In this document: piece after piece, positions 1 to 64,000 of the stretch
Position numbering within the stretch: position 1 is the first letter of the stretch
How the letters are laid out: every line of letters begins with the position of its first letter
NCBI RefSeq assembly: GCF_019430885.1
Contig: NZ_JAHYBZ010000010.1
Span: 124,001 to 188,000 of the forward strand
Source: Roseomonas alba
Lineage (GTDB): Bacteria > Pseudomonadota > Alphaproteobacteria > Acetobacterales > Acetobacteraceae
DNA length: 64,000 nt
Reading direction: 5' to 3'
The notes under the pieces: generated by a model
Database searches by the model: none
What the model was told of the DNA's origin: nothing
Seen by the model: only the letters and a program-made list of their open reading frames with translations
Translations under genes and position numbers: made by a program

Positions 1-326
1 TCCTCGGCGGTGAAGGCGTTGCCGTTCTGGAAGCGCACATTCGGCCGCAGCTTGAATTCCCACACTGTGGGCTCGACGACGCGCCATTCCGTGGCGAGGC
101 CCGGGATCTGCCGCGCGCGGGCATCCGTGTTCACCAGCCGGTCGAAGATGGTATCCGACACCGCGTTGTTCGGCGAAAGCTGGTGATAGTGTGGATCGAG
201 CGACGTAACCGGGGCACCAACCGCGATGGTCGCGGTCTGCGCGCGTGCGTGGCCCGCGGCCAGCGCGAGGCCGGTCGCTGCAATGGCGATGGCGGCCGCC
301 TTGGGCCGCCGAAGGTTCCGCTTCAT
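1..326 (-). CDS. ABC transporter substrate-binding protein, family 5, N-terminal part (runs off the window)
   Basis: This is the first 108 codons of a periplasmic binding protein of the dipeptide/nickel/opine class (SBP_bac_5), which delivers ligand to an ABC importer. The ATG at 326-324 is preceded by a good ribosome site (GGGAGG, 7 bases upstream). The protein opens with basic residues (MKRNLRRPK), a hydrophobic stretch and an ARAQ cleavage site, so it is exported. After that come the family features LDPHYHQLSPNNAVS, an IFDRL segment and VWEFKLRPNVRFQNG. The rest lies outside the window. The ligand cannot be told. It is a close paralogue of the broken gene that starts at 428 in the opposite direction; the two are nearly identical over the WEFKLRPNV...NAFTAED segment. 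Confidence 0.88.
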   Translation of the reverse strand, partial: MKRNLRRPKAAAIAIAATGLALAAGHARAQTATIAVGAPVTSLDPHYHQLSPNNAVSDTIFDRLVNTDARARQIPGLATEWRVVEPTVWEFKLRPNVRFQNGNAFTAE

Positions 327-427
327 TCTTTGCCTCCCGACATGTGTCAGAAGCGCGGTTTGTAGCAGCCCACCCGAAGGCCCGCTAGGTTGACGCCGGC
401 GAACAAGACCTTGCCGGAGAGACCTGA

Positions 428-2001
428 ATGATGGGCCCTGCCCTACGGCGCGCCAGCCTTGCCTAAGCCATGATCACAGCCGGATGCGGCGGCGCCGTGG
501 CGCAGAACCTGACCATCGCGATCGGCGGGGCGCCGGCCTCGCCTGACCCACATGTCTACAATTCGGCGCCGAATGCCAGCCTGACACAACACCTGTTCGA
601 TACGCTGGTCGAACGCGATGCCCCGGTCCGCCTGCGGCCGATGCTGGCGGAATCCTGGCGCTTGGTCGAACCGACGATCTGGGAATTCAAGCTGCGGCCG
701 AATGTGCCCTTCCAGAAGGGCAACGCCTTCACCGCCGAGGACGTCGCCTTCACCATCGGGCGCGTGCCCGCCGTGCGCAACGCCCCGGCGCCTTCGCCGG
801 CCTGGCCTGCGCCATCGCCCGTGTCGAGGTGATCGACCCGCTGACCATCCGCTTCCACACCGACGCGCCGCATCCGCTGCTGCCGACGGAACTGGGCTCC
901 CTCCAGATCAATTCCCGCCTTGCCGGCACCGACGCGGACACGGAGCAGTACAATACCGGCACCACGGCGATCGGCACGGCCCCCTATCGCCTGCTGTCCT
1001 ACCGCTCCGGCGATCGCACCGACTTCGTGCGCAACGACGCATCTTGGTCCGGGCCGCAGCCCTGGGCGCGCGCCTCCTAGCAGTTTATCGCCAATGATGC
1101 CGCGCGCAGCGCCGCGGTCCTGGCAGGAGATGTGGTCCTGATCGACCAGGTGCCCTCATCCGATCTCGCGCGCCTGCGTCGGGATCCGCGCGTCGCCATC
1201 CACGAGATCCAGGGGTTGCGCCTGATCTGCATGCGCCCCGGCTATTCGCGCTCCGAGAGGGTCACCGACAATGGCGGCCAGCCGGTCACGCGCAATCCGT
1301 TCCATGATGTGCGCGTGCGGCGCGCCATGTCGGTCGCCGTCGACCGCCGGGCGCTGGGCGAGCGTGTGATGGAGGGCACCGCGCGGGGCACTGGCCAATG
1401 GCTGCCCAACGGCGCCTTCGGCTACAATCCGGATCTGCCCGTGCCGGCGTACGACCCTGATACCGCGCGGCGCCTGCTCGCCGAAGCGGGCTTCCCGCAG
1501 GGCTTCCGCATCACCCCGCCCTGTCCGAATGACCGCTACCCAAACGACGCCCGGATCAGCCATGCAGTGGCACAGATGTGGACGCGCGTCGGGGTGCACA
1601 CGGAAGTGCAGGCCCTGCCCTGGGCCACCGATTCCTCCTGCAGCGCACGCCAGGAGTTCAACATGCGCCTGGGCGGCTGGGGCAGTTCGACGGGCGAAGC
1701 CTCCTACATGCTGGTCAACATCTTCGGCACCCACGACCGGGAACGGCGGCGCGGCGCATCGAATTCCTCGCGCTACTCGAATCCCGCGCTCGATGCGCTG
1801 ACCGACCGCGCGGCCTCCACGCTCGGCGACACGCAACGCGAAGCCTTGCTGCGCGGGGCGGTGCGCATGGTCGCCATCGACAACCAGGCGGTGATCCCGC
1901 TGCTACAGCTGGTCAATTCCTGGGCGACGCGGCGCGGCATCACCCATGATTTGCGCGTGGACGAGCGCACCACGGCCATGGCCACGAAGCCCGCGCACTG
2001 A
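428..2001 (+). pseudogene. Broken family-5 ABC transporter substrate-binding protein gene
   Basis: Read through its lesions, this is a full-length (about 525 codon) SBP_bac_5 protein. A GGAGAG site precedes ATG 428. The frame gives MMGPALRRASLA, then TAA at 464-466 in the middle of the signal peptide, then AMITAGCGGAVAQ and the mature protein. A second lesion is the loss of one C in the run at 783-786: VPAVRN in one frame continues as PGAFAGL in the next. A third is an in-frame TAG at 1078-1080, between GPQPWARAS and QFIANDAARSAAVLAGDV. From 1081 to 2001 the frame is intact and typical (YDPDTARRLLAEAGFPQGF; DNQAVIPLL near the end). A downstream ATG at 470 would bypass only the first stop and lose the signal peptide. 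Three independent lesions argue against sequencing error. The intact paralogue starts at 326 on the other strand. Confidence 0.88.
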
Positions 2002-2009
2002 AGGCCGGA

Positions 2010-2061
2010 GTGGGCCGGACGACTGTGGGGCAACCTCCCGGCTGCCCGATCGCCGGCCCAC
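2010..2061. terminator. Possible shared terminator stem
   Basis: GTGGGCCGG (2010-2018) is the exact complement of CCGGCCCAC (2053-2061), across a 34-base loop. It lies between the end of the broken binding-protein gene and the end of sugE, which converge here. There is no T run, so a terminator role is only a guess. Confidence 0.3.
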
Positions 2062-2062
2062 C

Positions 2063-2377
2063 CTACCCTGCGAGCTTCAGCCCGACGATGCCGGCGAGGA
2101 TGAGGCCGACGCAGGCCAGGCGCAGCGCGGTCGCCGCTTCCCCGAACAGGATGATGCCGAGCACCACGGTGCCCACCGTGCCGATCCCGGTCCACACCGC
2201 ATAGGCGGTTCCGAGCGGCAGCGTGCGCAGCGCGAGGCCGAGCAGCGCCAGGCTGACCACCATGCTGGCCACGGTCAGCACCGTAGGCACCAGGCGCGAG
2301 AAGCCGTCGGTGTATTTCAGCCCGACGGCCCAGCCGATTTCCGACAGCCCCGCGCCCAGAAGATAGATCCACCCCAT
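2063..2377 (-). CDS. sugE: SMR-family guanidinium exporter Gdx/SugE
   Basis: A four-helix small multidrug resistance protein of 104 residues, the usual SugE/Gdx length. It works as a dual-topology dimer in the inner membrane, exchanging guanidinium for protons. Helix 1 carries the family's essential acidic residue ([19 protein letters not shown], Glu at about residue 11). The run [19 protein letters not shown] is the Gdx-type signature rather than the EmrE type. The ATG at 2377 was chosen because AAGGGG lies 7 bases upstream and the protein then starts MGWIYLL as in the family; a longer reading would begin inside the riboswitch. It lies 83 bases after accC on the same strand and may also receive read-through from accBC. 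The two-hairpin guanidine-II riboswitch directly upstream strongly supports the guanidine role. Confidence 0.92.
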
Positions 2378-2399
2378 CACAGGTCCCCTTCGGTCCCGT

Positions 2400-2457
2400 G
2401 GCAGGGTCGTCCCCACCGGTTACGGAGAACAAGATGCGCCGGGGTCGTCCCCGGCGC
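2400..2457 (-). promoter_or_regulatory. Guanidine-II (mini-ykkC) riboswitch before sugE
   Basis: Read on the minus strand, two hairpins with identical ACGA loops stand in tandem. The first (2457-2436) is a perfect 9-bp stem GCGCCGGGG/CCCCGGCGC around ACGA. The second (2417-2400) is a 7-bp stem GGTGGGG/CCCTGCC, with two G-U pairs, around ACGA. Eighteen bases separate them. The second stem ends about 10 bases before the Shine-Dalgarno AAGGGG of sugE. Two hairpins with ACGR loops, an unstructured linker and a downstream SMR transporter are the defining features of the guanidine-II class, which in known cases exposes the ribosome site when guanidinium binds. The element starts 3 bases after the accC stop codon, so sugE could be controlled at translation even on a transcript coming from accBC. 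Confidence 0.88.
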
Positions 2458-2460
2458 CGT

Positions 2461-3807
2461 TCAGCCCTGGCGGTCCGCCACGAAGCGTTCCAGCCAGTGG
2501 ATCGTATAGTCGCCCGACTGGAACTCCGCATCCTCCATCACCGCCTGGTGCAGCGGCAGGGTGGTGCGGATGCCGGCGACGACCATCTCGGACAGCGCGC
2601 GGCGCATCCGCGCGATCGCTTCCGCGCGGTTCGGCGCGTGCACCACCAGCTTCGCGACCAGGCTGTCGTAGTGCGGCGGCACCGTGTAGCCCGAATAGAG
2701 CGCGCTATCGACGCGCACGCCCAGCCCGCCCGGCGCGTGATAGGTGTTCACGCGGCCAGGGCTCGGCGCGAAGGTTTCCGGGTCTTCCGCGGTGATGCGG
2801 CATTCGATCGCATGGCCGCGGAACTGGATGTCCTTCTGGGTGTAGCCGAGCGGCTCGCCCGCCGCGATGCGGATCTGTTCCTTCACCAGGTCGATGCCGC
2901 ACACCATCTCGGTCACCGGATGTTCGACCTGCAGGCGGGTGTTCATCTCGATGAAGGCGAACTGGCCGTCCTGCCAGAGGAATTCCAGCGTGCCCGCGTT
3001 GCGGTAGCCGAGCTTCGACAGCGCCGAGGTCACCCGCGACCCCAGTGCCTCGCGATCCGCGGCCGACAGCACCGGGCTGCCGGCTTCCTCGACCAGCTTC
3101 TGGTGGCGGCGCTGCAGCGAGCAGTCACGCTCGCCGAAATGCACGACCTTGCCATGCGTGTCGGCCAGCACCTGCAACTCGATATGCCGCGGCCGGTCGA
3201 GATACTTCTCCATGTACACGCTATCGTCGCCGAAGGCCGCCTTGGCCTCGGCACGCGCGACGCGCCAGGCTTCCTCCAGCTCGTCGGCGGACCGTGCGAC
3301 CTTCATGCCGCGCCCGCCACCGCCGGCCGCCGCCTTGATCAGCACCGGATACTTGATCTGGTCCGCGACGGCGCGCGCTTCGTCGAGCGATTCCAGCGCA
3401 CCGGGCGACCCGGGCACCAGCGGCACATCGAGCCGCCGCATCGCGTCCTTGGCTGCGATCTTGTCGCCCATCATCCGGATGTGGTCGGGGCTCGGGCCGA
3501 TGAACTTCAGCCCATGCGCCTCGACCATCTCGGCGAAGCGGGCGTTCTCGGACAGGAAGCCGTAGCCGGGATGCACCGCATCCGCGCCGGTGATCGTCGC
3601 GGCCGACAGGATCGCGGCGACGTTCAGATAGGAGTCGCGCGCCGCGGGCGGGCCAATGCACACGCTCTCATCCGCCAGACGGACATGCATCGCCGTCGCG
3701 TCCGCCGTGGAATGCACGGCGACAGTGCGGATGCCCATCTCCTGGCAGGCGCGATGGACCCGCAGCGCGATCTCGCCGCGGTTCGCGATCAGGACCTTGC
3801 CGAACAT
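2461..3807 (-). CDS. accC: Acetyl-CoA carboxylase, biotin carboxylase subunit
   Basis: A 448-residue ATP-grasp enzyme that carboxylates the biotin carried by AccB, the first step of malonyl-CoA and fatty acid synthesis. It has the N-terminal FGKVLIANRGEIALRV, HPGYGFLSEN (about 79-88), the ATP lid GGGGRGMK (162-169), EMNTRLQVEHPVTE and the C-terminal biotin carboxylase domain. Length and ends match the stand-alone bacterial subunit, with no fused carrier domain. It follows accB after an 85-base gap on the same strand, in the common alphaproteobacterial order aroQ-accB-accC. The carboxyltransferase genes accA and accD are not in the window. Identification is secure. Confidence 0.98.
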   Translation of the reverse strand: MFGKVLIANRGEIALRVHRACQEMGIRTVAVHSTADATAMHVRLADESVCIGPPAARDSYLNVAAILSAATITGADAVHPGYGFLSENARFAEMVEAHGLKFIGPSPDHIRMMGDKIAAKDAMRRLDVPLVPGSPGALESLDEARAVADQIKYPVLIKAAAGGGGRGMKVARSADELEEAWRVARAEAKAAFGDDSVYMEKYLDRPRHIELQVLADTHGKVVHFGERDCSLQRRHQKLVEEAGSPVLSAADREALGSRVTSALSKLGYRNAGTLEFLWQDGQFAFIEMNTRLQVEHPVTEMVCGIDLVKEQIRIAAGEPLGYTQKDIQFRGHAIECRITAEDPETFAPSPGRVNTYHAPGGLGVRVDSALYSGYTVPPHYDSLVAKLVVHAPNRAEAIARMRRALSEMVVAGIRTTLPLHQAVMEDAEFQSGDYTIHWLERFVADRQG

Positions 3808-3892
3808 CAGGCCTTCCTTACGTCGCCGCGCGTCGCGCGGGAGCCGGCCGATTCAGACTTCCAGGCCTGCGGCCTTCCAGTCATCGGGCGGC

Positions 3893-4354
3893 TCATTCGA
3901 TGATCATCAGCGGCTCGCCGTATTCGACCGGCATGCCGCTCTCGACCAGGATCCGCGTCACGGTGCCGGCGCGCGGAGCCTTGATCTGGTTGAAGGTCTT
4001 CATCGCCTCAACCAGCAGCAGGGTCTGACCCTGCGTGACCTTGGTCCCGACCGTCACGAACTGCGCCGCGCCGGGTTCCGGCGCGAGATAGGCAACGCCC
4101 ACCATCGGGCTGGTCACCGCGCCGGGGTGGTCGGCATCGGACGCCTCGGGCGCCGCCACGGCAACCGGGCCAGCCGCGACCGGCGCGGCGGACACCGCGA
4201 CCGGGGCCACGACGGGCGCGGCGACGACCGACTGGCGCACGACGCGCAGCCGCGATTCGCCGTCCACCAGCTCGATCTCGGTCAGGTCCGTATCGCGCAG
4301 GATCTGCGCCAGTTCGCGGATCGCGGTGGCGTCGAATTGGATGAAGTTGCCCAT
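3893..4354 (-). CDS. accB: Acetyl-CoA carboxylase, biotin carboxyl carrier protein
   Basis: A 153-residue carrier protein. Residues 1-40 form the N-terminal domain (MGNFIQFDAT...), 41-70 an Ala/Pro/Val-rich linker, and 80-153 the biotinyl domain with EAMK; Lys119 is the biotin attachment site. It shuttles carboxybiotin from AccC to the carboxyltransferase. The ATG at 4354-4352 shares its A with the aroQ stop codon (TAATG), which suggests translational coupling and fixes this start. The reading frame stays open far upstream through aroQ, but that part does not resemble any protein. Secure identification. Confidence 0.97.
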   Translation of the reverse strand: MGNFIQFDATAIRELAQILRDTDLTEIELVDGESRLRVVRQSVVAAPVVAPVAVSAAPVAAGPVAVAAPEASDADHPGAVTSPMVGVAYLAPEPGAAQFVTVGTKVTQGQTLLLVEAMKTFNQIKAPRAGTVTRILVESGMPVEYGEPLMIIE

Positions 4355-4806
4355 TATTCCTCGTCCTGCTCGACCAGATCGGCCATGGCCCGCATCGCGA
4401 GCGCATAGCCCGCCACGCCCAGCCCGCAGATCACCCCGGTCGCCGCCTTGGAGATGTAGCTGTGATGCCGGAATTCCTCCCGGCGGTGGATGTTCGTGAT
4501 GTGGACCTCGATGACCGGCAGATCGACGGCGAGCAGCGCGTCCATCACGGCGATCGAGGTGGTGGTATAGCCCGCCGGGTTGATGATGATGCCGGCGGCG
4601 CGGCCGCGGCATTCCTGCACCCAGGTCACCAGCTCCCCTTCCGAGTTGGTCTGGCGGAAATCGATGGCCAGGCCAAAGGCTTCGGCCGTCTCGGCGCACA
4701 GCGCCTCGACATCGTCCAGCGTCGCGGTGCCGTATTTTTCCGGCTCACGCACGCCGAGCATGTTCAGGTTCGGGCCGTTCAGGACAACGATGAGGGGGGG
4801 TGTCAC
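4354..4806 (-). CDS. aroQ: 3-dehydroquinate dehydratase, type II
   Basis: A type II dehydroquinase of the shikimate pathway, converting 3-dehydroquinate to 3-dehydroshikimate as a dodecamer. Seen are VLNGPNLNMLGVREPE, the catalytic Tyr of EKYG, the flexible active-site loop RQTNSEGE, INPAGYTTTS, EVHITNIHRREEFRHHS and the usual C-terminus. With the GTG at 4806 the protein is 150 residues, the normal size. A GTG at 4845 would add 13 residues with no clear ribosome site. Neither start has a good Shine-Dalgarno, so the start is uncertain by 13 codons. First gene of aroQ-accB-accC; the stop overlaps the accB start by one base. Confidence 0.94.
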   Translation of the reverse strand: MTPPLIVVLNGPNLNMLGVREPEKYGTATLDDVEALCAETAEAFGLAIDFRQTNSEGELVTWVQECRGRAAGIIINPAGYTTTSIAVMDALLAVDLPVIEVHITNIHRREEFRHHSYISKAATGVICGLGVAGYALAMRAMADLVEQDEE

Positions 4807-4937
4807 GGACGATTCCGCCAGGAAGAGGGCGGAACGGGCTAGCACGGCGGGTTTGCAGGGGGCAAGCGGCCGGCACCCCAGCCATGCGGGATGCCCCGCT
4901 TGCCCCCGCCGGTCCCCTTCGCCACATTCGCGTGGCC

Positions 4938-5150
4938 ATGTCCAAGATGATCGCCATCACCGTGAACGGAGAGGCACGGGAGGTAGCGGCCGGCGAAAGC
5001 CTCGCCGCCCTGCTCCGCGCCATCGGCCTCGACACCCGCAAGGTCGCCGTCGAGCGCAATGAGGAGATCGTCCCCCGGTCGACCTACCCCGAGGTGGCGC
5101 TGCTGCCCGGCGACCGGCTGGAAATCGTGCATTTCATCGGCGGAGGCTGA
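4938..5150 (+). CDS. thiS: Sulphur carrier protein ThiS
   Basis: A 70-residue ubiquitin-fold protein ending in HFIGGG. The terminal Gly-Gly is activated by adenylylation and carries the thiocarboxylate sulphur for the thiazole of thiamine. The start [12 protein letters not shown] at 4938 fits the family; the ATG at 4947 is an alternative. The reading frame is open further upstream, but that part overlaps the aroQ promoter side and resembles nothing. It is followed after 5 bases by thiG, its reaction partner. No thiO, thiC or thiE is adjacent, and the 92 bases between aroQ and thiS are too few for a complete TPP riboswitch plus promoter. Confidence 0.93.
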
Positions 5151-5155
5151 GACCT

Positions 5156-5953
5156 ATGGACGGAACCCCCGCGACGATCGGCGACGACACCTGGGAGGTC
5201 GCGGGCCGCCGCTTCCGCTCCCGCCTCATCGTCGGCACGGGCAAGTACAAGTCGCTCGAGGAGACCGCCGCGGCGATCGCGGCCTCGGGTGCCGAGATCG
5301 TCACCGTCGCGGTGCGGCGCGTGAACCTGTCCGATCCGAATGCGCCGATGCTGCAGGATTTCGTCTCGCCCAAGGACTACACCTACCTGCCCAACACCGC
5401 CGGCTGCCACACGGCGAACGAGGCGGTGCGCACCCTGCGCCTGGCGCGCGAGGCGGGCGGGTGGAACCTGGTGAAGCTCGAGGTCCTCGGCCCGCCGCCC
5501 TACCTGTACCCGGACATGGAAGGCACCTTCGAGGCCGCGAAGGCGCTGATCGCCGACGGCTTCGAGGTCATGGTCTATTGCGCCGACGACCCGGTGGCGG
5601 CGCGGAAGCTCGAGGATCTCGGCTGCGTGGCGATCATGCCGCTCGGCGCGCCGATCGGCTCGGGGCTCGGCCTGACCAACCCCTTCATGATACGCTCCAT
5701 CAAGCAGCACGCGAAGGTGCCGGTGCTGGTAGACGCCGGGATCGGCACGGCGTCGGACGCGGCGAAGGCGATGGAACTGGGCTGCGACGCGGTGCTGCTG
5801 AACTCGGCCATCGCGCACGCCAAGGACCCGGTGCGCATGGCGGTCGCGATGAAATCGGCGGTCGAGGCCGGGCGGAATGCCTTCCTCGCCGGCCGCATGC
5901 CGTGGAACTACCAGGCCGATGCGTCGAGCCCGATGACGGGGTTGATCCGCTAG
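5156..5953 (+). CDS. thiG: Thiazole synthase ThiG
   Basis: A 265-residue (beta/alpha)8 enzyme that condenses deoxyxylulose 5-phosphate, a glycine-derived imine and ThiS-thiocarboxylate into the thiazole phosphate of thiamine. The Schiff-base lysine is in [10 protein letters not shown] (about Lys107). Also present are [11 protein letters not shown] near the start, the phosphate-binding [13 protein letters not shown] and [12 protein letters not shown], and [15 protein letters not shown] at the end. The ribosome site GGAGG lies inside the last codons of thiS, so the pair is translationally linked. Secure identification. Confidence 0.97.
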
Positions 5954-6012
5954 CGCCCCGCCGCCCGCCCCGTTAAAACGATATCGAAACGGGGTGGACA
6001 AGGATCGGCGGC

Positions 6013-6447
6013 ATGGTGCGGCATTTCGACCACCTGACGATCGTGGTGCGCGATCTGGCGTCGGCGAAGGCCTTCTTCTCCGCACTGGGCTTCGAGGAGG
6101 CCCAGGCGGTCGTCATCACGGGCGAACCCTTCGCCTCCTACATGGGCGTGCCGGAGATCGAGGCCGACCATGTCACCCTCGTGCTGCACGGCGCCACGCC
6201 GCGGACCGAGATCCAACTCCTGCACTATCGCCACCCGGCCCCCCTGCCCGACGCGGCCATCCGATCGCTGAACAAGCTCGGCATGAACCACATCTGCTTC
6301 GCCGTGGACGATGTGGACGCGGAGCTTGCGAAGCTGGAGGCCCTCGGCTTCCGCCGGCGCAACGAGATCATGGACTTCCACGCCCGCAAACTGGTCTTCA
6401 TCGAGGGGCCGGAAGGCGTCACGGTCGAACTCGCGGAATGGCACTGA
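6013..6447 (+). CDS. VOC-family (glyoxalase/dioxygenase fold) protein
   Basis: A 144-residue vicinal-oxygen-chelate protein with two beta-alpha-beta-beta-beta modules: residues 1-70 (MVRHFDHLTIVVRDLASAKAFFSALGF) and about 90-144 (MNHICFAVDDVDAELAKLEALGF, ending in GVTVELAEWH). His5/His8 and the Glu in VELAE are in the usual metal-ligand places. Members include lyases, isomerases and ring-cleavage or resistance proteins, and the substrate cannot be told. It stands alone after thiG; a short inverted repeat (CCCCGTT 5968-5974, AACGGGG 5988-5994) lies between them. It converges with the sigma factor gene. Confidence 0.85.
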   Translation: MVRHFDHLTIVVRDLASAKAFFSALGFEEAQAVVITGEPFASYMGVPEIEADHVTLVLHGATPRTEIQLLHYRHPAPLPDAAIRSLNKLGMNHICFAVDDVDAELAKLEALGFRRRNEIMDFHARKLVFIEGPEGVTVELAEWH

Positions 6448-6459
6448 GGCGGGGCCCGA

Positions 6460-7326
6460 TCAGCCGCACAGTCTCCGCAGCTTCTCCGGATTCCGCACCA
6501 CATAGACGGCGCGGATCGCCCCGGCCTCGATTTCCAGCGACGTGGTTTGGACGGACCCGTCCTCGAAGCGCGTGACATAGCCCGGCAGGCCATTGATCCA
6601 GGCCATCTCATGCTGCCGCCCCAGCCGCGCCTTGCGCGCCAGCCCGGCGAAGAAACGCGCGATCCGGTCCGCGCCGAACACCGGGTTGATCGCCGCGGAG
6701 ACCACCCCGCCCCCATCCGTGCGCAGCACCGCATCCTCGGCCAGCAGGCGCCCCAGCGCCGCCGCGTCGCCACTTTCGATCGCCGCCCGGAAGGCTTCGG
6801 CGATCCGCCGCCCTTCCTCCGGCGCCACCGGAAAGCGCGGCCTGGCCTGCTGCACATGCGCCCGCGCCCGTGCCGCCAATTGCCGGACCGCGGCCGGGGA
6901 CCGGTCCAGCGTCGCCGCCACCTCCTCGAATCCGCCGCCGAACACGTCGTGCAGCAGGAAGGCGGCGCGCTCCAAAGGCGAGAGCCGTTCCAGAGCCAGC
7001 ATCAGCGCGACCGACAGTTCCTCGGCCGCCGCCTGGCCGGCGAGCGGGTCCGTCTCCACCACCGGCTCCGGCAGCCAGGGGCCGATATAGGTCTCCCGTT
7101 TGCGCCGGGCGGATTTCAGCTCATCCAGGCACAGCCGGGCGACGATACGACGCAGGAAGGCCTCGGCATCGCCAACGCTTTCCCGGTCGGCTTCCGCCCA
7201 GCGCAGCCAGGCGGCCTGCACCACATCCTCGGCATCCGCCATGGACCCGAGGAAACGATAGGCCAGCGCCCGCAGCCGCGGACGGGCGGCAAGGAAGGCC
7301 TCCGCCCCGGCCGCGGCGCCCGACAT
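6460..7326 (-). CDS. ECF41-type (SigJ-like) RNA polymerase sigma factor with SnoaL-like C-terminal domain
   Basis: 288 residues. Region 2 (DAEDVVQAAWLRWAEA, about 31-46) and region 4 (LSPLERAAFLLHDVFG, then a helix-turn-helix to about 155) are followed by a C-terminal NTF2/SnoaL-like domain (about 170-288). All three motifs described for ECF41 are present: WLPEP between the sigma regions (84-88), DGGG (204-207) and NPEKL near the end (280-284). In this group the C-terminal domain sets sigma activity in place of an anti-sigma factor. The start codon overlaps the stop of the upstream AhpD-like gene by one base (TGATG). The ECF41 promoter upstream of that partner implies autoregulation. The inducing signal is unknown. 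Confidence 0.94.
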   Translation of the reverse strand: MSGAAAGAEAFLAARPRLRALAYRFLGSMADAEDVVQAAWLRWAEADRESVGDAEAFLRRIVARLCLDELKSARRKRETYIGPWLPEPVVETDPLAGQAAAEELSVALMLALERLSPLERAAFLLHDVFGGGFEEVAATLDRSPAAVRQLAARARAHVQQARPRFPVAPEEGRRIAEAFRAAIESGDAAALGRLLAEDAVLRTDGGGVVSAAINPVFGADRIARFFAGLARKARLGRQHEMAWINGLPGYVTRFEDGSVQTTSLEIEAGAIRAVYVVRNPEKLRRLCG

Positions 7327-7781
7327 CAGGCGGCGGCCTTGGCGCGCGCCGGCTCGGCCCGGAAGCCGACGGCGAAGCGGTTCCAGCCATTGATCGTGAC
7401 GATCGCGAGCGTCAGCGCCACCTGCTCTTCCGCCGAGAATTCCGCCGCCATCGCCTCATAGGCCGAATCGGGCGCGCCGGTCTCCGCCAGGCGGGTCAGC
7501 GCATCGACCCAGGCCAGGGCGGCGCGCTCGCGCTGGGTGTAGCAAGTCGCTTCCTCCCAGGCGGAGAGCATGTAGAGCCGCTCCTCCGTCTCCCCCGCCG
7601 CCCGGGCCTCGCGCGTATGCATGTCGAGGCAGAAGGCGCAGCGGTTGATCTGCGAGGCGCGGGTCTTCACGAGTTCCAGCAGGCTCGGCTCCAGCCCGTT
7701 GCTGCGGCTGGCCTTTTCCAGCGCCAGCATGGCCTGCATCACCTTGGGCGCGACATTCCAGTGGTTCAGTCGGGTGGTCAT
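7326..7781 (-). CDS. AhpD-like carboxymuconolactone decarboxylase-family protein (ECF41 partner)
   Basis: 151 residues with the AhpD-type redox motif CAFCLDMH (Cys-x-x-Cys-x-x-x-His) after SLLELVKTRASQINR. Such proteins act as small peroxidase or disulphide-exchange proteins in the cytoplasm. ECF41 genes are typically paired with one target gene of the carboxymuconolactone decarboxylase, oxidoreductase or epimerase type, and this is the first type. The ATG at 7781 has GGAG 7 bases upstream; the longer open frame would read through the promoter. The sigma factor follows with a one-base overlap, so both come from one transcript. Confidence 0.92.
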   Translation of the reverse strand: MTTRLNHWNVAPKVMQAMLALEKASRSNGLEPSLLELVKTRASQINRCAFCLDMHTREARAAGETEERLYMLSAWEEATCYTQRERAALAWVDALTRLAETGAPDSAYEAMAAEFSAEEQVALTLAIVTINGWNRFAVGFRAEPARAKAAA

Positions 7782-7816
7782 GGGGTGCTCCTGCATCCGA
7801 TGGGTTCCGGATACAG

Positions 7817-7843
7817 GACGAGGCAGCCTCGTCCCCTGTGACA
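7817..7843 (-). promoter_or_regulatory. ECF41-type promoter of the AhpD-like/sigma operon
   Basis: On the minus strand TGTCACA (7843-7837) is followed after exactly 16 bases by CGTC (7820-7817). This matches in full the reported ECF41 target promoter, TGTCACA-N16-CGTC. The -10 element ends 35 bases before the ATG of the AhpD-like gene, giving a short leader with a good ribosome site. It lies 12 bases after the aat stop codon. Confidence 0.9.
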
Positions 7844-7854
7844 TGCTGCGGCGA

Positions 7855-8526
7855 CTATTCCGCAGCAGCGCCCCGCAGGGCGCGGATTTCCTCGGCAATC
7901 CGCTCGGCCGGCAATTCGGCGACCCAGCGCGCCGGAACCTCCAGCGCCGCCGCCAGGCGCGCCTTGTAATCCACCTTGGGAATCTCGACCGTGCCGAACT
8001 GCGCGAGATGCGCGGTTATGAACTGCGTGTCGCACAGCACGAAGCCGCAGATCCGTAGCCGCGCGACCAGATGCACCAGCGCGACCTTCGAGGCATCGCT
8101 GACGCGGGAGAACATGCTCTCCCCGAAGAAGGCGCCGCCCAGCGCGACGCCATAGAGCCCCCCGACCAGGCGCCCTTCCGACCAACTCTCGACCGAATGA
8201 GCGAAGCCACGGCGGTGCAGCTCGACGAACAGCCCCTCGATCTCGCTATTGATCCAGGTGTCCGTGCGGCCCGGCGCCGGTTCGGCGCAGCCGCGAATCA
8301 CGCCCACGAAGTCACGGTCCGCCGTGACGGAGAACCGGTCCGACAACGCCGTCCGCCGCAGGCGCCGCGGCAGGTGGAAGCCGTCATCGATCGGCAGCAC
8401 GCCGCGCAAGGCCGGATCGAGCCAATACATCCGGTCCGACCCACGGCTCTCCGCCATGGGAAAGACCCCCGCGGCATAGGCGCGGAGAACGAGGTCCGGC
8501 GTGATCTCCAATTGTCGGCGGCTCAT
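7855..8526 (-). CDS. aat: Leucyl/phenylalanyl-tRNA--protein transferase
   Basis: A 223-residue transferase that adds Leu or Phe to proteins with N-terminal Arg or Lys, marking them for ClpAP (bacterial N-end rule). Seen are LVLRAYAAGVFPMAE at the start, MYWLDPALRGVLP, DTWINSEI, SVESWSEGRLVGGLYGVALG and GESMFSRVSDASKVAL, all family signatures. Full length. The next genes on this strand are the AhpD-like/sigma pair, which has its own promoter. Confidence 0.97.
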   Translation of the reverse strand: MSRRQLEITPDLVLRAYAAGVFPMAESRGSDRMYWLDPALRGVLPIDDGFHLPRRLRRTALSDRFSVTADRDFVGVIRGCAEPAPGRTDTWINSEIEGLFVELHRRGFAHSVESWSEGRLVGGLYGVALGGAFFGESMFSRVSDASKVALVHLVARLRICGFVLCDTQFITAHLAQFGTVEIPKVDYKARLAAALEVPARWVAELPAERIAEEIRALRGAAAE

Positions 8527-8560
8527 GGGTGCCGAGCCTGCACCACCCCGCCGCGCCGCG

Positions 8561-9031
8561 TCACTCTTCGTCGTCGTCCGCCGCGGCGACCGGGAGCATC
8601 GCCGTCTCCTTGGCGGTCATCAGGGCGATGACGGTCTCGGTGCGCTCGACCCCGGCGCGGCGCCGAATCTCCTGCGCGACGAAGGCCTCCAGTTCCTTGA
8701 GGCCCGGGGCCCGCAGCTTCAGCAGGTAGGACCACGGCCCGGTGATGGCGTGGCATTCCAGCACCTGTTCCAGCGGCAGCACCGCCTCGCGGAACTTCGG
8801 CTCCTGCGCCCCGGCGCGCAGCGCGACGAAGACCCAGGCGAGCAGCGGGCAGCCCACCGCCGCCGGGTCGAGATCCGCCCGCCAACCCCGGATGGTGCCC
8901 CGTTCCTCGAGTCGCTTGACGCGCTCCGCCGTCGCCGAGACCGACAGCCCGGCGACCTTGGCGAGCTCAGCCAGGCCCGCGGCGCCGTCGTGCTGCAGCG
9001 CGACCAATATGTTCCGGTCTATGCTGTCCAT
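8561..9031 (-). CDS. Lrp/AsnC-family transcriptional regulator
   Basis: 156 residues: an N-terminal winged helix-turn-helix (MDSIDRNILVALQHDG..., recognition region SVSATAERVKRLEERGTI) and a C-terminal RAM (ligand-binding, oligomerising) domain from about residue 65. It ends in an acidic tail (ADDDEE). Such proteins are octameric feast/famine regulators binding amino acids. The target is unknown. It is 34 bases upstream of aat on the same strand, so co-transcription is likely. Confidence 0.93.
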   Translation of the reverse strand: MDSIDRNILVALQHDGAAGLAELAKVAGLSVSATAERVKRLEERGTIRGWRADLDPAAVGCPLLAWVFVALRAGAQEPKFREAVLPLEQVLECHAITGPWSYLLKLRAPGLKELEAFVAQEIRRRAGVERTETVIALMTAKETAMLPVAAADDDEE

Positions 9032-9576
9032 GACCGCATCCTATCCGGCGCCGCGGCCGATTGGAACGCAGGATCGGGCGCGGAAGGCAGAGGAGGGCTC
9101 TGGGCTCTCCTCGCCCGGGGGCGGATGGCCTGGGTAGTCCGCTCGTGGCGACATCTGAGGGGGGTATGCCCAAAGCGCGCGAAGCCCTGGCACTGCCGAT
9201 TGGAGAGAGCCCCCGCTCCTCTCCAAACCTCTGCCCGTCACGGGATCCCGTTCACGTTGCCATGCAAGGTGTTTGGGGGCGCATCGGCGGCTGGGCCTTT
9301 GGAAACTTCGTTTTGGCGCTCAGCGCTGCGGCCGGAACAATGGGTGACGCGCTCGTCGCGCAGCGCCTCCCGGAGTAATGGGCACTGCGCGCCCTCCGAC
9401 ACCTCGCGATGGACGCCCTGCCCAATGCCCAGTTGAGGTTTGCAAAGGCCCTTCGGCCTTTGCTGGGGTGGCTTGGAGGGGCAAAGCCCCTCCAACTGCT
9501 ACCGTGGTGCCCGGGAAATCCCTCGGAAACCGGCACCTGGCCCGCCGCGCCCCGATCAGGGCCGCATGCGGACGGC
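9032..9576. other. Gene-free stretch with composite repeat locus 1
   Basis: No open frame here looks like a protein. The stretch contains an inverted-orientation repeat hairpin near 9200-9226, a forward two-hairpin unit at 9431-9497, and about 200 bases between them with GC-rich short palindromes. The Lrp-type regulator's promoter should lie at the left end, but I see no clear -35/-10. Confidence 0.6.
9200..9497. repeat. Composite palindromic repeat, locus 1
   Basis: The right arm (9431-9497) is a 67-base unit with two hairpins: AAAGGCC/GGCCTTT around CTTC, then GGAGGGGC/GCCCCTCC around AAA, joined by GCTGGGGTGGCTT. It matches the unit at 38914-38980 at 65 of 67 bases by eye. The left arm (9200-9226) is a diverged second hairpin in the opposite orientation (TTGGAGAG/CTCTCCAA). 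The same arrangement recurs at about 19.3, 38.75 and 60.36 kb. Confidence 0.85.
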
Positions 9577-10707
9577 TCAGATGTAGTGCTCGGCGAGCGG
9601 CCGGAAGCCGTTGAAGTTCTGCGACGCGTAGCTCGTCACATAGGCGCCGGTGGACAGCAACTCGACCCGGTCGCCGCACTCCAGCGCCAGCGGCAGCCGG
9701 TAGTTGGACTTCTCGTAGAGCGTGTCCGTGCTGTCGCAGGTCGGCCCGGCGATGGTGACCGGCCCGTCCGCCATCCCGTCATGCGGCGTTTGGAAGGCGT
9801 ATTTGATCGCCTCGCCCTCGGTCTCGGCCAGGCCGCCGAAGCGCCCGATGTCGAGATAGACCCAGCGCACCGGGTCATCCTTGCCCTTGCGGGAGACGAG
9901 CACGACCTCGGCCGACACCACGCCGGCATCGCCCACCATGAAACGGCCCGGCTCGATCAGCATCTCGGGCAGGTCGTTGCCGAAATGGCGGGTCATCGCC
10001 CCCATGATGGCCATGCCGAAATCGTCGATCCCTGGCACTTCCTGGCGATACCGCACCGGATAGCCGCCGCCGAGATTGACCATGCGCAGCTTCACCCCGG
10101 CCTCCTTGAGGTCGGTGAAGAGCATGGCGACGCGGGCGATGGCCCCTTCATAGGCGCCGGTCGAGGTCTGCTGGCTGCCCACATGGAAGGAGATGCCATA
10201 GGGGTCGAGGCCGAGTTCCTTGGCCTGCACCATCAGGTCGCGCGCCATGTCCAGCTCGCAGCCGAACTTGCGGGACAGCGGCCATTCGGCGCCCTTGTTC
10301 TCGACCAGGATGCGGCAATAGACGCGCGCACCCGGGGCGTTCTTCGCGATCTTCAGCAGCTCGGGCTCACTGTCGAAGGCGAACATGGTCACGCCGGCCT
10401 CATACGCGGCCTTGATGGCCGAGGCCTTCTTGATCGTGTTGCCGTAGGAGATCGCCTCCGGCCGCGCGCCGACGGCGAGGCATGCCTGCACCTCCTCCCA
10501 CGACGCCGCGTCGAAGGACGAGCCGAGACCCGTCAGGCGCTCGAGGATCGGCGCGGCCGGGTTCGCCTTCACCGCGTAATAGACGCGGGCCAGCGGCAGC
10601 GCGGTCGTCAGGCGACGGTAGTTCTCCTCCACGCGATCGACATCGACCACGAGGCATGGCGTCGCAGGCGCAGAGTCGCGCAGATACTGAGCGATCTTGG
10701 GAGTCAT
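9577..10707 (-). CDS. Ornithine/lysine decarboxylase, PLP fold type III
   Basis: A 376-residue alanine-racemase-fold decarboxylase making putrescine from ornithine or cadaverine from lysine. PLP lysine in YYAVKANP (Lys47), SFHVGSQ (His175), phosphate-binding GGGYP and EPGR (252-255), active-site Cys in GPTCDSTD (Cys324) and Tyr360 near the C-terminus are all present. It acts in the cytosol as a dimer with shared active sites. The ATG at 10707 has AGAGGTG upstream; the frame is open 76 codons further up, but that part lies in the leader. Sequence alone does not separate ornithine from lysine specificity. The long leader suggests regulation at the RNA level. Confidence 0.93.
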   Translation of the reverse strand: MTPKIAQYLRDSAPATPCLVVDVDRVEENYRRLTTALPLARVYYAVKANPAAPILERLTGLGSSFDAASWEEVQACLAVGARPEAISYGNTIKKASAIKAAYEAGVTMFAFDSEPELLKIAKNAPGARVYCRILVENKGAEWPLSRKFGCELDMARDLMVQAKELGLDPYGISFHVGSQQTSTGAYEGAIARVAMLFTDLKEAGVKLRMVNLGGGYPVRYRQEVPGIDDFGMAIMGAMTRHFGNDLPEMLIEPGRFMVGDAGVVSAEVVLVSRKGKDDPVRWVYLDIGRFGGLAETEGEAIKYAFQTPHDGMADGPVTIAGPTCDSTDTLYEKSNYRLPLALECGDRVELLSTGAYVTSYASQNFNGFRPLAEHYI

Positions 10708-10905
10708 CGCCGCACCTCTTCCAGGCTCCAGCGGGCCGCCTGTCCAGGCGACGGCCCAAGGTTGACGAAACGGTCGAACGAACCAGCGACCAAAGTGGGC
10801 CGCCCGGATGCCACCGGGCGGGGTTGCCAGAACGCTTGACGTCGTTGCGTAAACCCTTTGGCCGGATAGGGGCCGGGGGCCAGAGGCACGTGCGTACTGC
10901 GTCTG
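10708..10905 (-). promoter_or_regulatory. Structured leader of the decarboxylase gene; candidate speF-type RNA motif
   Basis: From the predicted promoter to the start codon there are nearly 200 bases without a convincing gene. On the minus strand the leader holds the hairpin CCGCCCGG/CCGGGCGG around TGGCAT, flanked by CCAAAG and CTTTGG, which could close it as an outer helix. GC-rich segments follow on the 3' side. Alphaproteobacterial ornithine decarboxylase genes are known to carry a conserved leader RNA (speF motif). Position and size fit, but I cannot verify the consensus by eye. Confidence 0.4.
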
Positions 10906-10911
10906 GGCCGG

Positions 10912-10940
10912 CGTATAGGGCCGGCCTGACCCCACGCAAA
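10912..10940 (-). promoter_or_regulatory. Predicted promoter of the decarboxylase gene
   Basis: On the minus strand TTTGCG (10940-10935) and TATACG (10917-10912) are 17 bases apart, an acceptable housekeeping-type -35/-10 pair in an otherwise GC-rich region. An A/T-rich stretch lies just upstream (10941-10975). Transcription would start near 10905. Confidence 0.45.
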
Positions 10941-11561
10941 GAGAAAAATTCGGGTGAGGCCGAAGATTTTTCTTAAGGCCGGGACATTGTCCGGAAAGGG
11001 GCCAGAGGAGCCGATGATGGCCGGGTGTTTCGCCCCGCGGGATGCGCGAATCGCCGGAAGGTTACCGGGGCCCGGAAGGAAGGCCGCACGAGCCAGTGGC
11101 ATCGCCACCGGCGGCTTCGGGCTGCGCGATCACACCTGTGCTGCAGCCGCATCTTTGCCCTGAGTGCCCGCAACATGGCCGCGAAGGGCATATGCCGCCT
11201 GCCGATGCGCTCGGCTGAGACCCTGGCGTGCGGGATCGGCAGGCAGCCGCGCCAGGGACGGGATCGAAAGACGGAAGAGCCCGAAGGCTGGCCAGCGTCG
11301 GTGCCCCAGGCATCCCGGCTTCCAGGGACGCTCCCCGATTGGCTGGCATGACGGCGGTCCGGGGCGGCACAGCCCAATCACACATCGCGTCACGCGGCCA
11401 CGCCACCCTAGCGTCGGCAGCGGCACCGGCAGCGCGTGTCACCCGCCAAGCCGCTTCGCACCGCCGGACTCAGGCCGCCCGGGTACTGGTTCTCCAAAGG
11501 CTCCGTGGTGCCTCGCGGGGCGAAGTCCGGGAAGGGGCGAAGCCCCCCCTCCGCCGCCCTG
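10941..11561. other. Gene-free stretch, decayed sequence
   Basis: About 620 bases with several overlapping open frames, none of which resembles a known protein or has codon use and a ribosome site together. A degenerate relative of the two-hairpin repeat may lie near 11488-11555 (AAAGGCTCC... then GGGGCGAAGCCCC). I see nothing else in it. Confidence 0.5.
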
Positions 11562-12422
11562 TCACGCCGCCGCGGCGGTCTCGCCGGCGTTCTCATTCGC
11601 CGCCCGCTTCAGTGCTGCCTGGTAGCGGTCCCGCCGCCAGCACAGCAGCCGCCAGGCGCCCTTGGCCGCGATATCGGACATCCGCCCGCGGGGTTCGAGC
11701 CCGACCGTCTTGAAGATCATGCCCATCGCCCGCTCGATATGGCGGAAGCGGTAGAAGCCCATGGCCCGGCCCATATAGCCGCTGATGCAGCGGTCATGGC
11801 TGTAGGGCATGGATTCGGGCTCGTTGCCGCAGTGGAAGGCATAGGCGAGTTCATCATCCTCGCTCTCGCCGATGCGCCCCAGGGCAATGCGCAGGCGCTT
11901 GGCGAAGGACAGGTTCTCCCGCGCCAGATACCGCTTCATGTGGTCATAGAAGAGCTTGAAGTGCCGGTATTCATCCGCCGCGATCAGCCGGCAGACCTGC
12001 CGCAACGCCGGCTCCTCGGTCGAGTCGCCCAGGGCGCTGTAGTAGGAGGAGGTCCCTGTCTCGACCATGCAGCGCGCGATCAGCTCGCCCGTACGGGATC
12101 CGCGGATGGAGGCATCGGCATCGAGCTGGATCTTGTAGCCGTTGCGATAGCGGGCGAAGGCATCCTGGAAGTTCCAGCCCGGATCGGCTAGTTCGCCCCA
12201 TCGGCCTAGCGCATCTCCGTGCTGCGTCTCTTCCACGCCCCAATGCTCGGCGGCGGCGCGGAAGTCGGGGTCGTCGGCGAAGACTCGGGTCAGGTAGGTG
12301 ACATAGTCGGCCGCGTTGCGCTCGACCATCGCGGCAGCCTTGACCAGCGGGATGATCTGCGGATCGACCTTGGCCGGATCGAACTGATCCCAGCCCACCT
12401 CGTCGATATGCCAATGCTTCAT
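11562..12422 (-). CDS. Ferritin-like diiron protein
   Basis: 286 residues with a complete carboxylate-bridged diiron ligand set: Glu34 (MVERNAADY), Glu65 and His68 (EETQH), Glu121 (MVETGTSSYY), Glu151 and His154 (DEYRH). The spacing is that of ferritin-like oxygenases such as acyl-ACP desaturases and related proteins. Residues after about 170 are not recognised; the tail is Ala-rich. No signal peptide. The protein probably activates oxygen, but the substrate is unknown. It follows atpC on the same strand after 151 bases and may be in the same transcript. No electron-transfer partner is adjacent. Confidence 0.8.
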   Translation of the reverse strand: MKHWHIDEVGWDQFDPAKVDPQIIPLVKAAAMVERNAADYVTYLTRVFADDPDFRAAAEHWGVEETQHGDALGRWGELADPGWNFQDAFARYRNGYKIQLDADASIRGSRTGELIARCMVETGTSSYYSALGDSTEEPALRQVCRLIAADEYRHFKLFYDHMKRYLARENLSFAKRLRIALGRIGESEDDELAYAFHCGNEPESMPYSHDRCISGYMGRAMGFYRFRHIERAMGMIFKTVGLEPRGRMSDIAAKGAWRLLCWRRDRYQAALKRAANENAGETAAAA

Positions 12423-12573
12423 TGCTTACCTCGCCGCTGGTCGCCGTGGCTGGAGCCGCTGTTCCTGCGAGGCATTTTCATGCTGCGCAGGGCGGTTTCA
12501 AGGCAAGCTGTCACAGAGTTGTCGCGGCGTGTCTGCGTTGCATCAAGCACGGCACGCCGGAACGCGCGGCGGA

Positions 12574-12984
12574 TCAGGCCGCCTGGGCGGCGTCGAGCAT
12601 GGCCTTGGCCGAAAGCAGCCGGGCCATGGCGGCCTCGCGCTTCTCCGGCGTCAGGTCCTGCGCCTCCAGCAGCGCGGCCTCGGCTGCGGCGATGCGATCG
12701 GCCGCGTCGGACTTCGAAAGCTCGGCGACCGGGGTCGCCTCATCGGCCAGGATGGTCACGCGGGTCGGGGTAACCTCGGCGAAGCCGCCGGCGACGAAGA
12801 GCCTCTCGGTCTCCTTGCCATCCTCGCGCACCGTGATCACGCCGCCGCGTAGCGCGACGATCATCGGGGAATGGCCAGGGAGCACGCCCATCTCGCCCTC
12901 GGCGGCGGGCAGCGTGGCCATCTCCACCGGCCGCGAGAGCAGCAGCTTCTCGGGGGAGACGAATTCGAGCTGGAAGGTGGCCAT
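12574..12984 (-). CDS. atpC: ATP synthase F1, epsilon subunit
   Basis: 136 residues: an N-terminal beta-sandwich (FQLEFVSPEKLLLSRPVEMATLPAAEGEMGVLPGHSPM) and a C-terminal helical hairpin that ends in Ala-rich sequence. It belongs to the rotor stalk and inhibits ATP hydrolysis. Last gene of atpHAGDC. The gap to atpD is 197 bases, unusually long inside this operon, and holds two hairpins. Confidence 0.96.
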   Translation of the reverse strand: MATFQLEFVSPEKLLLSRPVEMATLPAAEGEMGVLPGHSPMIVALRGGVITVREDGKETERLFVAGGFAEVTPTRVTILADEATPVAELSKSDAADRIAAAEAALLEAQDLTPEKREAAMARLLSAKAMLDAAQAA

Positions 12985-13053
12985 CGGAGACGCTCCCGAA
13001 ACCTATAGTGCAACCGGCACGCCCGCACATGCGGAGTGCCGTCCTTGAAGAAT

Positions 13054-13072
13054 CCGGCCGCACAGCGGCCGG
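13054..13072. repeat. Intercistronic hairpin between atpD and atpC
   Basis: CCGGCCGC (13054-13061) and GCGGCCGG (13065-13072) form a perfect 8-bp stem with loop ACA. It lies about 70 bases before the atpC start codon. It may stabilise or separate the atpC part of the message. Confidence 0.5.
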
Positions 13073-13169
13073 CGCCGCCCATAAGGCCTGACCCTCAAGC
13101 GCGCCAGGGCTGCGGCGGAAGCCAAGGCGGCCGGATGGCCGCCGCCCGGCGTCTGAGGGCCAAGCAAAG

Positions 13170-14621
<1,452 letters not shown>

Positions 14622-14625
14622 CTAC

Positions 14626-15513
14626 TCAAACGGCTTCGGCACCGGAGATGATCTCGATCAGCTCCTTGGTGATGTTGGCCTGGCGTGTGCGGTTGTAGTT
14701 GATGGTGAGCTTGTTGATCATCTCACCGGCATTGCGCGTCGCGTTGTCCATCGCGGTCATCTGGCTGCCGTAGAAGCCGGCATAGGTCTCCAGGACAGCG
14801 CGATAGACCTGGACCGCGAGGTTCTGCGGCAGCAGGGCGGCCAGGATCTCGTCCTCGGCCGGCTCGTATTCATAGAGCGCCTGCGGCCCGGCATGGGCCT
14901 CGCCCTCATCCTGTTCCGGCACCGCGCCGGGGATGAGCTGCTGTTCGGTCGGGATCTGCGAGATCACGTTCTTGAAGCGGTTGTAGATCAGCGTGCAGAC
15001 GTCGAAGGCGCCGTCCTCGAGCATCTCGGTGACCTGCGCGGCGACCGCCGCCGCGTCGTCGAAGCCCACCACCTTCTTCGAGGCGAAGGAGATCTCGCCC
15101 ACGAAACGGGACCCGAACTCGCGCCTCAGGTAGGTCGCGCCCTTGCGGCCGACGGCGAGGATCTTCACCGTCTTGCCGTGGCTCTCCAGCTCCCGGATGC
15201 GGTTGCGCGCGAAGCGGCCCACATTGGTGTTGAAGGCGCCGGCCAGGCCACGCTCGCCGCTGACCACCACCATCAGGTGGACATTGTCCGCCCCGGTGCC
15301 GACCAGCAGCTTCGGCGCGTCGGGCTGCCCCGCCACCGCGGCACCGAGCGAGGCGAGCATGCGCTCCATCCGCTCGGCATAGGGGCGGGCAGCCTCGGCG
15401 CGCTGCTGCGCGCGCCGCAGCTTCGCCGCCGCCACCATCTTCATCGCCTGCGTGATCTTGCGCGTGGATTTCACGCTGTTGATCCGCAGGCGGAGGTCCT
15501 TCAGGCTCGCCAT
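14626..15513 (-). CDS. atpG: ATP synthase F1, gamma subunit
   Basis: A 295-residue rotor shaft. N-terminal coiled-coil helix ([28 protein letters not shown]) and C-terminal helix ([34 protein letters not shown]) are the invariant parts. The ATG at 15513 lies 25 bases after the atpA stop; the frame is open further upstream through atpA but without protein similarity. Residues around 190-220 ([20 protein letters not shown]) form an acidic insert common in alphaproteobacteria. Confidence 0.98.
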
Positions 15514-15538
15514 GGAAGGCTCTCCGCCCCCTTTCCGC

Positions 15539-17071
<1,533 letters not shown>

Positions 17072-17073
17072 GG

Positions 17074-17721
17074 TCAGGCGGCCCCTTTCATCGCGTACTG
17101 CAGACGCTGCAGCTTGGACTTGATGCTGTTGTCATAAAGGCGGGAGCCGATCCGGACGATCAGCCCACCGAGAATGGAGGCATCCACGCTTTCGGCGAGA
17201 CGCACATTGGAATAACCGGCCTCGGTGAGGCGGGCCGTGATCTGTGCGCGCTGCGTGTCCGACAGCAGATGGGCGGTGGTCACCTCGGCCGTCTGCTGGC
17301 CGCGGCGTTCCGCCAGGAGGGTTCCGAAGGCCTGCGCCACCGCCGGGAGGGCGGCGAGGCGGCGATTGGTGATCAGCACGCCGACCAGGTTGCGCACCTC
17401 GGCGCCGACGCCGGCACGGTCGAGGAGCGCGAAAGCCCCCGCGCGCTGCTTCACGGCGTCGAGGCGCGGGTCGGCGACGAATTCGCGGAAATCGGAACTG
17501 TCGCGCCAGAGGCCGAACAGGGCCTCCAGATCGGCGGCGATGCGGTCCAGCGCGGCGGGATCGGCCTGGCGCTTGTCATCGGCAAGGCCGAGCAGAGCGA
17601 GCGCGTAGCGCTCAGGGGCACCGCCGGTTTTCACGGCGGATGGGGAAGCGGCTTGGATGGTCTCGGCGGCGGCCACGGGCGATCGCGGTCCTGTTTCTTG
17701 CTGGGCTGCGGCATACGACAT
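17074..17721 (-). CDS. atpH: ATP synthase F1, delta subunit
   Basis: 215 residues. The core from about residue 37 ([14 protein letters not shown]...) to the end ([19 protein letters not shown]) is the delta (OSCP) domain that ties the peripheral stalk to the top of F1. The first 36 residues ([15 protein letters not shown]..., Ala/Ser/Pro-rich) are an extension beyond the usual 180-185 residues. ATG 17721 has no good ribosome site. A start inside the extension is possible, for example GTG at 17631, the Val of SAVKTGG. First gene of atpHAGDC; the F0 genes are elsewhere, as usual in alphaproteobacteria. Confidence 0.93.
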
Positions 17722-17899
17722 GGCCGCACGAGGAAGCCCCGAGCGGCGGCCGGCGCTTAACATACGCATTGCCGCACCGCAACCGATCGACCACGTTTTC
17801 GCGGCCCGTCGGGGATGATTTCGACCGCTCCGTCCCCATCTGGACGGCCTTCGTCGGTGGCGCGACGCTCCATCGTTAACCAACGCAGGGGGCCACGCC

Positions 17900-18586
17900 A
17901 TGCTCGACAATCCACCGATGCTCACCATCCATCGCGGCCATGCCCGGCCCGATGCCGCGCTGATCGAGGCCTTCCGCGGCGCCCAGACCTCCCACTTGGT
18001 CGATGCGATGGAAGGGCGCGGGGCACTCGACTACCGCGTCAAGCCGATGGACCCGGCCAATGCCGCCTTCGTCGGGCCGGCGCTGACCGCCCTCGCCTAC
18101 CCCGCCGATGTCGTCGGCGTGTATGGCGCCCTGGCGGAGGCCCAGCCCGGCGATGTCGTGATGGTCGCGAATGACGGTTACACGGCCACCGCAGTGGTGG
18201 GCGACATCGTCGCCGGCATGATGAAGAACAAGGGCATCGCGGCCTTCGTCACCGACGGGGTCGCGCGCGACCGGGCGGGGATCGTCGCCGCGGGCATGCC
18301 GCTGTTTGCCGCCGGGATCGTCCCGAACTCGCCGGCCGCCAACGGGCCCGGCGTGGTCGGCGCCCCGGTGACGATCGGCGGCGTTTCCGTCCGGTCCGGC
18401 GACATCGTCGTGGGCGATGCCGATGGCGTGGTGGTGATCCCGCACGATCAGGCCGCGATGGTGCTCCAGCGCCTCGCCGCCATCCGTGTAGCCGAAACCC
18501 AGGCCATCGCCCGAGTCGAGGCCGGCGTCACCGACACCGACCGCATCCGCGCCATCATGGCCTCCGCCCGCATCATCGGCCCGTGA
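17900..18586 (+). CDS. RraA-like protein / 4-hydroxy-4-methyl-2-oxoglutarate aldolase family
   Basis: 228 residues of the RraA/HMG-aldolase fold. The class II pyruvate aldolase motif is present: GDIVAGMMKNKGIAAFV then DGVARD, i.e. Gly-Asp, about 20 residues, Arg-Asp for the metal and pyruvate. Members either cleave HMG or oxaloacetate to pyruvate or inhibit RNase E, and the complete motif favours an aldolase/decarboxylase. It diverges from the atp operon. Its 3' end overlaps the convergent TauE/SafE gene by 14 bases. Confidence 0.88.
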   Translation: MLDNPPMLTIHRGHARPDAALIEAFRGAQTSHLVDAMEGRGALDYRVKPMDPANAAFVGPALTALAYPADVVGVYGALAEAQPGDVVMVANDGYTATAVVGDIVAGMMKNKGIAAFVTDGVARDRAGIVAAGMPLFAAGIVPNSPAANGPGVVGAPVTIGGVSVRSGDIVVGDADGVVVIPHDQAAMVLQRLAAIRVAETQAIARVEAGVTDTDRIRAIMASARIIGP

Positions 18587-19331
18587 GCGCGTCCCACAGC
18601 GGCATCCCCAGCACCGCCGCTGCCAGGATCAGGGCATAGCCGATGCGGCGGAAGGCGGTTTCGCTGGCCAGGCCGAACAGCGCCGACCCACCCCACAGCG
18701 ACACCCCGTAGACCGGGCCGGCGGCCAGGGCGAGCCAGACGCTCGACCAGGCGAACAGCCCCTGCCAGGCGAAGGACGCGATCACCACCGCGGTCAGCAC
18801 GGCGAAATAGAGGTTCATGCTGGCCCGGACGACCACCGCAGGGGCGTTCCGCCCCAGCCACCAGGTCGCGGGCGCCACGCCGCCCAGCATGGCGGTCCCG
18901 CTCATCACCCCGCCGACCGCGCCCACCGCGGCGACCAGCGGCACCGAGCCCTTGCCCCGATAGCGCCAGCCCGACCCCAGCACCCCGACTGCAACCAGCA
19001 CCAGCCCCGTCAGACCCCAGCGCAGCGCGACCGGGTCGCTATGGGCGAGGATCAGGCTGCCGACCGGCACGGCCAGGACCGCCCCACAGGACATCACCGT
19101 CACCTCCCGCCGCACCGCATGTGCCCAGGCCCCGGGCAAGAAGGCGAGGCAGGAGACGGATTCGAGCAGCGCCAACACTGGCACCGCCGCCCGCGGACCC
19201 ACCGCGGCCGAGGCCAGCGGGATGAAGACCAGCGCGGCGCCGAAGCCCGAGAAGCCGCGCGACAGGCCTCCCACGAGGGCGGCGAAGGCAACGCCCAGGA
19301 TCGCGCCCCAGGACGGGATCTGGTCAGTCAC
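18573..19331 (-). CDS. TauE/SafE-family membrane transporter
   Basis: 252 residues, about eight hydrophobic helices, with the family's repeated halves: GGLSRGFSGFGAALVFIPL near the N-terminus and GAVGGVMSGTAMLGG in the middle. Members move sulphonates, sulphite or other small anions across the inner membrane. The substrate is unknown. The GTG at 19331 (VTDQIPSWGAILGVAFAALVG) was chosen because the frame upstream runs through repeat DNA. No clear Shine-Dalgarno is visible, so the start is moderately uncertain. Confidence 0.88.
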   Translation of the reverse strand: MTDQIPSWGAILGVAFAALVGGLSRGFSGFGAALVFIPLASAAVGPRAAVPVLALLESVSCLAFLPGAWAHAVRREVTVMSCGAVLAVPVGSLILAHSDPVALRWGLTGLVLVAVGVLGSGWRYRGKGSVPLVAAVGAVGGVMSGTAMLGGVAPATWWLGRNAPAVVVRASMNLYFAVLTAVVIASFAWQGLFAWSSVWLALAAGPVYGVSLWGGSALFGLASETAFRRIGYALILAAAVLGMPLWDALTGR

Positions 19332-19954
19332 GCGATGGCACGCTTGGCGCGGAGGGGGCTTTGTCCCCTCCGAACCTCCTCCACCAAAGGTCGAAAGGCC
19401 TTCCGGATGATCCGGTTGCTTCCGCGGAGGTTGGGCATGGAAGGGCTCCACCCCTCCGAACCGCCCCGCGATCGGGGTCCCATTGCCGTCGCTGAGCGCT
19501 TCCAATGGGTGGCCCGGGCGCCTGGACAGCCATCGAATGGCGCCGGGCACAGCAGCGACGTCGCACCCGCCGAGCGCGCCGCCTGCGCGAGTGCGGGTTC
19601 CGCCGCCATGTTGTCAGGGGCGCCCGGCGCCAGGTCGATGTTTCCAAAGGCCTTTCGGTCTTTGGCGGGGTGGCTTGGAGGACAAAGCCCCTCCAATCCC
19701 CCAGCGGAACCAGCCGGCTCATCAGGAGGGCCTTCGGAAACCGCCATCCGGCACCGGGCGCAACGGGGAGAGCCGGCGCCGGTGCCCATCCCCGTGCAGC
19801 GCGCAGCTTGCAGCGAGGCAGGGCGCCTGTGATGCCCGGCGCCGGATATTGGCGCTCCAGAACCTCGGCGGGATGGCCCGGAGGCACGGAGCCCCTCCGG
19901 TTCTGCGCGTGGCCTGCGCGGTTCATGCGGCCAAGACCTCCCGCCGCCGCGACA
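19332..19954. other. Gene-free stretch with composite repeat locus 2
   Basis: About 620 bases of palindromic repeats between the TauE/SafE gene and the glycosyltransferase gene, whose 3' end is at 19955. The open frames here share no recognisable protein sequence and change frame at the repeats. After the forward repeat unit (to 19697), the rest (19700-19950) is GC-rich without a recognisable feature. Confidence 0.6.
19341..19697. repeat. Composite palindromic repeat, locus 2
   Basis: Left side: an inverted two-hairpin unit (about 19341-19395: GGAGGGGGCTTTGTCCCCTCC, then AAAGGTCGAAAGGCCTT) and a second inverted hairpin (19439-19462, GGAAGGGCTCCACCCCTCC). Right side: a forward unit at 19632-19697 (AAAGGCCTTTCGGTCTTT, then GGAGGACAAAGCCCCTCC). 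The bases before the forward unit (GGGTTCCGCCGCCATGTTG, then a GGCGCCCGGCGCC-like palindrome) recur before the units at 38.9 and, inverted, 60.4 kb. Confidence 0.8.
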
Positions 19955-21601
19955 TCATCGTACCCGCCGCACGAGATCGAGTTTCGCCAGCCACATCACC
20001 CCCCTGGGCACCCGCATCGCCTCGACGCCCTGCGCCAGGGCCGCGAGTTCGGCCATTGTCGCCGGCCCCTCCGCCAAGCGCGCCAGCATCCGGAGCAGCG
20101 TCGCCTGCACCGGCAGCATGCTGCCCCGGTTCACCGTGCCCGGCACGGCGCTGCGCACGGCCATCAGCTCCGGCCCGGCCCCGGGCGCCAGTTCGAAGCA
20201 GGTCTCCGCCGGCACCGGATCGGAAGGATAGGCCGCAAAGGCCAGCATGGGGTCCGGCCGCAATGGCACGATGTCGCGGCCCGGTTCCGCCGGGGCCACT
20301 TCCCGCCCGTCCCGCCGCAGGGCCGCCAGATGGTCGAACAGCGCCAGGTACTGAGGGATCACCGCTGCCCAGTCATAGGTCGCCCGCGCATGCGCCCGCG
20401 CCGCCGCCCCCATCGCGCGCCGCCGCTCCCGGTCGCCGATCAGGATGCCATAGGCTTCGGCGGCGCGCGGCACCTCCATGGCGACATGCAGCGCCGCCCC
20501 CGACAGGTATTGCCCGTACCCATCCGTGCCGGCGGCGTAGCGCAGCGCCAGTTCCTCTCCGGACCCGGCCGTCATGACCGGCACGCGGAAGCCGGTCTCC
20601 CCGTGGCGCACCGTGTCGCGGAAGCCGTCCCAATCGGTCACCACCACCGGGAGGCCGGCGGCCATGGCCTCGACCGGGGCCAGGCCGAAGGTCTCCTGGA
20701 TATTGTCGATCGGCAGGGTGAAGAAATCGCCCGCCGCCCATATTTCGCGCCGCGCCGGCTCCTGGGTGGCATCGACATGATGCAGCGTGACCGAGGGGCA
20801 GAGCGCCGCCGCCCCCTCGCGGAACGCGGCCTCGTCGCGCGGCGTCTCGAAACTGCCGGCGAGGATCAGATGCACCCGACGCGGCGCCTCCCGCGCCGCC
20901 TGTTCCAGCGCCAGATACATCGGCCCCGGCGTGAACTTGGTGGCGACGGACAGCCGGCCGACCACCAGCGCCGCCACCTCCTCCTCACCGATGCCGAGCT
21001 GTTCGCGCCATCGTTCGCGCGCGCCCCCGACCGGCTCGAAGCTAGCCGTGTCGATGCCCAGCGGAATGACCGCGAGCCGCGGTCCCGGCACCTGCTTCGC
21101 CCCGAAACGCTGGCCGAGGTAATATGCCTGCTCCGACATCAGCCGCCGGACCATGGCCTGCACGGCGTTCGAGGTGCAGATCAGCGCATCCCAGCCCTGC
21201 AACGGCGCAACCAGCAGATCGCCCAGCGCATCCATGGTCCGTTCGGTCGCCGTGGTGTGCGTCACGCCGCACAGGCTGAACGCCGCCTGCCGGTGCCGGC
21301 GCCGCCACCAGGCATAGGACCCCATGCCCCCGCCGGGCAGAAAGATGGTCCCGACGTCGTCGAAGCGGCCCGGTGCGTCGAAGCCATGGGCGCGCGCGGG
21401 AAGGCCGGGCGCGATTGCCGCGACATGGTCGATGAAGGCCTCGCGATGCGCCTCGGACTGTACCAGCGCCACCACCTCCTCCAGCCCGCCATGGCGCAGC
21501 AGGCCGCGGAGGAACTCCTCGCCGGCCACCCGCCGGCCGATCACCGGTCCGCCCGCGGTCGTATAGCCTTCCGGATGGTAGTAGAGGGCAGCGCGGCGCA
21601 T
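19955..21601 (-). CDS. Glycosyltransferase family 4 protein with C-terminal extension
   Basis: 548 residues. A GT-B fold with the retaining GT4 features: donor-domain VVGRLSVATKFTPGPMYLALEQA and the EX7E motif in ETFGLAPVEAMAAGLPVVVTDWDGF. The start is family-like (YYHPEGYTT followed by a Gly-rich segment). After the GT core (to about 410), roughly 130 more residues follow, ending in an Ala/Leu/Arg-rich helical part (ATLLRMLARLAEGPATMAELAALAQG...), which could be a small winged-helix domain. No signal peptide. The sugar and acceptor are unknown, and no other polysaccharide gene is near. Confidence 0.84.
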   Translation of the reverse strand: MRRAALYYHPEGYTTAGGPVIGRRVAGEEFLRGLLRHGGLEEVVALVQSEAHREAFIDHVAAIAPGLPARAHGFDAPGRFDDVGTIFLPGGGMGSYAWWRRRHRQAAFSLCGVTHTTATERTMDALGDLLVAPLQGWDALICTSNAVQAMVRRLMSEQAYYLGQRFGAKQVPGPRLAVIPLGIDTASFEPVGGARERWREQLGIGEEEVAALVVGRLSVATKFTPGPMYLALEQAAREAPRRVHLILAGSFETPRDEAAFREGAAALCPSVTLHHVDATQEPARREIWAAGDFFTLPIDNIQETFGLAPVEAMAAGLPVVVTDWDGFRDTVRHGETGFRVPVMTAGSGEELALRYAAGTDGYGQYLSGAALHVAMEVPRAAEAYGILIGDRERRRAMGAAARAHARATYDWAAVIPQYLALFDHLAALRRDGREVAPAEPGRDIVPLRPDPMLAFAAYPSDPVPAETCFELAPGAGPELMAVRSAVPGTVNRGSMLPVQATLLRMLARLAEGPATMAELAALAQGVEAMRVPRGVMWLAKLDLVRRVR

Positions 21602-21711
21602 GGCTTCCGGCGATTGGCGTTGCCGGAAGGCTCGCCCGCCCGCCGCCGGCTGTAAAGCGAGGTCCCGCTTGCGGTTGTCCCCCGCGCGTGATCGGTCTAT
21701 GCGCGCCCCTC

Positions 21712-22908
21712 ATGGATTCCAGCCCGAACAGCCCGCTCGCCGCTGAGCCGGCGGCCACCCCGGCCGTGTCCACGTCCGAGGGCCCGTTGCCCGCGCTGCG
21801 GGCGCGCATCGCCGCCGGGCTGATCGCCGCCGACCCCGCGCAGGAGCTTGCCGCCGAGAAGCTGCAGGACCTCTGGCGGCGCACCCGGGGCTATGATCCC
21901 AAGGTCGAGCCGCCCGATACCGGGGGCTTCCTCGGCCGCTTCTTCCGCCGCAAGCCAGTGGAGGAGGCGCCCGACGGCACGCCGCTCGGCCTGTATCTCG
22001 TCGGCGAGGTCGGGCGCGGCAAGTCGATGCTGATGGACCTGTTCTTCGCCAGCGCCGATGTGGCGCGCAAGAAACGGCTGCACTTCCACCAGTTCATGCA
22101 GCAGGCTCATCGCCGCATCTTCGAATGGAAGAAGCAGCACGGGGACGCGACCGACCCCATCCCGCCGCTTGCGGATTCCATCGTCGCCGAGGCCGCGCTG
22201 CTGTGCTTCGACGAGTTCCAGGTCCACGACATCGCCGATGCGATGATCCTCGGCCGACTGTTCGAGGCGCTGTTCGCCCGCGGCGTGGTGATCGTCGCGA
22301 CGTCGAACACCACCCCGGACGACCTGTTCAAGGGCAAGCCCGGGCGCGATGCCTTCCTGCCCTTCATTGCCCTGATCAAGAAGCGGATCGAGGTGATGAT
22401 GCTCGATTCCGCACGCGATTACCGGCGCGACCGCATCCGCGGCCTGCCCACCTGGCATGTGCCGCCCGACGGCCGCGCCGAACGGGCGCTCGATGCCGCC
22501 TTCGAGGAATTGACCGGTGAGCGTCACGCGCCTTCCACCCGCCTGACGCTGCTAGGGCGCGCGGTCGAGATCCCGCAGGCCGCGCGCGGCGTGGCACGCT
22601 TCGACTTCGACGATGTCTGCGGCAAGCCGCTCGGCCCGGCCGACTACCTGGCCATCGCGACGCATTTCCACACGGTGGTGCTGGACGCGATCCCCCGGCT
22701 CAGCCCCGATAATGCCGACAAGGCGCGCCGCTTCATCACCCTGATCGACGCGCTCTACGAACACCGGGTGAAGCTGGTGGCGAGTGCCGAGGACGTGCCC
22801 GACCGGCTCTACCAGCGCGGCGAGAACGCGGCGATGTTCGAACGCACCGCTTCCCGCCTGATGGAGATGCAGAGCCAGGAATACCTGGCGCTACCTCACC
22901 TTACCTAG
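21712..22908 (+). CDS. zapE: Cell division/AFG1-type ATPase ZapE
   Basis: A 398-residue P-loop ATPase of the AFG1/ZapE family. Walker A is GEVGRGKS (about 98-105) after LGLYLV, with LHFHQFMQQAHRRI behind it. Walker B is LLCFDEFQVHDIADAMILGRLFEALF, followed by sensor 1 (VIVATSNTTPDDL). C-terminal GENAAMFERTASRLMEMQS is typical. In E. coli it destabilises FtsZ polymers; the mitochondrial relative helps degrade respiratory subunits. ATG 21712 is preferred; a GTG at 21688 would add 8 residues. In many alphaproteobacteria zapE directly precedes mdh. Here two small genes lie between. Confidence 0.93.
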   Translation: MDSSPNSPLAAEPAATPAVSTSEGPLPALRARIAAGLIAADPAQELAAEKLQDLWRRTRGYDPKVEPPDTGGFLGRFFRRKPVEEAPDGTPLGLYLVGEVGRGKSMLMDLFFASADVARKKRLHFHQFMQQAHRRIFEWKKQHGDATDPIPPLADSIVAEAALLCFDEFQVHDIADAMILGRLFEALFARGVVIVATSNTTPDDLFKGKPGRDAFLPFIALIKKRIEVMMLDSARDYRRDRIRGLPTWHVPPDGRAERALDAAFEELTGERHAPSTRLTLLGRAVEIPQAARGVARFDFDDVCGKPLGPADYLAIATHFHTVVLDAIPRLSPDNADKARRFITLIDALYEHRVKLVASAEDVPDRLYQRGENAAMFERTASRLMEMQSQEYLALPHLT

Positions 22909-23015
22909 GGCCCTTAGACGCCGGGCGCCGCGCATCCGCGCGGCTTGGCTTCGCGCCACGAACCGCCGCTCCGGTGGCGGCGGACGGTCTCGGCGTGGTC
23001 GCGCCTTGCGCTCCC

Positions 23016-23038
23016 GGGCCGATGCGCCGCATCGGCCC
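23016..23038. terminator. Bidirectional hairpin between zapE and the AhpD-like gene
   Basis: GGGCCGATGC (23016-23025) and GCATCGGCCC (23029-23038) make a perfect 10-bp stem with a 3-base loop between the two convergent genes. There is no T run on either side, so it may act with Rho or protect 3' ends. Confidence 0.5.
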
Positions 23039-23046
23039 GTTGGCCA

Positions 23047-23406
23047 TCATGTGGTGGGCTTCGCCTTCGCCTGGAACTGGTCGAAGGCCTCGACCGCCTG
23101 GGCCGCGTACATCACCGACGGGCCGGCGCCCATGTAGATCGCCATGCCCATCGTCTCCATCACCTCATCGCGCGTCGCGCCGTGCTTCACGGCCGATTCA
23201 GCGTGGAAGGCGATGCAGGGCGCACAGCGCGTGGCGACAGCGATGCCCAGGGCGATCAGCTCCTTCGTCTTGGTGTCCAGTGCCTTGGCCTCGAGCGCAG
23301 CACGGGCCAGCCCTCCGAAGCCTTTCATCACCTCGGCCGCGCCGCCGCGCAGTTCCTTGAGCGGGCCCGAAAGTCCGGCAGCAAGAGCCGGCCAATCCTC
23401 ATGCAT
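23047..23406 (-). CDS. AhpD-like carboxymuconolactone decarboxylase-family protein
   Basis: 119 residues. The motif CAPCIAFH (Cys-x-x-Cys-x-x-x-His) follows KTKELIALGIAVATR, as in the small AhpD-like peroxidase-reductase proteins; VMETMGMAIYMGAGPSVMYA follows. ATG 23406 has GGAG 10 bases upstream; a GTG at 23415 is possible but worse placed. Probable role in peroxide or thiol metabolism; the substrate is unknown. It is not obviously part of an operon. Confidence 0.88.
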   Translation of the reverse strand: MHEDWPALAAGLSGPLKELRGGAAEVMKGFGGLARAALEAKALDTKTKELIALGIAVATRCAPCIAFHAESAVKHGATRDEVMETMGMAIYMGAGPSVMYAAQAVEAFDQFQAKAKPTT

Positions 23407-23565
23407 CGTGATCACTCCTGCCTATTATTTCGTGATTTCTTATGGAATGAGAGGGTCCGGCCGGCTTTGACGGGGATCAAGGGAATCGGCCGCGGGGTTT
23501 CCCCGATCGGGCGCGCCGGTGTAGAGTCAATGAAACAGCGCGCAACGTAACGAGAGGTTCGGCTC

Positions 23566-24000
23566 ATGCGATTTCTGGCCATGGTCCTGCTCGCCCTTGC
23601 CACGATGGCGTCCGCCGCCCCTGCCGAGGCGCGGACGCGCACCCAGCAGACCCAGGCCCAACCGCAGAGCCGCACCACTCAGGCCGCCCGCGCAAGCGCG
23701 ACGCGCCGCCCCGCCGCCGCACCGCAGCGCCAGGCCAGCAGCCGCGCCACCCCCACCCCGCCGCGCCGCGACGCGATGGCCCGCACCGGCGCGCGCCAGT
23801 CCACGACCAGCCGTGGCGCGACCGGCCGCCGCCAGCAGGCGAGTGCCACGACCCGCAACCGCGGCGGCGAGCGCCGCAGCGTTTCCTGGCAGTCCGACCT
23901 GGCCCCGGCCACCAATGTCCAGGCGCAGTCCTGCCCGGCCGGGACTCTCGCTACCCTCGCCCGTGGCCATGCCGATGTGGTGCGCTGCCTGCCGCTCTGA
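23566..24000 (+). CDS. Secreted Arg/Ala/Thr-rich low-complexity protein
   Basis: 144 residues. A clear signal peptide (MRFLAMVLLALATMASAAPAEA) with GAGAGG upstream. The mature protein from about 23 to 105 is made of Arg, Ala, Thr, Gln and Pro, strongly basic and likely disordered. Only the end (about 106-144, WQSDLAPATNVQAQSCPAGT then RGHADVVRCLPL) is ordered-looking, with two Cys that could form a disulphide. No known family is recognised. It may bind nucleic acid, lipopolysaccharide or another acidic polymer in the periplasm, but that is only a guess. Confidence 0.7.
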   Translation: MRFLAMVLLALATMASAAPAEARTRTQQTQAQPQSRTTQAARASATRRPAAAPQRQASSRATPTPPRRDAMARTGARQSTTSRGATGRRQQASATTRNRGGERRSVSWQSDLAPATNVQAQSCPAGTLATLARGHADVVRCLPL

Positions 24001-24110
24001 GCGGCATTCCCGCTGAAACCAGCCCGGAAAGCCGCCCTGGGGCGCCTTGCCGACACGCAGACCAGGGAGTAGGGAAGCGGCGCTTTTCCGCACCGCATCA
24101 CAAGCTTTGA

Positions 24111-25076
<966 letters not shown>

Positions 25077-25083
25077 TCCACCG

Positions 25084-25111
25084 GGGCCCGGCGGCGACGC
25101 CGGGCCCTTTT
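25084..25111 (+). terminator. Intrinsic terminator/attenuator between mdh and sucC
   Basis: GGGCCCGGCG (25084-25093) and CGCCGGGCCC (25098-25107) form a perfect 10-bp stem with loop GCGA, followed directly by TTTT. It lies 8 bases after the mdh stop and 28 before sucC, so mdh can be expressed above the sucCDAB genes or separately from them. Confidence 0.85.
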
Positions 25112-25138
25112 CCTGTCAGGCCAAGGGGGTTCCCTGGG

Positions 25139-26335
25139 ATGAATATCCACGAATACCAGGCGAAAGAGCTGCTGCGCCGTTATGGCGTGGCCGTGCTCGA
25201 CGGCCATGTCGCCTGGACGGCCGATGAGGCCGTGGCCGCCGCAAAGCAGCTCCCGGGCCCCGTCTATGTGGTGAAGTCGCAGATCCACGCCGGCGGCCGC
25301 GGCGCGGGCCGCTTCAAGGAAGACCCGAACGGCAAGGGCGGCGTGCGCGTCGTCAAGTCGCTCGACGACGTCAAGGCCGCCGCTGAGGCGATGATCGGCA
25401 AGACGCTCGTCACCAAGCAGACCGGCGAGGCGGGCAAGCTGGTCTCCCGCGTCTATGTGGAAGATGGCTGCGACATCAAGCGCGAGCTGTATCTCGGCCT
25501 GCTGGTCGACCGCGACACCTCGCGCGTCACCATCATGGCCTCCACCGAGGGTGGCATGGAGATCGAGGAGGTCGCCGAGCACCACCCCGAGAAGATCCTC
25601 AAGGTCGCCGTCGACCCCGCCTCGGGCATCTCGGGCTTCCATTGCCGCAAGCTCGCCTTCGGCCTGGGGCTGGAAGGCAAGCAGGTCGCCTCCTTCACCA
25701 AGTTCGTCACGGCGCTGTATGGCGCCTTCCTCGAACTCGACTGCATGATCGTCGAGATCAACCCGCTGGTCGTCACCGGCGCGGGCGACATCGTCGCGCT
25801 CGACGCCAAGGTGTCCTTCGACGACAGCGCGCTGTACCGCCACAAGGATCTGGAAGCGCTGCGCGACGACAGCGAGATGGATCCGAAGGAACTCGACGCA
25901 GTCAAGAACGACCTGAACTACGTCGCCCTCGACGGCGAGATCGGCTGCATGGTCAACGGCGCCGGCCTCGCCATGGCGACGATGGACATCATCAAGCTGT
26001 ACGGGTCCTCGCCGGCCAACTTCCTCGATGTCGGCGGCACCGCCAACGCGGCGCGCGTCACCGAGGCGTTCCGCATCATCACCTCCGACGCCAACGTCAA
26101 GGCGATCCTGGTCAACATCTTCGGCGGCATCGCCAAGTGCGACATGATCGCCGAGGGCATCGTGGTGGCCAGCAAGAACCTCTCGCTGAAGGTTCCGCTG
26201 GTGGTGCGCCTCGAAGGCACGAATGTCGAGCTCGGCAAGAAGATCCTGGCCGAATCCGGCCTCGCCATCATCCCCGCCGACAACCTGGCCGACGCCGCCC
26301 AGAAGGTCGTCGCCGCCGTGAAGAAGGCTGCCTGA
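25139..26335 (+). CDS. sucC: Succinyl-CoA synthetase, beta subunit
   Basis: A 398-residue ATP-grasp subunit. [17 protein letters not shown] at the start, [16 protein letters not shown] in the nucleotide site, the [22 protein letters not shown] segment and [18 protein letters not shown] near the end. With SucD it converts succinyl-CoA to succinate with formation of ATP or GTP. The stop at 26335 is 2 bases before the sucD start. Confidence 0.98.
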
Positions 26336-26337
26336 CC

Positions 26338-27234
26338 ATGGCGATCCTGATCGACAAGAACACCAAGGTCATGACCCAGGGCTTCACCGGCGCCCAGGGC
26401 ACCTTCCATGCGAGCCAGGGCATCGCCTATGGCTCGAACTACGTGGGCGGCACGACGCCGGGCAAGGGCGGCACCATGCACCCGGAGCTGAACCTCCCGG
26501 TGTTCAACACGGTTGCCGAATGCGTCGCCAAGACCGGCGCCGATGCCTCGGTGATCTACGTCCCCGCGCCCTTCGCGGCGGATGCGATCCTCGAAGCCAT
26601 CGATGCCGAGCTGCCGCTCATCATCTGCATCACCGAGGGCATTCCAGTGCTCGACATGGTGAAGGTGAAGCGCGCGCTTTCCGGGTCGAAGTCGATCCTG
26701 GTCGGGCCGAACTGCCCGGGCGTCATCACCCCGGAAGCCTGCAAGATCGGCATCATGCCGGGCCACATCCACAAGCGCGGGTCGGTCGGCGTGGTCTCCC
26801 GCTCCGGCACCCTGACCTATGAGGCCGTGGCGCAGACCACGGCGGCGGGCCTCGGCCAGTCCACCTGCGTGGGGATCGGCGGCGACCCGGTGAAGGGCAT
26901 GGACTTCATCGACGTGCTGGAGCTCTTCCTCAAGGACGACGAGACCAAGTCCATCGTCATGATCGGCGAGATCGGCGGCCAGTCCGAGATCAAGGCCGCG
27001 GAATACCTGAAGTCCGAGAATTTCGGGCCAGGCAAGCCGAACAAGCCGGTGGTGGGCTTCATCGCCGGTGCGACCGCCCCGCCGGGCCGCCGCATGGGCC
27101 ATGCCGGTGCCGTCATCTCGGGAGGCAAGGACACCGCAGCGGCGAAGATGGAAGCCATGGCCGCCGCCGGCATCCATGTGGCCGACAGCCCGGCCGCGCT
27201 GGGTTCCACGATGGTGAAGGCCCTGAAGGGCTGA
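26338..27234 (+). CDS. sucD: Succinyl-CoA synthetase, alpha subunit
   Basis: 298 residues. [21 protein letters not shown] opens the CoA-binding domain. [10 protein letters not shown] and the active phosphohistidine in [10 protein letters not shown] are present. The start follows the sucC stop after two bases. The frame continues open for about 230 codons upstream inside sucC, but that part is a GC-driven shadow. Partner of SucC. Confidence 0.98.
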
Positions 27235-27243
27235 CCTGTCCCG

Positions 27244-27330
27244 ATGGCAGGGCTAAAGCCCTGCCATAGTTCTTGCATGAGCACTATGTTAAGTGGCGCC
27301 GCCGTCCCCTCATAAGCCAGGGGCGGCGGC
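27244..27330. terminator. Two hairpins in the sucD-sucA gap
   Basis: The first (27244-27267) is ATGGCAGGGC/GCCCTGCCAT, a perfect 10-bp stem with loop TAAA, 9 bases after sucD. It resembles the second hairpin of the dispersed repeat unit. The second (27298-27330) pairs GCCGCCGTCCC with GGGCGGCGGC. No T run follows either, so they may be processing or stability elements that set the sucA level apart from sucCD. Confidence 0.5.
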
Positions 27331-27397
27331 ATGTCGCAGCAGAGACCACCCGAACGTGACCCCCCGGCGGCGCTGCCCGCCGGCACGGAGAGAACCA

Positions 27398-30274
<2,877 letters not shown>

Positions 30275-30305
30275 CCGCGCGCTGGGCAGAGAACGGACCG
30301 CAGAC

Positions 30306-31529
30306 ATGACCGACATCCTCGTTCCCACCCTCGGCGAGAGCGTCTCCTCCGCCACCGTCGCCCGCTGGCTGAAGAAGGCCGGCGAAGCTGTGGCTGCCGA
30401 CGAGCCGCTGGTGGAGCTTGAGACCGACAAGGTCACGGTCGAGGTGAATGCGCCCTCCGCCGGCGTGCTGGAGGCCATCACCGCCGCCGAGGGCGCCGAG
30501 GTCGAGCCGGGCGCCGTGCTGGGGTCCATCGCCGCCGGTGCGGGCGCTGCCCCCGCGAAGCCTGCCGCGCCGCAGCCCGTCGCCGCCGCGCCCGCCACCC
30601 CGCATGTCGAGGCGCCGCGCGCCGCCTCCGGCCCCGTCGCCGTGCCGGCCCAGTCCCCGCTGCCTGCCGCCGCCAAGATGATGGCCGAGACGGGCGCGAC
30701 GGCCGCCGCCATCGGCGCGGGCACCGGCAAGGATGGGCGCATCACCAAGGGTGACGTGCTCGATTTCCTCGCCCGCCCAGCCGCGGCTCCCGCCGCCGCT
30801 GCCGCGCCGAAGGCCCCCCGCGCGCTCGAAGCCGGCGAGGAGCGCGTGAAGATGACGCGCCTGCGCCAGACCATCGCGCGCCGGCTGAAGGAGGCGCAGA
30901 ACACCGCCGCCATGCTCACCACCTTCAACGAGGTGGACATGGGTGCCGCGATGGCGCTGCGCACCGAATACCGCGAGGTGTTCGAGAAGAAGCACGGCGT
31001 GCGCCTGGGCTTCATGTCCTTCTTCGTGAAGGCCTGCGTGGCGGCGCTGAAGGAGTTCCCCGCGGTCAACGCGGAGATCGACGGCGACGAGTTCGTCTTC
31101 AAGAACTTCGTCCACATGGGCATCGCGGTGGGCGGCCCGTCGGGCCTCGTCGTGCCGGTGCTGAAGCACGCCGACACCCTGTCCTTCGCCGAGATCGAGA
31201 AGGCGATCGGCGCCTTCGGCAAGAAGGCGCGTGACGGTGCGCTGAAGCTCGACGAGCTCGCTGGTGGGTCCTTCACCATCACCAATGGCGGCATCTACGG
31301 GTCGCTGATGTCGACCCCGATCCTGAATCCGCCGCAGTCCGGCATCCTCGGCATGCACAAGATCCAGGAGCGTCCGATGGTCGTCGGCGGCAAGATCGAA
31401 ATCCGCCCGATGATGTATATTGCGCTGTCCTACGATCACCGCATCGTTGATGGAAAGGAAGCCGTGTCCTTCCTGGTGCGCGTGAAGGAGAGCATCGAGG
31501 ATCCGCGCCGTCTGATGCTCGACATCTGA
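30306..31529 (+). CDS. sucB: 2-oxoglutarate dehydrogenase, E2 component (dihydrolipoyl succinyltransferase)
   Basis: 407 residues: a lipoyl domain (1-75) with the lipoylated Lys in ETDKVTVEV, an Ala/Pro linker, an E3-binding domain (about 118-155: [29 protein letters not shown]), a second linker, and the catalytic core with the [11 protein letters not shown] motif near the C-terminus. It transfers succinyl from the lipoyl arm to CoA. It starts 31 bases after sucA. The E3 gene (lpd) does not follow directly; a short 63-codon gene does. Confidence 0.98.
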
Positions 31530-31552
31530 CGACAGCGTCATTCCCCACTTCC

Positions 31553-31583
31553 GCGGGCCCGGTGGTATGTTCACCGGGCCCGC
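31553..31583 (+). terminator. Strong hairpin after sucB
   Basis: GCGGGCCCGGTG (31553-31564) and CACCGGGCCCGC (31572-31583) form a perfect 12-bp stem with a 7-base loop, 23 bases after the sucB stop. No T run follows. Probable end or processing point of the suc transcript. Confidence 0.6.
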
Positions 31584-31636
31584 GCCGATTCTGGGCGCCG
31601 GCCGAAAAGCCAGCCATACGACATTGAGGTGACTTC

Positions 31637-31828
31637 ATGCGAAGCCGGGAAGGCCAGTTCTCCGACGCGCGCCCCATTCAGCGGAGCAAGACGGAGAAGG
31701 AGAAGCTGCTGCGCGAGCTGAAGGAAACGCTCGCAGGGCTGAAGCCGCACGCCTCGGCCTCGATGCGCACGACACTCACGGCGCGCATCCGCGAGTTGGA
31801 GACGGAGCTCGCGCCCGTACGGCGATGA
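31637..31828 (+). CDS. Small hypothetical helical protein after sucB
   Basis: 63 residues, basic and helical. The segment TEKEKLLRELKETLAGL and the last part (TTLTARIRELETELAPV) have leucines spaced for a coiled coil. GAGGTG lies 8 bases before the ATG. No family recognised. It follows the suc operon behind a strong hairpin and precedes repeat-like palindromes. Ribosome site and composition support a real gene; the function is unknown. Confidence 0.6.
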   Translation: MRSREGQFSDARPIQRSKTEKEKLLRELKETLAGLKPHASASMRTTLTARIRELETELAPVRR

Positions 31829-31903
31829 GCCTGGCCGGGGGAGGGCCCTGCCCTCCCCCGATGCCCCTCCCCGCCAAGGGCCACAGGCCCTTGGATCCCA
31901 TGA
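31829..31903 (-). repeat. Diverged copy of the two-hairpin repeat (inverted)
   Basis: Read on the minus strand: AAGGGCCTGTGGCCCTT, then GGCGGGGAGGGG, then GGGGGAGGGCAGGGCCCTCCCCC. This is the same architecture as the units at 9.4 and 38.9 kb, but the stem sequences have changed in a compensatory way. It sits between the small gene (to 31828) and the convergent AraC-type gene (to 31952) and may serve as a shared terminator. Confidence 0.65.
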
Positions 31904-31951
31904 CGTGCCGGAGGTCCAGGACCTTCACACTCCGGCCTCTCCGCGGCACCC

Positions 31952-32812
31952 TCACTCCCGCAGCGGCACCAGGATTTCCGTCAGCCACTCCGCCGGCGGC
32001 AGCATCCGGCAATCATTGAGGTACTCCTCCATCACCGGCGCATCCGCCGGTTCCTCCCCGCTGCCCGGCAACCAGGACCGGTACATCCAGTCATAGGCGC
32101 GCTCCAGTTCGGCATAGGGTCCCTTGAAGACCAGCGAGGCCACGCGGGCGAAGCCCGGCACGTCCAGCAGCGTCACCTCGCCCTCGCCGGGCACCTCCGG
32201 GCCCACGGTCAACCCGGCATCGGCGCGGAGCTGCGCCGCCGGCACGCTGCGCGGGTCATCGTGATACAGCGCCACCGCGCGCGTTCCCGGCCCCATCAGC
32301 CCGCGACCGGCCGCCCAGGCCTGCAGCCGGCCGAAGGCCTCCCCGATCCGGTCATAGGGGCCGGTATGGCGGATCGCCGCCAGATGCAGCGGCGTCGTGC
32401 TGCGGATTGTCACCTCGAACATCGTGCTCTCCTTGTCGCTGTCGCTGCGCATCGGGAAGCCCAGCCCGCCGCGCGCGCGATAGGCGGCGGGCGGCAGGCC
32501 ATAGGCGGCGCGGAAGGCGCGGGTGAAAGCGGCCTGGCTGCCATAGCCCGCCCGCCTGGCCACCACCGCGACGGTCTCGCCGCCTTTCAGCAGGGCGATG
32601 GCCGCCCCTTGCAGCCTGGCCCGCGCGGCCGTCTCCGCCGGGGTCTCGCCGGCGATGGCGCGATAGACCCGGTGGAAGTGAAAGGGCGAGAAGGCTGCCG
32701 TCGCGGCCAGTTCCTCCAGCCCCGGCGGGTCATCGGCCCGCGCTGTGACCAATGTCATCGCTCGCGCAATCCGTGCCGCGTAATCTCGTCCTGTCCTGTC
32801 GCGAACCGCCAT
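31952..32812 (-). CDS. AraC-family regulator with GyrI-like effector domain
   Basis: 286 residues. The N-terminal AraC/XylS DNA-binding domain (about 15-112) has two helix-turn-helices: LEELAATAAFSPFHFHRVYR and VAVVARRAGYGSQAAFTRAFRAAYG. The C-terminal half (about 130-286) is a GyrI-like domain (MFEVTIRSTTPLHLAAIRHTGPY; YDWMYRSWLPGSGEE) that binds small hydrophobic or cationic ligands. This Rob/SoxS-like order is typical of regulators of drug or stress genes. Its target is unknown. Confidence 0.92.
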   Translation of the reverse strand: MAVRDRTGRDYAARIARAMTLVTARADDPPGLEELAATAAFSPFHFHRVYRAIAGETPAETAARARLQGAAIALLKGGETVAVVARRAGYGSQAAFTRAFRAAYGLPPAAYRARGGLGFPMRSDSDKESTMFEVTIRSTTPLHLAAIRHTGPYDRIGEAFGRLQAWAAGRGLMGPGTRAVALYHDDPRSVPAAQLRADAGLTVGPEVPGEGEVTLLDVPGFARVASLVFKGPYAELERAYDWMYRSWLPGSGEEPADAPVMEEYLNDCRMLPPAEWLTEILVPLRE

Positions 32813-32960
32813 AGGGGCTCCTTCGATACGCCCGCCCTATGCCCCGGAACGACTTGATCTGGGTTGCGCAATGGCGTGACGGGACGTGAAGCGCTTCAGG
32901 GCCAGGCACGACTTCCGGAGGCACTCTCCGCACACCGATCTTCCGCAGACGGAGGATGCC

Positions 32961-33353
32961 ATGTCCATTCGCAGCCGCCTCGCCACCGCCCTGTTGATCG
33001 CAGCCCTGCCGTTTTCCGGCGCCTCGGCCAACCCGCTGGCCGGCACCTGGCGCGCCGCGCAGGGTGACCAGGCGGTCGAGATCACCCTCTCCCCCGACGG
33101 CGCCTTCGCGCGGCGCGACATCGATGCCGCCGGCAGCGCCATGACCGTGCTTGGGCATTGGAGCATCACGGGCACAGGCCCCTGGCTTCGCCTGAGCATC
33201 GAGGACTGGGCGCCGCGCCGTGCCTGCGGCCTGCTCGGCTGCACCGAGATCCGCATGCTGCCCGGCGAAACCTATCGCTACCGCCTGACCGAGGATGGCG
33301 TTCTGCTGCTCGAGGACTCCGGCGGCCACCTCGCGCTGCGCAGGGCGGGGTAG
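32961..33353 (+). CDS. Small secreted protein, DUF2147-like or lipocalin-like
   Basis: 130 residues. A signal peptide MSIRSRLATALLIAALPFSGASA with cleavage near residue 23, and GGAGG five bases before the ATG. The mature part begins NPLAGTWRAAQGDQAVEITLSPDG and looks like a small beta-barrel or sandwich with two Cys (ACGLLGC). The fold name is a guess from the GTW...ITL pattern; no family is secure. The stop is 4 bases before the HD-domain gene, so the pair is an operon. Confidence 0.75.
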   Translation: MSIRSRLATALLIAALPFSGASANPLAGTWRAAQGDQAVEITLSPDGAFARRDIDAAGSAMTVLGHWSITGTGPWLRLSIEDWAPRRACGLLGCTEIRMLPGETYRYRLTEDGVLLLEDSGGHLALRRAG

Positions 33354-33357
33354 TTCC

Positions 33358-34014
33358 ATGACCGGCAGTTCCCACCACGACGCGACGGCATCCCTGGCGC
33401 TGGCCGTGAATCTCGATCAATGCCGCGCCGGCTTTGGCGCCCTGCTGACGCGAGCGGACCTGCCGGCGACCGCCGCGGCCGAAGTCGCCAAGCGCTACGC
33501 CGAACCGCACCGCGCCTATCACGACACGGCCCATGTCGGGCTCCTCTGGCTGCGCCACCTGATGCATGGCGGCGATGCCGGCGATCGCGGCCTCGCCCTC
33601 GCCATCCTGTTCCACGATGCGATCTACGACCCGACGGCCCGCGACAACGAAGCACGATCCGCCGCCCTGCTCGGCCGCGTGGTGCCCGGAGATACCGGCT
33701 GGGCGCAGCAGGCCATCCTCGCCACCGCGGACCACCTGGCGTATGCGGGCGTGGATTGCCGGATCGCCCGACTGCTGGACCTCGATCTGACGCCACTGGC
33801 CGAAGCGCCGGAGGTCTTCGCCCGCAATAGCAGGATGCTGCGGCGGGAATACGCGGCAGTCAGCGAGCCGGCCTGGCGCGCCGGCCGCCGCGTAATGCTC
33901 CAACGCTTCGAGGCCGCCGAACCGCTGTTCCGCACGCGGCTCGGCGCGATCTACGAGACGCCCGCGCGTGCGAATCTCGCGGCGGAAGTCGCAGCGCTGT
34001 CGGACGCCGCGTGA
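33358..34014 (+). CDS. Predicted HD-superfamily metal-dependent phosphohydrolase (COG4339-like)
   Basis: 218 residues. The metal-binding pattern is visible: AYHDTAHVG early (first His) and AILFHDAIYDP (HD pair) in the middle, with ATADHLA later. This is the layout of a group of small HD hydrolases of unknown substrate, possibly nucleotides. ATG 33358 lies 4 bases after the upstream stop; no strong Shine-Dalgarno, consistent with coupled translation. No transmembrane segment. Confidence 0.8.
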   Translation: MTGSSHHDATASLALAVNLDQCRAGFGALLTRADLPATAAAEVAKRYAEPHRAYHDTAHVGLLWLRHLMHGGDAGDRGLALAILFHDAIYDPTARDNEARSAALLGRVVPGDTGWAQQAILATADHLAYAGVDCRIARLLDLDLTPLAEAPEVFARNSRMLRREYAAVSEPAWRAGRRVMLQRFEAAEPLFRTRLGAIYETPARANLAAEVAALSDAA

Positions 34015-34341
34015 GGCTGGAATCGGGCTGCCACGCCTCCTGACGTTTCGCGACCAGCGCCGGCCGCCTGATAGGGTTTCAGGACGGGCGGCGGGGTGGC
34101 CCGACGCCCCTGGCGTGATTGGCCCCGATTCGGAGCGGGGCTCTCCCCGCGCCGTTCCCATGCACCCGGTCAGCCTCACTCGGCTCCACAGTTCGGGCCG
34201 AAGACCGGTTTCCGTTCGCCTGGACCCGTGACCACGCTTCTGGTGCCTCGTCGTCGCGAGCATGGTCGCCCGATCGGATGGTTCCATCTGATCGGGATCT
34301 GCACCGGCACCATCCCGTCCCGGCGTGAGATCCCGCGACGC
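34015..34341. other. Gene-free stretch between convergent genes
   Basis: 327 bases with no credible protein, repeat unit or clear terminator. Short overlapping open frames exist but lack ribosome sites and similarity. Confidence 0.5.
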
Positions 34342-35913
34342 CTACTGCGCCAGTGCCGCGCTCCACGGGCTCATCACGTCGCTGATCCCTTCGCGCGTCC
34401 CGTCCGGCAGGATGCGGATCAGGTTCGGACAGGCGAAGTTCACTGGCATGGCGGCGTGCTCGACTTCCGTCACCGTGTCCTCGGCGGCCAGCGCAGCGAG
34501 GGTTTCGGCGCCGAGGCGGATATCGGCGGTCACGCCCTCGGGGCCCGAGACATCGAGGCGCGGGTGATGCGCCGCGACGTCCGGCGTCATGCCGAAATCG
34601 GCAACGTAGGAGAGCATCTGAAAGACGGAGGCCATGATGCGCCGCCCGCCCGAGGCGCCGAGCGCCATGTCCGGCGCGTCGGCCGCCGCGGCGAGGACCG
34701 GGCACATGTTGGTAAGCGGCCGCTTGCCGGGACCGATGGCGTTCTTCGCATCGGGGCGTGGGTCGAACCACATCACGCCATTGTTCATCAGCACGCCGGT
34801 GCGCGGCAGCACGACGCGGCTGCCCATGCTCGACAGCAGCGTCGTGGTCATCGCGACCATCATCCCGTCCTTGTCGCAGACGGTCAGGTGGGTGGTGCAG
34901 GATTCCGCGGCCTTGGGCTCGGCATCGCCAAGGCCGGCGAGGCGTTCGGCATAGGCCTGGCGGAGCACACGGGCGAGTTGCGCATACCAGGCCGTGGAAG
35001 GCGCCGAGCCGGAGAAATCGGCGTCGCGCATGCCTTCCAACACGCGCAGCAGCGTCGGCGCCGCCGTCAGGCCGTTGGCGAGGAACAGTTTCCGACCGCG
35101 CCAGGAGGCTTCGAGCGCCGGCTTCACGATCGCCTTGCAGCCGGCCAGGTCGGCGGCGTTGATGGGCGATCCCATTTCCTTGAAATCGGCGAGGAGTTCG
35201 CTCGCGATCCCGCCCTCATAGAAATCGCGCAGGCCGGCGGAGGCGAGGCGCTCCAGCGTCTCCGCGAGCCGGCCCTGGCGGAAGAAGCCCGGCGCTCCCT
35301 GATAGGGGCCGACCGGCGGCAGGCCGTTGGGCAGGTAGATGCGCGCGCTCTCGTCGTAGAGCCGCAGGACCGAGGCGCTGCTCGCAACCTTGAGCGTGGT
35401 GAACCAGTCCTGCGACAGGCCACGCTTCGCCAGCGCGATAGCCGGCTCCATCACCACCGAGAGCGGCAGCCGGCCATGGCGCTTGTGGATCTCGGCATAG
35501 CCCGCGACCGAGGAGGGGATGGCGAAGGAGAGCGGGCCGTGAACGTTGCGGTCCTCAAAGACCTCGGGCCAGGTGAAAAGGTCGTCCTTCATCTTTCCCG
35601 TCATCGGGAAGGCAGACGGGTCCAGCGCGTGCGGGGAGACCGGGCCGAAATCGAAGGTCTGCGGCGCGATGCCCGGCCCGGCGACCTGGGTGAAGCCGAT
35701 GCCGCCGATGCCGGAATTCCAGGGCTCGACGACGGCGAGCGCGAAGGCGGTGGCGACGGCGGCATCGGCCGCGGTGCCGCCGGCCTCGAGGATGGCGATG
35801 CCGGCCTCGGCCGCGTCGCGCGCCTGGGACGCGACCATGCCCTTCCGGCCCGTCGCACCCGGCTTGGTCACCTGCCAGTGCTGGCTGACGTGTCGCGGCG
35901 GGGTCCAGGCCAT
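34342..35913 (-). CDS. Gamma-glutamyltransferase family protein
   Basis: 523 residues, an Ntn-hydrolase proenzyme. N-terminal GMVASQARDAAEAGIAILEAGGTAADAAVATAFAL and VEPWNSGIGG are typical. The self-cleaving nucleophile Thr lies in ESCTTHLTVCDKDG, followed by MTTTLLSSMGSRVVLP. No signal peptide, so probably cytoplasmic, unlike the classical periplasmic enzyme. It may hydrolyse gamma-glutamyl compounds or, like other distant members, acylated antibiotics. ATG 35913 is chosen; upstream in-frame codons overlap the region facing the divergent gene. Confidence 0.9.
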   Translation of the reverse strand: MAWTPPRHVSQHWQVTKPGATGRKGMVASQARDAAEAGIAILEAGGTAADAAVATAFALAVVEPWNSGIGGIGFTQVAGPGIAPQTFDFGPVSPHALDPSAFPMTGKMKDDLFTWPEVFEDRNVHGPLSFAIPSSVAGYAEIHKRHGRLPLSVVMEPAIALAKRGLSQDWFTTLKVASSASVLRLYDESARIYLPNGLPPVGPYQGAPGFFRQGRLAETLERLASAGLRDFYEGGIASELLADFKEMGSPINAADLAGCKAIVKPALEASWRGRKLFLANGLTAAPTLLRVLEGMRDADFSGSAPSTAWYAQLARVLRQAYAERLAGLGDAEPKAAESCTTHLTVCDKDGMMVAMTTTLLSSMGSRVVLPRTGVLMNNGVMWFDPRPDAKNAIGPGKRPLTNMCPVLAAAADAPDMALGASGGRRIMASVFQMLSYVADFGMTPDVAAHHPRLDVSGPEGVTADIRLGAETLAALAAEDTVTEVEHAAMPVNFACPNLIRILPDGTREGISDVMSPWSAALAQ

Positions 35914-36053
35914 GGCGGCAATCCTTGTCTGCAAACAGGCCGCAGGGTCGCGCCGCGGCGGGGCGGCGGCAAGCCCCATGGCGGCAATTGACGCGCGGCG
36001 CGGCCCGCAGGAATGATCCCTGGCATTGCAGTGGCGAGTCCTGGAGGACGGGC

Positions 36054-36500
36054 GTGGAACCGGCTGTGCTGTCCGCGATCTCGGCGCTTGCCGGTTCGGC
36101 CATCGGTGGCCTCGCATCGCTGACCACGGCCTGGGTCAGCCAGCGCGGCACGCACCGGCAGCAGCGCCTGACGGCGGAGATCGGCAAGCGCGAGGCGCTC
36201 TATGTCGAGTTCATGCAGGAAGCGGCGCGGCTGCTGATGGATGCGCTGGGGCATGTGGCCGGCGAGGCGGGCAGCTTCGCGACGGCCTATGCTTTGCTCG
36301 GGCGGATCAGGCTGTTCGCCACGGCGCCGGTGGCGGCGGAGGCCGAGAAGATCCTCGAGCACATCATCCTCTCCTATGCCCGGCCGAACCTGACCTTCGC
36401 CGAAATGGCGGAGAACGTGGAAGCCCAGGTCGAGAACGACCCGCTCAAGGCCTTCAGCGATGCCTGCCGCCGGGAACTGGATGGGCTGCGCCTGGGGTGA
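36054..36500 (+). CDS. Small membrane-anchored hypothetical protein
   Basis: 148 residues. A GTG start with GGAGG 6 bases upstream (36043-36047). An N-terminal hydrophobic helix (about 3-25, VLSAISALAGSAIGGLASLTTAW) is followed by a helical, charged domain (RQQRLTAEIGKREALYVEFMQEAARLLMDAL...), so one membrane anchor and a cytoplasmic or periplasmic helical bundle. No family name recognised. It diverges from the gamma-glutamyltransferase gene and precedes glcB by about 100 bases. Confidence 0.75.
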   Translation: MEPAVLSAISALAGSAIGGLASLTTAWVSQRGTHRQQRLTAEIGKREALYVEFMQEAARLLMDALGHVAGEAGSFATAYALLGRIRLFATAPVAAEAEKILEHIILSYARPNLTFAEMAENVEAQVENDPLKAFSDACRRELDGLRLG

Positions 36501-36602
36501 AGCGCGCCGCCCTGCCGCCATCGCGGAAAAGACTGTAGACAGCCGGGCCTGGAATCCGCCCCATGCTGGGGCACGACACGAATTTTGGGGGAGAGTGCGG
36601 AT

Positions 36603-38747
36603 ATGGCGGCAAGCAAGGGCCTGGATGTCGCGCCGATGCTGCGCAGCTTCATGGAGACCGAGGCACTGCCGGGCACCGGCGTGGCGCCGGAGGCCTTCTG
36701 GGCGGCGATGGAATCCATCCTGCGCGAACTCACCCCGGCCAATGCGTCGCTGCTCGCCAAGCGCGACCGGCTGCAGGCGGAGATCGATGCCTGGCACCGC
36801 GCCCATCCCAGCCGGCCCGTCGATCTCGCGGCCTATACCGGCTTCCTGAAGGATATCGGCTATCTGCTCGACGAGCCGGCCGAGGTCACCGTCGGCACCA
36901 GCAATGTGGATGCGGAGATCGCGACGATCGCGGGGCCGCAGCTCGTCGTGCCGGTGTCCAATGCGCGCTATGCGCTGAACGCGGCGAATGCGCGCTGGGG
37001 GTCGCTGTATGACGCGCTCTACGGCACGGACGCGATCCCGCAGGATGGGCCGAAGGTAAAGGGCTACGATCCGGCGCGCGGCGCGGCGGTGATCGCGAAG
37101 GCGCGCGCGGTGCTGGACCAGGCGGTGCCGCTTGCCTCGGGCAGCCACGCGGATGCGACGGGCTATCGGCTCGATGGCGGCGCGCTGGTGGTAACGCTGA
37201 AGGACGGCGCCACCACCGGGCTCGCCTCGCCGGCGCAGTGCGTCGGGTATCTCGGCGATGCGGCGTCGCCCTCGGCGCTGCTGTTTGCCCATAACGGCCT
37301 GCATATCGAGGTGCTGTTCGACCGCAGCCATCCGATCGGCAAGACGGATGCGGCGGGCATCGCCGATGTCGTGCTGGAAGCCGCGCTGACCACCATCCAG
37401 GATTGCGAGGATTCCGTCGCCGCGGTGGATGCCGAGGACAAGGTCGGCGTCTATCGCAACTGGCTCGGCCTGATGAAGGGCGACCTGACCGCCGAGTTCG
37501 AAAAGGGCGGCAAGGTCATGGTCCGCACGCTGAACGCGGATCGCGTCTTCACCAAGCCCGACGGCGGCACGCTGACGCTGCACGGGCGTTCGGTGATGCT
37601 GGTGCGCAATGTCGGCCACCACATGATGACCGACGCTGTCACGCTGGACGGCAATGAGGTTCCGGAGACCATCCTCGACGCGCTGTGCACCACCGCCATC
37701 GCGATGCACGACATCAAGGGCAAGCGGCTGAACTCGCGCGCCGGCAATGTCTACATCGTGAAGCCGAAGATGCACGGGCCGGAGGAAGTGGCCTGGGCCG
37801 ATACGCTGTTCTCGCGCGTGGAAGATGCGCTCGGGCTGGCGCGCAACACCATGAAGATGGGCATCATGGACGAGGAGCGGCGGACCACCGTCAACCTCAA
37901 GGCCTGCATCGCCGCGGCGAAGGACCGCGTGGTGTTCATCAACACCGGCTTCCTCGACCGCACCGGCGACGAGATCCATACCTCGATGGAAGCCGGGGCC
38001 ATGGTGCGCAAGAACGACATGAAGGCGCAGCCCTGGATCAAGGCCTATGAGGACTGGAACGTCGACACGGGCCTCGCCTGCGGGCTGCGCGGGCGCGCGC
38101 AGATCGGCAAGGGCATGTGGGCCATGCCCGACATGATGGCCGCGATGCTGGACCAGAAGGTGGGGCACCCGAAGGCCGGGGCGAACACGGCCTGGGTTCC
38201 CTCCCCCACCGCCGCGACGCTGCACGCGCTGCACTATCATGAGGTCGACGTCGCCGCGCGGCAGGACGAGCTGCAGCAGGGCGGCGCGCGGGCAAAGCTG
38301 TCCGACATCCTGACCATCCCCGTCGCGCGCGACACCAACTGGTCGCCGTCGGACGTGCAGGCGGAACTCGACAACAACGCGCAGGGCATCCTGGGCTATG
38401 TCGTGCGCTGGGTGGACCAGGGCGTGGGCTGTTCCAAGGTGCCGGATATCAACGATGTCGGGCTGATGGAAGATCGCGCGACGCTGCGCATCAGCAGCCA
38501 GCACATCGCCAACTGGCTGCGGCACGGCATCGTGTCGTCCCAACAGGTGATGGACACGATGCAGCGCATGGCCGCCGTGGTGGACCGGCAGAACGCCGGG
38601 GACGCCGCCTACAAGCCGATGGCGAACGGGTTCAACGGACCAGCCTTCAAGGCCGCCTGCGACCTGGTGTTCGAAGGGGCGAAGCAGCCGAACGGGTATA
38701 CCGAATTCGTGCTGACGAAGCGGCGGCGGGAAGCGAAGGCGGGGTAG
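36603..38747 (+). CDS. glcB: Malate synthase G
   Basis: 714 residues, the size of the monomeric G form, condensing glyoxylate with acetyl-CoA to malate. Catalytic-loop and barrel motifs seen: [91 protein letters not shown] and the late [21 protein letters not shown] 36603 has GGGGGAGAG upstream (a TTG at 36585 is less likely). Isocitrate lyase is not in the window, so the source of glyoxylate is open. Confidence 0.98.
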
Positions 38748-38751
38748 CGGA

Positions 38752-38980
38752 GATTGGAGGGGCTCTGCCCCTCCAAACCACCCCGCCAAGTGCTTGGAGC
38801 ACTTGGAACGCAATCTTTTGGTGCCGGGCACAAGGCCCGCGCTGTCCCCTCCTGGCGCCCTTCATGCGCAGAAGCGGGTTTCGGCACCATTCCGCCTTTG
38901 GCGCCTGGCGCCAAGTTGAGGTTTGCAAAGGCCTTTCGGCCTTTGCTGGGGTGGCCTGGAGGGGCAAAGCCCCTCCAACT
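38752..38980. repeat. Composite palindromic repeat, locus 3
   Basis: The cleanest copy. Left arm, inverted: TTGGAGGGG/CCCCTCCAA around CTCTG (38756-38778), then CCAAGTGCTTGGAGCACTTGG (38787-38807). Right arm, forward: 38914-38980, two hairpins, 65 of 67 bases equal to the unit at 9431-9497 by eye. Between them lie CTTCATGCGCAGAAGCGGG and the palindrome TTTGGCGCCTGGCGCCAA, parts of which recur at loci 2 and 4. It fills the 298 bases between glcB and the coiled-coil lipoprotein gene, both of which end here. Confidence 0.88.
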
Positions 38981-39045
38981 CCGCAGCGACGACTAAGCAC
39001 GCCCCTCGACAGATGCGGCCCTGTCGCGGCGAGGGGCTGAGCCCC

Positions 39046-40383
39046 TCAGCGCGGCGCCGGAGCCGGCGCGGGTGCTTCGGGCGCGGCAGGCGCCGGCGCC
39101 GTGACGGTCACCGGCATGCCCTGCGTCTGTTCCCGCGCCCGGCGGATGCGGGCCTCGAGTTCGTTCAGCTCATTGCGGCGCTCGGTCAGCCGGGTCTCGG
39201 CGGCGGCGACCTGACCCACCAGCTCGGCGCGGCGGCGCTCGGCGGTGGCGATCTCAGCGCGCAGGGCCTCGGACTGGCTGGCGAGTTCGCCGCGCTGGCG
39301 CTGAGCGGTGGCCGTCTCGGCGCGGCGTTCGGTCGCGGTGCGCTCGGCGGCCGCGGCCTCGGCACGACGCTCGGCGGCGGTCCGTTCGGCGGCAGCGGCT
39401 TCCTCGCGCAGCGTGGCGACGCGGCGCTCCTCGGCGGCGGCGCTCTCGCGCAAGGTGGCGACGCGGCGTTCGGCCTCGGCGACGGTGTTCCGCAGCTCGG
39501 CGCTGCGGGATTGCAGGCCGCGCAGCTCGGTCGCCATCTGGTCGCGGGCGGCGGTCAGGCGCTGCAGCTCGCCTTCGATCGTCGCGACAGTCTGGCGACG
39601 CGTGGCGGCCTGCGCCTCGGCGGCGTCCGCAGCCTGCCGGGCGGCAGCGGTGCGGGCCTCCTGCTCGGTGATGCGGGCGGATTGCGCGGTGGACTGGCGC
39701 TGGAGGTCGGCGAGGCGGCGCTCCTCCGTGCCGGCACGGCTGCCGAGATCGGCGAGGCGGCGTTCCTCGGCACCGGCGCGCGCGCCGAGATCGGCCAGGC
39801 GTCGTTCGGTCGTCGCCGTCTCCGCGCGCAGCCCGGCCAGGCGGCGCTCCTCGGCCGTCGCGCTGCCGCCCAGGGCGACCAGGCGCGCCTCGGTCGCCGC
39901 CGTGTCACTGCGCAGGGCAGCGAGGCGCTGTTCCTGGGCGGCCATCTGCTCGCGCAGGCCGGCGAGGCGCGTCTCGCTGGCCGCGATCGTCGAACGGCGG
40001 TCGCCGAGCACCGCCTCGGCCTGGCCGGTGTCGCCACGCAGGGTGGCGAGACGGCGCTCCTCTTCCTCCGCCCGCTGGGTCAGGGCGGTGGCCTGCTGCT
40101 CGGCGGTGCCGCGATCCGACTGGGCGGTGCGCAGATCGGCCCGCGCGCGGGTCAGGCGGCGTTCCATGGCTGTGAGGTCGCCGCGGACCCGGCGCTCCTC
40201 GGCCAGGGTGCGGTCGAGATCCGCCACCCGGGTGGTCAGGGTCTGCCGCTCCGCCTCAGAGGCCGCGAGGCTGGTTTCGAGCCCCGTGATACGCTGTTGA
40301 GTCTCACGGCTCGGGCCGCAAGAGGGCAGCAGGGCCACCGAGGCAAGCAGGGCCAGGCGGCAGGCAATGCGGGTCGCGGTCAT
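39046..40383 (-). CDS. Long coiled-coil lipoprotein with heptad-type tandem repeats
   Basis: 445 residues. A lipoprotein signal (ACRLALLASVALLPSCG; acylated Cys at about 22), then almost continuous coiled coil from about 30 to 415, then an Ala/Pro tail (TAPAPAAPEAPAPAPAPR). Within the coil, 14-15-residue repeats of the type A-EERRLA-L are tandem (EERRLAGLRAETATT, ERRLADLGARAGAEERRL, DLGSRAGTEERRLADL). Coding DNA is repetitive. It probably forms a rod anchored in the inner face of the outer membrane and reaching into the periplasm, a spacer or wall-binding role. No exact family recognised. Confidence 0.82.
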   Translation of the reverse strand: MTATRIACRLALLASVALLPSCGPSRETQQRITGLETSLAASEAERQTLTTRVADLDRTLAEERRVRGDLTAMERRLTRARADLRTAQSDRGTAEQQATALTQRAEEEERRLATLRGDTGQAEAVLGDRRSTIAASETRLAGLREQMAAQEQRLAALRSDTAATEARLVALGGSATAEERRLAGLRAETATTERRLADLGARAGAEERRLADLGSRAGTEERRLADLQRQSTAQSARITEQEARTAAARQAADAAEAQAATRRQTVATIEGELQRLTAARDQMATELRGLQSRSAELRNTVAEAERRVATLRESAAAEERRVATLREEAAAAERTAAERRAEAAAAERTATERRAETATAQRQRGELASQSEALRAEIATAERRRAELVGQVAAAETRLTERRNELNELEARIRRAREQTQGMPVTVTAPAPAAPEAPAPAPAPR

Positions 40384-40570
40384 CGGCTTCTCTTTGTGAG
40401 GCGGTCAGGCCGTGTCGGCACGCTGAGTGAGTCGCACGCTGTTTTGATCAGTTGGCCACAGCGCGCGCAGGAGTCCATAGCAGCACGGTTGCAATCGCGT
40501 GCGACGGGGTCACCCGCCGCCAGCCTGCCACGCCAGACCTTGCCGAAGGCTTGCCCCACGTCGGGGCGGG

Positions 40571-41425
40571 TCAGTCCGGTCCCTGATCCAGCCCGGCGCG
40601 CAGGGCCCCGTCGGGATCGGCGATCAGCCCTTCGCGCAGGAACAGGTCGATCAACACCAGGTTCACGTTGAACTTGATCGAATCAGCCTCGCGCACCGCC
40701 TCGATCAGCCGGGCGGCGGGCCACAGCTCGAAGCGATCCACCTCGTCATCGCCCGGGACCGGCGTCACGCCCTCGGGGATGTCGAGGTCGAAGATGTGCA
40801 GCACGTCGCGCCGCAACCCCTCACCATTCGCCATGACATAGGAGACGCGCCCGGCCGGCCGCGCCGCGACGGCGAGGTCCGGCGGCAGGCTGGCTTCCTC
40901 GGCGGCTTCCTTGACCAGGCACTCGTCGGGGCCGAGGCCAGCGGGGATGCCGCCGGCGACGATGTTGTCGAGCTGGCCGGGCGCCACCGCCTTGTCCTGC
41001 GCGCGGACGCCGACCCAGACATGCAGCCCGTCCGCCCGCCGCACCAGCCCGTTCACATGCACGCCCTGGGACATGACGCCGAAGGCCGGCACCGCGCCGC
41101 GATCGAGCGTGGCGAGCGCCGGGCCGGTGCTCGTCGCCCGCACGTCGAACAGTTCGCCCCGGATGCGCAGGAAGCCGCCCGTGGCGAGGCCCGGTAGGGC
41201 ATCCGCCAGCGCCGCGCTGCGCGTGCCGGGGCTGCGCAGCCGGGCGGCCAGCGCCACACCGTCATTGTCGAAGTGGAAGTCGCGCGGGCGGAAGGTCAGC
41301 GCCTGGGCGAGTTCCGGCGCGACCCAGCCGACCTGGGCCGGGCCGATGCGGAAGGGGATGAGCCCGGCGGGCGAGCCGATGTTGTTGCAGGCGTCGATGT
41401 GGCGTTGGAAGGCGGGGTCCGGCAT
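40571..41425 (-). CDS. Nudix hydrolase, thiamine-pyrophosphokinase-related (DUF4743) type
   Basis: 284 residues. An N-terminal DUF4743-like domain (FQRHIDACNNIGSPAGLIPFRIG...) precedes a Nudix domain from about 115. The Nudix box is GGIPAGLGPDECLVKEAAEE, with Lys where the usual Arg stands; the metal-binding EE pair is kept. Relatives in fungi and plants hydrolyse oxidised or damaged thiamine pyrophosphates or nucleotides. Probably a house-cleaning enzyme. It is the last gene of a three-gene minus-strand group, 46 bases after the next protein. Confidence 0.85.
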   Translation of the reverse strand: MPDPAFQRHIDACNNIGSPAGLIPFRIGPAQVGWVAPELAQALTFRPRDFHFDNDGVALAARLRSPGTRSAALADALPGLATGGFLRIRGELFDVRATSTGPALATLDRGAVPAFGVMSQGVHVNGLVRRADGLHVWVGVRAQDKAVAPGQLDNIVAGGIPAGLGPDECLVKEAAEEASLPPDLAVAARPAGRVSYVMANGEGLRRDVLHIFDLDIPEGVTPVPGDDEVDRFELWPAARLIEAVREADSIKFNVNLVLIDLFLREGLIADPDGALRAGLDQGPD

Positions 41426-41471
41426 GGACGTCCTGTAGCGCGGGGATGGCCCCTGCGCGACTCCGGGCGGA

Positions 41472-42224
41472 TCACTCGCCGCCGGGCCGCACCCGGCAAT
41501 AGGACAGGTAGCGGTAGGTGTCGCGCGGCCAGCGCTCGGCCAGGAGCGAGGCCGGCACGCTCATCTCGTCCACCCAGGCATCGGCAAGGACCGCCGTATC
41601 CGCCCATTGCTCGAAGGGTGGCTCCTTCTGGTTGCCGACCACGTCGGGAATGCCGAGCACCGCGACGGTGTGGTTGCGGAAGGCGCGCGGGCCGCTGTGC
41701 GGCAGGATCAGGATCAGGTCGATCGGGTTGGTCCCGGCATGACGCAGCAGGGAGAAGGCGGTCGAGGCGATGTAGCCGCAATTCCCGGCGCCGTGGCTGA
41801 TCGCCTCCGCCGCGATCTCGTCCGTGTGGTCGAGGCGGTAGGGATGCGTGTTGGGCAGCGTCATCGCGTGCGCCTCGTCGTAGTCGAGCGTGCCGACCGC
41901 GTCGTCCACCTGGCGGGTGCCGATGGTCGAAGCGAACCAGCGGTCGAGCTCCTGCCCGACGCGGCGCAGGCCGAGGGGGTCGCCGCCCTGGTCCCGCCGC
42001 GGTGGGTCATAGGCGCGGACCCGGGGCGGGGCGCCGGCGGGGATCGGCCCGCCCCAGGTGCCGCCCGTATAGGGGGCGATCTGGTTGGACGGGCCGTTGC
42101 GGATCAGGGCGCGCGTGATCTTGATGGCGGTCGTCGCGGCGATGGGGAGGTTGCCGGCCACGGCCCGGATGGGGGCCGCATAGCCGGCGATGCGCTGCTG
42201 CTTGGCGCGGAGTTCGGACTTCAT
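41472..42224 (-). CDS. Unknown protein with a Cys-His-Asp papain-fold/transglutaminase-like pattern
   Basis: 250 residues, not assignable to a named family. The C-terminal half has GAGNCGYIASTAFSLLRHAG (Cys149 at a helix start), FRNHTVAVLG (His185 opening a strand) and AVLADAWVDE (Asp215). This order and spacing is that of papain-like or transglutaminase-like enzymes and of YopT-type effectors and deamidases. The first 100 residues are Pro/Gly/Arg-rich after a helical start (LPIAATTAIKITRALI) and have no clear signal peptide. Inference: a thiol peptidase, deamidase or transglutaminase. Neighbours are a DUF1963 protein upstream and a Nudix protein downstream, all on the same strand. Confidence 0.65.
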   Translation of the reverse strand: MKSELRAKQQRIAGYAAPIRAVAGNLPIAATTAIKITRALIRNGPSNQIAPYTGGTWGGPIPAGAPPRVRAYDPPRRDQGGDPLGLRRVGQELDRWFASTIGTRQVDDAVGTLDYDEAHAMTLPNTHPYRLDHTDEIAAEAISHGAGNCGYIASTAFSLLRHAGTNPIDLILILPHSGPRAFRNHTVAVLGIPDVVGNQKEPPFEQWADTAVLADAWVDEMSVPASLLAERWPRDTYRYLSYCRVRPGGE

Positions 42225-42396
42225 GGGGCCTGCCAGCTTGGTTGGCCGAAAGCGACGTGCATTCCAGCCGTGGTGCGCCTCGTTGCGGCATCAACGCGGC
42301 CCTGGCAATGCGCTGCTTCACAGCCCCTGGCCAAGTCCCCCAATGGATGCGATCGCTTGTCGCCAGTGCTCTGCTGCGCGCGGGCCATAGCGGCGA

Positions 42397-43848
42397 TCAC
42401 GTGCTTTCGGCCGTGACGACGCAGCGGTCAAAGCACCGCTCGGCGAGGTCGGCCGGCGTGATCCAGAACTGCAGCATGCCTCCGCCGAAGAAGAAGAACT
42501 GGATGTCGTCACTCTCGAATTGCGCCAGCAGGCGGTGCGTCGGGCGCAACTCGCCGGCCGCCGTCTGCACCGTGACCGGAACCCCGAGCAACTGATGTTG
42601 TTTCAGGCGTCGGCGGCCGTCGGTGTCGCGCTGGGACGCAGCGTAGGCCGGACGCAGAACGCCCAGCAGATGGGGCGGCAGCGCACGGGGCACGGTCCCC
42701 GGCGCGCCATAGCCGAGGCAAGCATGGGTGCCGTGCAACAGCGCCACGGCGGTCCATCGGTTCAGATGAACCGCGTCAAGCACGTGAACGTTCCCGTCAA
42801 CCAGGAGGCGGAACCGCCGGGCGTTCGGATCACGCAGGGACCATTCGGGCTTGTAGGGCTGCTCGATCTGGCGCAGCCAAGCGACAAAAGCTGCCCGGTC
42901 CGCGGGCGGGACCGGTGCCGTCAGATCGCTGGTGCGTGCCCTGGCATACCAGCCCTCGGCTTGCGATCCAGCGCGCGCGTAGACGGCCCGGGCCTCGGCA
43001 ACGGCTGCCTCGGTTGCGCCACCATGCCGCAAGAGCGAGGCAAGGTTTCTCTCAGTGTCTTCAAGCCGGCGCATCATCTCCGCTGTGAAAATGCGGATAT
43101 GGACCCAGGCATAGGGCCAAGCGTCATCGGGCAGCCAAAGCGTCCGACTCTCCTGGGGACGGATCGGGGCAAAATCGAAGCGCGCACGGTTCGGCTCGCT
43201 CCAATACGACGGATCCTGGAACCGGGCCGGTTCTCCAATGGCTTCGGCAAAGGCTTCCTCCTGCGCAGCCTTCCAAGCTCTCTCATAGGCAAATTCCTGG
43301 CTTCCATCACGTCTGATCGAGGCTGGTGTCGTCTCGTCATAGGTCCGCATCAGGCGCGGCGCGATTGGCCAGAACGGATACGTACTCGGCTCATCGGAAC
43401 CCATTGGGTCGCGTTCCCGAAGCCACGGGAACCCTTCGAATCCAGATCGATCGAACAAGGGAGGCAGCCCGTCCGGCGCTGGCCGCATCGTTTCGGACGC
43501 AGTGCCGCCTGGGGTGTAGCGGACCGCTGCCCAGGCCGGGTCAAGTGGGCGGTTGCCGCGGTCGAGGCAGGCATCGGCAAAGAAGAAGAGCGTTCCTTCC
43601 GCTGGCAGCGGGGATCCACCCGCCATGGGCGCCAGTGCCGCAAGATCGATCTGCGCGAGGAAGTTGAGGGGCCGTCGATCAGTCGCGACGGGCCAGTCCA
43701 TGCCATGCGGAAGACGTGGCGTAGCGCCAAAATAGGATGTCACTCCCGTTCCCGCCTCGCCGGGCGGGTAACGGCGGGTCAGGAGATACGCATCGAGACG
43801 CGTCTCCTCGACCAGGTGACGAAAATGCGCTTCATCGACCCGGCTCAT
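42397..43848 (-). CDS. DUF1963 (YwqG-like) domain protein
   Basis: 483 residues. The N-terminal part (GVTSYFGATPRLPHGMDWPV, RPLNFLAQIDLAAL, GTLFFFAD) and the C-terminal part (LAQFESDDIQFFFFGGGMLQFWI) are DUF1963 features; the middle is helical. The biochemical function of the family is unknown. ATG 43848 has GGGGGA 6 bases upstream. Codon choice and GC look lower than in the surrounding genes, so recent transfer is possible. Head of a three-gene minus-strand group. Confidence 0.82.
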   Translation of the reverse strand: MSRVDEAHFRHLVEETRLDAYLLTRRYPPGEAGTGVTSYFGATPRLPHGMDWPVATDRRPLNFLAQIDLAALAPMAGGSPLPAEGTLFFFADACLDRGNRPLDPAWAAVRYTPGGTASETMRPAPDGLPPLFDRSGFEGFPWLRERDPMGSDEPSTYPFWPIAPRLMRTYDETTPASIRRDGSQEFAYERAWKAAQEEAFAEAIGEPARFQDPSYWSEPNRARFDFAPIRPQESRTLWLPDDAWPYAWVHIRIFTAEMMRRLEDTERNLASLLRHGGATEAAVAEARAVYARAGSQAEGWYARARTSDLTAPVPPADRAAFVAWLRQIEQPYKPEWSLRDPNARRFRLLVDGNVHVLDAVHLNRWTAVALLHGTHACLGYGAPGTVPRALPPHLLGVLRPAYAASQRDTDGRRRLKQHQLLGVPVTVQTAAGELRPTHRLLAQFESDDIQFFFFGGGMLQFWITPADLAERCFDRCVVTAEST

Positions 43849-44012
43849 GCACGTTTCCCCCGGCGAAGTCTGGCAGCCGCTTCTATTCGGAGCCTTGGGG
43901 CCCGCAAAGGGGGTCTTGCGCGATGGCGCGATGCCTTCCATGCACCCCTGGGCGCTTCCCCTTTCCGCCCCGCCGCCCCATCTGCCGTGGCCTGACCGGA
44001 GAGCCTGACCGC

Positions 44013-45887
44013 GTGTCCTCTGCTGCCCCCCATGCCCGAGAGAACCATCTGGGCGCCCTGATCCGCATCGCGCCCTATCTGTGGCCCAAGGGCGAGACGG
44101 AGCTGCGCATCCGCGTGGTCGCCGCGCTCGTGCTGCTGGCCGCCGCCAAGGTGGCGAATGTGCTGGTGCCCATCCTCTATGCGAAGGCAGTGGATACGCT
44201 GGCGCCGAAGACGGGCATCGCCGCGGCCGCGACCATCCCGGTCGCGCTGATCCTGGGCTATGGGCTGCTGCGCGTCATGTCCACGGGTTTCGGGGAACTG
44301 CGCAACGCCATCTTCGCCAAGGTGCAGGCGCGCGCCGGCCGGCGCGTGGCACTCGAGGTGTTCGAGCATCTGCACCGGCTGTCCATGCGCTTCCACATGG
44401 ACCGCGCGACCGGCGGGCTGTCGCGGGTGATCGAGCGCGGCGTGCGCGGCATCGCGACATCGCTGAACTTCCTGCTGTTCAACATCATCCCGACCATCGT
44501 CGAGATCATCCTCGTGGCCGCGATCCTGTGGTGGCTGTTCGCGGCGTCCTTCGCGATGACCATGCTCGCGACCATCATCGCCTATGTCGCTTTCACCCTG
44601 ATGTTCACCAATTGGCGGCTGCGCTTCCGCCGGACGATGAACCAGACGGATGAGGAGGCGAACACCAAGGCGGTGGACAGCCTGCTCAACTACGAGACGG
44701 TGAAGTACTTCAACAACGAGACCCATGAGGCCCGCCGCTACGAGGAGAGCCTGACGCGCTACGAGCGCGCCTATGTGCGGTCCGAGACGACGCTGAATCT
44801 GCTCAATGCCGGCCAGGCCACGATCATGGCGATCGGGCTGACCATCACCATGCTGCTCGCCGGGTCCGGGATCGCGCAGGGCCACATGACCGTGGGCGAC
44901 TTCGTGCTGGTCAACAGCTACCTGCTGCAGATCTACCAACCGCTGAACATCCTTGGCTTCGCCTATCGCGAGATCAAGCAGGGGCTGACCGACATGGAGC
45001 AGATGTTCACGCTGCTGTCCGTGCCGGCCGAGGTGCAGGATGCGCCGGGCGCCCCGCCTCTGGCCAAGGGGTCCGGCGAGATCCGCTTCGAGGATGTCCG
45101 CTTCGGCTACCGCCCCGACCGGGTGATCCTGAAGGGCGTGTCCTTCACCGTGGAACCGGGACGGATGCTGGCGATCGTCGGGCCGACAGGCGCGGGCAAG
45201 TCCACCATCTCCCGCCTGCTGTTCCGCTTCTACGATGCATCGAGCGGACGGGTCCTGGTGGATGGGCAGGATGTGCGGGGCGTCACCCAGGCCTCCCTGC
45301 GCCAGGCGATCGGCGTGGTGCCGCAGGACACGGTGCTGTTCAACGACACCATCCGCTACAACATCGCCTATGGCCGCCCCGGCGCGACGGACGCGGAGGT
45401 CGAGGCCGCCGCCCGTGCCGCCCAGGTGCATGACTTCGTGATGCGCCTGCCGGAGGGCTATGCGACGCGGGTCGGCGAGCGCGGATTGAAGCTCTCGGGC
45501 GGGGAGAAGCAGCGTGTCGCCATCGCGCGGACCATCCTCAAGGACCCGCGCATCCTGATCCTGGACGAAGCGACCTCCGCCCTCGACACCCGCACGGAGC
45601 AGGAAATCCAGACCGCGCTGCGCGACGTCTCGCGCAACCGCACCACGCTGGTCATCGCCCATCGCCTGTCCACGGTGGTCGAGGCGGATGAGATCATCGT
45701 GCTGCAGGATGGGCAGATCGCCGAGCGCGGCACCCATGCCTCGCTGATCGCCGAGGACGGGCTCTATGCCGAGATGTGGCGGCGCCAGGCCCAGGCCGTC
45801 GCCGCGGCCGAGGCCGCCGCGCGCGCCCAGGCCGAGGCGGACATGGCCCGCCCGCGCGTGAACCGGCTGGGCGAAACGGTGAAGTGA
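44013..45887 (+). CDS. Atm1-type ABC exporter (half transporter, fused membrane and ATPase domains)
   Basis: 624 residues: six membrane helices (about 30-320), then an ATPase with Walker A GPTGAGKST, LSGGEKQRVAIART and Walker B ILILDEATSALD. NYETVKYFNNETHEARRYE is the signature of the Atm1/heavy-metal-tolerance group. Family members export glutathione-linked compounds, such as glutathione polysulphide or metal conjugates, as dimers. The start is taken as GTG 44013 (GGAGAG upstream, then VSSAAPHARENHLG). The frame is open much further back, but that part is antisense to the DUF1963 gene. The C-terminus is Ala-rich. Confidence 0.92.
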   Translation: MSSAAPHARENHLGALIRIAPYLWPKGETELRIRVVAALVLLAAAKVANVLVPILYAKAVDTLAPKTGIAAAATIPVALILGYGLLRVMSTGFGELRNAIFAKVQARAGRRVALEVFEHLHRLSMRFHMDRATGGLSRVIERGVRGIATSLNFLLFNIIPTIVEIILVAAILWWLFAASFAMTMLATIIAYVAFTLMFTNWRLRFRRTMNQTDEEANTKAVDSLLNYETVKYFNNETHEARRYEESLTRYERAYVRSETTLNLLNAGQATIMAIGLTITMLLAGSGIAQGHMTVGDFVLVNSYLLQIYQPLNILGFAYREIKQGLTDMEQMFTLLSVPAEVQDAPGAPPLAKGSGEIRFEDVRFGYRPDRVILKGVSFTVEPGRMLAIVGPTGAGKSTISRLLFRFYDASSGRVLVDGQDVRGVTQASLRQAIGVVPQDTVLFNDTIRYNIAYGRPGATDAEVEAAARAAQVHDFVMRLPEGYATRVGERGLKLSGGEKQRVAIARTILKDPRILILDEATSALDTRTEQEIQTALRDVSRNRTTLVIAHRLSTVVEADEIIVLQDGQIAERGTHASLIAEDGLYAEMWRRQAQAVAAAEAAARAQAEADMARPRVNRLGETVK

Positions 45888-45891
45888 TCGC

Positions 45892-45917
45892 GCGCCCGCA
45901 CCGGGTGGTGCGGGCGC
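45892..45917. terminator. Bidirectional hairpin between convergent genes
   Basis: GCGCCCGCACC (45892-45902) and GGTGCGGGCGC (45907-45917), a perfect 11-bp stem with loop GGGT, fill the gap between the ABC exporter and the BKACE gene, which end on either side. Confidence 0.65.
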
Positions 45918-45924
45918 CGGCCAA

Positions 45925-46851
45925 TCAGAAGCCGACCAGGTCGCCGCCCTTCAGGGCAAGCATCTGCCGCGCCTCGGCCGGGGTGGCGATCTCCAGCGAC
46001 AGTTCTTCCAGGATGCGACGGATCTTCGCGACCTGCTCGGCGTTGGACGTCGCGGCCTTTCCCTTGCCGATCCACAGGCTGTCCTCCAGCCCCACGCGCA
46101 CATTGCCGCCCAGCATGCCGGCCATGGTCACGAAGGGCATCTGGTGGCGCCCGGCGGCCAGCACGGACCAGACATAGTCCTTGCCGAAGAGCCGGTCCGC
46201 CGTCTCCTTCATGAACATCAGGTTGCGCGGCTCGGCACCAATGCCGCCCAGGATGCCGAAGATGGTCTGGGTGAACAGCGGCGGCTCGACCACCTTGCGG
46301 TCCAGCATATGGGCCAGGTTGTAGAGGTGGCCGACATCGTAGCACTCGAACTCGAAGCGCGTGCCGTGGCCCTTTCCCAGGCGTTCGACGATCTGCTCGA
46401 TGTCCTGGAAGGTGTTGCGGAAGATGTAGTTGGTGGTGCCTTCGAGGTAGGGCTTCTCCCACTCGTGCTTGAAGTGCTTCACCCGCGCGGCCGAGGGCGC
46501 GATGTTGAAGTTCATCGACCCCATGTTGAGGCTGCACATCTCGGGCTTTGCGAGCAGCGGGGCGGCCAGGCGCTCATCCACCGTCATGCCGAGGCCGCCG
46601 CCCGTCGTGATGTTGATGACCGCGTCGGTGGACTGCTTGATGACCGGCAGGAACTGCATGAACACCGCCGGGTCGGGCGTGGGGCGGCCGTCGATCGGGT
46701 CGCGGGCGTGCAGGTGGATGATGGAGGCGCCGGCCTCGGCGGCAGCGATGGACTGCTCCGCGATCTCCTGCGGCGTGATCGGCAGGTGGTCCGACATGGA
46801 CGGGGTGTGGATGGCGCCCGTGACGGCGCAGGTGATGATGACCTTGGACAT
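45925..46851 (-). CDS. BKACE-family enzyme (beta-keto acid cleavage, Kce-like)
   Basis: 308 residues of the 3-keto-5-aminohexanoate cleavage enzyme family. The zinc site HLHARDP (His46, His48) follows AAAEAGASIIH. GGGLGMTVDERL, MGSMNFNIAPSA, FECYDVGHLYNLAHMLDR, FGILGGIGAEP and GGNVRVGLEDSLW are family marks. These enzymes condense a beta-keto acid with acetyl-CoA to give acetoacetate and a new CoA thioester. Specificities vary (carnitine, lysine or other catabolism). ATG 46851 has GGAGG 8 bases upstream. No lysine fermentation genes are near, so the substrate is open. Confidence 0.93.
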   Translation of the reverse strand: MSKVIITCAVTGAIHTPSMSDHLPITPQEIAEQSIAAAEAGASIIHLHARDPIDGRPTPDPAVFMQFLPVIKQSTDAVINITTGGGLGMTVDERLAAPLLAKPEMCSLNMGSMNFNIAPSAARVKHFKHEWEKPYLEGTTNYIFRNTFQDIEQIVERLGKGHGTRFEFECYDVGHLYNLAHMLDRKVVEPPLFTQTIFGILGGIGAEPRNLMFMKETADRLFGKDYVWSVLAAGRHQMPFVTMAGMLGGNVRVGLEDSLWIGKGKAATSNAEQVAKIRRILEELSLEIATPAEARQMLALKGGDLVGF

Positions 46852-47063
46852 GCGCGTTCCTCCGCGAAGAGAGTCGATCATGTCCCGTGCAACGGGTCGC
46901 CGAAAGTCCCCCGGTGCCGATTCGGCCCACTGCTCCGCATCGGCCGGGACCGAATGCGCGATCACGCCCAACCCGCCCGCCGCCGCCCAGGCCGTCAGCG
47001 GCTGGCGCAACAGCCAAGCGGCCAGCGGCCGTGCTGGCGCTTACAGCAAACGACAACCCAAAG

Positions 47064-47097
47064 AAAAAGGCGGCCGCCCCGAAGGACGCCGCCCTTT
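47064..47097 (-). terminator. Intrinsic terminator of rpmB
   Basis: On the minus strand AAAGGGCGGC and GCCGCCTTT pair (one bulged G) over an inner GTCC-TTCG-GGGC hairpin and are followed by TTC. It lies about 20 bases after the rpmB stop. Confidence 0.75.
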
Positions 47098-47117
47098 GAA
47101 GGCTCCCGGCGGGCCGC

Positions 47118-47411
47118 TTACGCGGCCTTCTTCGCCTGCGCGCGCTCGATCCGGCGCTTCAGGGTCAGGGCCTCCGCCGGCAGGCGCCGATCGGGCGTGC
47201 CGAGGAGGAAGCTGTCGAGGCCGCCATTGTGCTCGATGGTGCGGATGCCATTGGTCGTCAGGCGGATCTGCACCGCCGTGCCGAGCACGTCGGACCAGAA
47301 GGAAGTTTCCTGCAGGTTGGGCAGGAAGCGCCGGCGGGACTTGTTGTTGGCGTGGCTGACGTTGTTGCCCGTCAGGACGCCCTTGCCGGTGATGCCGCAG
47401 CGGCGGGCCAT
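47118..47411 (-). CDS. rpmB: Ribosomal protein bL28
   Basis: 97 residues. [34 protein letters not shown] is the bL28 N-terminus, and the C-terminal helix ends in Lys/Ala. It is a component of the 50S subunit. A single gene with its own intrinsic terminator. Only the first Cys (RRCG) remains of the zinc ribbon found in other bacteria. Confidence 0.98.
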
Positions 47412-47588
47412 GATGGTAATCCCGAAACGATCAGGGCGCGCGGAATGACTCCCACGCACCGGTGGAACCAATGAAGGCGCGGCTTTTGACCCAGACAGGC
47501 CGCCGCGTCAAGCCCGGAGTGGCCGGACCATGCCGCCAAGCCCTGTTGGCGACCTCGCCATCGGCAAGGCGCACGGGGCTGACCGGTA

Positions 47589-47975
47589 TCAGACCGTCAG
47601 CGCGACCCAGGGATGCCGCCGCTCCACCCACACCGCCTGGCTCGGCGGCGGGAAGTCCGGGTCGGCAAAGGCGCCGAGGGCAACCGCGACCATGTCGGGC
47701 CGCCGCTCCGGCTCCCAATACAGGGTCGAGCCGCAATCAGGGCAGAAATGAAAGCGGATCGAAAGGCCGCTGGCGCCGGGCCGGGTGAAGATGCTGGCAC
47801 GGCCCTCGGCCGAGACGGCCTCGCGCGGCCAGAAGGCGGCGACGCCGAAGGCGCTGCCGGTCCGCCGCTGGCAATCGAGGCAATGGCACGCGGAGACCAG
47901 CCGCGGTTCCCCGCGGCAGCTCGCGCGCAGCTGGCCGCATCCGCACTGCGCCACACGCTGCGCCGGGCCGCTCAC
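47589..47975 (-). CDS. GFA-family zinc-binding protein
   Basis: 128 residues with the beta-tent zinc sites of the glutathione-dependent formaldehyde-activating family: CGCG (12-15), CHCLDCQRRTGSAFG (about 30-44) and CPDCGSTLYWE (about 78-88). Most members lack proven GFA activity and are simply small zinc proteins. The start overlaps the end of the upstream 84-codon gene by 4 bases (ATGA), so the two are co-translated. Confidence 0.9.
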   Translation of the reverse strand: MSGPAQRVAQCGCGQLRASCRGEPRLVSACHCLDCQRRTGSAFGVAAFWPREAVSAEGRASIFTRPGASGLSIRFHFCPDCGSTLYWEPERRPDMVAVALGAFADPDFPPPSQAVWVERRHPWVALTV

Positions 47976-48226
47976 GCCTGGGGCGGGTGCTGGCGGGCCT
48001 CGTTCAGCTCCCCGCTCTCGACCGAGGCAAGGGCATTGCGCAGCACGCCGGCGATCGCGCGGTCATCCATCGTCCGGGCCAGCAGGCCCAGCGCCCCACC
48101 CAGCAGGGCCGAGGCGATGGAGATCGGCGCGATCTTCTGCTCCATCATGTATTCGATCGCCTTGTCCACGACGGAACCGGCGTGGCTCAGATCCTCCGGG
48201 GCCATTCCCGCGGGGTCCTGCTGCAT
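47972..48226 (-). CDS. Small conserved-looking hypothetical protein
   Basis: 84 residues. Helical, with an amphipathic to hydrophobic middle (EYMMEQKIAPISIASALLGGALGLLARTM) that could be one membrane helix, then acidic-to-neutral sequence. GGAG-like sequence precedes the ATG (AGTAACGCCGCATG is weak). No family recognised. The four-base overlap with the GFA-type gene supports that it is translated. Confidence 0.65.
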   Translation of the reverse strand: MQQDPAGMAPEDLSHAGSVVDKAIEYMMEQKIAPISIASALLGGALGLLARTMDDRAIAGVLRNALASVESGELNEARQHPPQA

Positions 48227-48421
48227 GCGGCGTTACTCCTTGATACCGCCCGAAGATGGGGCAGCGGGGCGGGTGACGGAACCCCCCGCGGATGCATGAC
48301 GCCTCCGCGAACATGCAGGCGGGGCGCCGACCGACCGGCAAGTCGGCCCGATTGCCCCATTGCGCCCATCCGCGCGCGACCCGATCATTCCCCCAACAAG
48401 GACATTCAGGAGGCTTTTCGG

Positions 48422-49633
48422 ATGACGCGCATCACCCTTCGCCGCCGCGCGCTCGGCGCCGCGGCGCTTGCGACACTGGCCCGCCCGGCCTTCGCGCAGG
48501 CGGCCCCCATCCGTGTCGGCGAACTGAACTCCTATTCCCGCATGGCGGCCTTCGCCGTACCCTATCGCAACGCCATGCAACTCGCCCTGGAAGCGGTGAA
48601 TGCGGCGGGTGGGGTGATGGGCGGCCGGCCGCTCGAATTCGTCTTCCGCGACGACGGATCGACCCCGGGCGATGCGGTGCGGGTCGCCGAGGAACTGCTG
48701 ACGCGGGAGAATGTCAGCTTCATCGCCGGCACGTTCCTGTCCAATGTCGGCCTCGCGGTCGCGGATTTCGCCAACCAGAAGCAACGCCTTTTCCTGGCGA
48801 CAGAGGCCCTGACCGACGCCCTGACCATGTCCCAGGGCAATCGCTATACCTTCCGCGTCCGGCCCAACACCTACATGCAGACCCGCATGATGGTGGAGGC
48901 GGTGCGCGGCAAGACGCAGAAGCGCTGGGCCGTCGTGGCGCCCAACTACGAATACGGCCAGTCGGCGGCGGCGAGCTTCAAGCGGCTGATCGGCACGGTC
49001 ATCCCGGGCGCCGAGGTCGTCACCGAGCAATTCCCCGCCCTCGGCCGCGTGGATGCCGGTGCAACGGTCGGCGCGATCGCCCAGGCGCGGCCCGATGCCA
49101 TCTTCAACGTGCTGTTCGGCCCGGACCTCGTGGCCTTCGTGCGGGAAGGCAACACCCGCGGCCTGTTCGAGCGGCGCCTGGTGCTCGGTCTTCTGACGGG
49201 CGAGCCGGAATACATGATCCCCCTCGGCGACGAGACGCCGGAGGGCTGGATCGTGACCGGCTATCCCTGGGAGCAGATCGAGACGCCGGCCTCCCACAAG
49301 GCCTTCGTTGCCGCCTATCGCGCCAAGTTCAACGACACGCCGCGGCTGGGTTCGCTGCTCGGCTATGTCGTCGTGCAGATGGTCGCGAACCTGCTGAACA
49401 AGGCGCCGGGCCTCGAAACCGATGCGCTGATCACGGCGCTCTCCGACCTCGAGACCGAGACCATCGCCGGCAAGGTGACGATGCGCGGGCTGGACCACCA
49501 GTCCACCCTCGGCGCCTGGGTGGGCGAAACGGCCTTGCAGAACGGCCGCGGCGTGCTGCGCAATTGGCGCTTCGCGGACGGCAAGGACTACATGTTCTCC
49601 GAGGCCGAGGTGCTCGTCGCGCGGCCACGCTGA
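48422..49633 (+). CDS. Branched-chain amino acid type ABC transporter, substrate-binding protein
   Basis: 403 residues. A signal peptide with LRRRALGAAALATLARPAFAQA, resembling a Tat signal, and AGGAGG 9 bases before ATG 48422. The mature protein is a type I periplasmic binding protein of the LivK/Leu-Ile-Val class (IRVGELNSYSRMA, ALEAVNAAGGVMGGRPLEFVFRDDGSTPGDAVRVAEEL, WAVVAPNYEYGQSAAASFK). The ligand need not be an amino acid; such proteins often bind aromatic or heterocyclic acids. The permease and ATPase genes begin 1.85 kb downstream, with an oppositely oriented oxygenase-like gene in between. Confidence 0.92.
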   Translation: MTRITLRRRALGAAALATLARPAFAQAAPIRVGELNSYSRMAAFAVPYRNAMQLALEAVNAAGGVMGGRPLEFVFRDDGSTPGDAVRVAEELLTRENVSFIAGTFLSNVGLAVADFANQKQRLFLATEALTDALTMSQGNRYTFRVRPNTYMQTRMMVEAVRGKTQKRWAVVAPNYEYGQSAAASFKRLIGTVIPGAEVVTEQFPALGRVDAGATVGAIAQARPDAIFNVLFGPDLVAFVREGNTRGLFERRLVLGLLTGEPEYMIPLGDETPEGWIVTGYPWEQIETPASHKAFVAAYRAKFNDTPRLGSLLGYVVVQMVANLLNKAPGLETDALITALSDLETETIAGKVTMRGLDHQSTLGAWVGETALQNGRGVLRNWRFADGKDYMFSEAEVLVARPR

Positions 49634-49643
49634 AAGTCGGGTG

Positions 49644-49669
49644 GGAAACGCGCCTCACGGCGCGTTTCC
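49644..49669. terminator. Bidirectional hairpin after the binding-protein gene
   Basis: GGAAACGCGCC (49644-49654) and GGCGCGTTTCC (49659-49669), a perfect 11-bp stem with loop TCAC, lie between the convergent binding-protein and cyclooxygenase-like genes. Confidence 0.65.
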
Positions 49670-49709
49670 GCGTTGGGCACCGGGCCGCACCCCCACGCGG
49701 CCGGACGGG

Positions 49710-51269
49710 TCAGGCCACCGGCCCGTCCGGATCGCCGTAGCGCCAGTCGGCCTGGGTCATCTCGACCGGGGTCGGTCCACGATGGGGCACGTTGCGCGCC
49801 AGCACGTCGCCAAGCTTGCTGGTCCGCTTGATCAGGTCGAAGCCCCAGGGGGTGAAGGTCGCCTCGTTCCAGACATGTTCGGACAGCAGGGGGTTTGTAA
49901 GCGCCTGGCTGAAGGCATCGACCGCGACCATGCGCAGCAACAAGCCTGGCAGGGGCGAGTCCTTCACCCGGTCCTCCGCCATCAGCCCGGGATAGAATTC
50001 GACATGGTCCGGATCGCCGTAGAGATCCTGCAGGGTCGCGGCGATCTGCGGATTGCTGCTGATCTCCGAGAAGTCGCGCGCCGGCTCCATGCCGAAGGCA
50101 ACGCGATAGGCATTGTAGGGGGCCAGCCGGTTGGTGCGCGCCTGCAGCACGGCGCGGTCCTCGATATGCAGCAGCGCGGCGGCGGTGTTGCGGGCGCCGA
50201 GCTTGGCGGCGGGCTGGGATGCGGCGGCCGAGAAGGCCGCATCCAGGCCGACGGCGAGCAGCGGCGCGTTGTTGGCGATGAAGCCGCGCAGCGGGATGTC
50301 GCCGGTCGGCCAGGCGATGGCGTCCGGCATCAGCGCGTGCCAGCGATAGAGCAGGCTGAATTCCACGGTCATCCAGTTCGGCCGGTTCCACTCGGCATGC
50401 CAGGCGACCGAGGGGTCCGCGCGCAGGCTGAAGGGCATGGGCGTGATGTGGTTGATGTAGTGCTCGACCACGATCTTGATGAAGAGGACGATGACGATGT
50501 TGCGCGCCACCTGGAAGACGCGCTCGTCGTTCCAGTCCGGATGCAGCGTCTGCAGGTGCCGGGCGATGCGGTTGTGTTCGCGCAGGAACAGCGTGTTCAT
50601 CATCGCCGTGAAGGGCGTGGAGTTGGCGCGGTCGCCGCCAATCGCGAACAGCGTGTCGAGCTGCGCCTGCGGCAGGGCCTCATCCACCAGCGGCGCGTCG
50701 AGAATGGCGAATTCCGGATCGGACAGCGCCTTCGTGCCGGTGGCGTAGAGGAAGGGCGGGAATTCCTCCGCACCGTCCATGCGGCTCTTGAGCAGCCCGC
50801 GGCGGCCGGCCTCCTCCGATTTCAGCCGCAGCGCGCGGGTCTGGGCAGGCGTCCGGCCATAGAGGGTGCAGAGGTCGATCTCGTGATTGCTGGTGGTCCG
50901 GTCCACCTGGCCCGGGACGGTGCGCAGGAAGCCATCGGTCAGGTATTGCGCGAAGGCGGGGAAGAGGCAGGTGGATTTGCGCGAGATCTGCGCTTCCCCG
51001 TCCGGCCGCGCGAAAAGCGCACGGACCCGTTCTGGGTCCGGCTGCACCGGCACGTCGACGGGGGGGAGGTGCCGCGCGAGGTAGCTGCGATCAGTCAGCC
51101 CCTGCCAGCATGTGTAGTCGGAGAAGCTGCTCCAGGGATGGGGCCGGTTGCGCGTGCTGCCGACGGCCTTGCCGATGACCGCGGCGCTCGCCTCGCCGGA
51201 CAGCCAGGCCCAGCCGTCGATCAGGTTTCCGGCAGCGCGGAACAGGCGTGCCTCAAGCCAGTCACTCAT
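49710..51269 (-). CDS. Bacterial cyclooxygenase-like heme protein (animal heme peroxidase superfamily)
   Basis: 519 residues aligning by eye over nearly its whole length with the catalytic domain of prostaglandin H synthase. SYLARHLPPV matches the Arg120 region (Arg66). STCLFPAFAQYLTDGFLRT matches the distal heme helix: Gln203 is kept (Gln108) but His207 is Asp112. LREHNRIARHL and DERVFQVARNIVIVLFIKIV match the core helices. EFSLLYRWHALMPD holds the Tyr385 (Tyr308) and proximal His388 (His311) equivalents. LYGDPDHVEFYPGLM and DAFSQALTNPLL (Ser454, for Ser530) follow. There is no EGF domain or signal peptide. Inference: a fatty-acid oxygenase with a weak or absent peroxidase half. It sits in opposite orientation inside the Liv-type transporter locus. 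Confidence 0.88.
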   Translation of the reverse strand: MSDWLEARLFRAAGNLIDGWAWLSGEASAAVIGKAVGSTRNRPHPWSSFSDYTCWQGLTDRSYLARHLPPVDVPVQPDPERVRALFARPDGEAQISRKSTCLFPAFAQYLTDGFLRTVPGQVDRTTSNHEIDLCTLYGRTPAQTRALRLKSEEAGRRGLLKSRMDGAEEFPPFLYATGTKALSDPEFAILDAPLVDEALPQAQLDTLFAIGGDRANSTPFTAMMNTLFLREHNRIARHLQTLHPDWNDERVFQVARNIVIVLFIKIVVEHYINHITPMPFSLRADPSVAWHAEWNRPNWMTVEFSLLYRWHALMPDAIAWPTGDIPLRGFIANNAPLLAVGLDAAFSAAASQPAAKLGARNTAAALLHIEDRAVLQARTNRLAPYNAYRVAFGMEPARDFSEISSNPQIAATLQDLYGDPDHVEFYPGLMAEDRVKDSPLPGLLLRMVAVDAFSQALTNPLLSEHVWNEATFTPWGFDLIKRTSKLGDVLARNVPHRGPTPVEMTQADWRYGDPDGPVA

Positions 51270-51481
51270 GGGTGCCCCCTGTGCGGTCGTCGCCGGGGGA
51301 TCATGCGCCCGCCACAGGCCCGTGGCGTGTATTCGCAGTCACTTCAATGCGAGATCGACATGAGAAACGCGCCGAATTTGCGACTGGACCGCGGGGGCCC
51401 CGGGCGTGATGCTTGCTGCTTCGCAGCATCCCCCGGAGCCTGATTCATGCCCGGCACCGCCGCTGATCCGATCGGGTGACG

Positions 51482-53323
51482 ATGGAACTGGATTTCGTTC
51501 TCATCCAGGCCCTGTCCGGCCTGGCCAGCGCATCGTCCCTGTTCGTCATCGCCTCGGGCCTGACGATCGTCTTCGGCGTCACGCGCATCGTGAACTTCGC
51601 GCATGGGTCCTTCTACATGCTGGGGGCCTATGCGGCGGTGACGATCGTGCCCTGGCTGCTGGAATTCGACCGCTCGCCGACGCTGTTCTTCGCCGGCGTG
51701 ATCGCTTCGGCGCTGGTGGTCGGGATGCTCGGCGTGGTGATGGAGGTCCTGCTGCTGCGCCGGATCTACAAGGTGCCGGAGCTGTTCCAGCTTCTCGCCA
51801 CCTTCGGGGTGGTGCTGATCGTGCAGGACCTGGTGCTGCTGGCCTGGGGGCCGGTGGATATCGCCGGGCCGCGCGCGCCGGGGCTGCGGCACGGCGTCTA
51901 TATCCTCGACCAGCGTTTCCCGGCCTACGAGCTGTTCCTGATCTTCGTCGGGCCGGCGGTGCTGGCGCTGCTGTGGCTGCTGATGCACCGCACGCGCTTC
52001 GGCGTGCTGATCCGCGCGGCGACGCAGGACCGGGAGATGGTGGGTGCCTTGGGCGTGAACCAGGCGATGCTGTTCACCGGCACCCTGTTCCTCGGCGCGG
52101 CGCTGGCGGGGCTGGGCGGCGCGCTCCAGATCCCGCGTGTCTCCGCCAACGCCCATATGGACCTGTCCGTCATCACCGAGGCCTTCGTCGTCACCGTCAT
52201 CGGCGGCATGGGGTCGGTGCCGGGAGCCTTCCTGGCAGCGCTGCTGATCGGGCTGCTGCAGGCCTTTGGCGTGCTGGTCTTCCCCAAGATCACGCTGGTG
52301 CTGGCCTTCCTGTTGATGGCGGTGGTGCTGGTGGTCAAGCCCTGGGGGCTGCTGGGCAAGCCGGATGTGGCGAGCGGCCGGGCCGTGCTGCCGGAAGGCA
52401 TCCTCGACCCGCGCCCGCTGGATCGGTTCGGCAAGGTCCTGGCGGGCGTGGCGGTGCTCGCCCTGCTCGCCTTGCCGCTGCTGGACGACTACTCGGTGAA
52501 GGTGGGGACCGAGGTGCTGATCTTCGCCCTGGCCGCCTTCTCGCTGAACTTCCTGGTCGGCAATGGCGGCATCGTCTCCTTTGGCCATGCCGCCTATTTC
52601 GGGCTCGGCGCCTATGGCGCGGGGATGCTGGTGACCAAGGCGGGGCTTTCGATGGAACCCGCGCTGCTGGCCGCGCCCATCGCCGGGGGTGCCGCGGCGG
52701 CGCTGTTCGGCTTCTTCGTGGTGCGGCTGTCGGGCATCTACCTGGCCATGCTGACCATGGCCTTCGCGCAGATCGCCTATGCCGTCGTGTTCCAATGGGT
52801 CGAGGTGACCGGCGGCGACAACGGGATCGTCGGCGTCTGGCCCTCCCGCTGGGCGGCATCGCGGGAGGTGTACCTGTACCTCACCGCCGCGCTGTCGATT
52901 GCCGCCATCCTGTTCCTCACCCGGGTGATCCGCGCGCCCTTTGGCGCGACGCTGCGCGCGGCGCGGGATTCGGCCGCACGGGCGGACGCCATCGGCATCG
53001 ATGTGCGCACCCATCGCTGGCTGGGATTCATCCTGGCCGGCGCGGCGGCGGGGCTGGCGGGTGGGCTCTATGCCTTCTCCAAGGGCTCGATCGATCCGAC
53101 GCTGCTGTCCATCCCGCTGTCGGTCGATTTCCTGTCGATGATCCTGCTGGGCGGCATCCAGTCGGTGTTCGGTCCCCTGGCCGGCGCGGCGGCCTTCCAC
53201 GCGGTGAAGGACCAGCTGATGCCGTTGACCGACCATTGGCGGCTGCTGCTGGGCCTTGCGATCATCGCCATGGTGCTGGCCTTCCCGCGCGGCCTGGCCG
53301 GGCTGCGGAGGCGCGCGGCATGA
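51482..53323 (+). CDS. Fused LivH-LivM permease of a branched-chain amino acid type ABC transporter
   Basis: 613 residues holding two permeases in one chain. Residues 1-290 are LivH-like (VFGVTRIVNFAHGSFYMLGAY; VIGGMGSVPGAFLAALLIG). About 325-613 is LivM-like (LNFLVGNGGIVSFGHAAYFGLGAYG; LAMLTMAFAQIAYAVVFQW; LLGGIQSVFGPLAGAAAF). The join is around residues 295-325. Such fusions occur, but usually the two are separate genes. About 14-16 membrane helices. The stop codon overlaps the livG start (ATGA). The start is ATG 51482 (MELDFVLIQ); no strong ribosome site is seen. Confidence 0.93.
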   Translation: MELDFVLIQALSGLASASSLFVIASGLTIVFGVTRIVNFAHGSFYMLGAYAAVTIVPWLLEFDRSPTLFFAGVIASALVVGMLGVVMEVLLLRRIYKVPELFQLLATFGVVLIVQDLVLLAWGPVDIAGPRAPGLRHGVYILDQRFPAYELFLIFVGPAVLALLWLLMHRTRFGVLIRAATQDREMVGALGVNQAMLFTGTLFLGAALAGLGGALQIPRVSANAHMDLSVITEAFVVTVIGGMGSVPGAFLAALLIGLLQAFGVLVFPKITLVLAFLLMAVVLVVKPWGLLGKPDVASGRAVLPEGILDPRPLDRFGKVLAGVAVLALLALPLLDDYSVKVGTEVLIFALAAFSLNFLVGNGGIVSFGHAAYFGLGAYGAGMLVTKAGLSMEPALLAAPIAGGAAAALFGFFVVRLSGIYLAMLTMAFAQIAYAVVFQWVEVTGGDNGIVGVWPSRWAASREVYLYLTAALSIAAILFLTRVIRAPFGATLRAARDSAARADAIGIDVRTHRWLGFILAGAAAGLAGGLYAFSKGSIDPTLLSIPLSVDFLSMILLGGIQSVFGPLAGAAAFHAVKDQLMPLTDHWRLLLGLAIIAMVLAFPRGLAGLRRRAA

Positions 53324-54099
53324 CGCTGCTGGCAGCCGAGGGCCTGGTGAAGCGCTTCGGCGGCGTGCTGGCCGCGAAGGATGTGTCCTTCGCGCTGGAC
53401 GCGGGCGAGATGCTCGCCATCATCGGCCCCAACGGGGCGGGGAAGTCGACCACCTTCAACATGGTGGGCGGGCAGCTTCGTCCCGATGGCGGGCGCGTCA
53501 TGCTCGAAGGTCGCGACGTCACCGGCATGCCGCCGCGCACGGTCTGCCGCATGGGCGTGGGTCGCACCTTCCAGGTGGCGCAGACCTTCCTGTCCTTCAC
53601 CGTCATCGGCAATGTCCAGATGGCGCTGATCGCCCATCATGGGCAGACGCGGAAGCTGCTGGGCGATGCCATGGCCATGCACCGTGCCGAGGCGCTGACG
53701 CTGCTCGACCGCGTCGGCATGGCCGCGCAGGCTGAACGCCCGATCGGCGAGCTCGCCTATGGCGACGTGAAGCGGGTCGAGCTGGCGATCGCGCTCGCGG
53801 CCGCCCCTCGCCTGCTGCTGATGGACGAACCCACCGCCGGCATGGCGCCGTCCGAGCGCGCGGCGCTGATGGCCCTGGTCGCCGGCATCGCGCGGGAGCA
53901 GCGCATCGGCGTGCTGTTCACCGAGCACGACATGGATGCCGTCTTCGCCCATGCCGATCGCATCCTGGTGCTGGTGCGCGGGGAGATCATCGCCCGCGGC
54001 ACGCCCGAGGAGGTGCGCAACGATCCGGAAGTACAGCGCGTCTATCTCGGCCACGCCGGGACGAAGGCGGCGCAGCGCGCGAGGCGTGCGCATGGCTGA
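53320..54099 (+). CDS. livG: Branched-chain amino acid type ABC transporter ATPase LivG
   Basis: 259 residues. Walker A GPNGAGKST, the LivG-type segment RTFQVAQTFLSFTVIGNVQ, signature LAYGDVKRVELAIAL (degenerate LSGGQ) and Walker B LLLMDEPTAGM, then TEHDMDAVF with the switch His. The ATG at 53320 overlaps the permease stop by 4 bases. It powers import with LivF and the fused permease. Confidence 0.95.
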   Translation: MTLLAAEGLVKRFGGVLAAKDVSFALDAGEMLAIIGPNGAGKSTTFNMVGGQLRPDGGRVMLEGRDVTGMPPRTVCRMGVGRTFQVAQTFLSFTVIGNVQMALIAHHGQTRKLLGDAMAMHRAEALTLLDRVGMAAQAERPIGELAYGDVKRVELAIALAAAPRLLLMDEPTAGMAPSERAALMALVAGIAREQRIGVLFTEHDMDAVFAHADRILVLVRGEIIARGTPEEVRNDPEVQRVYLGHAGTKAAQRARRAHG

Positions 54100-54805
54100 G
54101 CGCGTGCTGGAGGTCTCCGGCCTGTCCGCCGGCTATGGCCCGGCCGAGGTGCTGTTCGGCGTGGCCCTGCATCTCGACCGCGGCGAGGTCGCCGCCCTGA
54201 TGGGCCGCAACGGCGCGGGCAAATCCACCACCATGAAGGCCATCATGGGGCTGCTGACGCCGCGCGCCGGGTCGGTGCGCTTCGCGGGGCAGGACATCGC
54301 GGGGTTGGCGCCGTATCGCATCGCGCGGCTTGGCCTGGGCTATGTGCCCGAGGACCGGCGCATCTTCACCGACTTGTCGGTGATGGAGAATCTGGAAGTC
54401 GGGCGGCGCGCCGCACCCGCGGGCCGTGCCGCCTGGACCGCGGAACGATTGTTCGAAATCTTCCCCAACCTCGCGGAAATGCGGCATCGTCGGGCCTCCG
54501 CCATGTCGGGCGGGGAGCAGCAGATGCTGACCATCGCGCGCACCCTGATGGGCAATCCGGAAGCCGTGCTGCTGGACGAACCCTCCGAGGGCCTGGCCCC
54601 CGTGATCGTCGAGCAGATGGCCGAGGCGGTGCTGCGCATGAAGGCGGAAGGCATCGCCGTGCTGGTCTCGGAACAGGATCTGGACTTCGCCGCGGCCGTC
54701 GCCGACCGCGCGCTGATCCTGGAAAAGGGCCAGGTGCGGTGGGAAGGCCCGATCGCGACGCTTGAGGCGGATGAGGATGTCCGCCGCACCTATCTGACGG
54801 TCTGA
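54092..54805 (+). CDS. livF: Branched-chain amino acid type ABC transporter ATPase LivF
   Basis: 237 residues. Walker A GRNGAGKSTTMKAIMGL, Q-loop region YVPEDRRIFTDLSVMENL, signature MSGGEQQMLTIARTL, Walker B AVLLDEPSEGLAP and VSEQDLDFA (Gln where most ATPases have His, usual in LivF). It starts 8 bases before the livG stop. Only 5 bases separate it from the hydantoinase A gene, which ties transport to the catabolic genes. Confidence 0.95.
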   Translation: MAERVLEVSGLSAGYGPAEVLFGVALHLDRGEVAALMGRNGAGKSTTMKAIMGLLTPRAGSVRFAGQDIAGLAPYRIARLGLGYVPEDRRIFTDLSVMENLEVGRRAAPAGRAAWTAERLFEIFPNLAEMRHRRASAMSGGEQQMLTIARTLMGNPEAVLLDEPSEGLAPVIVEQMAEAVLRMKAEGIAVLVSEQDLDFAAAVADRALILEKGQVRWEGPIATLEADEDVRRTYLTV

Positions 54806-54810
54806 CACGC

Positions 54811-56829
54811 ATGACGCGACGCATTGCCGGCATCGATGTGGGCGGCACCTTCACCGATCTGGTGATGCAGGAGGCCGACGGCTCGATCCGCATCGCCAAG
54901 GTGCCGACCACGACCGCGAACCAGGCTGGCGGCGTGCTGGGCGCGATCGAGGCGGCGGGAACGACGCCGGCGGCGCTCGACCTGATCGTGCATGGCACGA
55001 CGGCGACAACGAATGCCGTGCTGGAACGCAAGCTGGCCAAGGTCGGGCTGATCACCACGGCGGGGTTCCGCGACGTGCTGGAGCTGGGTCGCCGCACCCG
55101 CCCGCGCGCCTATGGCATGACCGGCAGCTTCGAGCCGCTGATCCCGCGCGAATGGCGCCGCGAAGTCGCCGAACGCATGGATGCGCGCGGCGCCGTCGTC
55201 ACGCCGCTGGACGAGGCCGCCGTCGAACGCGAGGTCCGCGCGCTGATCGGCGAGGGCTGCGAGGCGCTCGTCATCCATTTCCTGCACGCCTATGCGAACC
55301 CCGCGCATGAACGCCGCGCCGGAGAGATCGCGCGCGCCATCTGGCCCAATGGCTACGTCACGCTGGGCCACGCGCTGCTGTCGGAATTCCGCGAATACGA
55401 ACGCGGCACCACGGCATCGGTGAACGCCGCGGTGCAGCCGGTGCTCGACCGCTACATCCGCCATCTGCAGGACCGCCTGGCCGAGGCCGGCCATGCGCGC
55501 GACCTGTTGGTGATGAACGGCAATGGCGGCACCGTGCCGGCCCGCGCGGTCGCGGCGGAAGCGGCGAAGACGGTGATGTCCGGCCCGGCCTCCGGCGTCA
55601 TGGCGGCCGCCGCCACCTTGACCCAGGCAGGCGTGCGCAACGCCATCACCTGCGACATGGGCGGGACCTCGACCGATGTCGCGCTGATCGCGGGCGGCGT
55701 GCCGGAAGTCTCGGCGGAATTGTCGATCGCCTATGGCCTGCCGATCCATCTGCCCATGGTCGATGTGCGCACCGTGGGCGCGGGTGGCGGGTCCATCGCC
55801 TGGATCGATCGCGGCGGCATGCTGCGCGTGGGGCCGGAAAGCGCGGGCTCCACCCCCGGCCCGATCTGCTACGGGCGCGGCGGCACGCGGCCGACCGTGA
55901 CGGACGCGAACCTCGTGCTGGGGCGGCTAGACCCCGATGCGCTGCTCGCCACCGGCCGGCGCGTGACGGTCGAGGAAGTCCGCGACGCCTTTGCCCGTGA
56001 TATCGGCGACCCGCTCGGCATGACGCCGGAACAGGCCGCGGAGGCCGTGATCCGCTTGGCCAATGTACTGATGGCGGGCGCGATCCGGATGGTGTCGCTG
56101 TCCCGCGGCCACGACCCGCGCGACTTCGCGCTGTTCGCCTTCGGCGGCGCCGGGCCGCTGCACGCCGTGGCGTTGGCGCGGGAGATCGGCATCCCGGAAG
56201 TCTTCGTCCCCTTCCGCCCGGGCCTGACCAACGCGCTCGGCTGCCTGGTCGCCGATCTGCGACAGGACGTGGTGAACACGCTGAACCGCGGGCTGGATGA
56301 CATCGCCGAGGCCGAGATCGCCGAAGTGCTGGCCGCACAGGAATCGCGCGGCCGGTCCGGGGTCGCCGCCGGCGGCGCCGAGGTCGAACGCATCGAAGTC
56401 CAGCGCGTCGCCGAAATGCAGTTCCGCGGCCAGACGCATCTGATCCGCGTGGCGCTCGACTCCGCCACGCCGTCGCGCGGCCAAGTACAGGCGGCCTTCG
56501 AGGAAGCCTATTACGCGCGCTTCCACGTCAGCCTGCCGGAAATCCGCGCCGTGCTGGTGAACCTGACCACCAGCGTGATCGGACGGCGCAAGACATTCGA
56601 TATGCGCGCGCTGGCGGCCGGCGGCACGGGAGAGGCGCGGCTCGGCACGCGGCGTCTCTACGCGGAGGGCAGTTGGCATGAGGCGACGATCTGGCGACGC
56701 GAGGCGTTGGCGGTCGACTCGCGAATCTCAGGGCCCGCCGTGCTGCAACAGGCGGATGCGACGATCATCCTGGAGCCAGGCAGCAAGGCCAGCGTCGATG
56801 CGCTCGGCAATCTGAGGGTGCGGGCATGA
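54811..56829 (+). CDS. hyuA: Hydantoinase/oxoprolinase-type protein, subunit A
   Basis: 672 residues of the HyuA/OxoA family (actin-like ATPase fold). N-terminal phosphate loop IDVGGTFTDLV, IVHGTTATTNAVLERK, LVMNGNGGTVPARAVAAEAAKTVMSGPASG, CDMGGTSTDVALI and FAFGGAGPLHAVALAREI. Family members, with subunit B, use ATP to open 5-membered cyclic amides (5-oxoproline, hydantoins) or to carboxylate ketones. It is co-transcribed with livF upstream and followed by its B partner after a 142-base repeat-filled gap. Confidence 0.94.
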   Translation: MTRRIAGIDVGGTFTDLVMQEADGSIRIAKVPTTTANQAGGVLGAIEAAGTTPAALDLIVHGTTATTNAVLERKLAKVGLITTAGFRDVLELGRRTRPRAYGMTGSFEPLIPREWRREVAERMDARGAVVTPLDEAAVEREVRALIGEGCEALVIHFLHAYANPAHERRAGEIARAIWPNGYVTLGHALLSEFREYERGTTASVNAAVQPVLDRYIRHLQDRLAEAGHARDLLVMNGNGGTVPARAVAAEAAKTVMSGPASGVMAAAATLTQAGVRNAITCDMGGTSTDVALIAGGVPEVSAELSIAYGLPIHLPMVDVRTVGAGGGSIAWIDRGGMLRVGPESAGSTPGPICYGRGGTRPTVTDANLVLGRLDPDALLATGRRVTVEEVRDAFARDIGDPLGMTPEQAAEAVIRLANVLMAGAIRMVSLSRGHDPRDFALFAFGGAGPLHAVALAREIGIPEVFVPFRPGLTNALGCLVADLRQDVVNTLNRGLDDIAEAEIAEVLAAQESRGRSGVAAGGAEVERIEVQRVAEMQFRGQTHLIRVALDSATPSRGQVQAAFEEAYYARFHVSLPEIRAVLVNLTTSVIGRRKTFDMRALAAGGTGEARLGTRRLYAEGSWHEATIWRREALAVDSRISGPAVLQQADATIILEPGSKASVDALGNLRVRA

Positions 56830-56840
56830 CGGAAGAAAGA

Positions 56841-56958
56841 CGGGGGAGGAACACCTCCCCCAAATCCCCCTCCGTTTTTTGGCCGTTGGGGACTGACGGC
56901 GGGGGGCTGCGCCAAGTGACCAAAAAAAGGAGGGGGTTCGGGGGAGTTCTCTCCCCCG
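56841..56958. repeat. Inverted pair of C/G-rich repeat B between hyuA and hyuB
   Basis: Copy 1 (56841-56882, inverted): GGGGGAGGAACACCTCCCCC then AAATCCCCCTCCGTTTTTTGG. Copy 2 (56920-56958, forward): CCAAAAAAAGGAGGGGGTTC then GGGGGAGTTCTCTCCCCC. The two are imperfect reverse complements and could form one long helix. Copy 2 ends 13 bases before the hyuB ATG. A third, forward copy stands before the next gene at 58738-58775. Confidence 0.85.
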
Positions 56959-56971
56959 ACCTTTGCGCCTG

Positions 56972-58711
56972 ATGGATGCTCTTACCCTCGCCGTCATCCA
57001 GGCCGGGTTGCAGCAGGTCTGCAACGAGATGGACCTGGCCTTCACACGCTCAGCCTTCTCGCCGGTGATCGCGGAGGCGGATGACCGCTCCGACGGCATC
57101 TATGCCGCCGAGGATGGTGCGCTGATCGCCCAGGGCGAGGGCGGGTTGCCGGTCTTCGTCGGGGCCATGCAGCATTCGGCCGGCCACCTGATCCGGCTGA
57201 TCGGCGAAGGTGCGGTCGCCGCGCCGGAACCGGGCGACATCTACATCGTCAACGACCCCTATCTGGGCGGGACGCATCTGATGGATGTGCGCTTCGCCCG
57301 CCCCTTCTTCGTGGACGGCCAGTTGTTCTGCTGGCTGCAGAACACCGGCCACTGGCCCGACACGGGCGGTATGGTGCCGGGCGGCTTCAGCGCGCATGCG
57401 ACCGAGGTCGAGCAGGAAGGTCTGCGCCTGCCCCCGGTGAAGCTGTTCAAGCGCGGGGAGATGGATCGCGAGATCCTGTCCATCATCCAGTCCAACATCC
57501 GCGTCGCCGAACAGCGCATCGGCGACATCAAGGCACAGGCCGCCGCCCTGCTGGTGGGCGAACGGCGCCTCACCGAGATCGTGGATCGCTATGGCGCGGA
57601 CACGCTGCGTGAGGCGATCGCTCTGATCCGCGACCGCGCCACCGAGCGTATGCGCGCCGAAATCCGCCGCATGCCCGAAGCGACCTGGCGGGCCGAGGCC
57701 TTCGTCGATTCGGATGGCGTGGTGAACGAGCCGCTGCGCATCGCGCTCGCCGTCACGCGGCGCGGCGATACGCTGACCTTCGACTTCACGGGATCGTCCA
57801 AGCCCTGCGCGGGGCCGATGAATTCGGTGTGGGCCACGACCTATTCGGCCGTGTGCCTGGGCGTGAAGCACATCTTCCCCGACGTACCGATCAATGCCGG
57901 GACCTTCGCGCCGCTGGAGATCATCCGGCCGGAAGGCACCTTCCTCGATGCGCGGTATCCGCGGCCGGTTTCGGGCTGCGCGGCGGAAGTCAGCCAGCGC
58001 ATCGCGGAGGCCGTGTTCCTGTGCCTGGTGCAGGCGCTGCCGGATGAGGTGACGGCGGCTCCGGCGGGGACGTCCGGGAACTTCGCGCTGGGTGGGTTCG
58101 ATCCCGCGCGTGGCGCCGGATATGTGATGTATCAGATCACCGGCGGTGGGTATGGCGGCAATGCGGGTGAGGACGGGCTGTCCAATGGATGCTCGACCAT
58201 CGGCATCAGCAAGACCGCGCCGGTCGAGGTGATGGAGCAATATTACCCCGTGCTGTTCACGCGCTTCGCGCTGCGCGAGGGGTCGGGCGGCGCCGGCGCG
58301 CATCGCGGCGGTTTCGGCGTGCATTACGAGGTCGAGCTGCTGCGTGGCGAGGCGCGGGCGTCCTTCGTCATGGACCATGGCCGCTTTGGCCCACCTGGCG
58401 TGCTCGGAGGCGGCGATGGCGCACCCAATGTGGTGCGCATCCATCGGAGCGGCGAGACGACCATTCCGCCGCATCTGTCGAAGGACCAGGGCATTGCATT
58501 GTCGCCCGGCGACCGCGTGGAGGTGATGACGCCCGGCGGTGGCGGCTATGGCGATCCCTTCGCACGCGATCCCGCGCTGGTCGCCCGTGACGTGCGCCGC
58601 GGCTACTACACGGCGCAGCAGGCGTCGGCATTGTGGGGCGTGGCAATCGCCGCCGATGGAAGCGTCGATATCGCCGCCACCTCCGCCCTCCGTCGGGGGG
58701 TCGCCGCCTGA
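56972..58711 (+). CDS. hyuB: Hydantoinase/oxoprolinase-type protein, subunit B
   Basis: 579 residues of the HyuB family. NEMDLAFTRSAFSPVIAEADDRSDGIYAAEDGALIAQ, GDIYIVNDPYLGGTHLMDVRFARP, FDFTGSSKPCAGPMNS, GGGYGGNAGEDG and the C-terminal PGGGGYGDPFARDPALVARDV are family marks. ATG 56972 chosen (a TTG at 56963 is possible). Its nearest ribosome-binding-like sequence (AAGGAGGGG) is inside the repeat more than 35 bases upstream, with a hairpin between. It acts with HyuA. Confidence 0.95.
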   Translation: MDALTLAVIQAGLQQVCNEMDLAFTRSAFSPVIAEADDRSDGIYAAEDGALIAQGEGGLPVFVGAMQHSAGHLIRLIGEGAVAAPEPGDIYIVNDPYLGGTHLMDVRFARPFFVDGQLFCWLQNTGHWPDTGGMVPGGFSAHATEVEQEGLRLPPVKLFKRGEMDREILSIIQSNIRVAEQRIGDIKAQAAALLVGERRLTEIVDRYGADTLREAIALIRDRATERMRAEIRRMPEATWRAEAFVDSDGVVNEPLRIALAVTRRGDTLTFDFTGSSKPCAGPMNSVWATTYSAVCLGVKHIFPDVPINAGTFAPLEIIRPEGTFLDARYPRPVSGCAAEVSQRIAEAVFLCLVQALPDEVTAAPAGTSGNFALGGFDPARGAGYVMYQITGGGYGGNAGEDGLSNGCSTIGISKTAPVEVMEQYYPVLFTRFALREGSGGAGAHRGGFGVHYEVELLRGEARASFVMDHGRFGPPGVLGGGDGAPNVVRIHRSGETTIPPHLSKDQGIALSPGDRVEVMTPGGGGYGDPFARDPALVARDVRRGYYTAQQASALWGVAIAADGSVDIAATSALRRGVAA

Positions 58712-58737
58712 TGCGCCTGATGCTCCCTGGTGACAGA

Positions 58738-58775
58738 CAAAAGAAGGAGGGGGTCCGGGGGAGTTCACTCCCCCG
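58738..58775 (+). repeat. Repeat B, third copy, before the iron-sulphur reductase gene
   Basis: AAAAGAAGGAGGGGGTCC followed by GGGGGAGTTCACTCCCCC (7-bp stem, loop TTCA). It has the same layout as the copy before hyuB and ends 12 bases before the ATG of the next gene. Confidence 0.85.
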
Positions 58776-58787
58776 CCCTTCGCTGCC

Positions 58788-60272
58788 ATGACCAATCGCA
58801 CCGCCCGCAGCGAAAAGTTCGGCGCCGCCGAGGGTGACGGCATCATCCGCTGCGATGCCTGTCCTGTCCTCTGCCGCATCCGCCCCGGCCGGTCCGGCGC
58901 GTGTTCGCGCTATGCCAACGACAATGGCGTGCTGGTCCGCACCGATCCCGCGCTCGCCCTGATGCATGCTGTTGAGGGCAACCAGCCTTTGGTGCCCTTC
59001 GCGCAGGCGGAGTGGGACGGCACGCTGATCGACCCGTCGCGCGTCTTCGTCACCGGCGTGGGGTCCGGAACCACCTATCCCGACTACAAGCCCGCGCCCT
59101 TCATCGTCGGTGCGCAGCATGACGGCGTGGACACCGTCACCGTCGTGACGGAGGGCATGTTCAGCTATTGCGGCGTGAAGGTGAAGATCGACACCGACCG
59201 CCATCTGGGCCCCGAGGCTGCGCCGGTGCGGGTGAAGGGCGAGCAGGTCGGCCATGTCACGACCGCCGAATACGGGTCGCAGATGCTGTCCATCGGCGGC
59301 GTCCGGCATCTGACCGGCGGGTCGAAGAAGGAAGGCGTCGTGACCTGCGAGACGCTGTTGAAGCTCTGCGATGCCGAGGCGGTGGAGATGACCATAGATG
59401 GTGGCCACGCCGTTGTCGTGCAGGCCGGCGCGGCGCCGATCGTCGATGGCGTGCCGGAACTCCGCATGCGCGTAGGCTGCGGCAGCGCGACGGTCGGCAT
59501 CTTCGCGCAGCAATGGCTGGGGCATGTGGATGAGGTGATCGTGGTCGACGACCACATCACAGGCGTGCTGTCGGAACACCAGGCCGGCAAGGTGCTGGCC
59601 ATGAAGCCGACAGGCATCCGCGTGCGCGGGCGGCGGTCGACGCCGGGGCGGTATTTCCAGGTGGCGCAGCCGGGCCTCGGCTGGGGCGGGACGGACATCA
59701 CAGATCCGCTCGAGATCATCGAGAGCATCGACCCCAGGATGGCATGGCCCGGGCTCCGGCTGCTGATGACCAGCACCACCGGCGATCACGCGCTGTATTG
59801 CGTGCTGGACGAGGCGCTGCGGCCCGTCGAGGCCGAGATGCCGGCCGCCGTGCGCATGGTGGTCGATCGCATCGGGGAGAATTGCGAGCCGTCGCTGTGT
59901 TCGGTGGTCTTCATGGCCGGCGCCGGGGGATCGCTGCGCGCGGGTGTGACAGAAAACCCGGTACTGCTGACGCGTTCGGTCGCGCGGGGAGAGACACGGG
60001 TCACCATGGGCGGTGCGCCGGTCTATCTGTGGCCCGGCGGAGGCATCACCGTGATGGCCGACGTACTGCGCATGCCGAAGCACGCCTTCGGGCATGTGCC
60101 GACGCCCGCCGTGGTCGCACCGATCGAATTCACTCTGCCAAGGGCGCTGTACGAGCGGCTCGGCGGGCACATGACAGAAGTGACGCCGGTCGAGGATGTA
60201 TTGCGGGGTCTCGGCGCGGATCTACGGGTCGAAACATGGCACCCGGGGAACACCTGGCCGTTCGGACGGTAA
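58788..60272 (+). CDS. 6-Hydroxynicotinate-reductase-like iron-sulphur flavoprotein
   Basis: 494 residues. The N-terminus has a ferredoxin-like cluster site, CDACPVLCRI then GACSRY (Cys22, 25, 29, 39), and further conserved-looking Cys at about 128, 187, 194, 231, 366 and 371. GSGTTYPDYKPAPFIVG, TEGMFSYCGVKVKIDTDRHL and GRRSTPGRYFQVAQPG match my memory of 6-hydroxynicotinate reductase (Hnr) homologues. That enzyme uses ferredoxin to reduce 6-hydroxynicotinate to 1,4,5,6-tetrahydro-6-oxonicotinate, and the clostridial form has several Fe-S clusters and covalent flavin. GSLRAGVTENP (381-391) could hold a flavinylated Thr388. The ApbE-like gene downstream fits that. The substrate here is unproven, since no nicotinate hydroxylase is near. 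Confidence 0.75.
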   Translation: MTNRTARSEKFGAAEGDGIIRCDACPVLCRIRPGRSGACSRYANDNGVLVRTDPALALMHAVEGNQPLVPFAQAEWDGTLIDPSRVFVTGVGSGTTYPDYKPAPFIVGAQHDGVDTVTVVTEGMFSYCGVKVKIDTDRHLGPEAAPVRVKGEQVGHVTTAEYGSQMLSIGGVRHLTGGSKKEGVVTCETLLKLCDAEAVEMTIDGGHAVVVQAGAAPIVDGVPELRMRVGCGSATVGIFAQQWLGHVDEVIVVDDHITGVLSEHQAGKVLAMKPTGIRVRGRRSTPGRYFQVAQPGLGWGGTDITDPLEIIESIDPRMAWPGLRLLMTSTTGDHALYCVLDEALRPVEAEMPAAVRMVVDRIGENCEPSLCSVVFMAGAGGSLRAGVTENPVLLTRSVARGETRVTMGGAPVYLWPGGGITVMADVLRMPKHAFGHVPTPAVVAPIEFTLPRALYERLGGHMTEVTPVEDVLRGLGADLRVETWHPGNTWPFGR

Positions 60273-60362
60273 TGCCGGAGGGCGGCGCGCCACCCCTCCC
60301 AGAACCTCGCCAGACCGAAGGCTGCGGGAGCTCCGGATGACCTTGATGCTTCCGCTACGGAA

Positions 60363-60610
60363 CCGAGAGGGGCTTTGCCTCTCTCGGGCTCACCCCGACA
60401 AAGGCCGAATGGCCTTTGCAAACCTCGATCTGGCGCCCTGCGCCACGGGAAGCAACATACCGGGGCCCGCTCCTGTGCACGAAGGGCTGTTGGTGCGCCC
60501 GGTATCAGACGACCGAAGCCCAGGATGGCCAGGATCCGGGAGGGCCATCGAGGCTGCAATGCGCCGTCGATGGGAACCTGGGCGGGGTGGCCTGGAGGGG
60601 CAGAGCGTCG
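60363..60610. repeat. Composite palindromic repeat, locus 4
   Basis: Left arm, inverted and complete: 60363-60429 (CGAGAGGGGCTTTGCCTCTCTCG, then AAAGGCCGAATGGCCTTTGC, then AACCTCGAT). The adjoining bases (CTGGCGCCCTGCGCC, GCAACATACCGG, GCTCCTGTGCACGAAGGGC) are the inverted equivalents of those before the units at loci 2 and 3. Right arm: a truncated forward unit near 60582-60606 (GGCGGGGTGGCCTGGAGGGG). It fills most of the 423 bases between the reductase and UPF0280 genes. No gene is seen in this gap. Confidence 0.8.
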
Positions 60611-60695
60611 CGGACCGCGGCAACAACGGCATCCTGGCCACTGGACAGAGGCCGATGCCTGGCGCCGGCCATTCCCGGCGGAAGGCGTGGGCGTC

Positions 60696-61535
60696 GTGAG
60701 TTCGGTGCAGCGGCTGGCCGGCGATCGGCTGCACCTGTCGCATGGCCCCATTGACGTAGTCCTGCGGGCCTGGGGCACCCCGGATGCGGTCCGCGCGGCC
60801 GAGTCCGCTGCCATTGCCGTGTTCCCGGGCATCCTTCCCGGGCTGGCGGCGGAGCTGGCCGAGCTCCGCCGGCCGATGGCGGAGGCGCCACAGGTCGCGC
60901 ATCCGATCGCGCGGCGCATGGTCGCCGCCTGCGCGCCCTTCGCTCCGGTCTTCCTGACGCCCATGGCCGCGGTGGCGGGCGCCGTGGCCGATGCGTTGCT
61001 GGCCGCGATGCTTCGGGCCGCGCCGCTGGATCGCGCCTATGTCAATAATGGTGGGGATATCGCCGTACGCGTCGCGGCAGGACAGAGCATCGCCATTGGC
61101 CTGGCCGACGATCCGCTGCGGCTTGCCCTGCAGGGTGCGCTGCTTATCACCGGCGACAGCGGCATTGGCGGCGTGGCGACGTCGGGGCGGCATGGCCGCT
61201 CCTTCTCGCTGGGCATCGCGGATGCGGTGACGGTGCTGGCGCGGGATGCCGCAATGGCCGATGCCGCCGCGACGCTGATCGCCAATGCGGTGGATTGCGA
61301 CAGCCCGGCCGTGCGCCGCGCAACCGCCGTCTCCCGCGATCCCGACAGCGACCTCGGCGAGCACCTGGTCACAGTCGATGTCGGCACCCTGTCGGCGACG
61401 GAAGTGGCACAGGCCCTCGATGCCGGCCTGGCGCGGGCGGAGGCCTTCCGCGCCGCAGGCCACATCATCGGCGCCGCAATGCGCCTGGGTGGCGCGCTGC
61501 GCACCACAGGCCTCCCTGCCCTGCCTGCCCCCTGA
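60696..61535 (+). CDS. UPF0280-family protein (ApbE-like fold)
   Basis: 279 residues. LHLSHGPIDVVLRAWG, ELRRPMAEAPQVAHPIARRMVAAC, FLTPMAAVAGAVADALLAAM and YVNNGGDIAVRVAAG are the conserved blocks of UPF0280, which shares the fold of the ApbE flavin transferases. ApbE enzymes attach FMN to a Thr of a target protein. Next to an Hnr-like reductase, the simplest inference is maturation of that enzyme, but this is unproven for UPF0280. GTG 60696 is used; upstream in-frame GTG codons (60687) are possible. Last gene of the catabolic group. Confidence 0.82.
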   Translation: MSSVQRLAGDRLHLSHGPIDVVLRAWGTPDAVRAAESAAIAVFPGILPGLAAELAELRRPMAEAPQVAHPIARRMVAACAPFAPVFLTPMAAVAGAVADALLAAMLRAAPLDRAYVNNGGDIAVRVAAGQSIAIGLADDPLRLALQGALLITGDSGIGGVATSGRHGRSFSLGIADAVTVLARDAAMADAAATLIANAVDCDSPAVRRATAVSRDPDSDLGEHLVTVDVGTLSATEVAQALDAGLARAEAFRAAGHIIGAAMRLGGALRTTGLPALPAP

Positions 61536-61544
61536 ACGCAGAAA

Positions 61545-61564
61545 GGGGCGCCTTGCGGCGCCCC
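61545..61564. terminator. Shared terminator, ompA-type gene and UPF0280
   Basis: GGGGCGCC (61545-61552) and GGCGCCCC (61557-61564) form a perfect 8-bp stem with a 4-base loop. On the minus strand it is followed by TTTC, so it suits the end of the porin gene best; the two genes converge here. Confidence 0.75.
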
Positions 61565-61592
61565 CTTCCGGTCTCCGACGCTGATGCGGTGA

Positions 61593-62678
61593 TCAGCGGA
61601 GGATGATTTCCACGCGGCGGTTCTGCGGCTCGCGGGTGTTGTCCGGGGTCGGGACCAGCAGGTTGGTCTCGCCGAAGCCGCGGGCGACGATCTGGTTGCG
61701 GGGGATGCCCAGGCGAACCAGCTCGGCAGCCACGTTGTTCGCGCGGCGGATCGACAGGCCCATGTTGTACTGCGCCGAACCCGAGGTGTCGGTGTAGCCG
61801 TTGACCTCGAGGCGGGTGACCTGCTGGGTGCGCGAGGCCTGCGCCGCTTCCGCGATGATCTGGCGGGCGCGGTCGGTCAGGTTGTCGCGGTTCCAGTCGA
61901 AGAACACCAGGAAGGTGCGGGCCGGCGGCGGGGCAACCACGGGCGCGGCCACCGGGGCGGCGGTGCGGCCGAAGTTGTAGCGGACGCCGAACAGCAGCGA
62001 CCAGTTGTAGTTGTCAGCCGGGAACTTCACCGATTCACGAGCGTTGTAGGCCTGCCCGTTGACCGAGAAGTTGCCGTTGGCGCGGCCGTCGATGTCCTCG
62101 TTCGCCGTGCCGAAGAAGCGGCCTTCGGCGGTCAGCGCCAGGCCCGGAACGGCCTGGATCGGGAAGGCGAGACCGAGGATCGCCTGGTAGGCGAAGGCGC
62201 CGTTGGTGCCGCCGACATTCACCGTGCCGGAGTTGCCGCCCGAGTTCTGGCGGAAGCCGACGCTGTCGTAGTCGTGCCAGGCATAGCCGGCGCCGACGCC
62301 GACATAGGGGAGCACCGGGCCGAGGTTGAAGTCATACAGCGCGTTGACCATCAGGCCCCAGGTGGTGGCGGTGCCACCGGCGCGCGGCGTGTTCACGCCG
62401 TTCACCTTGATGGTGTCGACGTCGTTGTTGCGGTAGTTGCCCTCGAGTTCGAGGCGCAGGCCGTTGCCGAAGCCGTAGCCGACCGAGAGAACGCCGGCCC
62501 AGCCCCACTCGAAGGAGATCGAGGTGCGGTCGCCATCGGCGGTGTCGAGATAGTTGGTCCCGAGGCCGGCACCGATGTAGATGCCCTGCACCCGCGGATC
62601 CCAGCTCTGCGCGTTCGCGGTCGCGGCCATCGGCAGCGACAGCAGCGTCGCGGCAAGAAGCGTCTTCCTGAAGCTCAT
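61593..62678 (-). CDS. OmpA-family outer membrane protein
   Basis: 361 residues. A signal peptide (MSFRKTLLAATLLSLPMAATANAQ), an eight-strand beta-barrel domain (about 25-240: GIYIGAGLGTNYLDTADGD... GVRYNFGR), a Pro/Ala/Val hinge, and a C-terminal OmpA peptidoglycan-binding domain (RTFLVFFDWNRDNLTDRA, VNGYTDTSGSAQYNMGLSIRRANNV, RGFGETNLLVPTPDNTREPQNRRVEI). It anchors the outer membrane to the wall. ATG 62678 has GAGGA at the right distance; an ATG two codons upstream is too close to it. Confidence 0.95.
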   Translation of the reverse strand: MSFRKTLLAATLLSLPMAATANAQSWDPRVQGIYIGAGLGTNYLDTADGDRTSISFEWGWAGVLSVGYGFGNGLRLELEGNYRNNDVDTIKVNGVNTPRAGGTATTWGLMVNALYDFNLGPVLPYVGVGAGYAWHDYDSVGFRQNSGGNSGTVNVGGTNGAFAYQAILGLAFPIQAVPGLALTAEGRFFGTANEDIDGRANGNFSVNGQAYNARESVKFPADNYNWSLLFGVRYNFGRTAAPVAAPVVAPPPARTFLVFFDWNRDNLTDRARQIIAEAAQASRTQQVTRLEVNGYTDTSGSAQYNMGLSIRRANNVAAELVRLGIPRNQIVARGFGETNLLVPTPDNTREPQNRRVEIILR

Positions 62679-62985
62679 CGTCATTCCTCGCATCCGATCC
62701 GCACCGACACCGCCGGTGCTCATGGCGCCCCCCTTCAGGGGTTCTGACGCACTAAAACACAACTTCTCGGCGCTTGCGGCGGGAACCTCATCCCGGGCTC
62801 AACATCGCCAGAGCAGTGTGGCGGCCGCGCCACACCGTGTCTCCACGGCGGCTGATCCCTCCGAGCCACGAAATTCGCCGCATCCGGCCGCGCCCGGTCT
62901 AGTCTCCGCCATGGCGGCCCCTCCCGCCGGGCCGCCGTTGCACACGGCCGGTCAACGGCCGGGCACAGGAGGAGACATCGTCGCC

Positions 62986-64000
62986 ATGCCCGCCACCCCA
63001 CAGGATACCGCCCCAGCGTCGAGAACGCCCGACGGGGCCTGGCCTCGCGCCATCGCCCTGATCGGCCCCCAAGGCAGTGGAAAGTCGACACTGTTCGACG
63101 CGCTGCTCGCTGCCGCCGGCAGCCCCCCGCCGCGTCGCGCCGAAGGGCGCCAACGGCCCATGGGCACCGAGACGCGACTCGGTCATTGCAATTTCATGAA
63201 TCAGCCCTGGGCGCTGCTCGACTGCCCGGGCTCGGTCGAATTCGTCCAGGAAGCCGCGGCGGCACTCGCCATCGCCGACCTCGCACTGGTGGTCTGCGAA
63301 CCGGACCCGGCGCGCGCCGCCGCCCTCGCCCCCACCTTCCATGCGCTGGAGGCGGCCGGGCTGCCGGCCATGGTCTTCGTCAACAAGACGGATTCGCTGG
63401 GCGAGGGTCGCATCCGCGACACTATCGCGGCGCTGCAGGCCCATTCGCGCCGCCCGCTGGTGCTGCGCCAGGTGCCGATCCGCGACGGCGGCACGGTCAC
63501 CGGCTATGTCGATCTTGTCAGCACGCGGGCGTATCGCTGGCGGCCGGGCGAGGCCTCGGAGCTGATCCGCATCCCCGATTCGATCCTGCCGCGAGAGGAG
63601 GAGGCGCGCGCGGCCCTCGCCGAGACGCTCGCCGACCACGACGACACGCTGCTCGAGAAGGTGGTCGAGGACACGATCCCGACGCCCGAGGACCTCTACC
63701 GCCCGCTGCATGCGGATGTCGCGGCCGGCCGCCTCGACCCCGTGCTGATCGGCGCGGCAGAGCGTCGCCACGGCGTGATGCGCCTGTGGAAGGCGCTGCG
63801 CCACGACACGCCCGCGGCCGAGGTGACCGCTTCACGCCGCGGCATCGCGCCGGAAGGCGAGGCGATCGCCCAGGTCTTTCGCACCTTCCATGCCGGCCAG
63901 GGCGGCAAGCTGAGCTTTGCGCGGATCTGGCGCGGGACGTTAAAGGATGGTGCGACGGTCAACGGGGCGCGGATCGGCGGCATCACCCGCTATCCGGCGG
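62986..64000 (+). CDS. Elongation factor G-like GTPase, N-terminal half (runs off the window)
   Basis: The first 338 codons are in the window. GTPase motifs: P-loop GPQGSGKS, DCPGS (DxxG), NKTD. After the G domain comes an EF-G-type second domain (AQVFRTFHAGQGGKLSFARIWRGTLKDGATVNG). The N-terminus has a 20-residue extension, and switch regions are shorter than in true EF-G (RPMGTETRLGHCNFM). This fits the EF-G-like/EF-G2 paralogues of unclear role rather than the main elongation factor. ATG 62986 has AGGAGG 11 bases upstream. It diverges from the porin gene. Confidence 0.88.
   Translation, partial: MPATPQDTAPASRTPDGAWPRAIALIGPQGSGKSTLFDALLAAAGSPPPRRAEGRQRPMGTETRLGHCNFMNQPWALLDCPGSVEFVQEAAAALAIADLALVVCEPDPARAAALAPTFHALEAAGLPAMVFVNKTDSLGEGRIRDTIAALQAHSRRPLVLRQVPIRDGGTVTGYVDLVSTRAYRWRPGEASELIRIPDSILPREEEARAALAETLADHDDTLLEKVVEDTIPTPEDLYRPLHADVAAGRLDPVLIGAAERRHGVMRLWKALRHDTPAAEVTASRRGIAPEGEAIAQVFRTFHAGQGGKLSFARIWRGTLKDGATVNGARIGGITRYPA

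Follow-up and report, generated by a model that had tools for sequence, protein, structure and literature searches.

Eubacterium barkeri reportedly ferments nicotinate by means of a gene cluster, said to be that of Alhapel 2006, in which ring hydroxylation is followed by an Hnr-type ring reduction, and its Hnr is reported to carry a covalent flavin. The aerobic nic pathway combines ring hydroxylation with dioxygenase cleavage, in contrast to the reduction and lactam opening proposed here. The E. barkeri fermentation uses an enamidase (PMC9304392). A nicotinate cluster of Azorhizobium caulinodans and Bradyrhizobiaceae SG-6C reduces 6-hydroxynicotinate (PMC3511419); 6-hydroxynicotinate appeared transiently in culture supernatants, and the passages of that paper describing the cluster do not name an enamidase.

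The operon studied here lies at positions 48422-61535 of a 64,000-nucleotide stretch of Roseomonas alba DNA (the window). The initial annotation took it for a candidate new catabolic system, but it is better read as a variant form of the nicotinate cluster known from Alphaproteobacteria (PMC3511419). The two-step route suggested at that time (import, Hnr-like ring reduction, lactam opening with ATP) fits the comparative evidence; its pathway type, however, is already described in the same paper. All genes named earlier (SBP, LivHM, LivG, LivF, HyuA, HyuB, Hnr-like, UPF0280) are open and on the plus strand. The features are:

48422..49633, plus strand: substrate-binding protein (SBP; Peripla_BP_6, PF13458, E 2.1e-63), whose orthologues are associated with Hnr or Nic genes; putative nicotinate/6-hydroxynicotinate binder
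49710..51269, minus strand: haem peroxidase, animal-type (An_peroxidase, PF03098, E 1.5e-46)
51476..53323, plus strand: LivH-LivM fusion permease (PF02653, BPD_transp_2, in two stretches)
53320..54099, plus strand: LivG ATPase (PF00005, PF12399)
54092..54805, plus strand: LivF ATPase (PF00005)
54811..56829, plus strand: HyuA, predicted ATP-binding subunit of an ATP-dependent lactamase (Hydantoinase_A, E 3.1e-93)
56963..58711, plus strand: HyuB, predicted metal-binding subunit (Hydantoinase_B, E 6.7e-163; start TTG 56963, ATG 56972 possible)
58712..58787, plus strand: hyuB-hnr junction, the site of FAD and fused Mo-hydroxylase genes in most close relatives
58788..60272, plus strand: Hnr-like (6-hydroxynicotinate reductase-like) Fe-S protein, after the NCBI names of homologues
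59547..59588, plus strand: Hnr motif DDHITGVLSEHQAG, residues 254-267, putative flavin attachment site
60687..61535, plus strand: UPF0280/COG2122 protein (NF003322 match; start GTG 60687 or 60696)

As noted before, livG overlaps the permease gene (ATG at 53320, permease stop at 53323) and five bases separate livF (end 54805) from hyuA (start 54811). The livF start (ATG 54092) likewise overlaps the livG end (54099). The initial annotation did not mention the haem peroxidase gene that separates SBP from permease; such a gene was seen in one of 80 related loci (L119), and it is not part of the proposed pathway. Between hnr and the UPF0280 gene lies a gap of 414 bp (if GTG 60687 is the start); L111, L113, L114 and L119, all close relatives, have about 20-190 bp there. 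Repeated sequence was observed within the 414-bp gap.

The operon is probably a reduced nicotinate-type catabolic operon for import, reduction by Hnr, ring opening by HyuAB and activation of Hnr by UPF0280. We infer the substrates, the direction of the route and the chemistry of UPF0280 as follows. SBP-LivHM-LivG-LivF would import nicotinate or, likelier here, 6-hydroxynicotinate. The Hnr-like Fe-S enzyme would reduce the ring that bears the hydroxyl group, giving a cyclic amide (1,4,5,6-tetrahydro-6-oxonicotinate or the fully saturated lactam), which HyuAB would open with ATP in place of an enamidase. Hnr would need UPF0280 for its activity; the latter would probably add a covalent flavin as a transferase of the ApbE type.

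Lack of conservation of the neighbourhood had been named as grounds for rejecting the reading; the neighbourhood turned out to be widely conserved and the reading was not refuted. The gene order LivHM-LivG-LivF-HyuA-HyuB-FAD-Mo-Hnr-UPF0280 occurs in most close relatives (Neoroseomonas, Falsiroseomonas, Phreatobacter), with hyuB directly before and hnr directly after the FAD and molybdenum-hydroxylase genes. The FAD and Mo genes are absent in the window lineage, and the earlier statement that the window holds no nicotinate hydroxylase was correct. Ten of the twelve nearest loci (L111-L122, 86-88% Hnr identity) kept the hydroxylase and L130 retains a Mo fragment, while the reduced set without hydroxylase is also found in N. 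lacus and a Methylobacterium clade. The cluster hydroxylase of a relative (L069) matched 3hrd, the solved structure of E. barkeri nicotinate dehydrogenase, with 244, 223 and 125 bits over three separate subunits, which can be summed only roughly; the best single chain gave 392 bits.

Judged by gene content, the hydroxylase has been lost in the window lineage and in others. The state coding of the loss tree was faulty (L146 was coded as Mo-less though Mo was found, and the loci L122, L137 and L144 are close to the ends of their contigs). For that reason no more than three losses are claimed as separate: one that the window, N. lacus and L119 may have in common, one in L124 and one in the Methylobacterium clade. 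Searches of the whole genome with the cluster-type hydroxylase gave only matches of 28-36% identity over the Mo domain and 2Fe-2S-domain pieces of up to 56%. With a NicB-like query, the best match had 32%, and one of 39% was confined to 175 residues in the C-terminal part. Ten Mo-hydroxylase loci of the genome were considered as unlinked orthologues of the NicB-like large subunits from other Hnr clusters; with 23-38% identity over part of the length, none was orthologue-like. Because the ring hydroxylase between hyuB and hnr appears lost, the cell probably uses 6-hydroxynicotinate released by others, or an unlinked hydroxylase; that the first enzyme has been lost more than once points to cross-feeding on this intermediate. 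A deletion scar was also considered for the hyuB-hnr spacer, which resembles the Mo-hnr spacer of relatives. However, the common palindrome has 13 exact copies in the genome (reversed control 0); as a dispersed repeat, it makes the likeness no evidence of a scar.

Hnr homologues with 78-88% identity are called 6-hydroxynicotinate reductase by NCBI, and the identity of the window protein rests on those names. A strong Hnr match was present in 68 of 385 genomes of the class, including R. alba itself. A sequence search for solved structural relatives of Hnr found none. Each of nine cysteines is kept in 115 or more of 139 rows, and for eight of the nine the figure is 138 or more. The motif D-x-I-T-[G/A]-x-x-[S/T] is nearly invariant, and residue 262 is S or T only. 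A weak GCV_T_C match was seen in 58 of 58 Hnr members (best E 1.5e-4; P0007 with 18.5 bits, cut-off 25.9). Homology of Hnr with DUF39 was considered and dropped, as no DUF39-family Pfam match was obtained in the 58 members at E 10, a setting at which filters drop most weak matches.

UPF0280 scored 336.4 bits with NF003322 (cut-off 290), a model equated with UPF0280 via annotated records, and 21.7 bits with Pfam ApbE, under the cut-off of 25.6. By sequence it is a distant ApbE relative. The ApbE-like ATSG and AD-x-x-x-T positions are retained. Ser166 and Asp192 are invariant in 134 rows, while no conserved His corresponds to the catalytic one of ApbE, with Vc ApbE (S241, H257, D285) matched by motif and not by structural alignment. 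The ApbE side of the comparison draws on PMC12052999, where the partner consensus is D-x-x-[ST]-G-A-[ST]; relative to this consensus, the putative acceptor in the Hnr sequence D-H-I-T-G-V-L-[S/T] sits one residue later.

The pairing with Hnr is very close. The genome sets of UPF0280 and Hnr are identical (68 and 68 of 385). In 155 loci, made up of three partly overlapping samples (59, 80 and 16), UPF0280 lay within 1.5 kb after Hnr in 59/59, 75/80 and 16/16, so that the clustering is far from chance. In L152, L156 and L173, UPF0280 does not adjoin Hnr but lies elsewhere in the same genome; an apparent UPF0280 match within hnr of these loci was an artefact of an overextended query. Among plasmid records, 27 carry UPF0280 and 26 carry Hnr; all 26 with Hnr are among the 27, and the remaining one is a Hydrogenophaga BPS33 plasmid with UPF0280 and no Hnr. 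UPF0280 is a near-constant companion of Hnr, probably because Hnr needs it for activation, and we propose that it matures Hnr, perhaps via covalent flavinylation. Put most specifically, and as a rather doubtful proposal, UPF0280/COG2122 would be a cytosolic ApbE-type transferase dedicated to Hnr that places FMN on Ser/Thr 262, within the nearly invariant motif DDHITGxx[S/T]EH. A family of unknown molecular function, for which the open-licence literature yielded no paper under the name UPF0280 and four under COG2122, would thereby gain a definite role open to experiment. If true, the sulfur-trafficking role of COG2122 in methanogens and Desulfovibrio would have to be reread as maturation of a redox partner (DUF39/COG1900).

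There is a minority but serious chance that UPF0280 instead serves Hnr in sulfur trafficking or Fe-S maturation and is not a flavin transferase. The covalent flavin that E. barkeri Hnr is said to contain argues against this, as do the retained ATSG and AD-x-x-x-T positions and the restriction of the Hnr motif position to Ser or Thr. The nine conserved cysteines of Hnr and the missing counterpart of the ApbE catalytic His speak for it, together with the sulfur trafficking proposed for COG2122/MA1715 in methanogens (PMC12068725, PMC5764234).

Orthologues of SBP and permease occur in Hnr clusters, including clusters with enamidase, and in aerobic nic clusters. In Roseomonas mucosa the transporter orthologue adjoins NicC (5eow, E 5e-189) and NicX, and in Agrobacterium vitis it adjoins NicX (7cn3, E 4e-95). 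Given this position beside genes of the aerobic nicotinate pathway, the importer is probably one for nicotinate or 6-hydroxynicotinate, and a likely importer common to two different degradation routes can be named. The same association argues against a binding protein restricted to leucine-type ligands. It also bears on the unlikely case that the operon degrades another hydroxylated N-heterocycle (a pyridone or hydroxypyridine carboxylate) and that the nicotinate link is merely ancestral. With the hydroxylase lost, the substrate need not be nicotinate; still, enamidase clusters and aerobic nic clusters have orthologues of this SBP and permease, and the hydroxylase persists in most of the twelve nearest loci.

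The closest solved structures are 7hk5 and CapA (6yra) for HyuA and CapB (6yra) for HyuB. The ATP motifs of the A subunit (DxGGT, DMGGT and PGP, taken from PMC8453981) are present as DVGGTFTD at 9, DMGGT at 282 and STPGP at 347, and D41, H105, D108 and H130 of HyuB align with the metal ligands of CapB (Asp-His-Asp-His site). By alignment, HyuAB carries caprolactamase-type catalytic residues.

The ring opener of the sampled loci was enamidase or HyuAB. Enamidase was present in 43 and HyuA/B in 66 of the 155 loci, never both in one locus (15 vs 22 of 59, 22 vs 40 of 80 and 6 vs 4 of 16), and neither in 42 of 138. The cluster enamidase of L079 matches one of known structure, 2vun (E 2e-109). A search of the R. 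alba genome, which had no positive control in that genome, detected no enamidase. On the Sulfitobacter plasmid S190, the cluster has an enamidase, and some 9 kb away from Hnr there is a distant HyuA (43%). When relatedness was controlled at 75% identity, 9 enamidase and 13 HyuA/B remained among 35 rows (p 0.013). On the tree of all 75 rows, eight supported independent pairs differed in enamidase; HyuA/B was opposite in a mean of 1.4 of them, changed the same way in none and was unchanged in 6.6 (sign test, median p 1). Among rows with either gene only, five supported pairs were opposite, which is true by construction. As the exclusivity weakens once relatedness is controlled, it is only suggestive that HyuAB takes the place of the enamidase; an ATP-spending lactamase apparently substitutes for it. 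No published link of hydroxynicotinate with a hydantoinase was found in the open-licence literature.

It is quite improbable that HyuAB hydrolyses some unrelated lactam or hydantoin with ATP and lies near Hnr through shared regulation or transport only. HyuAB paralogues are common (HyuB-like matches on 927 plasmid records) and the exclusivity is not significant in the tree-based relatedness control. However, cluster HyuA is at least 56% identical to the queries, compared with at most 48% for the four others found; it occurs in several different gene orders around Hnr, and none of the three samples has it in a locus with enamidase. The top ten plasmid matches of HyuB (at least 70.6%) all fall on records that also bear Hnr; next among the matches listed are five Sinorhizobium medicae plasmids (66.8-66.9%), which are not among the Hnr records. 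A decaying cluster with a defunct pathway, as the missing FAD and Mo genes, the inserted peroxidase gene and the 414-bp gap with its repeats might suggest, is very improbable given that all remaining genes are open, the HyuAB catalytic residues are kept, and N. lacus and the Methylobacterium clade still carry this reduced set.

Read as a reduced nicotinate-type operon, the locus differs from the A. caulinodans/Bradyrhizobiaceae SG-6C cluster, as described in PMC3511419, in having neither the hydroxylase nor a PF06684 gene; the UPF0280 and PF06684 proteins of the sampled loci would fit two members of that cluster. It has HyuAB where other nicotinate-type loci have enamidase. With E. barkeri it would share the predicted Hnr-type reduction, and the hydroxylase of the relative L069 resembles 3hrd; E. 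barkeri opens the ring by enamidase, the window, as proposed, by HyuAB. The aerobic nic genes (NicA/NicB-like, NicC and NicX, on R. mucosa and A. vitis plasmids) are accompanied by an orthologous SBP-LivHM-LivG-LivF. COG2122 is likewise the partner of a mechanistically unknown enzyme in Desulfovibrio and methanogens, where it occurs with DUF39/COG1900 (PMC5764234, PMC12068725), whereas its partner in the window is Hnr. HyuAB shares the two-subunit build, the ATP motifs and the Asp-His-Asp-His site with the CapAB/5-oxoprolinase/N-methylhydantoinase family, but HyuA and HyuB reach only 503 bits (CapA) and 309 bits (CapB) with the NCBIfam equivalog models, far under the cut-off of 1000 set for each, and the predicted substrate, unlike those of that family, is a pyridine-derived lactam.

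All eight genes named in the initial annotation of the plus-strand cluster at 48422-61535 (substrate-binding protein (SBP), fused LivHM permease, LivG, LivF, HyuA, HyuB, Hnr-like protein and UPF0280) were present, open and in the order reported there. The livG gene overlaps the stop of the permease gene, livF overlaps livG, and 5 bases separate livF from hyuA. The genome has 6.33 Mb and is 99.16% complete; the nearest named Hnr relatives (86-88% identity) belong to Neoroseomonas and Roseomonas. Features of the stretch are:

45925-47010, minus strand: gene resembling a beta-keto acid cleavage enzyme (BKACE/DUF849), a name presumed from its sequence
49710-51269, minus strand: animal-type haem peroxidase between SBP and permease, absent from the initial annotation
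56940-56957 and 58757-58774: dispersed palindromic repeat, core GGGGGAGTTCNCTCCCCC, one copy on either side of hyuB
58788-60272, plus strand: Hnr, 6-hydroxynicotinate reductase-like Fe-S protein
60273-60686: hnr-UPF0280 spacer, 414 bp
60687-61535, plus strand: UPF0280 (COG2122)

The haem peroxidase gene recurred in one of 80 related loci (L119) and in none of 59, the SBP being out of reach in many of them. The repeat core has 13 exact copies genome-wide and its reversed control none. The spacer holds sequence repeated near 38.9 kb (78% identity) and 9.4 kb (87%) of the window.

Hnr and UPF0280 were found to travel together. At E 1e-3, 77 of 385 genomes of the class gave a match to Hnr and 69 gave one to UPF0280. 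Nine of the Hnr matches were short (about 35-45 residues) and lay in other reading frames; a single UPF0280 match was weak (E 4.1e-4). With these ten set aside, both sets were the identical 68 genomes, the window's genome among them. Three samples of loci, overlapping in that some genomes recur, were inspected: 7-20 kb around Hnr in 59 of 67 class relatives, the 80 best of 273 named loci, and, from a phylum search of 398 genomes with 32 strong matches, 16 of these, three of them lying outside the class. In 59/59, 75/80 and 16/16 loci, respectively, UPF0280 was found downstream of Hnr at a distance of no more than 1.5 kb. Of the five remaining loci, two are cut off by a contig edge, and in L152, L156 and L173 UPF0280 lies elsewhere; it was present in all five genomes. 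On 72,556 plasmid records, Hnr was found on 26 and UPF0280 on 27, all 26 in common; the sole UPF0280 plasmid without Hnr, from Hydrogenophaga, has IS1071 immediately upstream.

Counted at any identity, the 59 loci contained a Mo hydroxylase (55), its FAD subunit (50), PF06684 (41), MarR (35), permease (28), HyuA (22), HyuB (18) and enamidase (15). The hydroxylase of locus L069 resembles the nicotinate dehydrogenase 3hrd once bits of split subunits are added up, and the enamidase of L079 matches 2vun. With this content and these likenesses, the Hnr loci fit the nicotinate cluster of Azorhizobium and Bradyrhizobiaceae as described in PMC3511419, which also shows breakdown of nicotinate and 6-hydroxynicotinate by strain SG-6C. 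Elsewhere, for example in L223, L227, L229 and L237 (a beta-proteobacterial plasmid), the linked hydroxylase belongs to a second type; in L227, where tested, its large subunit bears cytochrome c domains. PF06684 (amino acid synthesis) proteins were seen in Hnr loci such as L045, L079 and L081, with two copies in 32 of 138 loci (18 of the 32 with enamidase, 2 with HyuA). A HyuAB-type cluster was also observed on L236, a Sagittula stellata plasmid typed conjugative, with hydroxylase, ferredoxin-NADP reductase, Hnr, UPF0280, two PF06684 proteins and transporter.

Enamidase and HyuA/B, the two candidate ring openers, never shared a locus in the three samples (15 and 22 of 59, 22 and 40 of 80, 6 and 4 of 16). 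At a 50% identity threshold, applied to 138 of the first 139 loci, enamidase was found in 37, HyuA/B in 59, both in 0 and neither in 42 (p 9e-12 in a Fisher test). When the set was thinned at 75% identity, enamidase was in 9 and HyuA/B in 13 of the 35 rows left (p 0.013). The best tree of the 51 rows bearing either gene contains at least nine switches between them, and an independent-pairs test on all 75 rows was not significant (median p 1), with enamidase and HyuA/B never changing in the same direction. Cluster copies of HyuA were at least 56% identical to the queries and four others at most 48%. The single near-exception seen is a Sulfitobacter plasmid that has enamidase and, at about 9 kb from its Hnr gene, a HyuA of 43% identity. 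The ten best plasmid HyuB matches were all on Hnr-bearing records; the next five among those listed (Sinorhizobium medicae, 66.8-66.9%) were on records without Hnr. One of the ten, from Pleomorphomonas, has the order Hnr-UPF0280-PF06684-HyuA-HyuB-NicR, and no hydroxylase is annotated near these genes. The predicted lactamase HyuAB may spend ATP on either an E. barkeri-type tetrahydro product or a fully saturated lactam, the hydrolysis of the latter probably being uphill.

Mo-hydroxylase genes lie directly upstream of hnr in 10 of the 12 nearest loci (L111-L122), preceded by FAD and hyuB wherever the locus extends far enough. hyuB is directly followed by hnr in the window, N. lacus (L114), L119 and L124, and in Methylobacterium (L136, L138, L145, L148, L149, L154, L167). 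Whole-genome searches of ten genomes recovered the hydroxylase orthologue in the controls L111 and L117 (84 and 81%). In the other eight, the best match reached 33-34% (window genome, N. lacus, L119, L124) or 38-39% (four Methylobacterium genomes). A tree whose state coding contains errors supports several separate losses of the hydroxylase.

For the transporter, 29 plasmid records with SBP matches of at least 48.7% were listed, the next falling to 31.9%; 14 of the 29 carry Hnr. Five of the 15 Hnr-less records were inspected, identifying NicC against solved 6-hydroxynicotinate 3-monooxygenase and NicX against 2,5-dihydroxypyridine dioxygenase. NicA/NicB-like genes were near the transporter in four, NicX in two and NicC in one; in Caballeronia M1242, no NicA/NicB-like, NicX or NicC gene was found within 10 kb of it. 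On the plasmids L244 (Roseomonas mucosa) and L245 (Agrobacterium vitis), the orthologous transporter adjoins NicC and NicX, and NicX, respectively, and is a candidate nicotinate ABC importer. As orthologues stand near Hnr and near aerobic Nic genes, one importer appears to be shared by two nicotinate routes of different chemistry, suggesting that its ligand is nicotinate or 6-hydroxynicotinate.

Genes tentatively assigned as KorA/KorB and ferredoxin-NADP reductase were near Hnr in 6/59 and 5/59 loci. The latter is also annotated in Hnr clusters of Sagittula, two Sulfitobacter and a Comamonadaceae plasmid. These neighbours suggest reduced ferredoxin as the electron donor.

Among 139 rows, position 262 of Hnr, within DDHITGVL[S/T]EHQAG, was T (70 rows), S (68) or a gap (one), with no other residue; it was S or T in 23/23 further loci. 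Alhapel and co-workers reportedly found a covalent flavin in E. barkeri Hnr in 2006. We hypothesise that UPF0280 flavinylates Hnr. Residues 129-166 (59172-59285) of Hnr gave a weak, uniform GCV_T_C match in all 58 members scanned (best E 1.5e-4), which may hint at its fold. UPF0280 is distantly related to ApbE, with a score under the Pfam cut-off, and to the solved protein 2o34, presumably from Desulfovibrio. It keeps ATSG and AD-x-x-x-T, which correspond to the ApbE motif. Of the ApbE residues given in PMC12052999, the histidine is without counterpart in UPF0280. The catalytic motifs of caprolactamase given in PMC8453981 are present in the window's HyuAB. According to PMC5764234 and PMC12068725, COG2122 is tied genetically to DUF39-dependent homocysteine synthesis and interpreted as acting in sulfur trafficking; in that setting, as in the one of Hnr, COG2122 is accompanied by a partner enzyme.
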